Part shown: positions 1 through 64,000 of the stretch, piece by piece
Numbering within the stretch: the first letter of the stretch is position 1
Layout of the letters: each line of letters starts with the position of its first letter
From: Leptothermofonsia sichuanensis E412
GTDB lineage: Bacteria; Cyanobacteriota; Cyanobacteriia; Leptolyngbyales; Leptolyngbyaceae
Length of the DNA: 64,000 bases
Assembly: GCF_019891175.1 (NCBI RefSeq)
Contig: NZ_CP072600.1
Location: 2,914,001-2,978,000 of the forward strand
Direction of reading: 5' to 3'
The notes under the pieces: model-generated
Told to the model about the DNA's origin: nothing
The model's database searches: none
What the model saw: the letters and a program-made list of their open reading frames with translations, nothing else
Made by a program: the position numbers and the translations under genes

Positions 1-636
1 GCCATATTCAGCTAATTTTCGCCGCAACAAACGCACTTGAGCCGCAACGACATTACTATTGAAGTCTGCTTCTATCCGCCAGATCCGACCAATAATTTGA
101 TCACGCGACAGAATTTGGTTGGGGTGCTGCATAAAGTATTCTAATAGCTGAAATTCTTTGGCAGTGAGAGGAATGTTGTGCAGATCTCCTGTGCCTGTGG
201 AAATCGAAATGGTTGATGTGGCGTAATCCAGAAGCAAATTACCAACCTGAAGTTGGGGGGGGTGAATCTGAAGCGATCGCCGCTGGAGTGCCCGCAGTCG
301 GGCTAGCAATTCCGCCATGCCAAAGGGTTTGATCAAATAATCATCCGCTCCAGCATCAAGCCCTGTGACGCAATCTTCCATGCGATCGCGTGCTGTTAAG
401 ATCAAGACTGGAAGAGGGTTCCGTTTTGCCCGAAGCCGTTGGCACAGCTCAATTCCAGACACTCCTGGAAGTAGCCAATCAAAGATAGCAACGCTGTATT
501 GACTCCAACCGTTTTCTAGAAATTGCCAAGCTTCTGTGCCATCCTTTACCCAATCCACGACGTATTTTTCGCGTTTGAGCGATCGCTCTAGGGCTGCTCC
601 CAGATCAGGCTCATCTTCAACCAGCAAAACCTTCAT
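1..636 (-). CDS. OmpR-family response regulator (partial, C-terminus off window)
   Basis: A two-component response regulator with an N-terminal receiver domain and a C-terminal winged-helix DNA-binding domain. The start MKVLLVEDEPDLG gives the acidic pair near residues 7-8. D53 in the FDWLLPG segment is the likely phosphorylation site, T81 the conserved threonine, and the lysine of DYLIKPFG the third receiver residue. The winged helix begins around residue 130 and its recognition part (QVRLLRRKL) runs into the window edge, so only the last residues are missing. An in-frame ATG three codons upstream (645) directly abuts the TAG of the lipoprotein gene, so the two are probably co-transcribed. 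Position downstream of an RND metal pump and a multicopper oxidase suggests a CopR/CusR/RppA-like metal regulator. The partner kinase would lie beyond position 1. The family call is firm; the metal role is inference. Confidence 0.9.
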   Translation of the reverse strand, partial: MKVLLVEDEPDLGAALERSLKREKYVVDWVKDGTEAWQFLENGWSQYSVAIFDWLLPGVSGIELCQRLRAKRNPLPVLILTARDRMEDCVTGLDAGADDYLIKPFGMAELLARLRALQRRSLQIHPPQLQVGNLLLDYATSTISISTGTGDLHNIPLTAKEFQLLEYFMQHPNQILSRDQIIGRIWRIEADFNSNVVAAQVRLLRRKLAEYG

Positions 637-645
637 ATCGGCCAT

Positions 646-1137
646 CTACTGAATGAAACTGAAACGTCCATTCACCTTTTTACCGTTGATATCCGTTAAG
701 ATTACAACTTTGTACTCCCCGGATGCTGTAGCTGGCAACATCGCCGCATAATGTTTTTCTTCAGGATCATATTCAAAATCAACGTCTTGCTGAGAACCAT
801 CGGGTAACTGAACCTGGCCTTTAACGGTTGCCCCTTCAATTGCTACATGGGTATCCCCGGTTTGCAAAAACAGATCGAGATGAATTCCACTGGCTTCTGG
901 TGCAGCAACGAATTCCAGATGGTAGTTATCCACTTCAAGCACCTGTCCGCCTTGCCGAGGAGTTGAATGATTGGCTGCCTTAGAGGATGTGGCGGAATTG
1001 GTAGCAGGAGAATGAGCGATAGACGGGCTTGGTGCAGGGCTTTCTGAGCTTGTTGTTTGTGTTTCACCGCTAGCGCAGGCTCCCAACAATAGCCCCAAAC
1101 TGACCGTGACCGTAAGCAAAAATGGGTTGAATTTCAT
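646..1137 (-). CDS. Putative lipoprotein with FixH/YtkA-like domain in metal-efflux locus
   Basis: About 163 residues. I chose the ATG at 1137 because it follows an AAGG Shine-Dalgarno-like stretch and opens directly into a signal peptide with a lipobox (LLGAC), predicting an outer-periplasmic lipoprotein. A Ser/Thr/Pro-rich linker follows (about residues 22-60). A beta-rich C-terminal domain of about 100 residues (from VLEVDNYHLEF to GRFSFIQ) then resembles the FixH/YtkA-like domains that often sit beside RND or copper genes. The gene lies between the RND pump, 48 bases upstream, and the response regulator, whose possible start abuts its stop. It may be a periplasmic accessory of the pump. 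No metal-binding cysteine or histidine cluster is visible, so its function remains unassigned. Confidence 0.7.
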   Translation of the reverse strand: MKFNPFLLTVTVSLGLLLGACASGETQTTSSESPAPSPSIAHSPATNSATSSKAANHSTPRQGGQVLEVDNYHLEFVAAPEASGIHLDLFLQTGDTHVAIEGATVKGQVQLPDGSQQDVDFEYDPEEKHYAAMLPATASGEYKVVILTDINGKKVNGRFSFIQ

Positions 1138-1185
1138 AGATCGAACCTTATCTCTACAGAACATCTCTACAAAACAAAGTTGAAC

Positions 1186-4100
1186 CTAAACTATTGGAGC
1201 CTTTTCAGGGATAGAATCCTGAAATACATCCGTTTGGAGCGTTGTTTCTGTTGTTTTTGGAATTAAATGTCGCCCAAATAACGAGTAGAGCGCAGGTAAT
1301 ACCATCAGGGTAAGAGCCGTAGAGGTAAACAGTCCTCCCAGCACCACAATCGCGAGGGGCTGTAGAATTTCCTTTCCAGCTTCAGTACCAATGACCAGTG
1401 GAACCATACCCAATGCCGAGGTTAGTGCTGTCATCAAAATGGCGACGAGCCGCTCCATTGACCCTTCAATAATCACCTGTTTGAGTGGCATTCCCTGCGC
1501 CAGTTTGTTGTTGTAATTGTCTACCAGCAACAAGCCGTTGCGAGTAGCGACACCAAATAGGGTAATGAAGCCGACTAACGAGGCAACTGAGACAATTCCT
1601 CCACCCAGGGCGATCGAAAAGATTCCCCCCACCAGCGCAAGGGGCAGGTTGATCATAATCATTAACATCCCAGCAACCGATTTAACGGCAAAGTACATGA
1701 GGATGGAAATGACTGCGATCGCCAGTCCACCAAACACCAGCAAATTTTGGCTTGCCCGTTGCTCTGACTCAAATTGTCCTCCGTACTGAATGAAATATCC
1801 AGCAGGAAGCGGTACGGTTTCGTTTACTTTGGCCTGGATTTCATTGACAGCAGAACCCAAATCGCGCCCAGCCACATTTGCAGACACCACAAGGAGACGA
1901 GAGACATTTTCACGGTTAATCGTATTCGGTCCAGTTCCGTAATCAATCTGAGCCACTTGAGCCAGGGGAATTTTCTGCCCTGTGGGTGTGTCAATCAACA
2001 GGTTACGAATGGTATCTAGATTGTTGCGGGATCCTTCTTCCAGCCATACCAGCAAACCAAATAGCTGTTGTTGCTCCAATACTTGCGAGACAACGCGACC
2101 ATTGAGCGCTGTTTCGACAATTTCAGCAATTTGACCAACAGTCAGACCATAGCGAGCAGCCGCTGAGCGATCGAACTGGATCTGCACCTGCCGAATCGGA
2201 ACTTGTGGTTCCAGTTGCAAATCCACCAGACCATCAATCTCCCGAATTGCGGCTTCGACGTTGGTGCCAATCGATCGGAGTTGATTCAGGTCGGGACCAA
2301 AGATTTTAATGGCGATCGCACTCCTGACTCCCGACAACACCTCATCCATCCGGTGCGTGATAAAACCACCCACATTTGCTGCAACACCAGGGATTCGGGC
2401 AAACTCCTCGCGAATTTTTTCCAATGAGGCTTCACGGTCTTTCAAGCCCTCACGACTTAATTCCACATCCAGGTGCCCCAGGTTTACACCCCCTGCATCA
2501 GCATCACCCGGAGCACGTCCGGCGCGTAACTGCACACTGGCAAACCGGGGATCGTCCTTGAGTGCCTCTTGCATCGCGAAGCCAGCTTGATTGGTTGCCT
2601 CCAAAGAAACGCCAGGATACAGCAACATCGCATTTACCAGGGATGGCTCTTGAAATTCTGGAAGAAAGACCCGACCTAAGTTCGAAAATACGATCAGGGA
2701 TGCGATGAAGGATGCGGCTGCGATCGCCAGTACGACCTTGGCGCGACGCACAGCAACGTTGAGGACAGGACGATAAATTCGCTGAGAGAATGCCGTCACC
2801 CAGGTTTCATCGCTGGGCAGCGGATGATTTGCCAGCAAAATGGCACATAAGGCCGGAGAGAGGGTCATTGCTACCAAAGTTGAGGCAAAAATCGACACCA
2901 GATAGGCAATCCCCATTGGGGCAAAAATCCGCCCCTCCACACCGGTAAGGCTGAAAATCGGCGCAAAAACAACGGCAATGATCACCGTTGAAAAAATAAC
3001 GCTGACTCGCACTTCTACAGAGGTGTCGTAAACCACCTTTAAGGGATGCTCCGGGGTGCCCGCCAGTTGGTTCTTTCGCAAGCCTCGATAGGCATTTTCC
3101 ATATCCACAATCGAGTCATCAACAACTGACCCGATCGCCACAGCTAATCCCCCCAGGGTCATCGTATTGATGCCCTGCCCAAAGGCATTGAGAATCAGCA
3201 TCCCTACCAGAATCGACAGCGGAATGGCACTGAGGGTAATGACTGCCGTTCGCCAATTCATCAGGAACAGCAGCAAAATGATCGACACGATAATGATGCC
3301 GTCCCGTAATGAACTGAGAACATTTTCAATCGATGCTTCAATAAAGTTTTCCTGACGAAACGTTTCGGTGACAGTCACATCTTCAGGCAAGGCAGCTTTA
3401 ACTTCTGCCATCGCCCGTTCGATGGCCCGTGTCACTGTTGGCGTATCATTCATGGGCTGCTTATTCACCACCGCAATGATGGCGGGTTGGCCATTAAAGC
3501 TACCGTCTCCTCGCTTTAAAGCAGCTCCCACAGCGACTTGCGCCACATCACGCAGCAACACTGGCTTTCCATCACGAGCCGTAATCACCGATTTTCCAAG
3601 TTGATTGATCGACTCCAATCGTCCGATACCTCGAATAATCAGTTCCTGATCGGGCGTGGTCAGAAATCCTCCAGCGGCGTTAACATTTGCGGCGGCGGCA
3701 GCTTGGGTGACATCTTGCAACGAGACATTAAAGGCAGCAAGCTTAGCTGGATCAACTAAGACCTGATACTGCCGCACATCCCCACCGTAAACAATCACCT
3801 GAGACACCCCTGGAACTGCCAGTAGTCGGTTTGTGACATCTCGATCCACCAACCGTCGCACATCCATCAACGAAGTTGTTTTGGCGGTAAAGGCGTACAT
3901 TAAGACCGTGCCAATTGGAGATGAAACTGGAGAAATTTGTGGCGTTCCCACGCCCGCTGGCAATTTTTCCTGTACTTGTTGCAATCGTTCTGTAACTAGC
4001 TGCCTGGCGCGATAAACATCCGTTCCCCAATTGAAGATCACTCTCACTACGGAAATACTGACCGCCGATGACGATCGCACTATCTCGACGCCGGGAGTAC

Positions 4101-4323
4101 CATTTACCGCACTTTCAATCGGCAAGGTGATGAGGGATTCTACTTCTTCAGGAGCAAGTCCCGGTGCTTCTGTTTGAATTTCAACTTGCGGTGGCGCAAA
4201 GTCAGGAAATACATCCAGCGGCATTTGGGTGAGGTTGTAAGTGCCTAAAACGGTGACAATTACTGCTCCAATCACCACTAACCAGCGTTGAACGATCGAC
4301 CACTTCAAAATTGCATCCAGCAT
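1186..4323 (-). CDS. Heavy-metal efflux RND transporter, CusA/CzcA family
   Basis: 1045 residues, the usual size for the inner-membrane proton-antiporter subunit of a tripartite metal pump. The first transmembrane helix is near residues 14-32. The large porter domain follows, with GTPGVEIVRSSS near residue 75 as is typical of the heavy-metal RND group. A block of helices begins near residue 340. The signature VAIGSVVDDSIVDMENAYR lies near 395-415 and carries the acidic residues of the proton relay. A second porter domain and a second helix block end near residue 1025. The adaptor gene lies immediately upstream, 6 bases away, so they form one operon. No outer-membrane channel gene is seen, so a TolC-like protein elsewhere is probably used. 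The metal cannot be fixed from sequence alone; the multicopper oxidase next door favours Cu. Confidence 0.93.
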   Translation of the reverse strand: MLDAILKWSIVQRWLVVIGAVIVTVLGTYNLTQMPLDVFPDFAPPQVEIQTEAPGLAPEEVESLITLPIESAVNGTPGVEIVRSSSAVSISVVRVIFNWGTDVYRARQLVTERLQQVQEKLPAGVGTPQISPVSSPIGTVLMYAFTAKTTSLMDVRRLVDRDVTNRLLAVPGVSQVIVYGGDVRQYQVLVDPAKLAAFNVSLQDVTQAAAAANVNAAGGFLTTPDQELIIRGIGRLESINQLGKSVITARDGKPVLLRDVAQVAVGAALKRGDGSFNGQPAIIAVVNKQPMNDTPTVTRAIERAMAEVKAALPEDVTVTETFRQENFIEASIENVLSSLRDGIIIVSIILLLFLMNWRTAVITLSAIPLSILVGMLILNAFGQGINTMTLGGLAVAIGSVVDDSIVDMENAYRGLRKNQLAGTPEHPLKVVYDTSVEVRVSVIFSTVIIAVVFAPIFSLTGVEGRIFAPMGIAYLVSIFASTLVAMTLSPALCAILLANHPLPSDETWVTAFSQRIYRPVLNVAVRRAKVVLAIAAASFIASLIVFSNLGRVFLPEFQEPSLVNAMLLYPGVSLEATNQAGFAMQEALKDDPRFASVQLRAGRAPGDADAGGVNLGHLDVELSREGLKDREASLEKIREEFARIPGVAANVGGFITHRMDEVLSGVRSAIAIKIFGPDLNQLRSIGTNVEAAIREIDGLVDLQLEPQVPIRQVQIQFDRSAAARYGLTVGQIAEIVETALNGRVVSQVLEQQQLFGLLVWLEEGSRNNLDTIRNLLIDTPTGQKIPLAQVAQIDYGTGPNTINRENVSRLLVVSANVAGRDLGSAVNEIQAKVNETVPLPAGYFIQYGGQFESEQRASQNLLVFGGLAIAVISILMYFAVKSVAGMLMIMINLPLALVGGIFSIALGGGIVSVASLVGFITLFGVATRNGLLLVDNYNNKLAQGMPLKQVIIEGSMERLVAILMTALTSALGMVPLVIGTEAGKEILQPLAIVVLGGLFTSTALTLMVLPALYSLFGRHLIPKTTETTLQTDVFQDSIPEKAPIV

Positions 4324-4329
4324 AGCAAG

Positions 4330-5976
4330 CTACCCGTTAGAGTCTGATGGGTGGCGATCTGCTGAAAGTAGGGTAGGCTCGTGCCCCGCGTTACTGCGAG
4401 TGTGGTCTCCCTCGTACTGCTGTTCGAGATGTTCTAACTGATGAATCGTTGCAGTGACTTGCCTACGATTTCGACGATTTGACCATAAAACACCGGCTGC
4501 AAAGGTGCCAATCGCCAGTAAGCCACCTGCCGGAAGTATGATCCACCAGGGTAAGGTGCTACCGACACCCCTGGATTGTGGAATCTCTGTTGCAGCTTCC
4601 TCAGAAGTTCTTCCACTGCGTAATGATTGAGCGTAGAGTAGATTGGCGCGTTGGGTAACAATGCGATCGCCTTCAAACAATCCACTTTTGACTTCGACTA
4701 CATTCCCCGCTTGCCGACCCAACACAACCTCCACAGGTTGGAAGGTATTGCCATTCTGAACAAACACAAGTTGCCGACCGCTTGCCTCGACCAGTGCTGA
4801 TTGAGGAATCACGACAACAGGTTCTGGGGTACGGGTGGTTAACACTTCCAACTTGGCAAACATCCCTGGCTTCAGTGCCCCATCTGTATTGTCTAACTCT
4901 GCTCTGACAGGGATGACCCGATTTTCTCCTTCTACGACCGAGCCAATGGTCGTGATGCGTCCTTCAAAGACTCGATTGGGAAGACTCGATATCTGAACCC
5001 GCACTCGTTGCCCCTGAGCAACCTGATTTAAGTCTTTTTCATAGATATTCGCGGTAGCAAGCACAGTGCGATTATCTACGATCGTCATCAAGCTTGCCCC
5101 GGCATCTTGTGCTGATTGTCCAAGGGTTATTTCACGATCAGCAATTGTCCCTGCGATCGGGGCTTTGATAGTAATTGTGCCGTCTGGATTAGGAGATGCG
5201 CCTAACTGTTGCAAACGAGTCCTGTAGATGCCCGCACTCAGTTGCGTGCGAGATTGAGCAACCTGAAGGGCAGTTTGAGCGCGTTTAATGTCGGTTTGGG
5301 CTTCCAACACTGCTAACCGACTTTCAGCCTCCGTCACTGCTTTTTGCGCCAATGCCAGCCGCGCTTCCGACCCCAAAAATTCCCGCCTGGGGAGTGCTCC
5401 TTGCTCTGCGAGTTCCTGATCGCGATCATACTGCTCCTGAGCAATTCTCAATTCAGTTCTTGCCTGATTGATAGCAGTTTTGGCAATTTGCTGCTGTCGC
5501 TCATAGGTCTGTTGAGCCAGTCGTAAATTAGCTTCCGCCTGCTGCACATCTCCCTGCCGCTCTGCGGAATTTTCTAAGGCGTTAACGCGCAGTTCTGCCA
5601 ATTCGCCGCTCGTGATCACAGCCAGAGGTTGTCCTGCCTTGACGGTATCTCCTGGCTCGACCAGTAGCTTGATAACCATTCCACCAACAGGATTTGTGAC
5701 TCTTACTCTGCGGTCAGGCGAGGCTTCAATTTGCCCGGTTGCCTTAATCCCGAATGCCAGAACTTGACGAGTGACAGACTCTACTTTCAACCCGATTCGC
5801 TCTACTGTTGTGCTGTCTACTGCGATCGCGCTTGTGGGCTGAGAAGGTTGATTATGATTAAACTCGTCACCATGCCCTGCATGAGCCAGGACGCTACCCG
5901 CAGGCATTACTAACAGCAGGGTCAGACTTATGCCCACCACAAAATTTCTATTGCCACACTTCAAAGTAAGGGTCAT
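4330..5976 (-). CDS. RND efflux periplasmic adaptor (membrane fusion) protein, CusB/CzcB type
   Basis: 548 residues. An N-terminal signal peptide ends near residue 31 (SVLAHAGHGDE) and is followed by a His-rich patch that may touch metal. Next come a biotinyl/lipoyl-like half (VKLLVEPGDTVKAGQPL region, about 90-120), a long coiled-coil hairpin (about 130-245) rich in Gln, Ala and Glu, then the second lipoyl half and beta-barrel (IKAPIAGTIADREIT, about 270 onward). It links the RND pump to an outer-membrane channel. Unusually, a C-terminal membrane helix (WWIILPAGGLLAIGTFAAG, about 475-495) and a basic then His/acidic cytoplasmic tail follow, so the protein may be anchored at both ends. It is transcribed with the RND gene. 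Confidence in the family is high; the metal is inferred. Confidence 0.92.
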   Translation of the reverse strand: MTLTLKCGNRNFVVGISLTLLLVMPAGSVLAHAGHGDEFNHNQPSQPTSAIAVDSTTVERIGLKVESVTRQVLAFGIKATGQIEASPDRRVRVTNPVGGMVIKLLVEPGDTVKAGQPLAVITSGELAELRVNALENSAERQGDVQQAEANLRLAQQTYERQQQIAKTAINQARTELRIAQEQYDRDQELAEQGALPRREFLGSEARLALAQKAVTEAESRLAVLEAQTDIKRAQTALQVAQSRTQLSAGIYRTRLQQLGASPNPDGTITIKAPIAGTIADREITLGQSAQDAGASLMTIVDNRTVLATANIYEKDLNQVAQGQRVRVQISSLPNRVFEGRITTIGSVVEGENRVIPVRAELDNTDGALKPGMFAKLEVLTTRTPEPVVVIPQSALVEASGRQLVFVQNGNTFQPVEVVLGRQAGNVVEVKSGLFEGDRIVTQRANLLYAQSLRSGRTSEEAATEIPQSRGVGSTLPWWIILPAGGLLAIGTFAAGVLWSNRRNRRQVTATIHQLEHLEQQYEGDHTRSNAGHEPTLLSADRHPSDSNG

Positions 5977-6148
5977 CGGGATATTCTGCGAGAAGACTGG
6001 GACAGCATCAAAGCTTTAAAATTTCCAGGAATAGAAACCTTCATTGCTAATGATGTTAGTGTTGCAGGGAAATATCAAATCAAGATGAAATTTCAGCGTA
6101 GAACCCTCTGACTGCTGACTCATCTCAAAACTCAGTACTGATTGGATG

Positions 6149-7652
6149 TTATGATGCCTGGATTTCCAAGATCCCCATCATTCCCAGATCCTCATGATCA
6201 AGAATGTGGCAGTGATACACAGTCCTGCCCACAAAATCTCTAAACGGAATCCGAATCTGCACAGTCTCCGCGCCTTTGACTAGCACAGTATCTTTCCATA
6301 CGCGATAGGGTTCGGGTTTACCGTTGCGAGCAATCACCTGAAATGGATTCACATGCAAATGAAAGGGGTGATCCATTCGATCAGGATCAACATTGACCAG
6401 TTCCCAATCCTCTATTGTATCCAGTTTCACTGTTGCATCAATTCGCTGTGGATCAAAGGGTTGGCCATTAATAGAGAAATGCCATGCCACTTGTTGTACC
6501 GCTGCCCATACCCATTGCCATCGACAACTCAATTCGACGGGTCCGATTGGGCTGCGGTAACATTTCCACGTCAATCAGTTTTTGTGGTAAGGGTAGGGAA
6601 TCCGTGGAACCTTTATAAATCAGGGTTGCTAATGGCTGCGATGATTGAGATTGAGTTGTTGGGTGATGCATCACGCCATGCATAGGATTCATTCCTGGCA
6701 TCATCATGCCCTCCCCCATCATGCCCATGCCACCGCGATTATAGGGCAAATTTAGTAATCGATACTGGTCAGGTGGGCGATCGCCTTTCACTAAAACTTC
6801 AGCTCGCTCCCCTGGTGCAAGCAAGAGTTCGGTGAGTTCAATCGGTTCTGCGATCGCCCCTCCATCAGTTGCAATCAGGTACAGCGGATGGTCTTCTAGT
6901 GCCAGTCGATAGAAGCGAGAAGGTGAGGCATTGAGTATCCGCAAACGCAACAAACCACCAGAGGCAATTGTCAGGGTAGGGTTGACATTTCCATTCACTG
7001 TGACCAATGCACCCTCCCGCCCCATCATCAGCCCCATGTGGTTCGGAGGATTGACTTGTCCATTCGCATTCAGGTCAAAATCTTGCAGGATAAGAAAGTT
7101 TTCCTGAGCCGCTTTCAGCTCTGGGATCTCGTCAAGCTCTCCCCGCACAATAAAAAGACCAGCTAATCCAGCAAACACCTGCTCTGCAACATGTCCATGG
7201 TGATGAGGGTGATACCAAAATATTCCAGCAGGGTGATTTTGTGGAATGGTGAATTCGTATGTCAACCGTTCGTTGGGCGGAATGCTCAAAAATACATTAT
7301 CCGCATTGCCAGTGGGAGTGATGTGTAGCCCATGATAGTGAAGATTAGTTGGTTGTGAAAGTTGGTTTGTGAAGTGAATGCGTACCGTATCTCCTGGCCT
7401 GGCTTCTAGTCGTGGAGCCGGAAGTTGACCGTTGTAGCTCATGAGAACAGCCGATCGATTGCCGACAACCAAAGACTGGCTGTTTGCTTCCAGACTCAGC
7501 TCCAGCAAACCGTCAGTACTTTTATACGAATCAGTAACAGGTATCTTTGCCCTTGAGGATGGATTTTGTTGAATTGCCCAACGAGAGAGTAAAATACCCC
7601 CCGCAGTAGCTGCACTAAGCGCAAGGAAACGACGACGAGAAAGTTTTAGCAT
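6149..7652 (-). pseudogene. Multicopper oxidase (CueO-like) with a one-base frameshift
   Basis: Begins at the ATG at 7652 with a twin-arginine signal (SRRRFLAL), so it is predicted to be folded in the cytoplasm and exported by Tat. Copper ligands are visible: HYHGLHI, WYHPHHHGH, HPFHLHVNPF and the C-terminal HCHILDHEDLGMM. A Met/His-rich stretch (GMGMMGEGMMMPGMNPMHG) resembles the methionine-rich Cu(I) site of CueO. The upstream frame stops at 6468-6470 after GMAFLY, while the continuation (INGQPFDP onward) is in the next frame. Removing one base near 6471-6478 joins them into a protein of about 500 residues with GMAFSINGQPF across the join. A sequencing error or a recent mutation would both explain it, because every copper ligand is otherwise intact. 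It sits upstream of the RND adaptor, as expected for periplasmic Cu(I) detoxification. Confidence 0.88.
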
Positions 7653-7789
7653 GACTTGACTGAGGTAAGGCGTCTGTCCGCAAAAGTTATTTTTGACCGA
7701 TCCTGAGAATGACAAACAAAAATAAAACTGGAATGAAATCTTACTCTCAGGAGTGGTTTCAGGGTCATAGACATCCAAAGGTTGCCCCC

Positions 7790-7995
7790 TGGAACCTCGT
7801 CTGGTAATACTGCCCACTCAATTGGGCATCAAGTTCAATATCGGTAGAAAATAGCAAGGTCGTTCCTGGTTTGCCGGCTTTACGGGTATCGACCAGATTA
7901 GGCAAGGAGAATTTGCCACTTCAGGGAGACATGCCAGACTGCGGCAGTGTAAAGGGTTAAGCCCACTTCGAGTTTGTTATACGGTTACTGACCCG
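7790..7995 (-). pseudogene. IS4-type transposase remnant A
   Basis: The minus strand carries a degenerate piece of a DDE transposase. One frame reads LEVGLTLYTAAVWHVSLK and, after a shift, another reads LVDTRKAGKPGTTLLFSTDI and then QYYQTRFQ. The DNA encoding the last part is about 90 percent like the plus-strand fragment at 10339-10400, so two copies of this transposase once existed nearby. Its end meets the upstream region of the multicopper oxidase gene, which may therefore have lost original promoter sequence. No ends or target duplications could be assigned. Confidence 0.6.
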
Positions 7996-8004
7996 GCAAT
8001 TTGG

Positions 8005-8370
8005 TCAGTTTGAAGCTGATTTGCAGGCACAAATCCAAGTTTTCTTTTCGACCAAATGGAGGGGGTGACCTGCTTCTGCCCAACTGTGCATCATCGGGTC
8101 ATGCAACCGACTCCACCAGACCTCATCGAGAAATCCTAAGATCCAGTCTGAGTGCTGCTCACTCAGCGTCACGAGGCGGTTGCGTTGGCGCTTTTTTAGT
8201 TCATACTGGAGGTCGGGTGAAACAATCCACGCTTTGGCTCGACTCCAGGTGATGTTCATGGCCTGGAGGGCTTCCTCAATCGTCGTACGACTCACTTGTT
8301 TAGGGGTGATGCCCTGTTCCCAACACACTTGAACGCAGTCCTTGCTCGAGCGTGACTCGTCCAGTGTCAC
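8005..8370 (-). pseudogene. Transposase fragment, IS630-like winged-helix part
   Basis: An open stretch of 121 codons with features of the N-terminal and early catalytic part of an IS630-like transposase: a helix-turn-helix segment (ITPKQVSRTTIEEALQAMNI), a linker, then LGFLDEVWWSRLHDPMMH, whose aspartate would be the first DDE residue. It ends abruptly after HLVEKKTW, well short of the second and third catalytic residues, and no continuation is seen before remnant A. The start is arbitrary because similar sequence (VTLDESRS) continues upstream of any ATG. This family differs from the intact IS630-type pair described below. Confidence 0.6.
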
Positions 8371-8479
8371 TTAATGAACGGACCTAAAGTGGGGCCAGCA
8401 TAAAGGCTTTGGGTGGAAAAATGTGATATTCTCAGGATAATCTTTCCCCCCCTTTGCTTGCACTTGCACACCAGGTTCG

Positions 8480-8790
8480 CTGAATTCACACCAGGGCACA
8501 GCTCAGTTCGGGTTCAATCCTGTTCAGCTTGCCAAGGCACTCAAGCTGACGGTCATATCTTTGGCTTTAGCCCGGTAAGCGGCATGAATCGAAGGGTGAA
8601 TCGCGCACACCACCAGGCTCATGAGGTTGACCACATCGGAAAATAGCAATCCCCGCGTGTATTGCACTTGGGCGGTTTCCTCAAACAACGCATTCATCGA
8701 ATCCGGGGCAAACACATGCTCCATCAATCCTCGTACCATGACGCTGACAGGGCTTTGTTCGACAAAGCGTTCGAAGATTGCTCCCAACAT
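8480..8790 (-). pseudogene. IS4-family transposase, N-terminal fragment with frameshift
   Basis: From an ATG at 8790, 88 codons read like the N-terminus of an IS4-family transposase (MLGAIFERFVEQSPVSV near the start, then LFSDVVNLMSLVVCAIHPS). The frame stops at 8524 after LSALAS. The expected continuation (LGKLNRIEPELS) is in a neighbouring frame for about a dozen codons and then stops. The rest of the gene, including all catalytic residues, is missing. It is one of several broken insertion sequences between 7.8 and 11.7 kb. Confidence 0.6.
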
Positions 8791-8970
8791 AGTTCTACTT
8801 CTGCTGATGCACAGGTTTGCTGTGCCTATCCTTGCAGAATTGGATCTGGATGTGAGTCACCTTGAAAGGGCTGATCTCTACTAGTAACGTAACTAACGAC
8901 AAAACCGCCGCATCTCTAGAGCGGTTGGTATGTCGAGATCGCCGTTTTCCAGGTCTTTTTCACTATTTCA

Positions 8971-9208
8971 CTATGGCGGCGTTATCTGCTGCCTCTTTTC
9001 AATACATGTGTTTGCAGTGCAGTTGGTTGTGCCCGGTTTCCATACTCCACGTACTCCACCAGGGTGCTCACGCATGACAGGCCTTTGAATGGGGGGCTGA
9101 GGGCGCACTTCGCCTGGACGGATGGGTTCCGCCCCTTGTTGTGGTGAGGGTTCTGTTTGACCTGATGGAGATCGGAGGGTATTGGGAACTCCGTCTTCAA
9201 GGATAATA
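8971..9208 (-). pseudogene. 3' half of a secreted-protein gene split by IS630 and inversion
   Basis: Read on the minus strand from the outer edge of the left IS630-type element, one frame stays open for 78 codons to a TAG at 8971-8973 (segments EDGVPNTLRSPSGQ, GVWKPGTTNCTANTCIEK). It has no start of its own. Joined through the TA target to the truncated secreted-protein ORF at 12286-12487, the frame is continuous (…RGID then IILEDG…) and gives a Pro/Gln-rich exported protein of about 142-145 residues with cysteines in both halves. The two halves are now on opposite strands, each abutting an element, which is what inversion between two inverted elements produces. Its function is not recognised. 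Confidence 0.55.
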
Positions 9209-10336
9209 TACCTTGTCAGGGTATAGTTTTTACTTGTTTAAAGGACTGAAAACGCAAGGTTAACAGTGAATCTAACTCAGGTTTATACGTCGTATGACAC
9301 TGGTTGAGACAAGCAGTAATCGCCTCCTTAAATGCAGAGAAGTCAGCATAATAAATCGAATATAAGCATTGCTTCTTGACAAACTTCCACAAGCGCTCAA
9401 TCAAGTTGAGATTGGGAGAATAGACCGTTAGATACAACAACTCAATGTTCAATGATTGAGCCAACTCCATCACAACCGCACACTTCTGATACCGAGCGTT
9501 ATCCAACACAAGCGTAATCGGAATGTCTAATCCCAGAGCTGCCAGTTTGTGCAGTAATTCACAGACACTTTGAGCGTTGATATAAGTCTCATTGGTGACG
9601 GTGATTAACGCATGAGTCACGGCGTTGAGGGCCCCTAAGACATTGAACCGTTGCCTTCCTGCCCCCGACTTGATAAACAAGCGTTCAAAGCACCACAAAA
9701 ACCCTAAGTAGGCCCCCAGAACAAAATGGGCAGCATCGACAAAGAAGACGGCTCTCTGACCTGCTTTTGCCTCTTGCAGTCGTGGGTCTAGTTTTTTTGA
9801 CGAACTCCTCCTGCGCTTCTACATCAGCTTTGGCGGGCAACATCCCCACTCGCCGACAACGCATCCCCATCGATTTGAGAAACACCCTCACTTGCTCCCG
9901 ACTACGGACAATACCAGTCAGTTCTTCGATCTTGGCGCAAGCCTGCGCTAGGGTCTTTGGAGGATTTGCCCGGAAGTATGCTTCCAAAGTCTGTTGATGT
10001 TGTTTCAGTTCACTCTGGGGTCGATAAAAGGTCAATTCTTTGAGATTGCCGATCCCCCCAGTTTCATAATCTCGCAGATAGCTCAACAACGTTGGTTTTG
10101 TCACCCGAAGCAACCGGGTAATTTCCTGATGCGAGTATCCTTGACTTTTGAGATACAACGCTTCCATTTTTTGTTGCACACGCGGATGTGGATGGTGAAA
10201 GCGTTCGTAATGTAGTTGCTCAATCTCTTCGGCACTAAAGCTCAGTTGGATCATTGGGAGGCACCGTGCTCAACACTCAACGGTCTACCTCATTTCTACT
10301 TTATCTAGAGGGTAAAATCTATACCCCGGCAAAGTA
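9209..10336 (-). mobile_element. IS630-type insertion sequence, copy 1 (1128 bp)
   Basis: Bounded by imperfect inverted repeats of about 26 bases (TACTTTGCCGGGGTATAGA at the transposase start side, TACCTTGTCAGGGTATAGT at the other) and flanked by TA on both sides, the usual IS630/Tc1 target. Apart from one base it matches the element at 12488-13616 wherever I compared them. It lies in opposite orientation to that copy, 2.15 kb away, and abuts both the 3' half of a split secreted-protein gene and an IS4-type transposase fragment. Confidence 0.9.
9216..10254 (-). CDS. IS630-family transposase, two frames, copy 1 (frame signal damaged)
   Basis: The first frame (10254 down to about 9790) encodes the helix-turn-helix N-terminus (QGYSHQEITRLLRVTKPTLL). 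The second (to 9216) encodes the catalytic domain: VFFVDAAHFVLG supplies the first aspartate, LVLDNARYQ the second, and YSPNLNLIERLW the glutamate. The frames meet at a run of seven A. Here the run is followed directly by CTAGAC, one base shorter than in copy 2, so a +1 (or -2) shift would be needed instead of -1. The N-terminal frame reads on through unrelated residues to 9685. This copy is therefore probably unable to make full-length transposase on its own, though copy 2 could act in trans. Confidence 0.8.
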
Positions 10337-10338
10337 TA

Positions 10339-10590
10339 TTTCCTACCGATATTGAACTCGATGCCCAATGGAGTGGGCAATATTACCAGGCGAGGTTCCA
10401 CATTGAATTCATTTTCAGAGACGCGAAACAGTTTACCGGCTTGTGTGATGCTCAAAATCGCGATCCGCAAAGGCTCAATTTCTATTTCAATGCCGCTCTG
10501 ACGGCGTTCAACCGGGCAAAATATCAGGTGCAATCCCGTCGAGTGCAACCCGATACTGCGGTGCTTTCAGTTCCCTTTTCCATATCATAG
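10339..10590 (+). pseudogene. IS4-type transposase remnant B, C-terminal part
   Basis: The plus strand reads FPTDIELDAQWSGQYY, then RFHIEFIFRDAKQFTGL and LNFYFNAALTAFNRAK, ending at a TAG at 10588-10590. This is the C-terminal catalytic part of an IS4-type transposase, with the glutamate expected in the RFHIEFIFRDAKQF block. It begins exactly at the TA target of IS630 copy 1, and the N-terminal part is not found on the other side of that element. The first 62 bases resemble remnant A (7790-7995) with several mismatches, so these are separate old copies. Confidence 0.65.
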
Positions 10591-10611
10591 CTCCCTGGTT
10601 GACTGACAAAA

Positions 10612-11691
10612 CTAATCGGCGGCATAGCAGTACGTGTGTATTTTGAACTCGATTCGATGGGCACGCTGCTCGTGCTGTTTGCGAGATGCCATCGAGGGTT
10701 GAGGATTGCAGTTATGGATAAAACGGACATGATGAATGAGTTGAACCATTTTCTAAAGCTGCTTTTACCCAATCCCAACCAATAGGAAAGTAGCTATTGC
10801 CGCGAAACCAATGGGGGTCAACCCACCGACGTTTACCCGTTAGGACAACTTCGACACCCTGGGCAGTGACATAGAGGGTCGCGACCGCCAAGAGAAACCA
10901 GAGGCGGGATAGGGCGCAGACAGAGCGAATCTCGGACGGTTGGAAATTCATCCGTTGGATTGGTCATCGAGAAACGTCTCTTCTACATCAAAGCGGAGAC
11001 CGTATTCCTCGAAGGGGTGCAGGTTGGTGGGTTCATCGCTGACGATAGCCCAAAACTCACCATTGACGTTGTTATAGCCAAAGGCGATATGCACCGGACC
11101 CTACCACTCCCCTTTGTGGAGCTTAACGGTGGGCCAACAGCGGGCTTCCCCACGCTGAAGGTAAATGTCTTTCAATTGACACCAGCCATGACCCGCCCGC
11201 CAAATCCAGCTATCCCGCTTGATGCGGAGGCGGTAGTGCCACCCGAGTTCAGCCGTGATAGCGGTCAGGGCATCGGTGTGAATGAAGCCCCGGTCGGCCA
11301 ACACGACCACCTTCACCCCCTGAGGCAATCGATGGGCGGCCTGGTGGAGCATTTCCTGATACGCATCGAAGGTTACAGACGCACTGCGGTGTTTCACGAC
11401 TCGCCACACCACGGGCAACGCCCGGCCTCGATGAACCATGGCCAGACGGATCAAGCAATACTCATCCCAGAACAGCGAGGTGTCCAAGCTTAGATACAGA
11501 CACGCTTCAGCCCAATCCGCTAACGCGGCCTCAATCAACGGCTTGTACAGGCGATGGACGTTGAGACGACTGTTGTGCAGCCAGCGGCTGAGCCGTCGTT
11601 GTTTGCTTTGCGCCTGCACGCCTCGACAGGGGACATAGGGCAGCCACCGCGTCAGGTTGACCTCTCCGCGCTGGAGTAAGGCGATGACCAT
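10612..11691 (-). pseudogene. IS4-family transposase with a stop and two frameshifts
   Basis: Starts at the ATG at 11691 and reads LYLSLDTSLFWDEYCLIRLA (first catalytic aspartate) and VVVLADRGFIHTDAL (second). After KGEW it meets an in-frame TAG at 11101-11103. The same frame continues with HPFEEYGLRFDVEETFLDD, which should hold the catalytic glutamate. A one-base shift near 10951 leads to SEIRSVCALSRLWFLLAVAT, and another near 10750 leads to QLIHHVRFIHNCNPQP, ending at the TAG at 10612-10614. With at least three inactivating changes it cannot be active. It lies inside the segment bounded by the two inverted IS630-type copies. Confidence 0.8.
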
Positions 11692-12285
11692 TGGTACACC
11701 TTATGGAAGAAAACATTTGGTATTGTTCTACTTTTTGAAACTTAGGGGTTCAAAGCAGAAAATTGCCTATCCCAAGCCCTCAACATCCGGTGGAGCAAAG
11801 TTAACACTCAAAGTGATGTGTTCGGAAACGGTTCTCGTACAAGTTTTACATCAGGTTGATGAACGATGTCGGTGAATGTTCAGTGTTCCAAAACGTGTCG
11901 GGGGGCGATCGCCGAGCCGTCCTGGTTTTCTGAACCGTGGTTTGAGCGTGACTGGTAGGTGTGCGTTCGGTTTTGCCGTCTCGCAGAGAATCACCCCCAG
12001 AATGAAGTGTTGAATTCATTGAGGTTTTGGAGCAAAGTTAAGCGTCCCGAAAGCTGGTTGGTGGAGAGGGAAAGGTTGGGTAGAATAGCGGTGTTAGGCT
12101 GAGTGAAGGATGCCGAGAAGGGCAGTGGGGGCGATCTCGCTCGATTATCCAGAAACAGCCGCTTTACTGCTCTGGAGGCGGGAATCTTAGTCATCAAGAA
12201 CAAGCGAGTCGTGTTTAAATGTGAGATATAGAGTTGATCGAGGGCAATATAGAGTCATTCGCAGCTTACTTCGAAAAAAGGAGAC
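11692..12285. other. Gene-free stretch inside the inverted segment
   Basis: No convincing gene is seen here. The 13-mer GGAGCAAAGTTAA occurs twice, near 11793 and near 12029. Short open stretches on both strands show no recognisable family. The sequence around 12035 (GTTAAGCGTCCCG) faintly recalls the GTAAGCG ends of IS66 elements, but no partner end or IS66 gene was found. It is probably debris of older insertions. Confidence 0.4.
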
Positions 12286-12487
12286 ATGAAAGCAATGCAG
12301 AAAATACCAGCAGGTGCTGGACTGACGCTTGCAATTGTGCTGGGCGCGTCCTCGGTACTGGCTGAACAAGCATTCCGTCCCGATGGGATGCAGCGTTGTC
12401 AAAACGCATCTAGTCAGCGTACAACCGACCACTGTTCCGCGCCAGAATCCACTGAGCGACCAGGAGAACCTATCCGGGGGATAGATA
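12286..12487 (+). pseudogene. 5' half of a secreted-protein gene cut by IS630 copy 2
   Basis: Two ATGs, at 12286 and 12295, lie just after AAAAAAGGAG. The second has better spacing and opens MQKIPAGAGLTLAIVLGASS, a clear signal peptide with likely cleavage after VLA. The mature part (QAFRPDGMQRCQNASSQ onward) is polar. The frame runs into the left end of IS630 copy 2 at the TA target (12486-12487). Its true continuation is not on the right of that element, which is antisense to a BrnT toxin, but on the outer side of copy 1 at 8971-9208 on the other strand. Function is unknown. Confidence 0.55.
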
Positions 12488-13616
12488 TACTTTGCCGGGG
12501 TATAGATTTTACCCTCTAGATAAAGTAGAAATGAGGTAGACCGTTGAGTGTTGAGCACGGTGCCTCCCAATGATCCAACTGAGCTTTAGTGCCGAAGAGA
12601 TTGAGCAACTACATTACGAACGCTTTCACCATCCACATCCGCGTGTGCAACAAAAAATGGAAGCGTTGTATCTCAAAAGTCAAGGATACTCGCATCAGGA
12701 AATTACCCGGTTGCTTCGGGTGACAAAACCAACGTTGTTGAGCTATCTGCGAGATTATGAAACTGGGGGGATCGGCAATCTCAAAGAATTGACCTTTTAT
12801 CGACCCCAGAGTGAACTGAAACAACATCAACAGACTTTGGAAGCATACTTCCGGGCAAATCCTCCAAAGACCCTAGCGCAGGCTTGCGCCAAGATCGAAG
12901 AACTGACTGGTATTGTCCGTAGTCGGGAGCAAGTGAGGGTGTTTCTCAAATCGATGGGGATGCGTTGTCGGCGAGTGGGGATGTTGCCCGCCAAAGCTGA
13001 TGTAGAAGCGCAGGAGGAGTTCGTCAAAAAAAGCTAGACCCACGACTGCAAGAGGCAAAAGCAGGTCAGAGAGCCGTCTTCTTTGTCGATGCTGCCCATT
13101 TTGTTCTGGGGGCCTACTTAGGGTTTTTGTGGTGCTTTGAACGCTTGTTTATCAAGTCGGGGGCAGGAAGGCAACGGTTCAATGTCTTAGGGGCCCTCAA
13201 CGCCGTGACTCATGCGTTAATCACCGTCACCAATGAGACTTATATCAACGCTCAAAGTGTCTGTGAATTACTGCACAAACTGGCAGCTCTGGGATTAGAC
13301 ATTCCGATTACGCTTGTGTTGGATAACGCTCGGTATCAGAAGTGTGCGGTTGTGATGGAGTTGGCTCAATCATTGAACATTGAGTTGTTGTATCTAACGG
13401 TCTATTCTCCCAATCTCAACTTGATTGAGCGCTTGTGGAAGTTTGTCAAGAAGCAATGCTTATATTCGATTTATTATGCTGACTTCTCTGCATTTAAGGA
13501 GGCGATTACTGCTTGTCTCAACCAGTGTCATACGACGTATAAACCTGAGTTAGATTCACTGTTAACCTTGCGTTTTCAGTCCTTTAAACAAGTAAAAACT
13601 ATACCCTGACAAGGTA
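12488..13616 (+). mobile_element. IS630-type insertion sequence, copy 2 (1129 bp, apparently intact)
   Basis: Inverted repeats like those of copy 1 bound the element, and TA flanks it at 12486-12487 and 13617-13618. It is one base longer than copy 1 because of a G after the A7 frameshift run. Its left flank is a truncated secreted-protein gene and its right flank is the start of a BrnA-like antitoxin. These two flanks do not form a single gene, so the site is a recombination junction rather than a simple insertion. Confidence 0.9.
12570..13609 (+). CDS. IS630-family transposase, probable programmed frameshift, copy 2
   Basis: The N-terminal frame (12570-13037, 155 residues) carries a helix-turn-helix. 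It ends in TAG immediately after GTC AAA AAA AGC. The catalytic frame starts at the same A7 run and continues to 13609 with LDPRLQEAKAG, VFFVDAAHF, LVLDNARYQ and YSPNLNLIERLW, giving the D-D-E triad. A run of seven A followed by G and an immediate stop is the classic layout for -1 ribosomal frameshifting or transcriptional slippage, a known strategy of many insertion sequences. The full product would be about 345 residues. This copy looks competent. Confidence 0.85.
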
Positions 13617-13640
13617 TAGTTCGTCAACTTCCTTCTTCAT
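13617..13640 (-). pseudogene. BrnA-like antitoxin stub (eight codons)
   Basis: Within the 3' end of the BrnT-like gene an ATG at 13640 opens MKKEVDEL, overlapping the toxin stop as is usual for brnT-brnA pairs. It reaches the TA target of IS630 copy 2 after eight codons. No BrnA-like continuation is found on the far side of the element or next to copy 1, so the antitoxin body is gone. The assignment rests on position and overlap because the remaining piece is too short for a family match. Confidence 0.45.
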
Positions 13641-13900
13641 AAAATCTCCTTTTCTGGCGAGTGGCTCTTTGGGCACTGATTATTCGGGTACAGTTTTTGC
13701 GGTCAGTATGGGAGACAACCAATAATTGCCCTAACCTTGACATTCCAATGATAACGTAGCGGTTTTCTCCAATCGAATGATCAGGGTCAGGGAAGGTTAC
13801 GGATAGAGAATCATCGAATACGGTTGCGGTTTCCTGGAAAGATAATGTTGTGCTTCCTCAAATTGAGGTCGGCTTTCTCTGGGTTCCATTCGAATTCCAT
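13624..13900 (-). pseudogene. BrnT-family toxin with a one-base frameshift
   Basis: The ATG at 13900 opens MEFEWNPEKADLNLRKHNII. After an extra base in a CC/GG pair near 13833-13836 the next frame continues ETATVFDDSLSVTFPDPDHS, then RYVIIGMSRLGQLLVVSHT and RIISAQRATRQKRRFYEEGS to a TGA at 13624-13626. These blocks are the BrnT signature (FEWD-K---NL-KH, FPDPDH, RIISAR-AT--E---YEE), a ribonuclease toxin normally held by BrnA. Length without the extra base is about 91 residues, which is normal. The frameshift would silence it, fitting the loss of the antitoxin by the adjacent element. Confidence 0.8.
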
Positions 13901-13999
13901 GCAGAATCTCTCGTCACCGACAACTTCAGCAGTTTAGCAGCTTGCCAAACCCGTAGCCTGTTTGAACGAGTAATCATACTTCAATAGTCTGGACACTTT

Positions 14000-14105
14000 T
14001 ACGTCGAACCGCCCTCATCCCCCAACCTCTTCTCCCAAGAAAGGAGAAGGGGAGCCGGATTGAAGTCCCTCTCCCGTTTTGGGAGAGGGATTAGGGTGAA
14101 GGTCA
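14000..14105. repeat. Dispersed C/T- and G/A-rich inverted repeat
   Basis: Contains CCTCATCCCCCAACCTCTTC followed by CCCTCTCCCGTTTTGGGAGAGGG, an 8-base hairpin around a TTTT-containing loop, and then TTAGGGTGAAGG. This type of block is frequent between cyanobacterial genes. It lies between the BrnT-like remnant and the end of the FadE-type gene and may act as a bidirectional terminator. Confidence 0.5.
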
Positions 14106-14201
14106 AAATTGACGGAGTGGCAAGGATTTCAGCATTTTCACAAAAACTGTCCGAAGTATTGATACTTATAAAATTTGAGAATTTCGTTGCTGCCATCATG
14201 C

Positions 14202-16673
14202 TTATGAAACCGAAAGACTTTTCCGGGAAGGCTTTAAGGCTTCACCGGGGTGGGGGGTGGGTTGACTACCCTGCTGGTATTCTTCCAGGGTAAAGGCATC
14301 GACCTGGATGGCTTCGTTGCGGGCAATTTCGGCTTCCCGCAGAAGATCGACAGATTCCTGGGTAATCACACCGGCAGCCACAGCGGCATCCACCAGGTTT
14401 TCGGGTTTCCCCTGGGGGAGGGTTCCGGCCCGGCTGGCAGCTTTGATGGTTTTGAAAATTGCTTCTGCCTGGAGGGAGCGCTGGAATGCTTGTTCTAGCC
14501 GGCCCAGGGCTTCATCGGGATGGGATGGGATGTAGATGCCTGTGGTGAGGCGATCGCGTCCTTCCCCGACGGTTTGTAATTGCTGGGCAACCTGACTACC
14601 CAATTCGTCGTCTGGCATAACACCGATTGGATTCAACCGCCACCAGGCAAGAACAGGTCCCCGCAGGATAGCTCCCACCACAGGTAGAGTGAAGTTACTG
14701 AAGATACCCTCAAATGCTTGCTGAATTTGGGCAAGGGCATATTGCATTGCCCAGTCAACCAGGGGTAGATCGTCCGGTTTGCGGCCTTCGGCTTCAAATC
14801 GGCGCAGGGTTGCGGTAGCCAGATACATCCAGGAGAGGACATCGGCAAACCGTCCGGTTAACTTTTCGCGGCGTTTGAGGGAACCACCAAATCCAATCAG
14901 GGCAAGGTCGGTGAGGGTGGCGAAGGTGGCAGATGCCCAGGTCAGTTTGCGGTAATAGGGGGCAGTGGGACCGGCTACGGGCGATTGGGCAAGATAGCCA
15001 CGGGAGAGGCTGAACAGGGCCGAACGAAGGCTATTTCGCACGGTCAACCCCAGATGGTGCCAGAAGGCATGGTCAAAGGCGGAGACATTGCTCTGACGAA
15101 GGGCTTCTACTTCCAGATAAACGTAGGGGTGGCAGCGGATCGCTCCCTGACCAAAGATCATCATGGTGCGGGTGAGGATGTTTGCCCCTTCGACTGTGAC
15201 CGGGATGGGAATGGCGGTGTAGATGTTTGCCAGCAGATTTCGCGGTCCCCGGCAGATCCCGGCACCACCCACAATATCCATGCCATCGTTGATCATCTGA
15301 CGAGCCAGTTCCGTGAATTCGTACTTGGCGATCGCCGAAATGACCGAGGGTTTTTCTCCATGATCGACTGCGCCGCAGGTATAGATGCGGGCGGCATCCA
15401 GCAGGTAGGTCAAGCCACCAATACGGGCAAGGGGTTCTTCAATGCCTTCAAACCGTCCGATGGAAAGCCCAAACTGTCGCCGGACAACAGCATGGGCACC
15501 TGTGACACGAGCCACCAGTTTGGCAACGCCAGTGCAGGTTGCCGGGAAGCTAATCCCCCGACCTGCTGCAAGGGTCTGCATCAGCATTTTCCAGCCGTTG
15601 CCAGCCTGCTCTGCTCCACCAATGATCTGATCCACGGAAATAACGACATCCCGCCCTTCAATTGGGGAGTTGTAGAATGGCACTCCCATCGGATCGTGGC
15701 GTTTACCGAGAATTACACCAGGGGTATCAGCGGGCACCAGGGCGCAGGTGATACCAACCGTTTCCCCGTGACCCAGCAGGTTTTCGGGATCCCGTAGTTT
15801 GAAAGCAAGCCCAATTAGGGTGGCGATCGCGCCCAGGGTAATATAGCGCTTGCGGAAGTTGAGGCGCAGATATAGTCGATCATCCTCTCCCTTGAACACC
15901 ACACCTTCGGAGGTGATGCTGGCAGCATCGGAGCCAGCGTGAGGTTCGGTGAGGGCAAAGCAGGGAATTTCTTCGCCCCTGGCCAAGCGGGGCAGGTAGT
16001 AGTCTTTTTGCGCCTGGGTGCCGTAGTTCAGTAGCAGTTTGGCAGGACCGAGGGAATTGGTCACTCCCACGGTTGCGGTATGGGTAAAGGAGCGGGAAGC
16101 CAGCTTGACCATGACGGAACTATACGCCAGGTTAGAGAAACCCAAGCCGCCGTATTCTTTGGGAATCATCATGCCAAAGAAGCCCTCCTGTTTGAGATAG
16201 TCCCACACTTCGGGGGGCAGGTCCTTGCGGCGATGAATTTCCCAGTCCGTCGCCATGCGGCAGACCTGCTCCACGGGGCCATCCAGAAATGCCTGAATTT
16301 CAGGGGCTATGGCTGGGTAGGGTTCCTGGTTTATCCGCTGAAAGTTGGGTGATCCGGAGAAGAATTCGCCGTCAATCCAGACGGTACCGGCTTCGATCGC
16401 TGCTTTCTCTGTGTCCGAAATAGTTGGCAGCAGGTTGAGTGCTCTGATGCCCTGCATTAAGGGGGCCGTGATCATGCGCTGCCTGAGCATGGGAAGGTTG
16501 AGTATGGCTGCGATGAAACCAAAAATCACCCAGACCCAGATGGGCGGCTGGAATAGTCCTAAACTAACGGCAACAGAGAGGGACCACAACCATAGGGGTG
16601 CGCCCAGGTAACCCAATAGCAACCAGCAAAGGATTGAACTGGGGATGGCGATCGTCCAGGGAATATAAACCAT
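14202..16673 (-). CDS. fadE: Membrane acyl-CoA dehydrogenase, FadE type
   Basis: 823 residues, close to E. coli FadE (814) and far longer than ordinary acyl-CoA dehydrogenases. Two or three hydrophobic segments in residues 4-65 should anchor it to a membrane. The dehydrogenase core follows: a helical region, the flavin-binding [12 protein letters not shown] segment near residue 245 and the C-terminal helical domain with [11 protein letters not shown] near residue 490. An extra domain of about 300 residues is typical of FadE. It would carry out the first oxidation of beta-oxidation, acyl-CoA to trans-2-enoyl-CoA. It is the last gene of a minus-strand run behind thiolase (60-base gap), FadN-like and an acyl-CoA synthetase-like gene. 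Beta-oxidation dehydrogenases are not usual in cyanobacteria. Confidence 0.9.
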
Positions 16674-16733
16674 AGTTTTGTTACCTAAAGCAATGATGTT
16701 TGTCCCAGGAAAGGAGGCAGAGCCTCAAACTAC

Positions 16734-17915
16734 TTACAGCATCAAGTTCTCAATCACTCCGGCGGCACCCATGCCACCACCAACGCACATGGTCACTAAG
16801 CCATACCGAATATTGCGACGCTTCATTTCGTGCAGAATGGTTGCAGTCAGTTTTGCCCCTGTCATTCCCAGGGGATGCCCCAGGGCGATCGCACCTCCAT
16901 TCACATTAATGATCTCTTCGTTTAAACCCAGCTTGCGAATCACGGCAAGGGACTGGGCTGCAAAGGCTTCATTCAGTTCAATCAGCCCAATGTCGTCCAG
17001 GGTTAAACCCACCTGCTTTAGAACTTTGGGAACTGCTTCCACCGGACCCATGCCCATAATTTCAGGCGGTACACCTGCAACAGCAAAACCCAGGAGTTTC
17101 CCCATCGGTTGAATGCCCAATTCGTCCACCATTCGTTTAGACATCACAACTGTGGCGGCGGCTCCGTCGGACATCTGGGAAGAATTGCCTGCTGTGACGC
17201 TACCTCCAACTCGAAACACGGCAGGGAGCCTGGCAAGGGCTTCCAGACTGGTATCGTGGCGGGGGCCTTCATCTACGTTGAAGTGGGTTTCAATGGTTTT
17301 TGGTTTGCCGTCTATGTAAAGGGTTTCACGGACAGTTAGGGGGATGATTTCTTCGGCAAATCGCCCCGCCTGGATTGCCGCGATCGCGCGCTGGTGTGAA
17401 CGCAGGGCAAAGGCATCCTGGTCTTCTCGCGCAACCTGAAACTGATGGGCAACATTTTCTGCGGTCAGACCCATTGTGCAGTAAACCTGGGGTGCCTCTG
17501 CCACCAGATCGGGGTTGGGGGCCAGCACATGTCCCCCCATCGGAATCAGGCTCATGGATTCCGCTCCCCCTGCCACAATTACCTCCGCCTGCCCGGTCAT
17601 AATTGCCTGGTTTGCCATGGCGATCGCCTGCAACCCAGACGCACAAAACCGATTGACGGTCGCCCCGGCAACTGTGGGGGGCAACCCAACCCGCTGACCA
17701 ATCACCCGCCCTAAATTAAAGCCCTGCTCTGCCTCTGGAAAAGCGCAGCCCATGATGATGTCATCAATCTGTTCCGGTTCCAGTCCCTTGACTTTTTCAA
17801 TCGCACCCTTAACCGCGATCGCGCCCATATCATCGGGACGCATATGACGCAGCGTCCCACGCGGCGCTTTGCCAACCGCTGTCCGCACACTGCTGACAAT
17901 GTAAGCTTCTTTCAT
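16734..17915 (-). CDS. fadA: Thiolase (acetyl-CoA acyltransferase)
   Basis: 393 residues, normal for thiolases. The nucleophile is C91 in [12 protein letters not shown], the catalytic histidine is in [16 protein letters not shown] (about 350), and the second cysteine is in [11 protein letters not shown] (about 380). The enzyme would cleave 3-ketoacyl-CoA with CoA to release acetyl-CoA. A biosynthetic acetoacetyl-CoA thiolase, as used for polyhydroxybutyrate, is the alternative. The context argues for degradation, because its start lies two bases after the stop of the FadN-like gene and the FadE-type gene follows. The order hydratase/dehydrogenase, thiolase, dehydrogenase matches the fadNAE operon of Bacillus. 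Confidence 0.92.
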
Positions 17916-17917
17916 AG

Positions 17918-20257
17918 CTAGTTCCTCAACGGTTTCTTCGTCTTCAACATGTGGGCAATCCGCTCCTGGGTTTTGGGCTGTCCTAACAGGGGAATGAAGG
18001 TTTCCCGTTCCAGTTGCAGCAGGTAGTCTTCGTGGACGAGGGAGGGGGCGGTGAGTTCGCCGCCAGTCATAACGTAGGCGAGACGACCTGCAAGGTAGCG
18101 ATCGTATTCACTGGCATAACCGCTCTGCTGGAAGATGTAAGCTGCCTGCTCCAGCATGGCTCTACCAGGACGACCCAACACCATAATGGAATTTTGCTCC
18201 GGCGGCGGAGTATATCCCACGTAGTCCAGGTGGAGGATTTCGGCTTTGGCGATCGCGAGGCGACGGTCCCCATCCATCACAATTCGGGCATCGCAGGGTA
18301 AGTAGCCCAATTCCTGGGCTTCGTAGGCACTGCCAGAGACTTTTGCCGTGGCAATGGTTTCAAACGCTTTCTGGATAAAAGGCTGAATCTGGCTCAGGGT
18401 TTCGCTGGCGGCCCGCTCCGTTGCCCGTGCCACCATCCGCATAATGCCGCCCGCTCCGGGAATAAGTCCTACTCCCAGTTCAACCAGCCCAATGTAAGTT
18501 TCTGCGGCTGCCACCACCTGGGGACATGCCATCACCAGTTCACAGCCCCCACCGAGGGCACGTCCCTGAACAGCCGCCACAATGGGTTTCGGGAAATAAT
18601 GAATTCGTTGCATCAGGGTTTGGAACTGGATAATCAGTTTCACCAGGGCATCGAAATTTCCAGCCTGTGCCATCATTCCCATTTCTGCCAGGTTTGCCCC
18701 ACCGGAGAAGTGGGCGCTACTGTTACCGATGACCATGCCTTTGAAATCATGGGTTTGCAGCAGGTTCAGTACCTCTTCCAGTCCGTTTACAACGTTTAGG
18801 CTGAGGGTATTGCCTTTGGAGCGAAATTCGTACAGAACCACGCCATCGCCCAGATCCAGCAGAGCCGCTTCAGGATTGTGCCAGAGAACCCGTTGAGGAT
18901 CGGTTTTGATCGCTGTCAAATCGATTTCAGAAGAGATTTCCAGAGGCGTATAGTGCAGTTCTGGCTTGTAGACATGGTGGTTTTTGTAGAAACTTTTGGC
19001 ACACATCTGTTGCATAGTTTCTACCCATGCCGGTACCGGCATTCCTGCGGCTTTCATATCTGTCAGCACTGGTTCAAATCCGAGGGCATCCCAGATTTCA
19101 AAGGGTCCCAGTTCCCAGCCAAACCCCCAGCGCATCGCCCGATCAATGTCAGTGACACAGTTGGCAATTTCGGGAATCCGGTTGGCGCTGTAATTCAAAA
19201 TTGCCAGCGTGGATTGACGGAAAAATTCACCCGCACGACCAGAATCGGCATACAGGGCACGCAGGCGATCGCCCACATCGGGCATCTTCTCGATCACGTC
19301 AATCTCACCCAGATTGGAGGGTCTGGCAGGTTCATAGGCCATGGTTTCTGGGTTGAGTGACAGAATTTCCCCCTTCTGTTTCTTATAAAAACCCTGTCCC
19401 GTCTTTGCCCCCAGAGTGCCTGTTTCGACCAGTTTCTTCAATACATTAGGAACTCGAAATATTTCCCGACTTTCATCGTGGGGAATTGCTGGATAGAGGT
19501 TGTATGCCACATACAACAGGGTATCCAGTCCCACGAGGTCGGCAGTGCGGAAGGTGGCTGATTTGGGTCTTCCAGCGATCGTTCCGGTCAGGGTGTCAAT
19601 TTCTTCAATGGTGTAACCTTGTTCTGTCCAGGCTTTCACCCCCAGCATGGTGACAAACATGCCAATTCGGTTGGCAATGAAGTTGGGGGTATCTTTAGCG
19701 ATGACCACTCCCTTACCCAGATGGATCTGTCCGAACCACTGCATCTGTGCCAAAACCTGTGGATCAGTGTCAGCAGTCGGAATCAGTTCCAGTAGCTTGA
19801 GGTAGCGGGGAGGATTAAAGAAATGGGTACCCAAAAATCGCCTGCGGAAGGATTCCGAACGACCTTCAGCGATCGCATGAATCAGTAATCCACTCGTATT
19901 AGTGGAAACAATTGCATCGTTTCGAATTGTGTCTTCCAACCGCTGCATCAATTGCTTTTTAATATCCAAATTTTCCACTACTGCCTCAATTACCCAATCC
20001 ACTTCGGCAACTCGATGGAAATGATCATCAAAGTTGCCCAGAATCACACGACGGGTAGTTTTTTCCGTAAAAAAGATTGGGGGTGACTGTGTCAATGCCT
20101 TCTTAAAGGCTCCCTCAACCAATTCATTTTTATTGCTGGTTTTCGCTGGTAAATCCAGTAAGTGTACGGTTAAACCCGCATTGGCAAGGTGCGCCGCAAT
20201 TTGAGTTCCCATCACTCCAGCACCCAGAACAGCGGCTGTACGAAACGGTTTGTGCAT
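17918..20257 (-). CDS. fadN: 3-hydroxyacyl-CoA dehydrogenase / enoyl-CoA hydratase, FadN type
   Basis: 779 residues with the dehydrogenase domain first, as in Bacillus FadN and unlike E. coli FadB. The Rossmann motif VLGAGVMGTQIAAHLA starts at residue 9, NTSGL and HFFNPPRY mark the hydroxyacyl-CoA dehydrogenase core, and the two C-terminal helical dehydrogenase domains follow to about 430. From about 470 a crotonase domain contains FSGGANLAEM (oxyanion hole) and ALGGGCELVMACP with GLVELGVGLIPGAGG, which supply the two catalytic glutamates. It would hydrate trans-enoyl-CoA and oxidise the 3-hydroxy product with NAD+. The thiolase gene starts two bases after its stop, so translation is probably coupled. 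Confidence 0.93.
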   Translation of the reverse strand: MHKPFRTAAVLGAGVMGTQIAAHLANAGLTVHLLDLPAKTSNKNELVEGAFKKALTQSPPIFFTEKTTRRVILGNFDDHFHRVAEVDWVIEAVVENLDIKKQLMQRLEDTIRNDAIVSTNTSGLLIHAIAEGRSESFRRRFLGTHFFNPPRYLKLLELIPTADTDPQVLAQMQWFGQIHLGKGVVIAKDTPNFIANRIGMFVTMLGVKAWTEQGYTIEEIDTLTGTIAGRPKSATFRTADLVGLDTLLYVAYNLYPAIPHDESREIFRVPNVLKKLVETGTLGAKTGQGFYKKQKGEILSLNPETMAYEPARPSNLGEIDVIEKMPDVGDRLRALYADSGRAGEFFRQSTLAILNYSANRIPEIANCVTDIDRAMRWGFGWELGPFEIWDALGFEPVLTDMKAAGMPVPAWVETMQQMCAKSFYKNHHVYKPELHYTPLEISSEIDLTAIKTDPQRVLWHNPEAALLDLGDGVVLYEFRSKGNTLSLNVVNGLEEVLNLLQTHDFKGMVIGNSSAHFSGGANLAEMGMMAQAGNFDALVKLIIQFQTLMQRIHYFPKPIVAAVQGRALGGGCELVMACPQVVAAAETYIGLVELGVGLIPGAGGIMRMVARATERAASETLSQIQPFIQKAFETIATAKVSGSAYEAQELGYLPCDARIVMDGDRRLAIAKAEILHLDYVGYTPPPEQNSIMVLGRPGRAMLEQAAYIFQQSGYASEYDRYLAGRLAYVMTGGELTAPSLVHEDYLLQLERETFIPLLGQPKTQERIAHMLKTKKPLRN

Positions 20258-20274
20258 GGTTCAAGTTCTCCATC

Positions 20275-20524
20275 AGTGTGCGAGGCGTTGTTAGTTGTCA
20301 GTTGTCAGTGAGGAGTCAGGAGTCAGGAGAGTTGTTAGTCGGTAGAGACAGGTGTTCGCCTTTGTCGTTTTCGAAGAGTGAGGTGAGTTGCTGGAGAGTG
20401 GCAGGTGGCAGGGGTAGATGGTAGGTGGTAGATGGTAGGTGGCAGGTGGTAAATAATAGGTGTTAAATCATATTCTTCCTTCCTCTGCCTTCTGTTTTCT
20501 GTTTTCTGTTTTCTGTTTTCTGCC
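20275..20524. repeat. Tandem short repeats between fadN and the synthetase-like gene
   Basis: The spacer is almost wholly repetitive: AGTTGTC and GAGTCAG units (20290-20335), variants of GGTAGATGGTAGGTGG (20400-20460), and TTTTCTG in at least four consecutive copies (20488-20522). Such short tandemly repeated repetitive sequences, often with 7-base periods, are known from cyanobacterial spacers. The last repeat runs directly into the C-terminal codons of the synthetase-like ORF, so those codons are probably captured repeat sequence. Confidence 0.75.
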
Positions 20525-22702
20525 TTACCCCGTCCCAATATGACTACTGACCAGTGCCCAATGACTGGCAATCAATAGCCCCAATGTGGTCAGGCGGGGA
20601 TTGAGCGATCGCGCATAGGTGGGACAGGAGGATACCGGGATAGGCGGACAGGATTCAGTAAGTTCTTTTTCGGAAACTTCCTGTGCCTTCGCTGGTTTAT
20701 CTTTGCGTGTCTCATCTCTAAAGAGAGCTTTGATTTCCCGATCGAAGACGGCGATCGCCCGGTTGCGATTAATCTCTCCTGTCGGTGTGAGCAATCCGTT
20801 TTCAACCGTTAATGGAGCATTGATTAACTGGAATTTTTTTACAGTCGCCCAATAAGGTAGATGACAGTTTGCTGCATCAACTAAGGATCTGTATAGATTG
20901 GTGATGCAGGAGTGTTTGAGCAAAGCATCCGAAGGCAAGTCAATTCCAGTTTCCAGAGCATAGTTGTGTAGAGCTTCAAGGTTGGGAAAGATCAGGGCAG
21001 CACAGAATTTTTGTTCGGAACCGACGGCAATCGCCTGCGTGATCAGAGGTGACTGCTTCAATCGCTGCTCGATTGGAATGGGGGTAATATACTTGCCGGT
21101 GGAGAGTTTGAACAGGGCTTTTTTCAGTCCGGTAATCTTTAAAAACCCGTCTTCTGTGAAAGTGCCCAGGTCGCCTGTGTGGAGCCATCCCTGGGCATCA
21201 ATCATTTCTTGAGTTGCCTCAGGGTTTTTGTAGTAGCCCTGAGTCATGTAGGGACCGCGCAGCAGAATTTCCTGATCTGCGGCGATCCCCACCTCAACCC
21301 CTGGAATAGGAACTCCCACTGTTCCAGCACGGTTATAATCACCGCGATTGAAACATACCACTGCACTTGCCTGAGTCAGCCCATAACCGTGCATGGCAGT
21401 AATCCCGGCGGCTGCCAGGGTATTTGCCAGATCTGCTCTGAGGGCAGCCCCCCCGCAAATCAGATACTTAAGCCGACCACCAAACCCATCCCGCCACTTA
21501 GACAACACCAGCCAGTCTGCCAGCTTCAGCATGAATGCATACAGCCCCTTTGGTTGCCGTCCCAGTTCGTATCGTCGGGCAAGATTGAGCGCCCAGTGAA
21601 AGAGAATCCGGCTCAACCATCCCAATTTGCTTCCTTTTTCCAGAATTTTGCTGTAGGTCTTCTCCAATAGAAGTGGCACCGTTGTCAGAATGGTTGGTCG
21701 AAGCTCCCTTAAATGCTTGGTGATTCGATTTGGGGTTGAGAAGTAGATGCTGTGGCCATAACTGATGTGTCCATAAATCATGCACCGCGCCAGAACATGA
21801 TTCAAGGGCAAAAAGGAAAGCACCACTTCCCGGTCACCTTTCTGCAAATCCTGGATGCAGGCAAAGGAGGTTAATGCATTGGCTGAAAGGTTTTCGTGGG
21901 TCAACATTACGCCCTGAAGTTGCCCTGCTTCATCGGGAATATAGATCAGGGTAGCGAGCTGATCGGGGGTGAGGGATGCCCGCAGTTGTTGCGATCGCAC
22001 CTCTGAAACCTGAGTTTCTCCTCTGGCGCGAATTTCATCCAACGAGAAGACCTGGATCGACTGGGGTGGGCGAGAATGGGGATGCTCCAGATGGGCAGGA
22101 TGGAGCAGCATTGGAATATTCAGTCCAGTGGATTCTGTCAGGGTTGCTGTATCAGCTTTCTGAGAAGCGGTTCTGAGGGGATCTGAGGCAGTCACCTGGG
22201 CAGCCATGGAGACACCTGTCTCCGGCCACTTGGGAGGGACTTCCGCCACAATAATCCACTTCAGATCAGGCGCATCCTGCAAGTACGGCACAATCTGATC
22301 CAGCAGATCCTGATTGGAGATGATCAATGTACTTGCTTCACTGTGCCGCAACACAAACAAAATGTGCTCCAGGGTCTGGGTCAGATCAATTGGAACATTC
22401 ACCAGACCCGCCAGAAGCGTTGCCATATCTGCAATGCAGAAATTAATGTCACTATGCATTAATAAAGCGACACGGCTACCCGGTTGTAATCCCAGTTCCC
22501 GCAGTCCCAGGGCAACCGTTTCAACCGCGAACCGAAATGCCTGATTGGAAATGGGCTTCCAACCTGCCTCAGTCCACTGATTAAATGCCTGGGCATTGGG
22601 GGCTACATTGCATCCTTCATCCAGTAAAGAAGGCAATGTTCGTCCTAAAAATAATTCTCCGGAATTTGGGGGAGCCTGGTAAGTCTTTTCAATCCATACC
22701 AT
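20525..22702 (-). CDS. Long-chain acyl-CoA synthetase-like protein with degenerate adenylation motifs
   Basis: About 725 residues. The ATG at 22702 (MVWIEKTYQAPP) is preferred over a TTG nine bases upstream. It has the fold and order of long-chain acyl-CoA synthetases, but key motifs are altered. The phosphate loop, normally YTSGTTG-PKGVMLTH, reads IYIPDEAGQLQGVMLTHENL. The YG-TE motif reads YGLTQAS. The usual ITDRKK reads ITGLKKALFK. The catalytic-lysine region reads LTPTGEINRNRA instead of the usual LTPT-K-KR. TGDLG and STGKYITP remain. It may be a pseudoenzyme or have another acyl-binding role, although its position at the head of a beta-oxidation operon suggests fatty-acid activation. The last 15 or so residues are encoded by spacer-like repeats. 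Confidence 0.8.
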   Translation of the reverse strand: MVWIEKTYQAPPNSGELFLGRTLPSLLDEGCNVAPNAQAFNQWTEAGWKPISNQAFRFAVETVALGLRELGLQPGSRVALLMHSDINFCIADMATLLAGLVNVPIDLTQTLEHILFVLRHSEASTLIISNQDLLDQIVPYLQDAPDLKWIIVAEVPPKWPETGVSMAAQVTASDPLRTASQKADTATLTESTGLNIPMLLHPAHLEHPHSRPPQSIQVFSLDEIRARGETQVSEVRSQQLRASLTPDQLATLIYIPDEAGQLQGVMLTHENLSANALTSFACIQDLQKGDREVVLSFLPLNHVLARCMIYGHISYGHSIYFSTPNRITKHLRELRPTILTTVPLLLEKTYSKILEKGSKLGWLSRILFHWALNLARRYELGRQPKGLYAFMLKLADWLVLSKWRDGFGGRLKYLICGGAALRADLANTLAAAGITAMHGYGLTQASAVVCFNRGDYNRAGTVGVPIPGVEVGIAADQEILLRGPYMTQGYYKNPEATQEMIDAQGWLHTGDLGTFTEDGFLKITGLKKALFKLSTGKYITPIPIEQRLKQSPLITQAIAVGSEQKFCAALIFPNLEALHNYALETGIDLPSDALLKHSCITNLYRSLVDAANCHLPYWATVKKFQLINAPLTVENGLLTPTGEINRNRAIAVFDREIKALFRDETRKDKPAKAQEVSEKELTESCPPIPVSSCPTYARSLNPRLTTLGLLIASHWALVSSHIGTG

Positions 22703-23342
22703 CTTCCTCAAGAAGAGCTAAAACTCTTCTCCTCACTAAAGGGTTATTTCTGTTTTTTTAGCTAAACCGAAGCCTGAGGTTCAGCAGCAACATTGAAATG
22801 AAGGGGGCAATTCAATGCAACTTATGACCTTTCATCCTGTTTGAAAATCAGTGCTTTCGTCTATCTGACATTGCAGTCAAATGACTCGCAATACATGACA
22901 GGTAAACGATGTTAACAGAGAACTCATTAACCAACTTAAATACCCTGAGATGCTGGCTTCTGAATACCTGAGTTTGTTTTTTACATACTCTTTTGATCTG
23001 GTTTTGATCTGGTATTATTTGAGCTGGGAACTAGAGCAGTAGTTTCCAGTATCGATAGCTTTTGTGTAGCCTGATCATTGCTTTCTACTGCTGAGGTTCA
23101 CTCCTCAACCCGCATTACTCTACTGAATGACTGATCATCATTCAATGGAGGTTTCCCCGGTAAAATTCAGTCTAGCTTACAGATTTAGTAATCTGTGTGT
23201 TCTTATACATTTCTTGAATAAAGGTATTATTTTATCCAACTGGCTAATAACGCCATGTGCAACCTGGAAGCCAGGAACCCCGATGTTTTGTTGGCTTCAG
23301 TATAAAATAGAACCCTCATTCAGCCAGTCAGTCAGTAACCCC
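22703..23342. other. Long spacer, promoter side of the beta-oxidation operon
   Basis: No credible gene was found in these 640 bases. They must contain the promoter of the minus-strand synthetase-like gene. Visible structures are a GATCTGGT direct repeat near 22995-23012, the inverted repeat TGAATGA…TCATTCA near 23123-23143, and, at about 23244-23275, the string AATAACGCCATGTGCAACCT, which recurs at about 61220. The open frame at 23127-23354 reads through this repeat and was not accepted as a gene. Confidence 0.5.
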
Positions 23343-24164
23343 TCAGTAAAGTAACATTGTCAGGCGTTTGCGGTAGTCTCTGGTCAGGGGGTGATCATCC
23401 CCCAGAATATCAAACACTGCCAGCATGGCTTTTCTGGCACCGTCATTCTGGAACCGGCGATCGCGGCTGACAATGTCCAGAAGTTGCTGCAAGCCCGCCT
23501 CATAGTTTTCCTCCAGAATCTGCTGCACGGCTTGCTGAAATTGTCGATCCAGGTCACTGTCTCCCCTGGGCTGATTGACCATACGTTTGAACCCGATCAA
23601 TGCCCTGAGCGTTTTGACATGGGGAAAGTGGGCTTTGTCCTGGTCGGGAATCGATGATAGTAATGTCTCAGCCGTTTCGAGTTGACCCGCTTCCAGATAG
23701 AAATTGGCGGCTTCCAGGGTGAGTTTGCGATCGCCTGGATATTGCTTTAACAAGGCTTCCAGACGAGCCTGAGCCTGCTCTACCTGCCCCATTGCTGCCT
23801 CCTTATAGAGGGCTTCCAGGGACTCGTCGAGCGCAGACTTCAGGTTGAGTTGAGCCAGAAGTTCTCGTAATTGCGGTTCGGGCAGGACTCCTACAAACCC
23901 CTGATTCACCTGACCATCCAGAACAATCCGAACGTCAGGAACCCCCTCAACCCCGTATTCATGAGCAAGATCTGGATTCTGGTCAATATCAACCTTTGCC
24001 AGAACAAAATCATACTCCTGCACCAGCTTTTCCAGCATGGGCTTGAGCATCTGGCAGGGGCCGCACCAGGTCGCAAAAAAATCAACAAGAACGGGTTTTT
24101 CGTAGGACTTCTGGATCACCTCTGTGGCGAAGCGATCGCGGTTGACTGAAATTGAAGACCCCAT
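23343..24164 (-). CDS. Thioredoxin-domain protein with tetratricopeptide-like C-terminus (YbbN/CnoX-like)
   Basis: 273 residues. Residues 1-110 form a thioredoxin domain with a complete active site, FFATWCGPCQMLKP (C34, C37), and the cis-proline region GVEGVPD. Residues 115-270 are helical repeats (ALYKEAAMGQVEQAQARLE onward) as in YbbN/CnoX, a holdase that hands oxidised clients to GroEL. E. coli CnoX lacks the CXXC motif, so this version may also reduce disulfides. The Dps gene lies 3 bases upstream on the same strand, which points to joint expression in oxidative or starvation stress. Confidence 0.88.
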   Translation of the reverse strand: MGSSISVNRDRFATEVIQKSYEKPVLVDFFATWCGPCQMLKPMLEKLVQEYDFVLAKVDIDQNPDLAHEYGVEGVPDVRIVLDGQVNQGFVGVLPEPQLRELLAQLNLKSALDESLEALYKEAAMGQVEQAQARLEALLKQYPGDRKLTLEAANFYLEAGQLETAETLLSSIPDQDKAHFPHVKTLRALIGFKRMVNQPRGDSDLDRQFQQAVQQILEENYEAGLQQLLDIVSRDRRFQNDGARKAMLAVFDILGDDHPLTRDYRKRLTMLLY

Positions 24165-24167
24165 ACT

Positions 24168-24851
24168 TTAACTTTTGGCTTTTCCTTTCTTACCGGCTGA
24201 CTTTGTGGTTGTTTTTGTGGCTTTAGGTTTTGCAGACGTTGCCTTCGTGGTGGCGGGTTTTGCCGTCGCCTTAGCAGCACTTGTTCTGGCGGTTTTTGGT
24301 GCCGTTTTCGAGGTTCCGTCAGCACCATTGTCAGATTCTATAGACTCGCTCCCCTGCAAATGAGCCTCCAGAAACCACAATCGCATGTCAATGGTTCTCG
24401 AAATCTCGGTGTAGAGGTCAGCCGTGTCAGCATCTCCCATGTCATCTGTCTGGTCAATGCTGGTGCGTAAATGTCTGGCATAGGGGGCGTAACGGTCTGC
24501 CAGGGCAGTGATGTGGTCCTTCCCATCCAGAATGGTGAGTGGGTATTCCGGCAAAATTGAATTTTGGGCAGCTATTCGAGCAGTTCCCATCGCAACCCCT
24601 CCCAGGGCAGTGACCCGTTCCGCAACCATGTCGATATACTCGTCCAGTTCACTGGCCATTTCATCAAACAGTTCATGCAACTGGTAAAAATCCAGCCCCT
24701 TGACATTCCAGTGTGCCTGCTTGACCTGGGTTTTCAAATCTAATGTTGCTGCCAATGTTTGATTGAGCAAGGCAATAATCTCCGAGCGCTGTTTCTCAGG
24801 AATATCGATACGAGTCGGATGCAGAATTTGTTTGTTACTGTTACTGCCCAT
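24168..24851 (-). CDS. dps: Dps-family ferritin-like protein with a basic, histone-like C-terminal tail
   Basis: 227 residues against about 160-180 for common Dps. The ferroxidase residues all appear with standard spacing: H47 in AHWN, H59, D63, D74 and E78. It should form a 12-subunit shell that oxidises Fe(II) with peroxide and protects DNA. From about residue 175 the chain becomes a low-complexity tail of Lys, Ala, Thr and Pro (TKATSAKPKATKTTTKSAG), resembling histone H1 tails and well suited to non-specific DNA binding. The thioredoxin-TPR gene follows 3 bases later. The Dps fold is certain; DNA binding through the tail is inference. Confidence 0.92.
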   Translation of the reverse strand: MGSNSNKQILHPTRIDIPEKQRSEIIALLNQTLAATLDLKTQVKQAHWNVKGLDFYQLHELFDEMASELDEYIDMVAERVTALGGVAMGTARIAAQNSILPEYPLTILDGKDHITALADRYAPYARHLRTSIDQTDDMGDADTADLYTEISRTIDMRLWFLEAHLQGSESIESDNGADGTSKTAPKTARTSAAKATAKPATTKATSAKPKATKTTTKSAGKKGKAKS

Positions 24852-25416
24852 AGATTTTTACCCCCATTGAGTCTGTAGCTGATGCAAGCCAGGAGAATGA
24901 TGTAGAAAAGGTACCTCAAATCTATCTTAAAAATTAGTTTTGGCAGCAATGTTTTTATGTCGCCATCCCAAATTTGATGAGTAGAGGCAGATTTTATGGG
25001 TGTTGCTGAATAGCCGTATGAATTGGAACGGAGTTTCAATTCATACAACCTTTGAAACTTCACCACAGAGACACAGAGGGCGCTGAGGAATGGCTCTGTG
25101 TTCTCCGTGTCCCGTGTTGGACCTATAAGATTTTCAGTTTATTGAATCTCCAATTCTCCGTCTTGGATCGAGGCAGTTCTGCAAGGTTATCTGCGGGCAT
25201 CCAAGGCGCAGAATGGAAATCTAGAGTTGCAGGTATACTGATGTTCCGTAGTGCATGAGAAACGGCCTACGAAAATCTACGGATAGAGTTAAGTATGTTT
25301 TTAAAGAAGTAATAAAGTTTTGCTGAATCACCCGGATCTGCTGGCTCTGTAGTTGAAGATGGAAATGCGACTCTGTGCCATTGTTGGCACCAGCTTTGAT
25401 TTGCAGGTAACAGTTA
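24852..25416. other. Spacer with two dispersed palindromic repeats
   Basis: These 565 bases carry no supported gene. They hold a copy of the GTTGCTGAATAGC repeat (24999-25050), with inverted arms GTATGAATTG and CAATTCATAC, followed directly by a copy of the CACCACAGAGACACAGAG family (25053-25130). The remainder (25130-25400) should contain the promoters of the divergent dps and subtilase genes, but no confident box was seen. Confidence 0.6.
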
Positions 25417-27174
25417 ATGACAGGGATTTCAGGATTGCCTGGTCACTCCACACTCTGGAGGGTCAGCGACTTTTATCCCCATTCGGGATTTTCCTATGCC
25501 GATGGTTTTGGTTGGGGGGACCTTTCCATTTCAGGCGATCGCGCCACCCGCGATTTGTCAGGTTGTTCGTTCCCCAAATCCAGATTCCACGCCTGTTCCA
25601 CTGAAACCCTGACCAGGGCTGGGGAAGCAACGGCAGGGGTGTTTCGCTCAGGAAACAGGCTCCATGCGGCTTACCGCAACGATACACACGGGTTCTATCC
25701 TGTACGGTTCAGTCATCAGGTCAACTGGGATATATCTGTCGATGACTACCCCGTCAATCTGGGTCCGCCCAGCCCGTTCCGTTCCCCCCTCAGAAGTCCC
25801 ACGCCGGACCCGTTCAGGCTGGCAGCTAGCCCCGTTTCTATTCGCTCTCCCCAGGCTACAGCAACTTTGCCAGTCAACCCGACCAGTGGTTCCCTGGCCA
25901 ATGCCCAGGATCTTGGTACTTTAAGCGGTTCTCTGGTCCTCAACGATTTTGTTGGGACTGCTGACCCCAATGACTATTACCGCTTTACCCTTGCAACCAC
26001 CAGTGATTTCAGTCTTTCTCTCACGAATCTGACTGCCGATGCCGATGTGCAACTACTCAATGGCAGCGGCACTCTGATTGCCCGTTCGGCTACCAGTGGT
26101 ACCAGCCCAGAATCGATTATTCGGACATTGGCAACAGGCACCTACTATATCCGGGTTTATCAATTCAGGGGCGACACCAACTATACGCTCAGCCTTTCGG
26201 CAACCCGCGCCAATCTGGGGGCAGACTACAGCCCTGACTCTGGCTATGGGCTGGTAAATGCCGCAGCGGCGGTGGCTCAGGCACTGGGACAGCCCGCGTT
26301 TCCAGCCGTTGCCAGCCTGGGTGGCACCCACTGGGGACTGGATCTGATGAATGTGCCTGAAGTGTGGGCGATGGGCTATACCGGACAGGGAATCACCGTT
26401 GCGGTTGTGGATAGTGGGGTTGACTATAACCATCCTGATTTAAGAAATAACATCTGGGTCAATGCCCGTGAAATTCCGGGTAACGGGATTGACGATGACG
26501 GCAATGGCTATATCGATGATGTCCGGGGATGGGACTTTGTCAATAACGACAATACCCCCTCCGATCTTTATGGACATGGAACTCATATCGCTGGAATTAT
26601 TGCTGCGGCCAATAACGGTTCTGGCGTGACAGGTGTTGCCTATAATGCTCAGATTATGCCGGTGCGGGTTCTGGATGAAGCCGGGTTTGGTAACTATGCA
26701 GAGATTGCGGCAGGAATTCGCTATGCTGCCAATAACGGTGCCCATGTCATCAATCTGAGTCTCGGTGGTATGGGCGTTTCTAATGAAATATCAACAGCGA
26801 TTCAATATGCAACCGGACTGGGGGCTGTCGTGGTCATCTCCTCAGGCAATGGGGGTGCCAGCCAACCCAGTTTCCCTGCCAATTTGACCCATCAGTGGGG
26901 AACCTCTGTGGGTGCGATTGACAGTAATCAACAAATCGCCAGTTTTTCCAATCGTGCTGGGGCGGCTGTCGTGAACTATGTGGTCGCCCCTGGCGTCAGT
27001 ATCTACTCGACAACCCCTAACAACACCTATCAGTACTATAGTGGCACCTCAATGGCAGCCCCCTATGTTGCTGGCGTGGCTGCCCTCATTCTGAGTGCCA
27101 ATCCAGCCCTGACCCCTGCTCAGGTCGTTAGTTTGTTAACGAGTACGGCGAATCCTGGCGCAATCCGGGTTTAG
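25417..27174 (+). CDS. Subtilisin-like (S8) serine protease with PPC domain
   Basis: Up to 585 residues. The triad is clear: Asp in VAVVDSGVDYNHPDL (about 333), His in GHGTHIAGII (about 390) and Ser in GTSMAAPYVAGVA (about 548). A pre-peptidase C-terminal (PPC) beta domain lies before the catalytic domain (about 165-265; LGTLSGSLVLNDF to YTLSLSATRA). A linker with GYGLVNAAAAVAQALG follows, an arrangement I associate with cyanobacterial secreted subtilases. The first 130 or so residues have no signal peptide and read unnaturally, so the true start is uncertain and an upstream frameshift is possible. Neighbours are convergent urtE and divergent dps, with no evident functional link. Confidence 0.85.
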   Translation: MTGISGLPGHSTLWRVSDFYPHSGFSYADGFGWGDLSISGDRATRDLSGCSFPKSRFHACSTETLTRAGEATAGVFRSGNRLHAAYRNDTHGFYPVRFSHQVNWDISVDDYPVNLGPPSPFRSPLRSPTPDPFRLAASPVSIRSPQATATLPVNPTSGSLANAQDLGTLSGSLVLNDFVGTADPNDYYRFTLATTSDFSLSLTNLTADADVQLLNGSGTLIARSATSGTSPESIIRTLATGTYYIRVYQFRGDTNYTLSLSATRANLGADYSPDSGYGLVNAAAAVAQALGQPAFPAVASLGGTHWGLDLMNVPEVWAMGYTGQGITVAVVDSGVDYNHPDLRNNIWVNAREIPGNGIDDDGNGYIDDVRGWDFVNNDNTPSDLYGHGTHIAGIIAAANNGSGVTGVAYNAQIMPVRVLDEAGFGNYAEIAAGIRYAANNGAHVINLSLGGMGVSNEISTAIQYATGLGAVVVISSGNGGASQPSFPANLTHQWGTSVGAIDSNQQIASFSNRAGAAVVNYVVAPGVSIYSTTPNNTYQYYSGTSMAAPYVAGVAALILSANPALTPAQVVSLLTSTANPGAIRV

Positions 27175-27266
27175 GGCAGGGACTGGCTGAAAAAGAAAAC
27201 GTCCCTGACATCTCCTGCTCCACTGAATATCGGATTTACCTTCTCAGTAGAACACAAATCCGCTGT

Positions 27267-28031
27267 TTATACTGCCAGAAAGCGCTGGATCACGTCATTG
27301 CTCAACTCGCGGGTGGGACCCTGTGCCACAATTCCACCTTTTTGCATGGCATAGTACCAGTCGGCTTTACGGACAAAGTGCAGGTGCTGTTCCACCAGCA
27401 ATACAGAAATTCCAGTTTCCCGGACAATCCGCTGAACCGCCGATTCAATTTCCAGGATAATGGAGGGCTGGATCCCTTCTGTGGGTTCATCCAGCACCAG
27501 TAAGCGGGGGCGACCCATCAATGCCCGGGCGATCGCCAACTGTTGCTGTTGCCCCCCACTCAAATCGCCACCCATGCGAGACACCATTGTTTTCAGTACC
27601 GGAAATAACTCAAAAATCTCGTCTGGGATTTCCTGGCTTTTCGCCACCCCACCCGGTCTGGCTTCCAGTCCCAGGATCAGGTTTTCTTTCACCGTCAGCC
27701 TGGGGATGATTTCCCGCCCCTGGGGAACATAGCCAATGCCCAACCGCGCCCGCTGATCTGGGGTCTTCGTGGTAATCAGTTGACCCCCCAGGCGGATTGA
27801 ACCGCGGCGGGGCATCAGCAGCCCCATGACCGTCTTGAGTAACGTCGTTTTGCCCACCCCATTCCGACCAATCAGGCATACCATCTTGCCCGCTTCCACA
27901 CTCATGTCCACATTCCGGAGAATGTGACTTTCCCCGTAGTAGACATTGAGATCTGAGATTTCCAGCATCTGTTGAGATGCCATGTTGGGAGATTCAAACG
28001 CGACGGCGCCATTGGTTGGATTCATACTCAT
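27267..28031 (-). CDS. urtE: Urea ABC transporter ATP-binding protein UrtE
   Basis: An ABC ATPase of the branched-chain amino acid/urea type. The Walker A GRNGVGKTT, signature LSGGQQQQLAIARAL, Walker B LLVLDEPTEG and switch histidine VEQHLHF are intact. The core starts at MLEISDLNVYYGES, about 20 codons after the chosen ATG, so the real start may be one of the internal ATGs and the first residues are uncertain. It energises uptake of urea by the UrtBC channel together with UrtD. It is the last gene of urtABCDE on the minus strand. Confidence 0.93.
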   Translation of the reverse strand: MSMNPTNGAVAFESPNMASQQMLEISDLNVYYGESHILRNVDMSVEAGKMVCLIGRNGVGKTTLLKTVMGLLMPRRGSIRLGGQLITTKTPDQRARLGIGYVPQGREIIPRLTVKENLILGLEARPGGVAKSQEIPDEIFELFPVLKTMVSRMGGDLSGGQQQQLAIARALMGRPRLLVLDEPTEGIQPSIILEIESAVQRIVRETGISVLLVEQHLHFVRKADWYYAMQKGGIVAQGPTRELSNDVIQRFLAV

Positions 28032-28122
28032 CACTTACAGCGTTTCTCAATTGAGTAAGGTACAGGAGTGTAAGGCACAGTGGCACTGTACGTCACACCC
28101 TTGAAAAGGGCTATCAAGCAGA

Positions 28123-28884
28123 TCACTCAAAAGGACCTTCATCTTCCTGTTTGCCCAGATAAACCTCAATCACCCGTGGGTCGTTCTGGACTTCATCCAT
28201 GTTGCCTTCGCAAAGAACAGACCCCTGGTGCAGCACCGTTACCGTGCGGGCAATCTGGCGGACAAATTCCATATCGTGCTCAATCACCATAATTGAGTGG
28301 CTTTCTGCCAGCGCCAGCAGCAAATCTCCCACTTTTTCGGTTTCTTCGTCCGTCAGTCCCGCTACGGGTTCATCCACCAGCAGCAGGTCGGGGGATTGCG
28401 CCACCAACATACCAATCTCCAGCCGCTGCTTTTCACCGTGGGACAGCAGCTCGGCGGGAATATCCGCTTTGGCAACCAGTCCGACGGTTTCCAGCAGTCC
28501 AACCACCGTCCGATGCTCTGCTGCGGAAGTTCGTCCCAGCAAGGAGTGGAAGACATTCTTATGCCGTGCACAGGACAGTTCCAAATTTTCACGGGGAGTG
28601 AGTTTGAGATAGACGCGGGGGGTTTGAAACTTTCGCCCAATCCCCATGCGGGCAATTTCAAACTCCGCATAGGGTCGCAGGTTTTTGCCCTTGAAAAAGA
28701 CCTGCCCTTCCGTTGGTTTGGTCTTGCCGGTGATCACATCCATAAAGGTCGTCTTCCCGGCTCCGTTGGGACCAATCACCACGCGCAACTCGCCCTCATC
28801 CATGCTGAAGCTTAGCTGGTTGATTGCCTTAAACCCGTCAAAACTGACGGTTAAATTCTCAATCTCCAAGATTTTTCCGCTCAT
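28123..28884 (-). CDS. urtD: Urea ABC transporter ATP-binding protein UrtD
   Basis: 253 residues. Walker A GPNGAGKTTFMD, signature LLSHGEKQRLEIGM (with the SHGEKQ variant typical of UrtD), Walker B LLLVDEPVAGLTDEE and the switch VIEHDMEF are all present. It pairs with UrtE as the heterodimeric motor of the urea transporter. Its start overlaps the end of urtC by 26 bases, so translation is coupled. A spacer of about 90 bases to urtE contains TCACACCCTTGAAAAGGG, also present near 41100 and 43225. Confidence 0.94.
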   Translation of the reverse strand: MSGKILEIENLTVSFDGFKAINQLSFSMDEGELRVVIGPNGAGKTTFMDVITGKTKPTEGQVFFKGKNLRPYAEFEIARMGIGRKFQTPRVYLKLTPRENLELSCARHKNVFHSLLGRTSAAEHRTVVGLLETVGLVAKADIPAELLSHGEKQRLEIGMLVAQSPDLLLVDEPVAGLTDEETEKVGDLLLALAESHSIMVIEHDMEFVRQIARTVTVLHQGSVLCEGNMDEVQNDPRVIEVYLGKQEDEGPFE

Positions 28885-30055
28885 ATTGCACGTCTGGATC
28901 TTCTTCTAGACTTGGGTACGTTTCAATTTCTTTGGGACCCCGGAGGCGCGATCGCACCCAGCCCAGACCCTCTCGCCGGAACCAACCGAGAATACCTTCG
29001 GGTAGCACGGTGACAACGATCAGGAACAACGCCCCCTGGAAAAACAACCAGAACTCAGGAAACTGCTCACTTAAGAATGTTCTGGCAAAGTTCACAATTA
29101 AGGCACCCAGGATTGCCCCAACCAGGGTTCCCCGTCCACCCAGGGCCACCCAGATCACCATTTCAATGGAAAATGCCACATCCATGGCTTTGGGCGTAAT
29201 GATTCCAGATTGAACTGTGAATAAAGCTCCAGCAATACCAGCTAAGGCACCTGAAATGGCAAAGACAAACACCTTATACCAGGTTGGGTTGTACCCCGAA
29301 AACCTCACCCTCGGCTCATCATCCCGAATGGCCACCAGCATCCGCCCCAGCCGCCCACTGGTTAGCCAGCGACAGAGGGCATAGGCACCAGCCAGAAACA
29401 GAATACTCAGGCCATAAAACACCATCTGAACCCTGGGATCACTGACCAAAACTCCAAAGATGGTGGAGGTATCAGTCTTCAGGCCGTTGGTGCCATTGAT
29501 CAGCTTTTGCTGACCATTAAAGAAATTGAAAAATACAATCAGGGCTGCCTGGGTCAGGATTGAGAAATAGACCCCCCGAATCCGGTTCCGGAACACCAGA
29601 TAGCCAAGGGCAGCCGCTACGATCATGGGAATGACGAAAATGGCAACCACCGTAAAGGGGAAGGAATAAAACGGCTGCCAGAACCCGGGCAGTTCATTCA
29701 CCCCATAGAGGTTAAAGAACTCCGGGATCTGCCCTGGGGGAAGCTGAAGCTGGAGGTACATGGCAAAGGCATAACCCCCTAAGGCAAAGAAGATGCCATG
29801 CCCCAGGCTGAGAAGCCCCGTGAAGCCCCAGATCAGATCAATTCCCAGGGCCAGAATCGCCAGGGAGAGGAACCGCCCCAACTGATTGACCCGCACACCC
29901 TGTCCCAGCCCGGTCAGAATTGGAGGAATGATTAACAGCAGGAGGAGAGCAACCACCAGGACTGCGATCGCCTCAAACAGCAGCGATCGCCGACGCTTGC
30001 GCAGTCCAGAACTCTGAGAAAGCTCAACCGATGGCTCTGCGATTTTCGTTGTCAT
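28859..30055 (-). CDS. urtC: Urea ABC transporter permease UrtC
   Basis: 398 residues with about ten hydrophobic segments, of the LivM-like branched-chain permease family. Characteristic stretches are DLIWGFTGLLSLGHGIFFALGG (first half), INGTNGLKTD in the middle and VFAISGALAGIAGALFTVQSG with the EMVIWVALGGRGTLVGAILGA block near the C-terminus. With UrtB it forms the membrane channel for urea. It lies 9 bases after urtB and overlaps urtD. Confidence 0.94.
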   Translation of the reverse strand: MTTKIAEPSVELSQSSGLRKRRRSLLFEAIAVLVVALLLLLIIPPILTGLGQGVRVNQLGRFLSLAILALGIDLIWGFTGLLSLGHGIFFALGGYAFAMYLQLQLPPGQIPEFFNLYGVNELPGFWQPFYSFPFTVVAIFVIPMIVAAALGYLVFRNRIRGVYFSILTQAALIVFFNFFNGQQKLINGTNGLKTDTSTIFGVLVSDPRVQMVFYGLSILFLAGAYALCRWLTSGRLGRMLVAIRDDEPRVRFSGYNPTWYKVFVFAISGALAGIAGALFTVQSGIITPKAMDVAFSIEMVIWVALGGRGTLVGAILGALIVNFARTFLSEQFPEFWLFFQGALFLIVVTVLPEGILGWFRREGLGWVRSRLRGPKEIETYPSLEEDPDVQYERKNLGD

Positions 30056-30064
30056 ATCAGCCCC

Positions 30065-31219
30065 CTATGCATCCACCGTGCGTCCCTTCTGCGGGAACAG
30101 CCCGGCAGGACGGAACTGAAGGAATACGATGATCAGTGCAAACACCATCACCTTCGCCATGCTGGCGCTGGCAAAAAACTCAAAGAAACTCGTCAGGGCA
30201 GGACTGAAGGATACCAGTGGACCCAGCGCATTGGAGCCAATAATGTAACTGACCGTGCCAATGGCACCGGCAGCCACAATGCTGCCAACCAGCTTACCAA
30301 CGCCACCCACCACCACTACCATAAACGTGTCTACAATGTATGCCTGACCTGTATTTGGACTGACTGAACCCAGCAGACCCACGGCCACTCCAGCCACACC
30401 CGCCAGTCCAGACCCAATCGCAAAGGTCAATGCATCCACCGTTCGGGTGGGAATCCCCAGACAGGAACTCATATTACGGTTCTGCGTCACTGCCCGAATT
30501 CGCAGACCCCAGGGGGTTTTGTTCAGGAACCAGTAAATTCCCAGCACGCACACAATGGTCAGGGCAATAATAAACAGCCGCGTGTAAGGAAGCTGATAGC
30601 CAGTTCCAATTGGTAACCCTCCCCGCAACCAGCGGGGGGCGGTGACATCTACCCCCTGCGTCCCAAACCAGGGCTTGGTCACTGTCAGCTTGAAGGTGTT
30701 GCCCAGAAGGGAGGAACTGACCAGGGCGATCGCCGCTGACAGCGGTCCCATCACCCAGAGGACCCAGCCCCGAAGTCGCTCAAAATCTGGGCGGCGAGCC
30801 AGAAACCACCATGCCCCAAAAAATAAGAGGCAGAACAGTCCCACGCCAAATACAAACTGCCAGCTTACAGTGCGAACAAACTGCTGCAAGATTAAACTCA
30901 CACCCCAGGTTGCCAGCAAGGTTTCCAGGGGTCTGCCATAGAGATAGCGAATTACTCCCCGTTCCAGGAGCAGACCCACCAGGGCAGTGACCAAAAAAGC
31001 CGCAATCAGCGCGAAGAAAATATAAAAATCTGCCAGGGGCGTGCCCTTGAAGGCATTCTGAACCACAAATGTCGTGTAAGCGCCCAGCATCATCAACTCA
31101 CCATGAGCCATGTTGATGACACCCATCAGGCCAAATACGATCGCCAGACCCAGTGCCGCCAGCAGCAACACTGAACCAATGCTTAATCCCCCGAATATTG
31201 CCTCTAGAAGCTGTGTCAA
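30065..31219 (-). CDS. urtB: Urea ABC transporter permease UrtB (TTG start)
   Basis: 384 residues, LivH-like permease. GVINMAHGELMMLGAYTTF near residue 35 and VVVVGGVGKLVGSIVAAGAIG near residue 300 are family hallmarks. The start codon is TTG at 31219. It is supported by GGAGAG about eight bases upstream and by the N-terminus TQLLEAIFGGLSIGSVLLLAA, which begins exactly where the family does. A spacer of about 235 bases separates it from urtA and holds a dispersed palindrome that could attenuate transcription, so that the binding protein is made in excess. Confidence 0.93.
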   Translation of the reverse strand: MTQLLEAIFGGLSIGSVLLLAALGLAIVFGLMGVINMAHGELMMLGAYTTFVVQNAFKGTPLADFYIFFALIAAFLVTALVGLLLERGVIRYLYGRPLETLLATWGVSLILQQFVRTVSWQFVFGVGLFCLLFFGAWWFLARRPDFERLRGWVLWVMGPLSAAIALVSSSLLGNTFKLTVTKPWFGTQGVDVTAPRWLRGGLPIGTGYQLPYTRLFIIALTIVCVLGIYWFLNKTPWGLRIRAVTQNRNMSSCLGIPTRTVDALTFAIGSGLAGVAGVAVGLLGSVSPNTGQAYIVDTFMVVVVGGVGKLVGSIVAAGAIGTVSYIIGSNALGPLVSFSPALTSFFEFFASASMAKVMVFALIIVFLQFRPAGLFPQKGRTVDA

Positions 31220-31345
31220 TGTTCTCTCCAGCCAGATTAAACGTGCTGATCTTGAATCATTAAGGCAGGATACGTCTGTAACACATGATCCAAACCGAAG
31301 CAGAAGCCAGGGATCTTGGATTCAATGAACTGAAAAACTGAGCGT

Positions 31346-31412
31346 TCTACCCCAGAGACACAGAGGTCACAGAGAAATAGCTCTGTGTTCTCTGTGTCTC
31401 TGGGGTGAAGTT
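31346..31412. repeat. Dispersed palindrome (ACAGAGACACAGAG family) between urtA and urtB
   Basis: CCCCAGAGACACAGAGGTCA is followed by the complementary arm CTCTGTGTTCTCTGTGTCTC and TGGGG, with a loop of a few A-rich bases. It folds into a long hairpin in the urtA-urtB spacer and is the most perfect copy of a family seen six times in this window. Confidence 0.85.
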
Positions 31413-31455
31413 GCAGGTTATAGCATCCTTGTTCCTTAACAACTCACAACCCTCA

Positions 31456-32763
31456 TCAGGTCATCTTGTACTTTCCACCCTTAGCCGGATCAGTCCAGTC
31501 GCAACCATACCCTTTAGTGTCTGCCACATACTGGTTCCAGGGCAGGGGTTTCACGGCTTCCTTAGTGGAGAAGATGATTTCAAACAAACCATCATCCCGG
31601 ACTTCGCCAATCCGAACGAATTTAGAGATGTGGTGGTTGGGTTGCATCGTCACCATGCCCTCTGGGGCATCAAAGGTCTGACCGATCGCCGCTGCCCGGA
31701 CCTTTTCCAGGTCATCGGCAGTGCCGGCCTTTTCAACTGCCTGCTTCCACAGGTAGACCATGATGTAAGCCGCTTCCATGGGGTCGTTGACAACCCGGTC
31801 CTCCCCATATTTTTTCTTGAACGCTTCAACAAAGGCTTTGCTCTTGGGTGTGTCTACTGTCTGGAAGTAGTTCCAGGCGGCATAGTGCCCCTTCAGGTAT
31901 TCCACCCCAATCGCCTTCACCTCTTCTTCCGCAATACTCACTGACATCGAGGGATACTTATCGGGACCCATCCCCGCCCCCTGCAACTGTTTGAAGAAGG
32001 CCACGTTGCTATCTCCGTTCAGGGTGTTATAAATGACACCGCCATTGGGGAGGGCTGTTTTGATTTTGGAAATGATTGGGGTAACTTCTGTACCACCCAG
32101 GGGGATGTAATCTTCACCCACGGTCTTCCCACCCAACGCTTCCAGTTGCGCCTTGATGATGGTGTTGGCGGTGCGGGGGAACACATAGTCAGAACCGACC
32201 AGGAAGAACTCCTTGCCCTTGTTCTTGAGCAGCCATTCCACGGAAGGTTCAATTTGCTGGTTGGGCGCTGCCCCGGTGTAAAAGATATTCTTGGAACACT
32301 CCTGCCCCTCGTACTGAACCGGGTACCACAGCATGTGGTTCTTTGACTCAAAGGTAGGGAGAACTGCCTTCCGGCTTGCCGAAGTCCAGCAGCCAAAAAT
32401 AGTGGCAACCTTATCCTGGTCAATCAGTTTCTTCGCTTTTTCATTAAAGGTGGGCCAGTCAGAAGCTCCATCTTCAACGATGGGGTCAATCTTCTTGCCC
32501 AGAACCCCACCTGCATTGTTGATTTCTTCAATGGCCAACTGCTCGGCATCTACCACGCTCTTTTCGCTGATTGCCATTGTGCCACTGAGGGAGTGGAGAA
32601 TCCCCACTTTAATGACATCACCGGATGTAGCCGCTGCCGGAGATGCTTCGGGTGAAGCCGTAGTTGCTGTGGGTGTGGACCCAGAGCAAGCTTTTAGAAA
32701 AACACTGCCTGCGGCGGTTGAACTTAAGATGATAAATTCGCGCCGACCAAACTGCTTTGTCAT
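31456..32763 (-). CDS. urtA: Urea ABC transporter substrate-binding protein UrtA
   Basis: About 435 residues from the ATG at 32763. The alternative ATG 18 bases upstream lies before the export signal and is less likely. The N-terminus [15 protein letters not shown] resembles a twin-arginine signal and ends in a cysteine (FLKACSGS) that looks like a lipobox. The mature part is a periplasmic-binding protein of the Leu/Ile/Val-like family with [20 protein letters not shown] at its start, as in UrtA and FmdD. It delivers urea (or short amides) to UrtBC. A canonical NtcA promoter lies about 100 bases upstream, so expression should rise under nitrogen limitation. Confidence 0.94.
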
Positions 32764-32828
32764 GGAGAGAAAAGCTCCCAACGAGAATTAAGCCGAGAAG
32801 TACATAGGGACTCGGTGATAACTCTGAG

Positions 32829-32871
32829 ATATTATGTCCAGGGCTTGTGGCGGAATTGTATTCTGGTATAC
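32829..32871 (-). promoter_or_regulatory. NtcA-activated promoter of the urt operon
   Basis: On the minus strand GTATACCAGAATAC (32871-32858) matches the NtcA box GTA-N8-TAC exactly. After 23 bases comes TAATAT (32834-32829), matching the TAN3T minus-10 element. This is the class II NtcA architecture known for nitrogen-regulated cyanobacterial genes, including urt operons. It lies about 70-110 bases before the urtA start. Confidence 0.88.
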
Positions 32872-33000
32872 AATTCTCTCTTTCTTTCCATCCTGATAGT
32901 CTTTGACGACAGGATATGTACCGTTTGAAAAGCTGCGAGAGTCTGAATCAATCCTCATTTCAAGGGTTTGAGCCAGGGCTGACTTAAAATCAGCCACAGG

Positions 33001-33612
33001 TCAGGTATGAACCGTGAAATTGGCTTGAAGGCAGATGAACTCGATGATTGCGGGTAAGCCCTGCTGAATCTTGAGATTTGTAAAGACAAAGGGTTTGTCA
33101 CCCCTCATTTTTCTGGCATCCCGCTCCATGACCTGTAGATCTGCCCCCACATAGGGAGCCAGGTCAATTTTGTTAATCACCAGCAGGTCAGATCTGGTGA
33201 TCCCCGGCCCCCCTTTGCGGGGAATTTTGTCTCCTCCCGCTACATCAATGACATAGATGGTCAGGTCTACCAGTTCGGGGCTGAAGGTGGCTGCCAGGTT
33301 GTCCCCCCCGCTTTCGACAAACACGAGATCCAGATCCGTAAACCGCTGCTCCAGTTCTTCGATCGCCGCCAGGTTCATCGATGCATCTTCCCGAATCGCC
33401 GTATGGGGGCATCCTCCTGTTTCGACACCCAGGATGCGATCACGTTCCAAAGCCTGACTGCGGACCAGGAACTGGGCATCTTCCTGGGTATAGATGTCAT
33501 TGGTAACCACGGCCAGATTATAGCGATCGCGCATCGCTTTACACAGCGCATCTACCAGGGCGGTCTTCCCCGACCCCACTGGACCCGCAACCCCAACTCG
33601 AAGCGTACTCAT
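33001..33612 (-). CDS. ureG: Urease accessory GTPase UreG
   Basis: 203 residues. P-loop [14 protein letters not shown] near residue 10, the metal-binding CPH motif in [19 protein letters not shown] near residue 66, and the guanine-specificity [15 protein letters not shown] near residue 150. UreG hydrolyses GTP to drive nickel insertion into urease with UreE, UreF and UreD, so it acts downstream of the urea importer encoded next to it. The other urease genes are not in this window. Nine bases separate it from ndhH upstream. Confidence 0.95.
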
Positions 33613-33621
33613 CGTCTATAT

Positions 33622-34806
33622 CTATCGGTCTACCGACCCCATAATCACATCAATACTGCCCAGAATTGCCACGATGTCTGCGACTTTCATGCCACGCAGC
33701 AGGTGGGGGAGGACTTGCAGATTATTAAAGTCAGCGGGGCGAATCTTGAACCGCCAGGGGAAGACGCTGTCGTTACCCATGATGAAAATGCCCAGTTCCC
33801 CTTTGCCACTTTCCAGACGGACATAGTGTTCCCCAGCCGGAATTTTCCAGGTGGGTGCCACCTTTTTACCAATGAACTGATAGTCAAAGCTATTCCATTC
33901 AGACTTGGGTCCGGCTGCCATCCGCTGGGCTTCCAGGTTTTCATAGGGACCACCGGGTAAGCCTTTCAATGCCTGCTGGATAATCTTCACCGATTCCCGC
34001 ATCTCCCGCATCCGCACCATGTAGCGGGCCAGGGCGTCGCCTGCGGTTTCCCACTGCACTTCCCAGTCAAAGTCGTCATAGCACTCGTAATGGTCTACCT
34101 TGCGCAGATCCCACTTGACCCCGGAACCACGCAGCATCGGACCGGAAAGTCCCCAGTTGATCGCCTCTTCGCGGGTGATGGTGCCAATCCCTTCAACCCG
34201 ACGGCGGAAGATAGGATTATCGGTGACCAGCCGCTCATACTCATCTACCTTGGGGAGGAAGTAGTCGCAGAAGTCTTCGCATTTATCCACCCAACCGTAG
34301 GGCAGGTCAGCCGCGACCCCACCCACGCGCCAGTAATTGTTGTTGACCATACGGTAGCCCGTTGCCGCTTCCCACAGGTCATAAATCATTTCCCGTTCAC
34401 GGAACTGGTAGAAAAAGGGAGTTTGCGCACCCACATCTGCCAGGAAGGGGCCAAACCAGAGCAGGTGGTTAGCAATCCGGTTTAGCTCCAGCATAATGAC
34501 GCGAATGTAGCTGGCACGTTTGGGCACCTGGATCCCTGCCAGCTTTTCCGGGGCGTTGACCGTAATCGCCTCATTAAACATACCAGCGGCGTAGTCCCAC
34601 CGGCTGACGTAGGGGACGTACATGACCACTGTGCGGTTTTCGGCAATCTTTTCCATGCCCCGGTGCAGGTAGCCAATCACGGGTTCACAGTCAATCACAT
34701 TTTCACCGTCGAGTGTGACGATTAACCGCAACACCCCATGCATTGAAGGGTGGTGGGGACCCATGTTCAGTACCATGGGTTCGGTTTTCGTCTCAATCAT
34801 TGCCAT
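33622..34806 (-). CDS. ndhH: NAD(P)H-quinone oxidoreductase subunit H (NDH-1)
   Basis: 394 residues, the usual cyanobacterial and plastid length. [20 protein letters not shown] opens the 49-kDa subunit family, and [28 protein letters not shown] and [26 protein letters not shown] at the C-terminus are diagnostic. It is part of the peripheral arm of NDH-1, which carries cyclic and respiratory electron flow and supports CO2 uptake at the thylakoid membrane. It precedes ureG on the same strand, a link that is probably only positional. Confidence 0.97.
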
Positions 34807-35104
34807 AAGCGACTGGTCTCCCCTCTGTTTAAGATCTGCAAACTGGCTAAACTTTTATTAATTATAGGGCTGACGGTCAGAAGAGTTTGTGATTGCTGAA
34901 TGGCGATCGCAAACCCGCAGGCACTTCGACGTTACGGAATAGTGCAAGAAGGCAGAAGGATGAAGGCGAAATCCCGATAAATTCTAAATTGAGTATCAAG
35001 GCACTGTACGGTTATGTCTGCTAACCTACAATAACCCTCTGAATTGAACAGACTCAATTCATACAACCTTTAGTTCATACCCAAAATCAGCAATCCCGGC
35101 ACTT
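34807..35104. other. Spacer upstream of ndhH with degenerate repeats
   Basis: No gene seen in about 300 bases. It includes weak copies of the GCTGAATAG/AATTCATAC repeat family (34890-34905 and 35040-35095). The promoter of ndhH-ureG should lie here, but no box is clear enough to call. Confidence 0.5.
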
Positions 35105-35395
35105 CTAAGGTCCGGAAAACACGGCCTCTTCAATGTCTCGCCGACTGAGTGAGTATTTAAAGGAACGCTGGATGGCCGGTTGAGCTTCTGGGAAAGCCTC
35201 AGGGTTGTCACAGTCAAAATAGCGAACTGTGAGCTGATCAATTTCAAGACAAAGTTCTGCACTCCATTCTGGACGTTCGACATGCCAGCAGTGTAGTTCC
35301 GTCTTGTCTTGAAAACAACCCTGTGCCATCAGCCATCGCTCAATATCGGGGAGGGGATGGTTATATAACGGTGTCTCAGGAGGGGGGAGTGTCAT
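35105..35395 (-). CDS. DUF3143 family protein
   Basis: About 96 residues from the ATG at 35395 (MTLPPPETPLYNHPLPDIER). The longer open frame upstream is only the shadow of the J-protein gene. The sequence YNHPLPDIERWL at the start and WSAELCLEIDQLTVRYFD in the middle match what I know of the small cyanobacterial/plastid DUF3143 family. Its start lies inside the last codons of the J-domain gene (20-base overlap), so translation is coupled and the two products probably work together. Molecular function is unknown. Confidence 0.8.
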   Translation of the reverse strand: MTLPPPETPLYNHPLPDIERWLMAQGCFQDKTELHCWHVERPEWSAELCLEIDQLTVRYFDCDNPEAFPEAQPAIQRSFKYSLSRRDIEEAVFSGP

Positions 35396-36074
35396 GGGAT
35401 GGTTCAGAAGATGATACAGAATTCGGAGATTGAGCGGAGGATGCACCCACAACCGGAGCGGGAGCGGGAAGGGAGAGGTCGCTTTTAGAGGGGGGCCGAG
35501 CGGTGATTTCCTGGGGCCGGGTAGCGGTGGAAACACTGATTGGCTGGGATGGTTCGCTCTGGGCAGAAACGGGTTGTAGCAAATCTCCTCCCCGTGTAAT
35601 GCCAATTGCGATCGCCAGGATCAGGCAGCCAACAAAGGTCAGTCCCAGAATGAACAGGGCAAACATCTCTCCGGGGGAAAGGGGACGATCCGTTGGATCC
35701 AGGTAGGCGGAGGAACTGTAAAGGGGAGATGGGCGGGATGGCTGCTGCAAGGGGGGCAATGGTCGAATCACAGGCACTCGCGAGTAGCCAATCTTCTGGT
35801 CATAGGCAACCCGGCGTTCTGGACTGCTGAGCGTTGCGTAGGCTTCATTGAGTTCCTGAAATTTGGCAGTGGCGATCGCGGCAGGCAGAGACGTTGTGTC
35901 TGGGTGATAGAGCTTACTCAAATCCCGATAGGATTGTCGAATCTCCTGCGCCGATGCATTCGGCTGAACTCCCAGTAAACCATAGTAACTGGCAGCCACC
36001 ACCTTCTGATACAGAGCTTTTTGATGGGGGACGCTCTGTTCCCCACCATCTGGTGTTGATTTACTCTGAGCCAC
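35376..36074 (-). CDS. J-domain protein with one membrane helix (GTG start)
   Basis: 232 residues. A J domain spans about residues 28-95 (YYGLLGVQPNASAQEIRQSY, the essential HPD in LYHPDTTS, then FQELNEAYATLSSPERRVAYD). A proline-rich linker, a membrane helix (MFALFILGLTFVGCLILAIAI, about 138-158) and a Ser/Pro/Ala-rich tail follow. It should recruit DnaK to a membrane site. The start is GTG at 36074 with GAGG nearby upstream; no ATG fits. It is coupled to the DUF3143 gene by overlap. Confidence 0.85.
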   Translation of the reverse strand: MAQSKSTPDGGEQSVPHQKALYQKVVAASYYGLLGVQPNASAQEIRQSYRDLSKLYHPDTTSLPAAIATAKFQELNEAYATLSSPERRVAYDQKIGYSRVPVIRPLPPLQQPSRPSPLYSSSAYLDPTDRPLSPGEMFALFILGLTFVGCLILAIAIGITRGGDLLQPVSAQSEPSQPISVSTATRPQEITARPPSKSDLSLPAPAPVVGASSAQSPNSVSSSEPSHDTPPS

Positions 36075-36244
36075 GCAGAACCTCTGTCCCTCTCCCGATC
36101 ATCGTGATTCAATTCAGTCCAACTTCCAGATATTGTAACTGGCTTGGGCAGGAGAAAGGAAAGGGGAAGAAAGAGGGACTGGGCATTAAAGATTGTGAAT
36201 TCAATCCATGCTCCCAGGGAATGAGGATTCTCTGACCTGAAGAG

Positions 36245-36314
36245 GCCCAGAGAACACAGAGCCATCCTCTTGCCCTCTATGTCTCTTGTGCCCTCTATGT
36301 CTCTGTGGTGAAAC
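36245..36314. repeat. Dispersed palindrome (ACAGAGACACAGAG family)
   Basis: CCCAGAGAACACAGAGCCAT pairs with CTCTATGTCTCTGTGGTGAA. An extra CCTCTATGTCTCTTGTG repeat lies inside, so this copy has a partially duplicated right arm. It sits between convergent ends of the J-protein promoter region and the CPBP protease gene. Confidence 0.7.
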
Positions 36315-36346
36315 GCTAAGTTTTTCGCTTGATTTAATCCATGATC

Positions 36347-37051
36347 CTAAACAAACAGGAGGTGCCAGCCAACCAGGGCGATCGCCCCATCGGCTAACAG
36401 GTGGCTGACATAACTTGCCCAGATCGAACGATAAACCAGATAACACCCGGACCAGGTGGCTCCAGCGGCAAAGACTGCCAGTGAACCCAGTCCAATTACA
36501 CGCCAGTCAGTGAAGTAGACTGACAGGTCAATGATGTGATGGAGTGTGAACAGCAGCGCAGAAAGGAATACAGCCGCCATTCCTGGTACCAGGACTTCAC
36601 ACTTGCGGTAGACAAACCAGCGCCAGACGTATTCTTCCAGTAAGGAGTTGATGAAAATCCAGAAACTGGCACCCGCCAGATACAGGACAGGCATCAGCAC
36701 ACCAACCCGCTGGGCTTCTCGACGAACTTCTGCACTATTAATCCAGTGGCGCCCAATCAACCAGTAAGCTGCCAGGATAATTGTCGCCATCGCCAGTCCC
36801 AGGATTGTTCCGGCAATCAGTTCTCGTTGTCCCGGTTTAGGGACGCTTACAGGTTGGCGATCTACCCAGAGGAACCAGGCGATCGGCAGCAGTAACATCC
36901 AGCCTTTAGTGAGAAAAAGAACGGTTTGCCCAATGGTTCCAGGAGCAATCACCAGAGACATCAGGGTGCCAATCATCTGGGCAGGGACAATCAGCAGGAG
37001 TGCCAGGAGTGCCGATCGGTGCGGCGATAGGCGGGGCGATCGCTGAAGCAT
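36347..37051 (-). CDS. CPBP-family intramembrane metalloprotease
   Basis: About 234 residues from the ATG at 37051; a GTG 42 bases upstream is possible but adds a non-hydrophobic stub. Seven or so hydrophobic segments are present. The family motifs are visible: LLEEYVWRWFVYRK (EExxxR), FLSALLFTLHHIID (second conserved histidine region) and a C-terminal WSGCYLVYRSIWASYVSHLLAD segment with the last histidine. CPBP proteins include CAAX prenyl proteases and bacteriocin self-immunity proteins; no substrate can be inferred here. It stands alone between the J-protein and gloB. Confidence 0.85.
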   Translation of the reverse strand: MLQRSPRLSPHRSALLALLLIVPAQMIGTLMSLVIAPGTIGQTVLFLTKGWMLLLPIAWFLWVDRQPVSVPKPGQRELIAGTILGLAMATIILAAYWLIGRHWINSAEVRREAQRVGVLMPVLYLAGASFWIFINSLLEEYVWRWFVYRKCEVLVPGMAAVFLSALLFTLHHIIDLSVYFTDWRVIGLGSLAVFAAGATWSGCYLVYRSIWASYVSHLLADGAIALVGWHLLFV

Positions 37052-37170
37052 GAGGGTGGGAACCGCAATACAAATTTCCGAACTAAACCTCACGAACTAA
37101 ACCTGACCAACTTAGAAACCCGTCGGGTTTCCTTTAAAAAAATCTCCCCAGTTCTCAACCTGGATCAGGC

Positions 37171-37944
37171 TCAAAATCGGTCTTTCATTCCCCGCAAGCG
37201 GGTAAAGGTCTGGATCGCATTTTCTGCCTTCATGGCTGACTGCAAAACCGGACTATCCCAGCGCAGAAAAGGGTTGGTACGCTTTTCCAGACCAATGGTA
37301 GAGGGAATGGTTGCTTCTAAACGACGGCGGGCTGCTTTCACCTCAACCAGTCGTTGTTGCAAATCAGCGTTACTGGGATCGACGGTCAGAGCAAATTCCA
37401 GATTTTTCAACGTATACTCATGGGCACACCAGACCCTGGTTGTTTCAGGCAGGGCGCGTAGCTTTGTGAGCGAACTCACCATCTGGGCGGGAATGCCTTC
37501 AAATAACCGACCGCATCCCCCTGCAAACAAGGTATCCCCACAGAATAGGTCGCCCATTTCATCCGGCTGATTGGGTGGAAAGTAGTAGGCAATATGGGCG
37601 CGGGTGTGTCCGGGAACAAATAACACACTGGCAGTCCGGTTGCTGAATGAAACGCGATCGCCTGCTTGCAAAAACACCTGTTGTCCTGGAATCCGCCCCC
37701 GGTCTTCTGTGCCACCATAGACCACGGCATTGGGGTAGCGTTGCAACAGATCAGTATTCGCCCCCACATGGTCTGCATGGTGGTGGGTGTTCAGGATAGC
37801 AACCAGTGGCGCTCCCAGTTCTTTCAGGCAACGCAATACGGGTGCCGTCTCAGCCGGATCAACCACCGCCGCCACTCGTTGCTCCGGATCGAACAGGAGG
37901 AAAATGTAATTATCTGATAGAGCGGGTAATCGATAAATTTGCAT
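37171..37944 (-). CDS. gloB: Hydroxyacylglutathione hydrolase (glyoxalase II)
   Basis: 257 residues from the ATG at 37944 ([17 protein letters not shown]). The upstream in-frame ATG would add ten residues not typical of the family. The metallo-beta-lactamase metal motif THHHADHVG lies at residues 53-61, VPGHTRAH and [17 protein letters not shown] carry further metal ligands, and [14 protein letters not shown] the last ones. It hydrolyses S-lactoylglutathione to lactate and glutathione in methylglyoxal detoxification. It is divergent from purH with about 130 bases between the starts. Confidence 0.93.
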
Positions 37945-38075
37945 TGGCTTTTTTCTCCCCAAATTTGGGTTCAACCAGGCTTGAATGATTCTAGTAGACC
38001 TCGGCGTAAATCTGGCTCCCCCCCTTCTCCCAATCCTCCGTTAAACTGATTGAGGACTTATGGCAAGGAAGTGGT

Positions 38076-39665
38076 ATGGCGCGACTGGCTCTCCTGAGCG
38101 TATCAGACAAGACAGGATTGATTGAACTGGCACAGAGTTTGGTTAACGAATTTGGGTTTGACTTAATCAGTAGTGGTGGTACTGCTAAAGCTCTACAGGA
38201 AGCGGGGTTGCCAGTCACCAAAGTTTCGGACTACACAGGTTCTCCTGAAATTTTGGGGGGACGGGTGAAAACCCTGCATCCTCGCATTCACGGTGGTATT
38301 CTGGCACGCAGAGATTTGCCAGAGGACCTGGCGGATCTGGAGGCGCAGCAGATCCACCCAATTGATCTGGTTGTGGTCAATCTCTATCCTTTCCAGCAGA
38401 CGATCGCCCGCTCTGATGTAACACTGGCAGCCGCGATTGAGCAAATTGATATTGGGGGGCCAGCCATGCTGCGGGCAGCGGCAAAAAACTTTGCCCACCT
38501 GACCGTGCTGTGTAAACCTGCTCAGTATGAGGAATACTTGCAAGAACTACGGCGGAACCAGGGAGCAGTTTCCTTACCGTTTCGCCAGAAGTGTGCCCTG
38601 GCGGCCTTTCGGCATACCGGGGAGTATGACCAGGCGATCGCAGCCTATCTGGCAGGTCAGGAGCCAGGAGCCAGGAGCCAGGAGCCAGAAGAGAATCCAT
38701 TACCAGCAACCTATTTACCAGCAACCTATACCGTGCAGGGGCAGCGGATTCAGGCTTTGCGCTATGGGGAAAATCCCCACCAGGCTGCTGCCTGGTACCA
38801 GACGGGTGTTGAGGCCACTGGATGGGCAGCCGCCACCAAACTTCAGGGCAAAGAACTAAGTTATAACAACCTGGTGGATCTGGAAGCTGCCCGACGCATC
38901 ATTGCAGAGTTTGCGGATTCTGCCAGTCCCCCGGTGGCGGCAATTCTGAAGCATACCAATCCTTGTGGTGCCGCCTCAGGCGAAACCCTGGCAGAGGCTT
39001 ACAACAAGGCATACAATGCAGATCCGGTTTCTGCCTTTGGCGGCATTGTGGCATTAAATCGTCCCATTGATGCAGCAACGGCAACCGCGCTGACCCAGAT
39101 CTTTCTGGAATGTGTAGTGGCTCCTGGGTGTGAACCGGAGGCGCAGGAAATTTTGAGCGCAAAGTCAAAGGTGCGAGTGCTGTTATTGCCCGATTTGAGC
39201 GGTGGTCCGGCAGAAACCGTCAGGGTAATTGCGGGTGGACTGTTAGTGCAGACCGCAGATGACATCATTGCCCATCCAAAGGATTGGAAAGTGGTGACAG
39301 AGCGGCAACCGTCGCCAGCACAGTTGGAGGAATTGCTGTTTGCCTGGAAAATCTGCAAGCATGTGAAGTCTAATGCGATTGTGGTCACCCGCGATCGCAC
39401 TACTCTGGGAGTTGGTGCCGGGCAGATGAATCGGGTTGGTTCCGTCAAAATTGCGCTGGAGCAGGCGGGTGCCCGGGCACAGGGAGCCATTCTTGCCAGT
39501 GATGGGTTCTTCCCATTTGATGATTCTGTACGCACGGCTGCCGCCGCTGGCATTGGGGCGATCGTTCAACCCGGTGGCAGTCTGCGCGACCAGGACTCCA
39601 TTGACGCCGCAAACGAATTGGGGATTGTGATGGTGCTGACGGGCATCCGGCATTTTCTCCATTAG
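38076..39665 (+). CDS. purH: Bifunctional AICAR formyltransferase / IMP cyclohydrolase
   Basis: 529 residues. The N-terminal MGS-like IMP cyclohydrolase domain (about 1-195; [42 protein letters not shown]) and the C-terminal formyltransferase domain (about 220-529; [28 protein letters not shown]) are complete. It performs the last two steps of purine synthesis to IMP. Between the domains residues about 195-219 are encoded by tandem DNA repeats (four 7-base units, then two 15-base units giving [10 protein letters not shown]), an insertion that lengthens the linker. All catalytic motifs remain, so it should be functional. Confidence 0.96.
38658..38729 (+). repeat. Two tandem repeats inside purH
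   Basis: CAGGAGC is repeated four times in a row (38658-38685). After 14 bases TTACCAGCAACCTAT is repeated twice (38700-38729). The first unit is of the same kind as the GAGTCAG/CAGGAG repeats found in spacers near 20310 and 55680. Both keep the reading frame open. Confidence 0.9.
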
Positions 39666-39698
39666 GCACTGAGCTTTAGAGTGGGGGTTGATATCCTG

Positions 39699-39770
39699 AA
39701 ATTTCACCACGGAGACACCGAGAACACAGAGCAATTCCTCTGCGCCCTCGATGTCTCCGTGGTGGAACTC
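39699..39770. repeat. Dispersed palindrome (ACAGAGACACAGAG family) after purH
   Basis: TTTCACCACGGAGACACCGA and the complementary arm CGATGTCTCCGTGGTGGAA bound a loop containing AACACAGAGCAATTCCTCTG. It has compensatory changes (CGGAGACACCG against the CAGAGACACAG of other copies), suggesting the hairpin itself is conserved. It may terminate purH. Confidence 0.75.
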
Positions 39771-39894
39771 CAGGCCTTTCAGTTTATTTATCTTTCTGAC
39801 ACCATTCGGCTGACGCCCATAGTGAAGCCTGGCACCGGGCACCTGCTTTATGCTAATTTTTATGAAGTTCCTCCGACATTCTTAACCCGATCCT

Positions 39895-40365
39895 ATGAGC
39901 TTTGAAATTCCAGAGTCCGTCAAGGTCTACAGTCAGTTTTTTCACCCGGTAATGATGTGGGCGTTGTTTGCCCTCACCTGTTATGCCCTTTACCTGGGTC
40001 TAAAAGTTCGTCGCACCCGTTCCGCTGAGGGGGAAGAAAAGAAAGCTCTGGTTAAGGCAAAATATAATGTCAGGCACTTTCAGATTGGTTCTCTGGTGCT
40101 GGCACTGATGGTGATTGGGTGCATTGGTGGGATGGGGGTAACCTATCTCAACAACGGCAAGCTGTTTGTAGGCCCTCATTTGCTGGCTGGCCTGGGCATG
40201 ACCGGGTTGATTGCAGTTTCAGCCTCTCTGTCCCCCTTCATGCAGAAAGGTGCAGATTGGGCACGATACAGCCATATTTTTTTGAATGTTGTGATTCTGG
40301 GATTATTTGGCTGGCAGGCGTTGACTGGCGTTGAAATTGTGCAGCGGATTGTTAGCAAGATGTAG
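39895..40365 (+). CDS. DUF4079 domain membrane protein
   Basis: 156 residues with four hydrophobic segments: about 18-36 (MMWALFALTCYALYLGL), 63-85, 95-113 and 125-143. The start MSFEIPESVKVYSQFFHPVM and the conserved histidines (FFHPVM, VRHFQIG, GPHLLAG, YSHIFLN) match the cyanobacterial DUF4079 family. Histidines placed within or beside helices suggest a haem-binding cytochrome b-like role, but that is inference. A strong palindrome lies 43 bases after the stop. No functional neighbour is evident. Confidence 0.8.
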   Translation: MSFEIPESVKVYSQFFHPVMMWALFALTCYALYLGLKVRRTRSAEGEEKKALVKAKYNVRHFQIGSLVLALMVIGCIGGMGVTYLNNGKLFVGPHLLAGLGMTGLIAVSASLSPFMQKGADWARYSHIFLNVVILGLFGWQALTGVEIVQRIVSKM

Positions 40366-40407
40366 TTATACACGAATGTCGCTGGATTAAGTCAGATGCG
40401 CTCGCTC

Positions 40408-40440
40408 AGATCTGCAACTTCTCGAAGAAGTTGCAGATCT
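40408..40440 (+). terminator. Perfect 14-bp hairpin after the DUF4079 gene
   Basis: AGATCTGCAACTTC and its exact complement GAAGTTGCAGATCT flank a 5-base loop. A second small repeat AACCCCTTTTC…GAAAGGGGTT follows at 40441-40470, ending in TTTTTAG. The pair may act as a terminator. The first palindrome also looks like a mobile palindromic repeat. Confidence 0.65.
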
Positions 40441-40552
40441 TCAACCCCTTTTCTTAATTGGAAAGGGGTTTTTAGTTCAACCTTCCCATTCTTAAACAAC
40501 CTTCCCCTGAAGCCTGACACCGGGTGCCGGGTGTCTATCTATCACCTGCTTC

Positions 40553-40963
40553 TTATTTCTTCCCCTGTTCACTCCCCATTTCCACATCATCAAGCCGGGT
40601 AATATCATCCTCTCCCAGGTATTCCCCATTTTGCACTTCAATCATCACCAGTGGAATCACACCGGGATTTTCAACTCGATGGGGTGTGCAGGTGGGCACA
40701 TAGGTTGACTGCTTCTGAACCAGGATGGTTTCTTTGCCGTCACAGATAACTTTTGCTGTCCCTGAAACGACGATCCAGTGCTCACTCCGGTGATAATGCA
40801 TCTGAGTACTGATATGATGCCCTGGCAAAAGTTCAATCCGGTTGATTCGGTAATGAAACCCTTCTTCCAGAAGTGTCACAGTTCCCCAGGGCCGAATTCT
40901 AACCGTATCCGAATCTGGAGGTTGGGTATGGGGAAGGTTGTGGTTGTCTAAGGGATTAGCCAT
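40553..40963 (-). CDS. Cupin protein related to mannose-6-phosphate isomerase type II C-terminus
   Basis: 136 residues. RPWGTVTLLEEGFHYRINRI followed by MHYHRSEHWIVVSGTAKV and TYVPTCTPHRVENPG is the cupin half of bifunctional mannose-1-phosphate guanylyltransferase/mannose-6-phosphate isomerase. Here it stands alone without the nucleotidyltransferase. The two histidines of MHYHRSEHW, the glutamate and the later PHRVENPG histidine can bind the catalytic metal. It probably isomerises mannose-6-phosphate and fructose-6-phosphate for GDP-mannose and polysaccharide synthesis, although small stand-alone versions are poorly tested. Confidence 0.85.
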   Translation of the reverse strand: MANPLDNHNLPHTQPPDSDTVRIRPWGTVTLLEEGFHYRINRIELLPGHHISTQMHYHRSEHWIVVSGTAKVICDGKETILVQKQSTYVPTCTPHRVENPGVIPLVMIEVQNGEYLGEDDITRLDDVEMGSEQGKK

Positions 40964-40999
40964 TGTTTTGCTGCCAGCACTGCTTTCTCTATGATGCAG

Positions 41000-41189
41000 G
41001 ATTCAGAGGGGCGTTGCTGACTTTGGATATGAATTGAGCGCGGCTGGGCAGATTGCAAAATTCGCGATTATTTCCACAAAGTTGGGCGGAATATAGCCCT
41101 TTTCAAGGGTGTGAGGTACGTGAGGATAGGGGGTCTCCCAACTATACCTCACACTCGCACACCTCAGTCGGTTGAGAAGCGCTATAGAA
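41000..41189. repeat. Spacer with inverted repeat GTGTGAGGTA…TACCTCACAC
   Basis: A 10-base perfect inverted repeat at 41109-41118 and 41145-41154 encloses 26 bases. It is preceded by CCCTTTTCAAGGG, itself a short palindrome and part of a string shared with 28095-28110 and 43220-43240. A partial copy of the GTTGCTGA repeat lies at 41013-41035. It separates two minus-strand genes and may terminate the deacetylase gene. Confidence 0.6.
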
Positions 41190-42998
41190 TTAGCGGGAAG
41201 ATACTAAGGTACAGGAAGCATTGAGTTCCGTTGCGGGTGGTACGAGAGCCACTACGTGGGGAACTGGACGGGGAACATAGCCAACCAGGGAATGCCCCTG
41301 ATAGGCCAGGGATGTACTGGCACCTGAATCCAGCATCACAGCGTCCCGGAAACCTGCTTTAGCCAGGGCTTTACCTAAATCAACTGAACCGATTGGCTCC
41401 ACCGAAACGCCAACCACAGGTTGACCCTGCTGGTTAATCCCCCAAAACGCCCGATGACGTGGTTCATTGAAGTCAAACAGTTTGCCAAACCGTTCGGGAG
41501 GTTGAGGCTGTCCATTTTCTACCAGAAAACCTGCTCCGACAAAAGCATCGGTCACATCCGGCAGTTCCGCTTGAATGCCTTCCAATGTATTGTGTTTGAG
41601 GTTATTAAACGGAACAAACCTGACTGAATTTTCGCTGATCAGCACCAGAGGGCGGTTGTTAATCAGGGGAATTTCGCCCTTTCTACCTGGATAGAACTGA
41701 CCGTGAACCCGACTCAGAACAGGCCCCAGCATCTCATTAGAGTCCAGAAACTCCAGGGAAAAGAATCCGCCATCCACACCCGCGATCGCCCCTGTCCCTG
41801 ACTTTGCCAGAATCTCTGGCACCTGGTAGCGACTATCCGCATGGATGGTAATTGGCTTACCACCTGAGATCAGAATAAAGGGGGTGTTATCAATCACGGT
41901 TTCCACCTTCTGCACAGGAGCTGTAAAATCAAACCCCAGGTTCCAGGATTGAAGTTTAGGCCCGCCCCAGGCGATGTCAACCATTTGCGCAATCCTGGAT
42001 TGACCGATTCTATCGATCGCCAGCAGGGTTTCTGATTGCCCCGCTAACCGATCCTCCGCATCGTTCATGGTCAATGCGGCTATATAGCCAGCTTCCTTGA
42101 CAGCCTCGGCAACCGCGGCATTGTATTTGCCTTCCGGATAAGTAAAATAACGAATGGGAATCCCAAGTGCCGATTCCAGAATCTGTTTCGACTGTTGCAA
42201 TTCCATCTGGATTTCTGCTGGAGATAGATCGGGCATAATCCGGTGGGTAACACTGTGGGAAGCGATTGTCACCAGTGGGTCTGCTGCCATCTCCCGCACC
42301 TGCTCCCAGGTCACACCCGGACGACCTAATCGCTTATCGAGCTTGTCGGTGTAAATTGAGAACAAAGCTGGATAGTTATATTTTTTTAAGAGAGGGTATA
42401 CATAGGTGTAGTGTCCCAGATAGCCATCATCAAAGGTCAACAAAATTGGCTTTTCGGGCAGGGGCAATCCCGTTCGTAGATGCGTTACCAATTGATCCAT
42501 ACTGATCGGGGTTAAGCCCTTTGCCTGAATCAGTTTTAGATGTGCCTCAAACTCTTCCGGGGTGACATCAAAAAATACTTCTTTTTGTGGCAGGATGTCG
42601 TGGTACATCATCACGGGCACCTTAGCCTGCCTTGCTTGAGGGTTCACCTCTGGAAAGGGACTGGCATTCAGGTATGCCATCAGTTGGGGACCCACCTGCT
42701 CAATCAGGGAGCCGATCCCGATCGCTGGTTGATCTGCCCAGGCGGCTGTTCGAGTCAGGTTGCCAACGAGTTGAGTAAGTCCACTGGTGGCTACCGTTTG
42801 AACTGGCTGACAATCAACGACAGGGGCAGTCGCAGGGGCTTCCTGGCCCTGGGCGATGGCGGTGGATGTTTCTGCGGTGGTCACCCCAAACTGCAACGAC
42901 AGTAGAGCAGTCAGACTACTTGCCAGCACAACTCGTAGACGATTACCAATCCTACACTCAGCGAACGATCCAGGCTGATACTTCCACCACAACGGCAT
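41190..42998 (-). CDS. Polysaccharide deacetylase (NodB) fused to phosphodiester glycosidase
   Basis: 602 residues with an N-terminal signal or anchor (about 18-40). The NodB homology domain covers about 125-330: VMMYHDIL, PILLTFDDGYLGHYT (the catalytic aspartate pair) and IASHSVTHRIM (metal histidines). The C-terminal 230 residues resemble the phosphodiester glycosidase (NAGPA) family: GAIAGVDGGFFSLEF, VGVSVEPIGSVDLGKAL, AVMLDSGASTSLAYQG. The protein should act outside the cytoplasmic membrane, removing acetyl groups from an amino-sugar polymer and possibly cleaving a sugar phosphodiester. The fusion suggests remodelling of cell wall or exopolysaccharide. The substrate is unknown. Confidence 0.88.
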   Translation of the reverse strand: MPLWWKYQPGSFAECRIGNRLRVVLASSLTALLSLQFGVTTAETSTAIAQGQEAPATAPVVDCQPVQTVATSGLTQLVGNLTRTAAWADQPAIGIGSLIEQVGPQLMAYLNASPFPEVNPQARQAKVPVMMYHDILPQKEVFFDVTPEEFEAHLKLIQAKGLTPISMDQLVTHLRTGLPLPEKPILLTFDDGYLGHYTYVYPLLKKYNYPALFSIYTDKLDKRLGRPGVTWEQVREMAADPLVTIASHSVTHRIMPDLSPAEIQMELQQSKQILESALGIPIRYFTYPEGKYNAAVAEAVKEAGYIAALTMNDAEDRLAGQSETLLAIDRIGQSRIAQMVDIAWGGPKLQSWNLGFDFTAPVQKVETVIDNTPFILISGGKPITIHADSRYQVPEILAKSGTGAIAGVDGGFFSLEFLDSNEMLGPVLSRVHGQFYPGRKGEIPLINNRPLVLISENSVRFVPFNNLKHNTLEGIQAELPDVTDAFVGAGFLVENGQPQPPERFGKLFDFNEPRHRAFWGINQQGQPVVGVSVEPIGSVDLGKALAKAGFRDAVMLDSGASTSLAYQGHSLVGYVPRPVPHVVALVPPATELNASCTLVSSR

Positions 42999-43160
42999 AG
43001 GGATTAAGAAGATAAAAAATTCCTTGTTAGATCTACCCTATTTTTGGCGCTTTGTCAGGTTTTTTTAGACACTTACTACAGAAAAAATCTACAGAAAAAA
43101 TCCAGACAGCCCTTTTACAGGACGGTTGACGGTGCGATCGCAGTTTTGCTGTGCCACTGT

Positions 43161-43202
43161 GACCGTGATACTTCGTTTGGCTGTGAACGAAGTATCACGG
43201 TC
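43161..43202. repeat. Perfect 17-bp hairpin in the 43.0-43.7 kb spacer
   Basis: GACCGTGATACTTCGTT pairs exactly with AACGAAGTATCACGGTC across an 8-base loop. It is followed by GTACCTCGCACCCTTGAAAA, shared in part with the spacers at 28.1 and 41.1 kb. It could be a terminator, a processed RNA hairpin or a mobile palindrome; no T-run follows. Confidence 0.6.
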
Positions 43203-43308
43203 AGGGCTATGGCTGTACCTCGCACCCTTGAAAAGGGGATAACGTTTTCCATCTCCAGATTCAGCAACGCCAAATTTTAGACCGGCAGCATTTTGTGAGT
43301 CTCTTCAG

Positions 43309-43533
43309 GTGCTGCTGGCGATCGCCACCGTGTTTACCGGGCTGATTTCTGTGATGACTCAGCCATTGACAGATGAGAATCTACCTGTGGCGATCGCAAT
43401 GCTATTGTCCAGCATGTGTTGTGGATGCATTGTTTACTGTTTGCAGTCCTATCTTCACCATGGTTACCCAGTTGTTCCCGTAATGGAGATCGAAGTCCTG
43501 TCTCAGGGTAACCTGCACCAATCGGTTCATTGA
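43309..43533 (+). CDS. Possible small membrane protein (low confidence)
   Basis: 74 codons from a GTG. The translation has two hydrophobic stretches (LLAIATVFTGLISVM and VAIAMLLSSMCCGCIVYCL) and ends at a stop just before the 14-base tandem repeats. The DNA contains two GCGATCGC octamers, like genuine genes nearby. No ribosome-binding site or known family was recognised, so it may be fortuitous. Confidence 0.3.
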   Translation: MLLAIATVFTGLISVMTQPLTDENLPVAIAMLLSSMCCGCIVYCLQSYLHHGYPVVPVMEIEVLSQGNLHQSVH

Positions 43534-43568
43534 GAGCGCTCGGGGTTCCCGCGTTGAAATTAACAGTT

Positions 43569-43660
43569 GAGATCTGGCACCTGAAATCTGGTACCTCAGA
43601 TCTGGCACCTGAGATCTGGCAGTTGGGAACCAGTGCCTGAGATCTGGCACCTGGAATCCG
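43569..43660. repeat. 14-base tandem repeat array
   Basis: The unit GAGATCTGGCACCT recurs about six times with variations (GAAATCTGGTACCT, CAGATCTGGCACCT, GAGATCTGGCAGTT, GGGAACCAGTGCCT, GAGATCTGGCACCT). The period is a constant 14 bases, or two heptamers, with no unique spacers, so it is not a CRISPR. It lies about 100 bases before the next gene. Confidence 0.85.
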
Positions 43661-43763
43661 ACACTAGTATCCTATTTTGTTGAAAAACGCAATAAAAATA
43701 AACTCCAATTTGGAGTCGAGCACGTAAAATTGACAAATACAATTCGTTTTCTGGTGAACTTCC

Positions 43764-44336
43764 ATGGCAGCATCAGCAAATCGTCAGCGTCCCAAAGCAT
43801 CGATTGTCAAACAAGAAACGGTTGGTCACGCGATTTCGTTTTTAGAAGAGTTGCCTGAAAAACGCAAAGAAGAACTGTCCCTGCGGGAAGCCGTTGATCA
43901 AATGCAAGACCAGATCAGGGCTGCCCTGGCAAAGGGATATAACTATAACGACATTGCGAAGATGCTTTCAGACAAGGGCATTAAAATTAGTGCGCTGACC
44001 CTCAAAAATTATGCACCTTCGGGCAGGCGGCAGGCATCAAAAGCCAAAGCAAGACGCCCTCGCAAATCTTCCAGCAATGCGGCTGCTCCACTGGATGAAG
44101 TGTCTCTGGAAGGGATTTCTACCAGTCCAAGAAGCAGTCAAGCCTCTGAGCCTGAAGTTAAGGCAGAACCTTCTCCGACTCGCCCTCGAAGAGGGAGAAC
44201 GAAATCGGTTGCAGCAGATACAAAAACAGAAAGCCGAACCAGCACGCGATCGCCCCGTAGAGGCAAATCATCGGCGAAGGCAGAAGCCCCAGAACCTGTA
44301 AGCAAAAAACGCAGAAAATCAAAATCCGCAGATTGA
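43764..44336 (+). CDS. Basic protein with predicted helix-turn-helix and disordered Lys/Arg tail
   Basis: 190 residues. Residues 12-90 look folded: VGHAISFLEELPEKRKEELS, then YNYNDIAKMLSDKGIKISAL with TLKNYAPSGRR, which resembles a helix-turn-helix followed by a recognition helix, as in small plasmid-type DNA-binding proteins. From residue 90 to the end the chain is low complexity and strongly basic, with AT-hook-like cores (RPRRGR near 143, SPRRGK near 165) and ending KKRRKSKSAD. I recognise it only as a type of conserved cyanobacterial protein, not by name. A nucleoid-associated or silencing role is possible. gcvT starts 90 bases downstream. Confidence 0.7.
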   Translation: MAASANRQRPKASIVKQETVGHAISFLEELPEKRKEELSLREAVDQMQDQIRAALAKGYNYNDIAKMLSDKGIKISALTLKNYAPSGRRQASKAKARRPRKSSSNAAAPLDEVSLEGISTSPRSSQASEPEVKAEPSPTRPRRGRTKSVAADTKTESRTSTRSPRRGKSSAKAEAPEPVSKKRRKSKSAD

Positions 44337-44426
44337 ATAGACTTACAGTGATTTTTAAATGATTTTCCGGTGGCATTCAGGATGGAATAGGATGAAACTG
44401 TCCATCCACTGCAAGCTCCTGCACCT

Positions 44427-45545
44427 GTGACTCAATCTAAAGCAACTCCACTGGCTCGCACCCCTCTCTACACCCTTTCCCTGGAACTCAATGCCCGGAT
44501 GACCGAGTTTTCTGGATGGGAGATGCCTGTCCAGTACAGTGGCATTACCCGCGAACACCAGGCCGTTCGCACGGCAGCCGGAATGTTTGATATTTCCCAC
44601 ATGGGTAAATTTCAACTCACTGGCAAAGACGTATTGAGTCAGATCCAGCCCCTGGTGCCGTCTGATCTCAGCCGACTGCAACCCGGTCAGGCACAATACA
44701 CCGTCCTGCTCAACCCCCAGGCTGGCATTATTGATGATCTGATCTTTTATTACCAGGGAAATGACTCTGAAGGGCGACAACGGTGGACAGTTATTGTGAA
44801 CGCTGCCACGACCCAAAAGGATAGGTCCTGGATGCTGGAGCATTTGGATCCCGATCAGGTTCACTTTCAAGATCAGTCCACTGCCCGGACACTGATTGCT
44901 GTCCAGGGACCTGAAGCTGTCAGCCACCTGCAATCTCTGGTCAAAGAAGACCTCTCAATCATCAAACCCTTTGGACATCTGGAGGGGACAGTTCTGGGAC
45001 AACCCGCGTTCCTGGCCCGCACAGGCTATACGGGAGAGGATGGGTTTGAAGTTATGACAGAACCATCGGTGGGGGTGAAACTGTGGCAGGCACTTCTGGC
45101 AGCAGGCGTAACGCCCTGTGGTCTGGGTGCCCGCGATACTCTGCGGCTGGAGGCGGCAATGGCACTCTACGGGCAGGACATTGACGATACCACGACCCCC
45201 CTGGAAGCTGGGCTGGGCTGGCTCGTCCATCTGGATAGTAAGGGGGACTTTATTGGACGATCCGTTCTTGAACAACAAAAGCAAACTGGTGTCCGACGAC
45301 GACTGGTCGGGCTGCAAATGCAGGGACGGGCTATTGCCCGTCATGGCTACCCGGTCTTCCATGATGGTAAACCTGTAGGTGAAGTCACCAGCGGCACCCA
45401 GTCCCCCACATTGGGACAGGCGATCGCCCTGGCCTACGTTCCTACCGAGCTTTCCAAACCGGAGCAGCCCCTGGAAGTGGAAATTCGGGGCAAACGCTAT
45501 CCGGCGATCGTGGTCAAGAAGCCATTTTATCGCAGGGCAAAGTAG
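44427..45545 (+). CDS. gcvT: Glycine cleavage system T protein (GTG start)
   Basis: 372 residues. [20 protein letters not shown] and [19 protein letters not shown] at the start, [12 protein letters not shown], and [10 protein letters not shown] near residue 195 with [20 protein letters not shown] near 232 are classic aminomethyltransferase features. It moves the one-carbon unit from the H-protein-bound aminomethyl group to tetrahydrofolate, releasing ammonia. GTG at 44427 is the only suitable start. It heads the gcvT-gcvH-gcvP cluster; in cyanobacteria this complex clears glycine from photorespiration. Confidence 0.96.
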
Positions 45546-45762
45546 GGGATTAATAGCGGATTCAGGAAGAGTGTTCGATTTAGAGGGCGGGCTGGTCAGT
45601 GGGCAAGAAAGCGTATTTCGCGTCAATGCAAACTACCGTAAGATTTATACTCGAAACCCTACTTGAAACCCCACTCGAAACCCTAAAATTTCTTTGAACC
45701 CTGCATTCCGTACCCTAACCTCCCGGTACCCTATACCCTGTACCCCGATTTGAGGACCCCTA
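45546..45762. repeat. Spacer with short tandem repeats between gcvT and gcvH
   Basis: ACTCGAAACCCT/ACTTGAAACCCC/ACTCGAAACCCT gives three 12-base units (45648-45685). GTACCCTA-type heptamers follow (CCGTACCCTAACC, GGTACCCTATACCCTGTACCCC; 45708-45748). GAGG just before gcvH (45752) is its likely ribosome-binding site. Confidence 0.7.
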
Positions 45763-46152
45763 ATGGATTTTGAATATCCCGATGACCTGAAGTATCTCGA
45801 TTCCCACGAATACGCCCGTCTGGAAGGTGAAATTGCCACAATTGGAATTACAGCCTTTGCAGTCGATCAACTGGGCGATATCGTGTTCCTGGAACTGCCT
45901 GAAGTTGGTGAGGCTGTGGAGAAAGGTGAAAAATTTGGTACGGTTGAGTCTGTCAAAGCAGTTGAAGATTTGAATTCTCCAGTCACAGGAACGGTTGTGG
46001 AGTGCAACACTCCTTTGATGGATGCCCCAGAGGACCTGGCAGAAGACCCCTACGGTGAAGGCTGGCTGATTAAAGTACGAGTTGATGACCCTGGTGATCT
46101 TGACGATGCCCTTACTGCCAGTGAATATCGGGAACAGGTCGAGGGAGAGTAG
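45763..46152 (+). CDS. gcvH: Glycine cleavage system H protein
   Basis: 129 residues, the normal length. The lipoylated lysine is K65 in [18 protein letters not shown]. The start [20 protein letters not shown] and the [17 protein letters not shown] segment near the C-terminus fit the family. It shuttles the aminomethyl group between the P and T proteins and passes electrons to the L protein. GAGG lies eight bases upstream of the ATG. Confidence 0.97.
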
Positions 46153-46529
46153 TGAGTCCAGTGACGGCACTCACCAGTGAAAGTGCACCATTGCCCAAAT
46201 AATGAGGAATATTGCTCAGTGGTTTAGCACTTGTGGATTCAATCAACCGGAAGATTTGAAACTTCACCACAGAGGCACAGAGAACACAGAGCCATTTCCT
46301 TGTGCCCTCTGGGTCTCTGTGGTAAAACCTCTAAGGTTTTCGGTTTATTTAGTCCACAGAGAAAAATTATCTCTGTGTAAACCTCAATCCTTTACTCTGT
46401 GAAGAGTATATGAACCGTCACCCACTAAATGATGCAGTCAAGCCGATAAACACAGAATATTTGTTAAAGTCTGTGAAGATGGTTATCGCTGATTAACCGT
46501 AATGTGACTGTTTGTTTACCAGAGTTTCT
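46153..46529. other. gcvH-gcvP spacer with a dispersed palindrome
   Basis: A copy of the ACAGAGACACAGAG family spans 46258-46328 (ACTTCACCACAGAGGCACAG with the arm CTCTGGGTCTCTGTGGTAAA). The remaining bases before gcvP are A/T-rich and probably hold its own promoter. No glycine-riboswitch core was recognised. Confidence 0.65.
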
Positions 46530-49500
46530 ATGCTAGAGCGTTCTATGGATCAGACTGGCGCGGGTGTAAATCACTCTACAATGGGCAACCCTGACAACTC
46601 CCCAACGAACGGTTCTGCCAGTTTTGCCAGCGGTTCCCCCCATGTCGAAACCGCCCACCCCGTCCCGCGCCCTTCGCTTCCAGTGAATCCTCTGGCATAT
46701 ACGGACTCTTTTGAACGCAGGCACATTGGACCCAGTCCAGAGGATATTACCCAGATGCTGGCACTGCTGGGGTTTAAGAGTCTGGATGACCTGATTGAGG
46801 CGACGATTCCGGCCAGTATTCGAATGTCGCGATCGCTCCATCTGGAGTCCGCCAGAAGCGAATACGAACTACTCCAGGAACTCAGGGAAATTGCCCAGGA
46901 AAACCAGGTTTACCGATCCTTCATTGGCCTGGGGTATTACAATTGCATCACTCCAACGGTGATTCAGCGGAACATTCTGGAAAATCCTGCCTGGTACACT
47001 CAATACACTCCCTACCAGCCTGAAATTGCCCAGGGTCGGCTGGAAGCACTGCTCAACTTTCAGACCATGGTCACGGACCTGACCGGGCTGGAAATTGCCA
47101 ACGCTTCTCTGCTGGATGAAGCCACAGCGGCGGCGGAAGCCATGACCATGAGCTACGGGGTCAGTAAGACGGGTTCCAGAGCCTTCTGGGTATCCGCAGA
47201 ATGTCATCCCCAGACCATTGAAGTCTTGCAGACCCGCGCCCGCCCTCTGGGAATTGAGATTGTAATCGGCGACCACCGTACCTTCCAGTTTGAGCAGCCC
47301 GTGTTTGGAGTGCTGCTTCAGTACCCTGCCAGCGATGGAGCCATTTATGACTATCAGGCATTTTGCGATCGCGCCCATGCCGCAGGAGCACTGGTCACCG
47401 TGGCAGCCGATCTGCTCAGTCTGACCCTGCTCAAACCTCCCGGTGAATTTGGTGCCGACATCGCGGTGGGGAATACCCAACGATTTGGGGTCCCCCTAGG
47501 CTACGGTGGTCCCCACGCGGCATACTTTGCCACAAAAGAAGCCTTCAAACGGCAACTTCCTGGTCGCCTGGTGGGGGTGTCGAAAGATGTCCACGGTCAT
47601 CCCGCCCTGCGACTGGCACTCCAGACCCGCGAACAGCACATTCGCCGGGATAAAGCGACCAGCAATATCTGCACGGCCCAGGTGTTGCTGGCAATTATCG
47701 CCAGTACCTACGCGGTCTACCACGGTCCCCAGGGCTTGCGCCAGATCGCAGAACGGGTTCACTGTATGACCGGAATTCTGGCAGAAGGGCTGCATAAGCT
47801 GGGCTACACCCTGGGCACAGAACCCTACTTTGATACTCTGCGGGTTACGGTTCCTGAAGGCAAGGCAAAGGACATTGTCAGACGCGCCCATTCTCACCAC
47901 ATCAACCTGCGCCAGATTGACGATCGCAGTTTCGGGATTTCCCTGGATGAAACCGTTTCCTCCGATGACCTGATTGCCCTGTTCCAGATTTTTGCCGGGG
48001 AACAGATTGCCCACTTTACACCGGAGGATGTGCTGTCCCACTGTCCGGTACCCTGTCTGCCTCCTCCCCTGAGCCGCACCAGTGCCTATCTGACCCATCC
48101 GGTCTTTAACTCCTACCATTCCGAAACTGAGTTGCTGCGTTACCTGTACCGCTTGCAGTCAAAAGATTTGTCGCTAACCACGGCAATGATTCCCCTCGGA
48201 TCCTGCACCATGAAGCTGAATGCCACGACTGAGATGGTACCCATCACCTGGGCAGAGTTCAGCCAGATCCATCCCTTTGCACCGCTGGATCAGACCAGGG
48301 GCTATCAACGACTGTTTGAGCAATTGGAGGAGTGGCTGGCAGAAATTACCGGCTTTGCTGGCATCTCCCTTCAGCCCAATGCTGGCTCCCAGGGAGAGTA
48401 TGCCGGACTGCTGGTGATTCGCCAGTACCATGAATCCCGAGGCGATCGCCACCGGAATGTGTGCCTGATTCCCCAGTCTGCTCACGGCACCAACCCCGCC
48501 AGTGCGGTGATGGCGGGTATGCAGGTGGTTGCAGTTGCCTGCGATCGGGATGGCAACATTGACCTGGCAGACCTGAAGGCAAAGGCTGAGCAACATCGGG
48601 ATCAACTGGCTGCCCTGATGGTGACCTACCCTTCCACCCACGGGGTGTTTGAGGAATCGATTCGGGAAATTTGCAGCCTCATCCATGCCTGTGGAGGGCA
48701 GGTCTATATGGACGGTGCCAACATGAACGCCCAGGTGGGGCTGTGCCGTCCGGCTGACTTTGGGGCAGATGTGTGTCATTTGAATTTACATAAAACCTTC
48801 TGTATTCCCCACGGCGGGGGTGGTCCCGGTATGGGTCCAATCGGGGTGGCGGCTCATCTGGTGCCATTTCTGCCCCGGCATCCACTGGTTTCCGTTGGAG
48901 GCAAAGAGGGAATTGGGGCGGTTTCGGCTGCGCCCTGGGGCAGTGCCAGTATCCTGCCGATTTCCTGGGTTTACATTGCCCTGATGGGGGCAGAAGGTTT
49001 GCGGAGAGCAACAGAAGTTGCGATTCTGAACGCCAACTACATTGCCAAGCGCCTGGAGAACCATTACCCGATTCTGTATAAGGGGAAGAATGGCCTAGTT
49101 GCCCATGAGTGCATCATTGACCTGCGCCAGTTCAAGAAAACGGCTGAGATCGAAGTGGATGATATTGCCAAACGATTGATTGATTATGGCTTTCACCCAC
49201 CCACGGTATCGTGGCCCGTGGCTGGCACTATGATGGTGGAACCAACGGAAAGCGAGTCTAAACAAGAGTTAGACCGTTTTTGTGATGCCATGATTGCCAT
49301 TCGGGAAGAAATTCGTGAAATTGAAGCGGGCAAAGCTGATCGACAGGATAATCTGCTGAAAAATGCGCCCCATACCGTGTTTGCTCTGACGACGGATGAA
49401 TGGAGCCATCCCTACTCCCGGCAACGAGCCGTTTACCCGGATGCATGGACACGGGAAAACAAATTCTGGGCCGCTGTGGGACGGATTGACCAAGCCTATG

Positions 49501-49550
49501 GCGATCGCAACCTGGTCTGCACCTGCCCGTCGATGGGAGCCTATAGCTAA
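46530..49550 (+). CDS. gcvP: Glycine dehydrogenase (decarboxylating), P protein
   Basis: About 1006 residues from the ATG at 46530; an open TTG frame begins 18 bases earlier. The first 50 residues are Ser/Pro-rich, then [20 protein letters not shown] opens the P protein. The two homologous halves are fused, as in bacteria with a single-chain enzyme. PLP is held by the lysine near residue 755 in [33 protein letters not shown] and [14 protein letters not shown] are also conserved. It decarboxylates glycine and loads the residue on the H protein. Confidence 0.96.
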
Positions 49551-49949
49551 CCCGGACACTGGCGATTGAGGGTTGCTGAATAGCCCTGTGAATTAGAGGT
49601 GAGGGGTGCCCACGGGGGACGCACTCCATCACTTCACGATCTGAAATCGAAGATCCAAAATCCAAAATGGTATTAAATAGAGTGTAGAAAGAGTGCAGAA
49701 GGGTTCTCTCTGACCTGACGAATCTTCTTTGGAGTGTTCGTCCCTTCTGCAATCCCTTCGGGTTACTTCTTCCCAGTTGTTCAATGGAATTCGGGAAGTG
49801 GAAGTCAGCAGTCAAGCAACGCTTCAAGCTCTGGCTTTTAAGCTCTGGATCATGGCTCAGATGAACGATATCTGACGCCAGCGCCTATGATTAACCTGAG
49901 GCTAGAACGTAACGGATACGGGATTAAGCAAACAAGGATCTATCGCTTC
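49551..49949. other. Spacer between gcvP and the exoribonuclease gene
   Basis: No gene in about 400 bases. A partial GGTTGCTGAATAGCC repeat lies at 49572-49590. The rest probably contains the promoter of the exoribonuclease gene; AAGG at 49934 is the likely ribosome-binding site for the ATG at 49950. Confidence 0.5.
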
Positions 49950-52307
49950 ATGGAATTTTCGATCGCCGCCCTCCTCGCCAATTTTGCAGATGATAAATTG
50001 GTCGCCCCCAAAGCATTGGAAAAGAAATTAGATTGTGTGGATGAAGCCAGCCAGCGCAAGTTGCAAATTGCCCTGGATGCGCTGGAACGCATTGGCATCC
50101 TGGTTAAGGAACGCGGAAAATACAAACGGGTTTCAGAAGAAGGCGTAGTCGAAGGTAAGCTGCGCTGTTCCAGTAAGGGCTTTTGTTTTGCCATTCAAGA
50201 TATTGAAGGGTCAGAAGATATTTATATCCGGGAAAGTCAGTTGAACAATGCCTGGAATGGCGATCGGGTCTTAGTCCGGGTGACAAAGGAAGGAAGTCGT
50301 CGTCGCAGTCCAGAAGGGGAGGTGCGCCTGATTTTAGAGCGCTCTAATCCCTCGGTACTGGCTCGTGTGAAGCAGACTGATAACGGTTTTCGGGCAGTTC
50401 CTCTGGACGATCGACTCCTGTTTGAACTGCAACTGCAACCCAACGGAGGAAATCTGGAATCAGCAATTGACCAGTTGGTGCATGTTGAGGTTCTACGCTA
50501 TCCCCTGGGACAAAATCCTCCATTGGGCAGAGTTGCGCAAATTCTAGGGACAGATACAGACGCCTCCGATATCGACATTGTCTGTTGCAAGCATGACCTG
50601 CCGCGTCAGTTCCCGGATCCTGTGTTGGAGGCGGCGAAGGAACTACCGGGCAAAATTAGCAGAGCAGAGCTTAAAAAACGACTTGATCTGCGTAAACTAA
50701 CTACCCTCACACTGAAGGCAGATACCGTTCAGGCGAACGATAGCCTGGATGATGCGATCACTCTACAGAAAACGAAACAGGGAGACTGGCAGTTAGGTAT
50801 CCACATTGCCGACGTTGCCTACTACGTTAAACCAGACTCCCCCATCGACCGGGAGGCGCGCAAACGAGGAACCTCCATTTATCTAGGCGATGTGGTGGTT
50901 TCCATGCTACCCGATGAAATTTCCAGTAACCTCTGTGCTTTAAGGGCAGGAAAAGACCGGCTGGCAGTTTCGGTTCTGGTGACGCTGGACGCCGAAGGAC
51001 AGGTCATTGAATATGAAATTCAACCAACCGTGATTCAGGTAGACTATCAGCTCAGCTACCAGCAGGCTCAGGCAATTTTGGAGCGATTGTCGGGTCAGCC
51101 AGCCGCCGTGGATATTGCTCAGTTTTCCAGTATTTATGAACTTTTAGACCAGATTGCGGCTCTGAGTAAAGCGCTGGAACGCCAGCGTCGCAGGCGGGGA
51201 GCCTTTGAGTTGAACCTGCCAGAAAAACCGATGTCTGGCAACACCAGTGACACTGAGGTGGGTAAGCTGTTGTTCTCCCCCAAGTTCCACTATGACGATG
51301 AGGGTGCGCTGGGAGCGATGGTGGTCACCCCTTCTACTCCCACCCACGCCATGATTGCCGAATTGATGCTGCTGGCAAACCAGTTAGTTGCTGAACATTT
51401 ACAGGAACTGGGGGTTCCGGGCATCTATCGGGTTCATCCCACACCAGACCCAGATGATGTGCTGGAATTGATGAAACTGGCGGCAAATATGGAGATTGAA
51501 CTGCATCTGGAGCAGGAAGATACTGTTCAGCCCCAGGATTATCAACACTTTACTCAAAAGTTTGCGGAATCGGATGCAGAACGGGTATTGACCTATCTGC
51601 TTCTGGAAACACTGAAACCAGCCTTCTACAGCACCACGCCAAAATCTCATTTTGGGCTGGCGCTGGAACATGGATACACCCACTTTACCTCGCCAGTACG
51701 ACGTTACCCTGACCTGCTGGTTCAACGGGTGTTGCACGCTGTGTTTGAGGAAGGGCGCGATCGCAAATCCACCCGCTCTAAGGAAACGGTCAATCTGCGC
51801 CATAGCTCCAGCCACGGCAACATTAGTTGGAATGTGCTGCCTCCAGAAATTCAACAGGAACTGGAGTCTGACTTTGCATCTGTTGTGGTTCACCTGGGCG
51901 AGCGAGAAAAGATTGCCCAGGAAGCTGAGCAGGATCTGGAAGGGCTTAAAAAAGCCGAGCTAATGCGGGAACGAACCGGCGAAATCTTCCACGGTTTGAT
52001 TACCGGCGTCCAGTCCTATGGTCTGTTTGTGGAAATTGAAGAACTCCTGGTCGAAGGGCTGGTCCACGTCAGTTCTCTCAAAGATGATTGGTACGAGTAT
52101 CGCTCCCGCCAGCAAACCCTGGTCGGACGCAAAAACCGAAAACAATATCAGCTAGGCGATCGCATCGAAGTCCAGGTCAAAAGTGTTGATTACTACCGAC
52201 AGCAGATTGATCTGATTGCTGTGGGCGGCGGCAGCGAAGCGATCGAAGATGATAGCGATATGGACGAGGAAGAGGATATGGACGAGGAGGAGGATGGATT
52301 GGATTGA
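49950..52307 (+). CDS. rnr: RNase II/R-family exoribonuclease
   Basis: About 785 residues from the ATG at 49950, chosen because MEFSIAALLANFADDKLV is the natural N-terminus and AAGG precedes it; the open frame begins 63 bases earlier. The order is a winged-helix-like N-terminus, cold-shock domains (SSKGFCFAIQDIEGSEDIYI), the RNB catalytic domain (DDAITLQKTKQGDWQLGIHI then IADVAYYV with the metal aspartates; YLGDVVVSMLPDEIS), and an S1 domain (GEIFHGLITGVQSYGLFVEI). The last 20 residues are almost entirely Asp and Glu. It degrades RNA 3' to 5'. The acidic tail replaces the Lys-rich tail of E. coli RNase R and is unusual. rnr is the closest symbol. Confidence 0.92.
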   Translation: MEFSIAALLANFADDKLVAPKALEKKLDCVDEASQRKLQIALDALERIGILVKERGKYKRVSEEGVVEGKLRCSSKGFCFAIQDIEGSEDIYIRESQLNNAWNGDRVLVRVTKEGSRRRSPEGEVRLILERSNPSVLARVKQTDNGFRAVPLDDRLLFELQLQPNGGNLESAIDQLVHVEVLRYPLGQNPPLGRVAQILGTDTDASDIDIVCCKHDLPRQFPDPVLEAAKELPGKISRAELKKRLDLRKLTTLTLKADTVQANDSLDDAITLQKTKQGDWQLGIHIADVAYYVKPDSPIDREARKRGTSIYLGDVVVSMLPDEISSNLCALRAGKDRLAVSVLVTLDAEGQVIEYEIQPTVIQVDYQLSYQQAQAILERLSGQPAAVDIAQFSSIYELLDQIAALSKALERQRRRRGAFELNLPEKPMSGNTSDTEVGKLLFSPKFHYDDEGALGAMVVTPSTPTHAMIAELMLLANQLVAEHLQELGVPGIYRVHPTPDPDDVLELMKLAANMEIELHLEQEDTVQPQDYQHFTQKFAESDAERVLTYLLLETLKPAFYSTTPKSHFGLALEHGYTHFTSPVRRYPDLLVQRVLHAVFEEGRDRKSTRSKETVNLRHSSSHGNISWNVLPPEIQQELESDFASVVVHLGEREKIAQEAEQDLEGLKKAELMRERTGEIFHGLITGVQSYGLFVEIEELLVEGLVHVSSLKDDWYEYRSRQQTLVGRKNRKQYQLGDRIEVQVKSVDYYRQQIDLIAVGGGSEAIEDDSDMDEEEDMDEEEDGLD

Positions 52308-52376
52308 AGGGAGGGGTGAAGAGGTCAGGAGTTGAAAATTGAAAATTGAAAGTGGGAAGTGGATTCAATCAAGTGA

Positions 52377-52562
52377 AAAACTTAAAAGTTCTATCACAAA
52401 CTTAAAAGTTCTATCACAGAGACATAGAGGGCACAAAGAAATTACTCTGTGTTCTCCGTGCCTCTGTGGTGAAGTTTCAGGATATGAAATCCTTATTCCT
52501 GGCAACTAACCACTAACCACCTCCTCTCTCCTCTCTCCTCTCTCCTCACCTCCTCTCCCCTG
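52377..52562. repeat. Direct repeat, dispersed palindrome and CT-rich heptamers before ubiX
   Basis: AAACTTAAAAGTTCTATCAC occurs twice in a row (52378-52417). The second copy merges into a palindrome of the ACAGAGACACAGAG family (52408-52485). From 52518 the heptamer CTCTCCT runs for about four units to the ubiX start. No clear ribosome-binding site is left for ubiX, and its first ten codons (Ser/Pro/Leu) are probably repeat-derived. Confidence 0.8.
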
Positions 52563-53201
52563 ATGTCCCTCCCTTCCCCCCTTCCCCTCCCTTCTCCCCC
52601 CCTCATCCTTGGCATTACGGGGGCCTCCGGGCTAATTTATGCCGTCCGGGCTTTGAAGTATTTGCTTCAGGCAGAGTATGCGATCGAACTGGTGGCTTCT
52701 AAATCGGTCTACATGGTCTGGCAGGCAGAGCAAGGTGTGCGGATGCCAGGAGAGCCAGAACAACAGGAGCAGTTTTGGCGAGAACAGGCAGGGGTGGAAA
52801 CAGCCGGTAAACTGACCTGCCATCCCTGGAGCGATGTGGGCGCCACAATTGCCAGTGGCTCTTTCCGCACATTGGGAATGGTGATTATCCCATGCAGTAT
52901 GGGTACAGTGGGGAAACTGGCGGCTGGACTGAGTTCTGACCTGCTGGAACGGGCAGCCGATGTGCAACTGAAGGAAGGGCGGAAGCTGGTGCTGGTGCCC
53001 CGTGAAACACCCTTTAGCCTGATTCATTTGCGCAACCTGACCACCCTGGCTGAAGCAGGTGCTCGCATTGTGCCCGCCATTCCCGCCTGGTATCACAACC
53101 CGCAAACGGTGGAAGATCTGGTCGATTTTGTGGTTGCCCGTGCTCTGGATCAACTGGACATTGATTGTGTTCCCCTGACCCGATGGCAGGGACATTTTTA
53201 A
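52563..53201 (+). CDS. ubiX: Flavin prenyltransferase UbiX
   Basis: 212 residues. ILGITGASGLIYAVRALKYL starts the flavodoxin-like UbiX/Pad1 family after a low-complexity leader of about 14 residues. VIIPCSMGTVGKLAAGLSSD, the VLVPRETPFSLIHLRNLTTL segment and PAIPAWYHNPQTVEDLVDFV are diagnostic. It attaches dimethylallyl phosphate to FMN to make the prenyl-FMN used by UbiD decarboxylases, in cyanobacteria for plastoquinone-type head-group synthesis. An in-frame alternative start inside the repeats cannot be excluded. Confidence 0.94.
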   Translation: MSLPSPLPLPSPPLILGITGASGLIYAVRALKYLLQAEYAIELVASKSVYMVWQAEQGVRMPGEPEQQEQFWREQAGVETAGKLTCHPWSDVGATIASGSFRTLGMVIIPCSMGTVGKLAAGLSSDLLERAADVQLKEGRKLVLVPRETPFSLIHLRNLTTLAEAGARIVPAIPAWYHNPQTVEDLVDFVVARALDQLDIDCVPLTRWQGHF

Positions 53202-53310
53202 CCCATTTGGCAGATTATTAGTGCATACCTTCCCTACAGCCAGGAGATAGATACGGTTGACGACAGAAATCAGCCGATGAAATCTGTCCAAACCAGTACC
53301 TTTCTCCCCT

Positions 53311-53997
53311 ATGTTAATTAACCGAATTGCGCCTCCTTCTTGCTCCAGCTTTCTTCAAGCAGATTTAGATGAAGCTGCAAAAGCACTTTCTACCATCACA
53401 CGCACGATCGCCAATCTGGATCCAGCAACCCGTGAGCACTGCCAGCGATTGGCCATTCAGGGGAAAGCCTTTGGAGAATTTCTCAGCCTCTCTGAACTGG
53501 ACATTCATACCCTGATGTGGGGCGGGTACTTACACGACATTGGGAAAGTTGGAATTCCCATCGATGTTCTGCTCAAGCCCGGACTACTCACAGACGCCGA
53601 GTGGGAGGTGATCAAGCAACATGTTTTGATTGGTGAGCATATTTGCTACTCACTGTTTGCCATGGAGCGAGTAATTCCCCTTATCCGACATCACCACGAA
53701 CATTGGGACGGCTCTGGCTATCCTGACCGACTCGCAGGAGAGCAAATCCCTTTTCTAGCCCGGATCATCCAGATTCTTGATGTGTATGACGCGCTTACCC
53801 ATGAGCGCTCCTACAAACCCACTTATACCCATGCACGCGCCTTAGAAATCATGGCTGAAGAAACGGCAAAGGGCTGGTATCAGAAGGAACTTGTACAACA
53901 GTTCTTTGCTTTTATCTCTAGAGAACGGGGAGACTGGGGGCTGGAATCCCTGTTTCTGGATGAACCACTAGCAAATGGTTGTCTAGTTTCTGAATAG
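53311..53997 (+). CDS. Stand-alone HD-GYP domain phosphodiesterase-like protein
   Basis: 228 residues, nearly all HD-GYP domain. The HD pair is in GGYLHDIGKVGIP (H75, D76), followed by HVLIGEHICYSL and the GYP motif HHHEHWDGSGYPDR near 127-140, then LDVYDALTHERSYK. HD-GYP enzymes hydrolyse cyclic di-GMP or related dinucleotides. Typical versions carry a receiver domain or sensor; this one has only about 35 extra N-terminal residues. It lies 109 bases after ubiX and about 155 bases before the sigma-like gene, and could be either an independent gene or the first member of the CHAT-CHASE2 neighbourhood. Confidence 0.9.
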   Translation: MLINRIAPPSCSSFLQADLDEAAKALSTITRTIANLDPATREHCQRLAIQGKAFGEFLSLSELDIHTLMWGGYLHDIGKVGIPIDVLLKPGLLTDAEWEVIKQHVLIGEHICYSLFAMERVIPLIRHHHEHWDGSGYPDRLAGEQIPFLARIIQILDVYDALTHERSYKPTYTHARALEIMAEETAKGWYQKELVQQFFAFISRERGDWGLESLFLDEPLANGCLVSE

Positions 53998-54008
53998 AAC
54001 GCCGATAC

Positions 54009-54074
54009 AGAAATCGGATTTCTTCTCTCGGATACCCAGGTTTCGTTGAATTTCTCACCAGAAATCCGATTTCT
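54009..54074. repeat. Pair of mirrored palindromes AGAAATCGGATTTCT / AGAAATCCGATTTCT
   Basis: Each 15-mer is nearly self-complementary, and the two are exact complements of one another, 36 bases apart, just after the HD-GYP stop. They could fold as one long hairpin or two small ones. The type is common in filamentous cyanobacterial genomes and may act as a terminator here. Confidence 0.7.
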
Positions 54075-54152
54075 TGGGATTCTGAACCGATGCTCTAGAT
54101 CCCAGAAAATCTTTCTGAGACAATGACACCCGACTCCTTCTGAGGACTTTTC

Positions 54153-55490
54153 ATGGGTAATGCGTCGCGATACTGGACACTGGCCAAACTTAACAGTGCT
54201 GGGCAACTAAAGAGGGAAGAAATTGCCTCTGCCAAAGCTTTCTTTAAACAGCAGTTTCCAGACTTTAATGACCGGGATGTACCAGATTCATTGGTACAGA
54301 GCCGGCTGATGCAACTCATGTCCCAGAATCAGGATCTGGTGCAACTATCGCAACTCTGTCTCCGTTGTTTTATTTCTGATCAGGTGCAGCAAGTGTGTAT
54401 CCAGCTTGAAGCCCGATTTGGCGAGCGTCACGGCTTTACTCGTAAAGACCTGTTTCCCTTTGTTCTGGATGATGATGGGAAACGTGGCTATCAATCCTTT
54501 GCAATCGCAGTGTTGAGCAACTTTGACCCTGCACGCAGCAGCCTTGCAACCTGGACCAGCCGACTGGTGAGGCATCATCGAGAACTGAATGCATTTTTGC
54601 TGGAATGTGGGGTTTATCTTCTCAGTGATTGGGCAATTTTGAACGATACGACCCCCAGAAAGCTTGAGCAGGTATTCACTGAGGTATATCCTCGCACATC
54701 TTTAGAAGTGTGCCAGGCGATCGCCCTGCTGAATAGTTACCATGAAATTTATCGCCAGAAACGGCTCAGGCAACGCTTGGAAGGAACCACCACTGGACAC
54801 TGCCCGCCTCCAACGCCAGACCAACTGGAAGCCATCAGTCATCGGCTGCGGCAAAAAGTGGACCTTACCCTTGCCCCCGAAACTGTGTTAACCAGACTTC
54901 AGTCAATGGCAGAACGATTGCGGCAGCACCGGATTGCCGCCCGTCGAGGCACACCTGAAACCGAAGCGTTAACCACCCCCGATCTGATGGTCACTCCTGA
55001 CGTGACCGACGAACACGACCCTGATCAGTTTTTACAGCTTTACCGGCAGCAGTTCGCAGACTGTTTGCAACGAGCACTGCAACGGGTGGTGAGCGATCGC
55101 CTGCAAACCATCAAACCCCCTAAAAACAAACACTTTGTCACCGCTCTGCAACTATTTCACTGCCAGAAAATGTCCATGACCGAGATTGCTACTCGCATTG
55201 GTCTGAAAGCTCAGTTTGAAGTGAGTCGTCTACTGAAGCTCAAAGAATTTCGTGCAGATGTGCGTCACTGGATGCTGAATTATCTGCGTGATGGTGTAGC
55301 AGCTCTGGCAAAGGACTTTATCGACCCCAACCAACTTCAAACCCGCGATGCTCAGATTGAAGCCGCTCTGAACCAACAAATTGAAGAAGTCATTGGTTCG
55401 GATGAAAAGCAAGCCAATACCCCAAAAAATTTCCTGGTAGACAGTCTGTTTGCTCGCAAGCTTTGTGAGTATCTGGATGGGATAGGGTGA
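54153..55490 (+). CDS. Sigma-70-like conserved cyanobacterial protein
   Basis: 445 residues of no named family that I can assign. Two segments recall sigma-70 factors. FDPARSSLATWTSRLVRHHR (about 126-145) resembles the region 2 pattern FDP-RG---TW. ALQLFHCQKMSMTEIATRIG (about 330-350), followed by FEVSRLLKLKEFR, looks like a region-4 helix-turn-helix. Between them is a charged helical linker with DWAILNDTTPRKLEQVF. It may bind RNA polymerase or DNA, but the core-binding residues cannot be checked by eye. A GAGG sits 12 bases before the ATG. It is followed on the same strand by DUF1822, CHAT-CHASE2 and DUF928 genes, an order I believe recurs in cyanobacteria. Confidence 0.7.
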   Translation: MGNASRYWTLAKLNSAGQLKREEIASAKAFFKQQFPDFNDRDVPDSLVQSRLMQLMSQNQDLVQLSQLCLRCFISDQVQQVCIQLEARFGERHGFTRKDLFPFVLDDDGKRGYQSFAIAVLSNFDPARSSLATWTSRLVRHHRELNAFLLECGVYLLSDWAILNDTTPRKLEQVFTEVYPRTSLEVCQAIALLNSYHEIYRQKRLRQRLEGTTTGHCPPPTPDQLEAISHRLRQKVDLTLAPETVLTRLQSMAERLRQHRIAARRGTPETEALTTPDLMVTPDVTDEHDPDQFLQLYRQQFADCLQRALQRVVSDRLQTIKPPKNKHFVTALQLFHCQKMSMTEIATRIGLKAQFEVSRLLKLKEFRADVRHWMLNYLRDGVAALAKDFIDPNQLQTRDAQIEAALNQQIEEVIGSDEKQANTPKNFLVDSLFARKLCEYLDGIG

Positions 55491-55736
55491 AGAATCGAAG
55501 GCAGAAAACAGAAAATAGAAAACAGAAAATAGAAAACAGGAAATTGAGACGAGACATGAATTCCGAACTCTGAACTCTAAACTTTCAACATCCCGTTATC
55601 CTTTGTTTCCTATGCCCTGTTCCCTGTCCCCTGCTATATAACTTTCAACGTTCAGATCTGCTCTTCTCTCTGGACTCCTGACTAACAACTAACAACTAAT
55701 AACTAACAACTAACAACTCCCTTCCCCTTCCCTCCT
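55491..55736. repeat. Repeat-filled spacer before the DUF1822 gene
   Basis: AGAAAACAGAAAATAGAAAA units (55500-55540) lead into a block of about 110 bases (55551-55660; GACATGAATTCCGAACTCTG to CTTTCAACGTTCAGATCT). That block is repeated with about 80-85 percent identity at 57043-57160, before the CHAT-CHASE2 gene. TAACAAC/TAATAAC heptamers follow (55680-55720). Confidence 0.8.
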
Positions 55737-56930
55737 ATGAGTGAATCCATCATGTATTCCTTTGATCTCCTTGATGAAATAGAGCGCGTCTCAGACGCCG
55801 CGATCGCTCTCAGCCCGGATCAGATGCGGCAGGCTGCCGAACTGAGCCGGAGACTGCCGGATGCGGAACAATGGCAAACGTACCTGAATGCACTGGCACT
55901 GATCAGTTTTGAAGAATGGCTACGCGGGCGGGCAAGGGAAGTTGTCCTCAATCGGGCAGACTGTTCCCTGCTGCATCCTTCCTATGCCGGGACAATTCCG
56001 GCAGTATGCAACCTGAATGCCAATCAGTTTCGGCTCTGTCTGATAGCCACCGGAAATCTGACGGACACGGTTTCAGTACCTAGAGCCGCGATCGAACTGC
56101 CAGAGTTTGTGGCTCACTTCTATGTGGCAGTAGAAATTCGTGAAGAACAGCAGCAGGGAATAGTCCAGGGTTTTCTTCGCCATGACCAGTTGCTTGCCTG
56201 TCAGCAGTCCCATCCGCTCTCCCCTGACGCTGATCAGACTTACTCACTACCCTATGACTGGTTTGAACAGGACCCTGATCGGCTGCTGCTACATTTGCGA
56301 TGCCTGGAACCCGATGCCATTCCTCTGCCTGAAATCACCCGCGATCGCGCCACTACCCTATCGAATCTATTCCAATTTCTGACCCAGCGGGCGGTCAACA
56401 CAGGACTCTGGCTGCGTGAACAGTGGGATGAGGTTGCCCAGGAAGTGGCCTGGGTGCTGCTTCCGCCTACCGCCACTTCCATGATGCGATCGCCAGTTCA
56501 AAGTTCATTCCAGCGATCGCCAGGAGAGGAATTTGCAGCGATCGTGCAGCAGTTAGAACGCAGTGGACTGCGGTTACCTGCTCAGGCACGAGGAGCTTAC
56601 CGGGACTGGATTATGGCAAACATCCCCCTGCGGCTCTATGCCATTGTGGGAGAAGTCCCCCCAACAGATCAGCGACCAGAATGGTCATTACTGCTTGTGC
56701 TGGGAGCACAGCCCAGAACCAGTCTGCCCCAGGGCATCAGCCTCCAGGTCAGCGACCCGACGGGCATCCTGGTTGAGCGCACCCTGGACTCCCAAACCAC
56801 GGCTGACTATCTGTTTGTCCAGGTTTCCGGTACCTGGGACGAAAAATTTCTCGCCAGCATCACCCTTCCCGATGGGGAACGATTGACCTTGCCACCGTTT
56901 GGGTTTCAACCAGTGAGGGGTGGGGAGTAG
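55737..56930 (+). CDS. DUF1822 family protein
   Basis: 397 residues (or 392 from the second ATG). FDLLDEIERVSDAAIALSPD at the start and FEEWLRGRAREVVLNRADC near residue 60 match the cyanobacterial DUF1822 family. The first half contains short beta-rich segments (VPRAAIELPEFVAHFYVAVE) and the C-terminal part another beta domain (RPEWSLLLVLGAQPRTSLPQ, LPDGERLTLPPFGFQPV). No catalytic motif or membrane segment is seen, so it is probably cytoplasmic. It lies between the sigma-like and CHAT-CHASE2 genes on the same strand and is a likely partner of them. Its function is unknown. Confidence 0.8.
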   Translation: MSESIMYSFDLLDEIERVSDAAIALSPDQMRQAAELSRRLPDAEQWQTYLNALALISFEEWLRGRAREVVLNRADCSLLHPSYAGTIPAVCNLNANQFRLCLIATGNLTDTVSVPRAAIELPEFVAHFYVAVEIREEQQQGIVQGFLRHDQLLACQQSHPLSPDADQTYSLPYDWFEQDPDRLLLHLRCLEPDAIPLPEITRDRATTLSNLFQFLTQRAVNTGLWLREQWDEVAQEVAWVLLPPTATSMMRSPVQSSFQRSPGEEFAAIVQQLERSGLRLPAQARGAYRDWIMANIPLRLYAIVGEVPPTDQRPEWSLLLVLGAQPRTSLPQGISLQVSDPTGILVERTLDSQTTADYLFVQVSGTWDEKFLASITLPDGERLTLPPFGFQPVRGGE

Positions 56931-57213
56931 GAGGAGTGAGGGCTGAGGAGTCAGAAGTGTTCGCCTTTGGCGCGTTCCCGCAGGATGGAGTTGTTGGTTG
57001 TTGATTGTTAGAAAGAAGGCAGAGGCCAGAAAACAAAAAATTGGGACATGAACTCCGAACCCTGAACTCCAAATTTTCAAGATCCCGTCATCCTTTCTCT
57101 CCTACAGCCCGTCGCCTGTTCCCTGTCCTCTGCTATGTAACTTTCAACTTTACAGATCCTTACTCCTCACTCCTCACCCCTTAACAACCTCCCCCTCCTT
57201 CCCCCCCTACCCC
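56931..57213. repeat. Repeat-filled spacer before the CHAT-CHASE2 gene
   Basis: GTGTTCGCCTTTGGCG (56958) echoes GTGTTCGCCTTTGTCG near 20352. A block of about 115 bases (57043-57160) is a second copy of the one at 55551-55660. C/T-rich sequence (57162-57210) reaches the ATG, with no Shine-Dalgarno sequence. Confidence 0.8.
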
Positions 57214-59625
57214 ATGCTTACCTCTCACTACCGGCTAAAAGCTCGACGGATTGAGCAGATCTGTGTCTTCGAGTTGTCCTGGGGCAGTGGTCAGGAACTG
57301 GCAACCAGCTTAACCTACCCAGAAACACTGACCAGCCTTTACCAGGGGTGGCAACAGGCTTACTTTAACTTTTACAAGTCAGCGTTGCGGGCGCGGGTAG
57401 AGCGGAGTGGAGAACTGGTTTCGCCTGCGATAGATTGGCGAACGAAGCTGGTGCAGGCTGAGGCAAGCTTGCTGTCAGAGTTTTATTTCTGGCTCAGCAG
57501 TGCTGAGTTACTGGAAATTCGGGCTGTCATTGCCAAAGCGGCTTCTCGTAACGTCGGAGATGGGGCAACGCCAGTGGATGTATTTTTGACCTGTGAGCCG
57601 CTGGAACTGGCGCGATTTCCCTGGGAAGCCTGGGAGATTGGGACAGAATTTGCCGCCACCCGAACCATCCGGATTGTTCGTACACCCGCTAACATTCGGG
57701 CAGAAACCCGGCACCGATCGCGGCGAGGACGGGTAAGAATTCTGGCGATTGTGGGCGATGACACGGGGCTGGACTTTCAAGCAGACCAGGACGCTGTGCG
57801 ATCGCTGGCACCTGTCGCAGAGGTTCAGTTTGTAGGCTGGCAGCCAGGAAAGGATGAGCAGGCGTTAAAAATTGAAATCTGTCGAGCGATCGCCGATGAA
57901 CGAGGTTGGGATCTGCTGTTCTTTGCAGGACACAGCAATGAAACCTACCTGACTGGCGGCGAACTGGTGATTGCCCCCAATCAGTCTATCCTGATGCAGG
58001 AAATCGCCCCCCAACTGGCGATCGCAAAGGAGCGCGGGTTACAATTTGCTATCTTTAACTCCTGCAATGGACTCAGTATTGCCCACACGTTGATTGATCT
58101 GGGATTGAGCCAGGTAGCCGTGATGCGTGAACCGATTCATAACCGGGTGGCACAGGAGTTTCTGGTTCGCTTTCTGCAAAACCTGGCGGAATTCAAGGAT
58201 GTGCATGATGCCATGCTGGCGGCCTGCCAGTCATTGAAACTGGAACGCAACCTGACCTATCCCTCGGCCCATTTAATTCCGTCTCTGTTTCGTCATCCAG
58301 ACTCGGTTCTGTTTCAGATTAAGCCTGCTAGCTGGCGGCACCAGCTCAAACAATGGTTGCCCCTGCGACGGGAAGCGATCGCCCTTTCCAGCCTGCTTTT
58401 GCTGAGTTTTCTACCAATCCAGCCCATCTTATTAGAGCCGCGTCTCTGGCTACAGGCCCTTTACCGGCATGGGACTCGCCAGATCCCCCAAACCGCACCG
58501 CCAGTAGTTCTGGTGCAGATAGATGAAGACTCGATTCGACGCGGCAACATTCAGGCAGATAAGGTGCACCCGATCGATCGCAAATACCTGGCAGAGGTGC
58601 TCGATCAAATCTTAAACGTTAACCCCAAAGTGGTGGGTATTGATTACCTGCTCGACCGCCCAATGGATGGAGATGCGCGGCTTGCAGAGGTAGTTCAACG
58701 GGCGATACAGCAAAACACCTGGCTGGTGTTTGCCTCGGTGGAAGATGGCAGGGGCGGAGACATTGGCGCAACCCCTCAAATTGCTCGCCCTGAATCCATC
58801 CTGCAAGGCTACATTGACTATTTCCCAGGCTATATCGAACTCATTCCTGCTGATGGAAATTGTGTCAATTCCTGTCCCTTTTCATACCTGCTGGCATTGA
58901 CTTCTGTGATGACGCAGTCATTTCCGAATGGAGATAAGTTCCCAATGCCTGGACAAGGTCAGAGTGACTTTCGCACTCAAGTACTAGCCTATGCCCGCCA
59001 GAAAAAAGAGCAGCATCCCAGTGTAAAGTTTCTGGTGAACCGGCAGCATCTGCCTCCTATCAGTAGTTTCAATCACTGGTTGCAACCCATCATTGATTAT
59101 TCGGTGCCGCCCGATCGCGTTTACCAGTCCATCCCTGCCTGGAAACTCCTGGAACCCGATTCCACTGAACCCGCTCCATTGCTCCCGCCTGGCATTCCCC
59201 AACCGCTCATCCTTCTGGTGCCCGGTGGCTACGATCAGGCTGGAACAGTTCTACCAGGCGAGGATAACTATGCCAACCCACCGCTGGCAGTTACCTACTG
59301 GCAGGAAGACCACCAGAGATTTACAGGTGCCCATGCCCATGCCTACACCATTCACAATCTGTTAAATCAACGCCTGGTGGTCCCGATCCCCAATTTGTGG
59401 ATGATTGGGGTAGCAGCCGTACTGGGAAAGGGACTATCACTGCTGCTGCGCCCAAGGGAGCACCGATGGCGTTGGTGGTTCATCCTGGTGGCTGCCTCTG
59501 GGGTCTATGGCATGTTAAGTTTGCAACTTTATATTTCAGTGGCAGTCTTGTTACCCTGGCTCTTACCTTCAGCCGCATTTTGGATTTATGCGTTACCTGC
59601 TCTAAGGAGGAAACCTCATGGCTAA
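57214..59625 (+). CDS. CHAT protease - CHASE2 sensor membrane protein
   Basis: 803 residues. An N-terminal region (1-165; WDVFLTCEPLELARFPWEAW-like block near 120-140) leads into a CHAT domain. The catalytic histidine is H240 in LLFFAGHSNETYL and the cysteine is C284 in FAIFNSCNGLSIAH, the pair shared by caspase-like CHAT peptidases. A membrane helix (about 388-406) is followed by a CHASE2 domain (about 410-690; VVLVQIDEDSIRRGNI, NPKVVGIDYLLDRP), a predicted periplasmic sensor. Three helices close the chain (about 727-795). The topology puts sensor outside and protease inside. A DUF928 gene overlaps its stop by 8 bases. It may cleave a target on a periplasmic signal; substrate and signal are unknown. 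Confidence 0.9.
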   Translation: MLTSHYRLKARRIEQICVFELSWGSGQELATSLTYPETLTSLYQGWQQAYFNFYKSALRARVERSGELVSPAIDWRTKLVQAEASLLSEFYFWLSSAELLEIRAVIAKAASRNVGDGATPVDVFLTCEPLELARFPWEAWEIGTEFAATRTIRIVRTPANIRAETRHRSRRGRVRILAIVGDDTGLDFQADQDAVRSLAPVAEVQFVGWQPGKDEQALKIEICRAIADERGWDLLFFAGHSNETYLTGGELVIAPNQSILMQEIAPQLAIAKERGLQFAIFNSCNGLSIAHTLIDLGLSQVAVMREPIHNRVAQEFLVRFLQNLAEFKDVHDAMLAACQSLKLERNLTYPSAHLIPSLFRHPDSVLFQIKPASWRHQLKQWLPLRREAIALSSLLLLSFLPIQPILLEPRLWLQALYRHGTRQIPQTAPPVVLVQIDEDSIRRGNIQADKVHPIDRKYLAEVLDQILNVNPKVVGIDYLLDRPMDGDARLAEVVQRAIQQNTWLVFASVEDGRGGDIGATPQIARPESILQGYIDYFPGYIELIPADGNCVNSCPFSYLLALTSVMTQSFPNGDKFPMPGQGQSDFRTQVLAYARQKKEQHPSVKFLVNRQHLPPISSFNHWLQPIIDYSVPPDRVYQSIPAWKLLEPDSTEPAPLLPPGIPQPLILLVPGGYDQAGTVLPGEDNYANPPLAVTYWQEDHQRFTGAHAHAYTIHNLLNQRLVVPIPNLWMIGVAAVLGKGLSLLLRPREHRWRWWFILVAASGVYGMLSLQLYISVAVLLPWLLPSAAFWIYALPALRRKPHG
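59603..59609 (+). promoter_or_regulatory. Strong ribosome-binding site within the CHAT-CHASE2 gene
   Basis: AAGGAGG lies eight bases before the ATG of the DUF928 gene and inside the last codons of CHAT-CHASE2. It is the strongest Shine-Dalgarno sequence noticed in this region and fixes the DUF928 start. Stop and start share ATGGCTAA. Confidence 0.85.
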
Positions 59626-60451
59626 GTTGAATCTGTATACTGGCTCAAAAACTGACCACTCAGTGCCCATGTATAACCGCCTGAACCCTGTTCTGAAAAG
59701 CTTTGTGCTAGCAACTGCCGGCATTGTCTTTGCCGCTGGCGTCGCTGGCAGTGGACTGCTTCTGGAGACTTTTCAGCCGATTTCGAGGGCACAGGCTCTG
59801 CCAGCCCGGGCCAGTTCCTGGGGGGAAATGTGGGGAGTGTTCAGTCGAAGAAAGGTTAGAGGCGGTTCACGGGGAGAAATTTGCCCCCTGGCACCGGTTA
59901 ATTGGATTACCCCTACGGCAAACCAGGAACCTGTAGAAATCTGGAGCGATCGCCCATTGTTCCTCTGGGCTGGAACGGTCGGGCGAATTCAGGTCACCAG
60001 CCAGACCGACGGAGATATGTGGGACCGGGTCATTGGTGACAACCGACAGAGCATCGTTTATGCGGGACAACCACTCCAGCCCGATCAAACCTATTCCTGG
60101 AAGATATTTAGCGAAGCCTCTCCCAACGCAAGACCCAAGTACTCCTTTCGGTTTCGCATCGTAGAGCCACCAGTTCGCGATCACATTACCACTGAGCTGG
60201 CTGCCCTGGAAACCCAACTCAAATCTAAAGGGGCAACCCCCGAAGAAATTGCCCTCCAGCGAGCAAACTATTTTGTTAGCTTTGCCAATAAGGACTTGAC
60301 CGCTGATGCTCTGCGAGAAATGTATTCTGTCAAAAATCCATCGCCTGAGTTAAGGGCCACCATCGAGAAAGTAGCCCCAGAGTTGTGCAACTATGAAAAG
60401 GCTTGTCTGGGATCCCGGATTTTGGGGCTGAATATCGGATTTTGGGGCTGA
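59618..60451 (+). CDS. DUF928 family exported protein
   Basis: 277 residues. A hydrophobic N-terminal segment (VLATAGIVFAAGVAGSGLLL, about 30-50) acts as a signal or anchor. The DUF928 body begins CPLAPVNWITPTANQEPVEI, with SDRPLFLWAGTVGRIQV, then YSWKIFSEASPNARPKYSFR and a helical C-terminal part ending near ELCNYEKACL. It should lie in the periplasm, where CHASE2 also faces, so it is a candidate ligand, partner or substrate. Its start overlaps the CHAT-CHASE2 stop, so the two are translationally coupled. The last dozen residues (SRILGLNIGFWG) are encoded by a 20-base tandem duplication and may not be ancestral. Confidence 0.85.
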   Translation: MAKLNLYTGSKTDHSVPMYNRLNPVLKSFVLATAGIVFAAGVAGSGLLLETFQPISRAQALPARASSWGEMWGVFSRRKVRGGSRGEICPLAPVNWITPTANQEPVEIWSDRPLFLWAGTVGRIQVTSQTDGDMWDRVIGDNRQSIVYAGQPLQPDQTYSWKIFSEASPNARPKYSFRFRIVEPPVRDHITTELAALETQLKSKGATPEEIALQRANYFVSFANKDLTADALREMYSVKNPSPELRATIEKVAPELCNYEKACLGSRILGLNIGFWG

Positions 60452-60600
60452 ATATCGGGTTGGATAAATTGAACCTTCGTTTCAATTCATCCTGCTATTC
60501 AGCAACCCCCACTGATTGGCATTGCTGACTTTGGGTATGAAGTGAGGCGTTATATGGATTGAAGACTTTCGATTCATCCGGCTATTCAGCACCACCGATG
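60417..60600. repeat. 20-base tandem duplication and dispersed inverted repeats
   Basis: GGATTTTGGGGCTGAATATC occurs twice in a row (60417-60456), so the DUF928 stop falls in the second copy. Two copies of the CAATTCAT…CTATTCAGCA repeat family follow (60468-60510 and 60555-60597), each with arms GATTGAA/AATTGAA and a TGCTGA element. The pair separates convergent genes. Confidence 0.75.
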
Positions 60601-60646
60601 CATTACTCCCGGATTCCGAACTCACTCGCTCAAGGCTAACCAGCCA

Positions 60647-61111
60647 CTACAGCACCTTATGGGTGTACTCATGCTGCTTCACGTTATCCTCTGTGCGAAC
60701 TATTCGCTGGGAATTGAGGACCCGTTTCCGTTCAACTGAATAGTTAAAATCAGATTTTGTTGTGCCTACAGGAATATGGGACTGGGCAACTGACCTGGCT
60801 CTGTAAGTGCGGGCAGCGGCAACTGCCCGATAGGCAAATTCGTCGCAGAAGTGAGCATCGGCTGGAAACCCGCTGGGTAACTGAGGTGAATCTCCTGGTA
60901 GAACAGCACCAATCGTGGTTGCGATCGCTAACCGATAGGATGTTGGAATCCCTTTGAGAATAGCCTCCAGCGCGGCTGAAGGAATCGGTTCTACCACACT
61001 GACCTCATGGACTTCACCCTCTTCCTTAATGAAGCAGGTTGCCAGCCCAAGAACCAGGTAATCATCACTGGAAAGGTCTGGCGCACTAGAAATCACAGTC
61101 GTAGTAGTCAT
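60647..61111 (-). CDS. Conserved cyanobacterial protein of unknown function
   Basis: 154 residues from the ATG at 61111 (MTTTTVISSAPDLSSDDYLV); a longer open frame adds 25 unlikely residues. The sequence LGLATCFIKEEGEVHEVSVV, then EPIPSAALEAILKGIPTSY and a C-terminal ERKRVLNSQRIVRTEDNVKQ with YTHKVL, looks like a soluble protein conserved in cyanobacteria. I recognise it only as such. No catalytic motif is obvious. It is convergent with the DUF928 gene, and a repeat-rich spacer lies upstream. Confidence 0.7.
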   Translation of the reverse strand: MTTTTVISSAPDLSSDDYLVLGLATCFIKEEGEVHEVSVVEPIPSAALEAILKGIPTSYRLAIATTIGAVLPGDSPQLPSGFPADAHFCDEFAYRAVAAARTYRARSVAQSHIPVGTTKSDFNYSVERKRVLNSQRIVRTEDNVKQHEYTHKVL

Positions 61112-61780
61112 AGAACGTTCCACTAAATGGTAAGGGCAGGATGCCAGGTATCTGGATCGAATTGTACCAATATCCAGGGAACCCAATGGAACTCCTAGAA
61201 CAATCCATACATTGGTGTCAATAACGCCATGTGCAACCTGGAAGCCAAGATCCCCGGTATCTCCTAGACTTCAATCGAATTGACTGGCTAACTTCCTCAG
61301 ACACCGGGGATCTGGAGATTGTCGCACTTCGCGTCAATAGTCTCTATTTCATTCAAGAAGACTCTGCCCAATTGTGGATTCTTCCAATCCCTGGAACAGG
61401 TGATTATAGCGGTAAAGAATCTGCACGAGAATAAGATACCTGGGATGCATTGCGGCGATCGCTTAACACAATCTACAAGCAGGAAGGTTATTTAGTTGCA
61501 AATTTCCTGACCATCCAGGTCAGGCCCAATTAGAACGCTCAACGCCTGATCCCGTCATCTTTCCTCCTCTGTTACCAATTACTCATAACGGCTTCAGTCT
61601 CAGACTTACAGCTTTTCTTTCAGAAATGGAACTAATCCGAGGTGTATCCCATCAAAGAGATTGTTTCCTACCGACCCCACTCCCTGCGCGGTTTCTACAG
61701 ACGCCTGAGTAAGTGACACATCAGTAGAGCAAGGCTCGTGGGTAAATCCCTAATCTATGCCGTAAGGACATGAGGATGAT
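61112..61780. other. Spacer with a dispersed inverted repeat
   Basis: No supported gene in about 670 bases. At about 61220-61316, AATAACGCCATGTGCAACCT leads into arms AGATCCCCGGTATCT and AGACACCGGGGATCT about 40 bases apart. The first part recurs near 23245. The open frame at 61231-61434 crosses this repeat and is not accepted. GAGGAT before 61781 is the likely ribosome-binding site of the TPR gene. Confidence 0.55.
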
Positions 61781-62578
61781 ATGAACCTACCCCTAGTTCC
61801 AGGTCGCCAACCCCATACCGGACATACTCGCTCAATGAACCCACCCGTTTCTGCCCGATCCTGCCCATTGCAAAACCCCGGCAAAACACAGGCGAAGCTG
61901 CTCTCGGTTTGTGACCAGGACTCATCCTTACTGAAGACCCAGGAACAGGAGAAGCTCTTGCACCAGCAAGCCCTGACAAAAGCCCAGCAGGGAAACTATG
62001 GGGAAGCGATCGCCCTGATCACCCAACTGATTCACCGTAATCCCTCCAGTGCCAGTCACTACAATAACCGGGGCTTGCTCCATTTCCAGAATGGTCAGCT
62101 TGAGGCGGCACTGGCAGACTACGACCAGGCATTAAAACTGAATCCACGACTGGCAAAAGTCTACAATAACCGGGCTAACTGCTACGCTGCTCTGGGCTAC
62201 CTGGTAGAAGCGATCGCGGATTACGATGTTGCCATTGACCTGGATCCCACGAATATCCGCGCCTGGATCAACCAGGGCATTACCTTCCGCGATCTGGAAA
62301 TGTACAGCCAGGCAGTCGAAAACTTTGACCTTGCCCTGCGGTTCACCGAAATCTTACACAACCCCAGCCAGACCAGCAGTTCTACCCTGGAAGGGCACAT
62401 TTACGCAGAACGAGGGCGCACTTACCATTTGTCAGGGGACTGGAACTGCGCCGTGGCTGACTACCGGCGTGCTCTCACCGTCCTGCCCCAAACCAGATTG
62501 CTGCCCCAGGGAATCTCTTTCCGCCTGCGAACACAGGTGCAGAACTGGCTCAACAACCTGCTCGAACCCCTTGGCTAA
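61781..62578 (+). CDS. Tetratricopeptide repeat protein
   Basis: 265 residues. After a disordered N-terminus of about 55 residues come TPR units: QALTKAQQGNYGEAIALITQ (about 63), YNNRGLLHFQNGQLEAALAD (about 97), YNNRANCYAALGYLVEAIAD (about 131), WINQGITFRDLEMYSQAVEN (about 165) and a degenerate fifth unit, AERGRTYHLSGDWNCAVADY (about 210). It is probably a scaffold for protein-protein contacts. No signal peptide or partner gene is evident. Confidence 0.88.
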   Translation: MNLPLVPGRQPHTGHTRSMNPPVSARSCPLQNPGKTQAKLLSVCDQDSSLLKTQEQEKLLHQQALTKAQQGNYGEAIALITQLIHRNPSSASHYNNRGLLHFQNGQLEAALADYDQALKLNPRLAKVYNNRANCYAALGYLVEAIADYDVAIDLDPTNIRAWINQGITFRDLEMYSQAVENFDLALRFTEILHNPSQTSSSTLEGHIYAERGRTYHLSGDWNCAVADYRRALTVLPQTRLLPQGISFRLRTQVQNWLNNLLEPLG

Positions 62579-62704
62579 ACTGTCCACCAGAAGCACCAAC
62601 AGCCTGCTTCGTGTCCTTTGTGTCTTCGTGGTGAGTTGTAGAGGTTACTACATCCTCGATCCTGTGATTCAACCGCAGAAACCTGAATGATTCTGGTTTT
62701 CCCA

Positions 62705-63100
62705 TCACTGGCTGACTGAATCTGCCTTTGGTGCCTGCAAAATTATTTGACGCTGAGAGGGATCAATTCGATTGGTCGTGCGCTGCATTAGAGAACGAGT
62801 CTGGGTAGGGTCAAAATACTGCCTGAAATTCGCCTGCACCAGGCTGACGCGCTTCTGAGTCGAATTAACCGCAGCATCCAATTCTTTCAGTTTGGATTCC
62901 TGGGTTGCCTGATAAGGAATGAGCTTGACCAGAGCTGCGATCGCGATCGCAGACAACAATATATTCACCCCCAGCTTGATGCTGGTTTCCACTGCAATCT
63001 GCCGATAGGGACTTTGGCGATTACGGTGACTGGAGCGGGGTACCCTCCGTGGGCGTCGAGTTGGTTTTGGTTCAGGCTGGGGAAGTTGGAATGCATACAT
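62705..63100 (-). CDS. Small membrane protein with basic N-terminus and coiled-coil tail
   Basis: 131 residues from the ATG at 63100 (MYAFQLPQPEPKPTRRPRR); the earlier in-frame start adds eight residues. It has an Arg/Pro-rich cytoplasmic N-terminus, one membrane helix (about 45-62; LGVNILLSAIAIAALVKLI) and a helical tail (about 66-100) with the heptad-like KLKELDAAVNSTQKRVSLVQ, ending in QRQIILQAP. The layout is FtsL/DivIC-like, and I believe it belongs to the Slr1601-type putative cell-division family of cyanobacteria; that assignment is tentative. Confidence 0.65.
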   Translation of the reverse strand: MYAFQLPQPEPKPTRRPRRVPRSSHRNRQSPYRQIAVETSIKLGVNILLSAIAIAALVKLIPYQATQESKLKELDAAVNSTQKRVSLVQANFRQYFDPTQTRSLMQRTTNRIDPSQRQIILQAPKADSVSQ

Positions 63101-63536
63101 AGGGTAAGTCCGCTCTGGCAGCAAGCATTAGATTACAGGGGATTCTCCAATTTAGTCAAACTCTTTATTCAGCTCGATTATTTAGCTCTGGTATTCAGCT
63201 TTGGACTGACGCACACTCTACCAGACAAAGAAACGCCGTAAGCAGATGTTCAGGTCAATCGAAACCGCAGGCACAGAAAACAATCCCTTAGAAAATTCCT
63301 TAGGAAGGTCTAATACATTAAAGCCAATCAAAGGTCAAATAGCAAACTTAATTTTCAAAACCCGACTGCAATTGCCCCTCTGACCTGACCCCTCATTTTC
63401 GGACAGAGGACTGAGAGTAGTATTCTTGTTCTGAGACGGGAAATGATGGCAGCCAGTGGCTGTCAATCTCTACCGCAGAAATCCCTACCGCAGAAATCCC
63501 TACCTCCTCTATCGTAAGCGCAAGCCACCCCTGTCT
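63101..63536. other. Divergent promoter spacer
   Basis: About 435 bases without a gene. TACCGCAGAAATCCC is present twice (63472-63486 and 63487-63501). The region should hold promoters for the small membrane protein and the exonuclease; none was clear enough to call. Confidence 0.45.
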
Positions 63537-64000
63537 ATGTCACTCATCACAGCTTTGCCCGAAGGACTTTACTGCCAGCCCGGTGGCTTCTTCATTGATC
63601 CCTGGAAACCCGTCGAGATTGCTCTGGTCACCCATGCCCATGCCGACCATGCTCGATCCGGCTCCAGGCTTTACCTCGCTACTCAGATCTCAACAGGAGT
63701 CCTGAAAAAACGACTGGGCGAATCGATCAACCTGCAAGGCGTTGAATACGGCGAGAAAATCAAACTTGGCGATACCTGGGTTTCCTTTCATCCCGCCGGA
63801 CATGTGCTTGGCTCTGCCCAAATTCGAGTGGAACACCGGGATCAGGTATGGGTGATTTCGGGTGATTACAAACGCTGTGCCGATCCTACCTGCACCCCTT
63901 TTGAAGTGGTTCCCTGTGATACCTTTATTACTGAAGCGACCTTTGGCTTACCCATCTACAAATGGGATTCTGGTGCAGCGATCTGCCGTAGAATCTATGA
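63537..64000 (+). CDS. Ligase-associated DNA damage response exonuclease (partial)
   Basis: The first 154 residues of a metallo-beta-lactamase/beta-CASP-type nuclease. LPEGLYCQPGGFFIDPW at the start is typical of the ligase-associated exonuclease group. THAHADHAR (about 32-40) holds the metal-binding histidines, GHVLGSAQI the next and VISGDYK the aspartate. Such proteins usually sit beside an ATP-dependent DNA ligase and a helicase, which would lie to the right of the window. The C-terminal half is missing. Confidence 0.88.
   Translation, partial: MSLITALPEGLYCQPGGFFIDPWKPVEIALVTHAHADHARSGSRLYLATQISTGVLKKRLGESINLQGVEYGEKIKLGDTWVSFHPAGHVLGSAQIRVEHRDQVWVISGDYKRCADPTCTPFEVVPCDTFITEATFGLPIYKWDSGAAICRRIY

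Follow-up and report, generated by a model that had tools for sequence, protein, structure and literature searches.

What does a cyanobacterium do with a membrane-bound protease of caspase type whose gene stands behind that of a putative sigma factor? A run of five genes in Leptothermofonsia sichuanensis E412 raises this question. The window, the whole 64,000-nucleotide stretch of DNA that we analysed, belongs to a complete genome of 6.43 Mb and carries, all on its plus strand, genes for an HD-GYP protein (53311..53997), a sigma-like protein of 445 aa (54153..55490), a DUF1822 protein of 397 aa (55737..56930), a CHAT-CHASE2 membrane protein of 803 aa (57214..59625) and a DUF928-like exported protein of 277 aa (59618..60451). 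A sequence-only reading had joined the five into a candidate sense-and-cleave system, and the five open reading frames are indeed present as it described. The HD-GYP protein (HD_5 Pfam match, 9.4e-32) is nevertheless rejected as a cassette member, since a close homologue adjoins only 1 of about 140 related loci; the conserved unit consists of the other four genes. The HD-GYP gene is parted from the sigma gene by what appears to be a REPIN- or MITE-like (REP-like) palindrome pair, AGAAATCGGATTTCT / AGAAATCCGATTTCT, 51 nt apart at window positions 54009-54074. This palindrome pattern occurs in 97 copies in the Leptothermofonsia genome, many of them paired at equal spacing.

The order of the four core genes is widely conserved. 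The genome of the window itself contains three complete four-gene cassettes (the window, L031 and L032) and a fourth cassette, L033, in which a C14 caspase replaces CHAT-CHASE2. In a phylum-wide sample of 40 loci with 41 DUF1822 genes, picked by DUF1822 alone, a sigma gene lies immediately upstream on the same strand of 36 of the 41 DUF1822 genes and CHAT comes next after DUF1822 in 27 of 41, with DUF928 following 14 of 19 CHAT-CHASE2 genes. Of the 8 CHATs that lack CHASE2, only 1 has DUF928 behind it. The constant core is the pair of sigma and DUF1822 genes, in which translational coupling by -4 overlaps is frequent. A second sample, of 80 more loci picked by CHAT-CHASE2 from named cyanobacteria (Nostoc, Calothrix, Stenomitos, Okeania, Leptolyngbya and others), revealed a mostly identical order, some loci having an extra gene or keeping sigma and DUF1822 apart. 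Both samples bear out the expectation, attached to the sequence-only reading as a check, that the four core genes co-occur across cyanobacteria. Of 60 genera sampled from the phylum, 44 have DUF1822, in part just as its N-domain.

The proteins encoded behind the sigma-DUF1822 pair vary. CHAT is joined to Peripla_BP_6 in L105, to TPR in L112 and to nSTAND1 in L114, and elsewhere a C14 caspase (L033, L097) or a trypsin-like protease (L107) stands beside the pair instead. A TPR-CHAT gene lies between DUF1822 and CHAT-CHASE2 in L164, L169, L174, L177 and L208, from Nostocales and others. An apparent sigma-DUF1822 fusion, L175, was set aside because it comes from a low-coverage MAG with a frameshift nearby. 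The 6.4-Mb genome of the window contains 27 CHAT and 19 CHASE2 matches.

Alone, the window sigma-like protein gave no significant Pfam match. Among its homologues, 12 of 45 match the sigma70-ECF model (best 1.5e-10), and its relative L119 matches Sigma70_r4 at 4.5e-8. The AF2 model (pLDDT 87) is composed of a sigma1.2/2-like region at about residues 14-153, a disordered linker at 268-287 and a sigma4-like HTH at about 320-375. A Foldseek search of this model against the PDB was weak on its own. A second structural aligner returned sigma factors for all of its top 50 PDB entries at Z of about 6-7, which for a helical protein is under the caution level of the aligner itself, and residues 14-153 superpose on sigma1.2-2 at about 4 Å. 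Both sigma2 and sigma4 domains were thus found, sigma4 by sequence in relatives and with Z moderate. We accept the sigma identity because sequence, fold list and context agree, Z being only about 7. The cautious label of the earlier reading can accordingly be made more precise, as family and fold evidence favour sigma-70; the model supports a sigma-70 fold, which is new here, and we describe the protein as a divergent sigma-70 family factor. None of the sigma, DUF1822 and CHAT-CHASE2 proteins showed a direct sequence link to any solved structure.

The DUF1822 protein (Pfam, 5.2e-43) was modelled at pLDDT 88 as an alpha/beta N-domain (residues 25-195), a linker (about 241-262) and an Ig-like domain (284-395). 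Kaur et al. 2021 (eLife, PMC8195603) call DUF1822 a TPR protein and assign it neither an anti-sigma nor a substrate role; an alpha/beta N-domain with an Ig-like sandwich and no Pfam TPR match lead us to reject the TPR label, and here this non-TPR protein carries a candidate cut site. In fold, the N-domain is similar to PD-(D/E)XK-type proteins, including D212 (2w8m; Z 8.8, 4.0 Å over 127 residues) and a Holliday junction resolvase (2eo0; Z 6.5). It is unlikely that DUF1822 is an active nuclease, as the matching strands are without the conserved acidic/Lys motif. Profile and fold searches detected no homology to known anti-sigma domains and returned no Csx30 chain among their matches.

That we read DUF1822 as an anti-sigma factor is due chiefly to the gene layout in family f23, 24 loci (L225-L248) from another class of the same phylum, a non-photosynthetic lineage with genomes of 1.6-2.3 Mb that probably represents gut relatives of cyanobacteria. 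There, the DUF1822 N-domain starts proteins of about 800-1300 aa with exactly one TM helix in 23 of 24 cases, the ORF of the 24th being split. A sigma gene (about 190 aa) lies downstream in 24 of 24, with a gap of 12-106 nt in 23; at the split locus it sits after the second half. All three of the f23 sigma genes tested gave a sigma4 match above the cut-off. Of four f23 proteins scanned for TonB_C, three have it, namely L225, L226 and, in its second half, the split L228; it was not found in L227. This predicted arrangement is that of classical anti-sigma factors with a transmembrane anchor. With DUF1822 encoded beside its sigma factor both in the phylum-wide sample (36/41) and in f23 (24/24), it appears to be a dedicated sigma partner. 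We infer the anti-sigma role from layout alone, relying on f23 homologues whose C-terminal parts differ. In the limited library of papers that we searched, DUF1822 is nowhere tied to anti-sigma function.

The CHAT-CHASE2 protein consists of an N-terminal module, a CHAT domain at about residues 124-341 (Pfam, 1.4e-8), a TM segment at 389-407, a CHASE2 domain at 404-736 (Pfam, 2.5e-15) and C-terminal TM segments placed by hydropathy. It was correctly recognised from the letters that a protease and an extracytoplasmic sensor are joined here in one membrane protein, and that its His240/Cys284 pair is intact. Both residues of the dyad (codons 57931..57933 and 58063..58065) are invariant in the 131 CHATs compared. 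Glu306 (58129..58131), which is E in 124 of 127 homologues, might be the acidic residue that binds a basic P1 side chain.

If the protease cuts after a basic residue, DUF1822 offers a conspicuous candidate. Position 251 of DUF1822 is R in 107 of 115 homologues and K in 2, and only three residues of the protein are better conserved than Arg251 (n=115). When homologues are clustered at 35% identity, 20 of 22 clusters have R, 1 has K and the last, L105, shows M-R-S beside the aligned column. Position 252 is Ser in 70%, and the top frequency at positions around Arg251 averages only about 0.2. The residue falls in the least confident internal block of the model (low pLDDT), and the flanking linkers vary from 9 to 63 and from 21 to 97 residues to the nearest conserved anchors. 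The arginine is kept whether a CHAT or a C14 caspase (L033, L097) stands beside it, and is replaced by lysine beside a trypsin-like protease (L107). The CHAT, C14 caspase and trypsin-like classes all have members that cut after basic residues. Orthocaspases are reported to cleave after positively charged residues (PMC6426788). Based on this conservation, we propose that Arg251-Ser252 (56487..56492) is the likely CHAT cut site, a prediction that is new here.

Among 19 DUF1822 proteins without CHAT within two genes, 18 have R and 1 has K at position 251; a few of these 19 have C14, trypsin-like or TPR-CHAT genes as neighbours, and several are without any adjacent protease. For the latter, a protease acting in trans or a structural role of the arginine must be assumed. 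Four DUF1822 proteins (L195, L208, L211 and L094) have Met or Leu at 251 with CHAT-CHASE2 adjoining or one gene off. In their partner CHATs E306 is unchanged and F320 is Leu in all four, but this one change in four cases is too little to be taken as compensation for the missing R251.

On the sensor side, the CHAT-CHASE2 and DUF928 genes share an 8-nt stop/start overlap, ATGGCTAA (59618..59625), preceded by an AAGGAGG ribosome-binding site; both elements had been noted earlier and are real in the sequence. The -8 gap recurs in other loci, and because a start codon with an 8-nt overlap at this place is found in 43 of 79 relatives, it is not a matter of chance and the coupling of DUF928 to CHAT-CHASE2 stands. 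The window DUF928-like protein has no Pfam PF06051 match alone; an iterated profile started from it reaches bona fide DUF928, and the reverse search works too. Its N terminus is signal-like, with a hydrophobic segment at residues 29-43 followed by AQA. Pfam finds 11 DUF928 genes in this genome, and the one in the window makes 12. Ten of the 12 are neighbours of a CHASE2 gene, whether or not CHAT is present as well, which indicates that DUF928 tracks CHASE2 and not CHAT. Two-partner-secretion exoproteins (PF05860) adjoin sigma-DUF1822 or CHASE2-DUF928 at L111, L125, L036 and L182. Exoproteins with the TPS secretion domain recur in the neighbourhood, as do TPR-CHAT proteins, and we speculate from this hint that the signal might concern secretion or the outer envelope.

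A cassette of this type was already predicted computationally in 2021. Kaur et al. (PMC8195603) found EACC2-caspase genes in the neighbourhood of genes for ECF sigma factors and DUF1822 proteins, and CHASE2 is one of the variable domains that they list; they suggested that the caspases are activated as autopeptidases and that the peptidase drives a transcriptional output. Their set combines a constant N-terminal module, the EACC2 alpha+beta domain, and a caspase-fold domain with a variable C-terminal domain and ECF sigma and DUF1822 neighbours, an arrangement that the window appears to share. We found a conserved N-terminal region (about residues 1-120), putatively the counterpart of EACC2, in the aligned CHAT relatives, a caspase-fold domain with catalytic His and Cys, a variable C-terminal domain (CHASE2, or Peripla_BP_6 in L105, TPR in L112 and nSTAND1 in L114) and neighbouring ECF-type sigma and DUF1822 genes. 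The window cassette is a member of this system on every testable feature. DUF928, which the main text of Kaur et al. does not mention, is a cassette member here. New in the present analysis are this membership, the rejection of the TPR label, the proposed anti-sigma role, the predicted Arg site and a promoter-like motif; in the paper library that we searched, DUF1822 appears in two papers, and these points are raised in neither.

Taken together, we lean, somewhat beyond even chances, towards the cassette being an envelope-to-transcription switch in which CHASE2/DUF928 senses, CHAT cuts DUF1822 after R251 and the sigma factor is freed. DUF1822 would bind the sigma factor via its N-domain and hold it idle. 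CHASE2, aided by periplasmic DUF928, would detect an envelope signal, and the cytoplasmic CHAT domain would become active and cut DUF1822 in the interdomain linker after Arg251. The cut DUF1822 would then release the sigma factor, or be degraded off it, and the freed sigma factor would transcribe its own operon and other targets.

Such transcription of its own operon would agree with a motif found in relatives. A bipartite sequence, [CT]TGCATRAGT-N9/10-CAGAA(A/C)TA (core form TTGCATAAGT-N9/10-CAGAA), lies upstream of 28 of the 69 long-sigma genes compared, which come from many genera; it is present in 1 of 345 shuffles and, on the opposite strand, in 4 of 69, with a motif model trained on part of the same 69-gene set. 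This placement fits autoregulation. The motif is absent from the 300 bases upstream of the window sigma gene, and a resembling site at 53221 was dismissed as not significant, its score ranking 74th in the window. The exact pattern has 4 matches in 291 genomes, one of them at a sigma operon, where about 2 are expected by chance (an estimate), and it detected no wider regulon in these genomes. An exact copy in the genome of the window (G000:C1:1585356-1585382) lies 335 nt before the gene of a 176-aa exported protein and is compatible with chance.

Cleavage of DUF1822 has to be weighed against other roles for the same parts. It is possible, though in our view unlikely, that CHAT processes itself and so frees its own cytoplasmic part, R251 of DUF1822 being a structural or binding hot spot. 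Autopeptidase activation is what Kaur et al. 2021 propose for EACC2-caspases with sigma/DUF1822 neighbours (PMC8195603), and conservation of R251 even without an adjacent protease gene would suit a structural residue; a low-pLDDT linker of variable length, however, is a poor place for one, and so is a position where Lys replaces Arg beside a trypsin-like protease. That the sigma factor rather than DUF1822 is the substrate appears distinctly improbable. CHAT would then cut the sigma linker at 268-287, destroying the sigma factor or releasing an active piece, and DUF1822 would serve as an adaptor. The linker is disordered in the model between the sigma2-like and sigma4-like parts, and its R-G-G stretch is partly conserved (R in 39 of 64 ungapped sequences at 264, G in 56 of 64 at 266), but this site is far less conserved than R251 and is seen in the long sigma form only, and short forms of about 220 aa occupy the same cassette. 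Splitting sigma2 from sigma4, moreover, normally kills a sigma factor, which we count against this alternative. The idea of a proteolytic transcription switch is supported as first put forward, and of the two proteins originally offered as its target or regulator, DUF1822 is favoured as the target.

A conflict system of defence or cell death, with CHAT as a lethal protease whose expression alone is regulated by sigma and DUF1822, we regard as very unlikely. Immunity and cell death are processes in which proteases of the caspase fold are implicated, and EACC2 is placed among conflict systems by Kaur et al. Against this, no PADLOC defence model matches the four cassette proteins, one genome holds several copies with a conserved envelope-sensor module, and the DUF1822-sigma pair occurs without an adjacent protease in the distant lineage f23. 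The cell-death response entertained in the sequence-only reading thus receives no backing, with neither a PADLOC match nor an effector found.

In logic, the nearest proven analogue of the proposed switch is Csx29-Csx30-CASP-sigma, in which Csx29, a TPR-CHAT protein, cleaves Csx30, an inhibitor of CASP-sigma, in type III-E systems (PMC10028731). Both combine a CHAT protease with an ECF-like sigma factor and an inhibitor of sigma that the protease cleaves, the inhibitor and its cleavage being predicted for the window cassette. The trigger of CASP is RNA via Cas7-11, whereas that of the window cassette is proposed to be a membrane CHASE2/DUF928 sensor; among the genes flanking the cassette we found no Cas gene, neither Cas7-11, the CASP effector, nor any other. 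Regulated proteolysis of RseA/RsiW, as cited in PMC10028731, likewise runs from an envelope signal through a protease and anti-sigma cleavage to sigma release. In contrast to RseA/RsiW, the protease itself carries the sensor here, and the proposed anti-sigma factor is soluble, with its cleavage placed in the cytoplasm. Cyanobacteria also have HetF, a caspase-like protease reported to cleave PatU3 (PMC12288457); its resemblance to the proposed switch is that the protein it cuts is a negative regulator. The window CHAT-CHASE2 scores only 10 bits against the HetF equivalog cut-off of 1200 and differs from HetF in architecture and neighbours.

For the DUF1822 family as a whole, we see an evenly balanced case for a large, unrecognised anti-sigma family, soluble in cyanobacteria, with a near-universal Arg site cut by exchangeable sensor-linked proteases. 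At the same even chance, the family would be common to cyanobacteria and a non-photosynthetic sister class, and CHAT, C14 caspase and trypsin-like proteases, fused to or paired with their own sensors, would activate sigma factors. If the proposed switch is true, its design would be directly testable at a single mutable bond, R251-S252. It would provide a function for DUF1822, and a physiological substrate for many bacterial caspase-like proteases, which are usually discussed as cell-death enzymes. The CHAT/inhibitor/sigma logic of type III-E CRISPR would then be one case of a signalling scheme that is general in bacteria.
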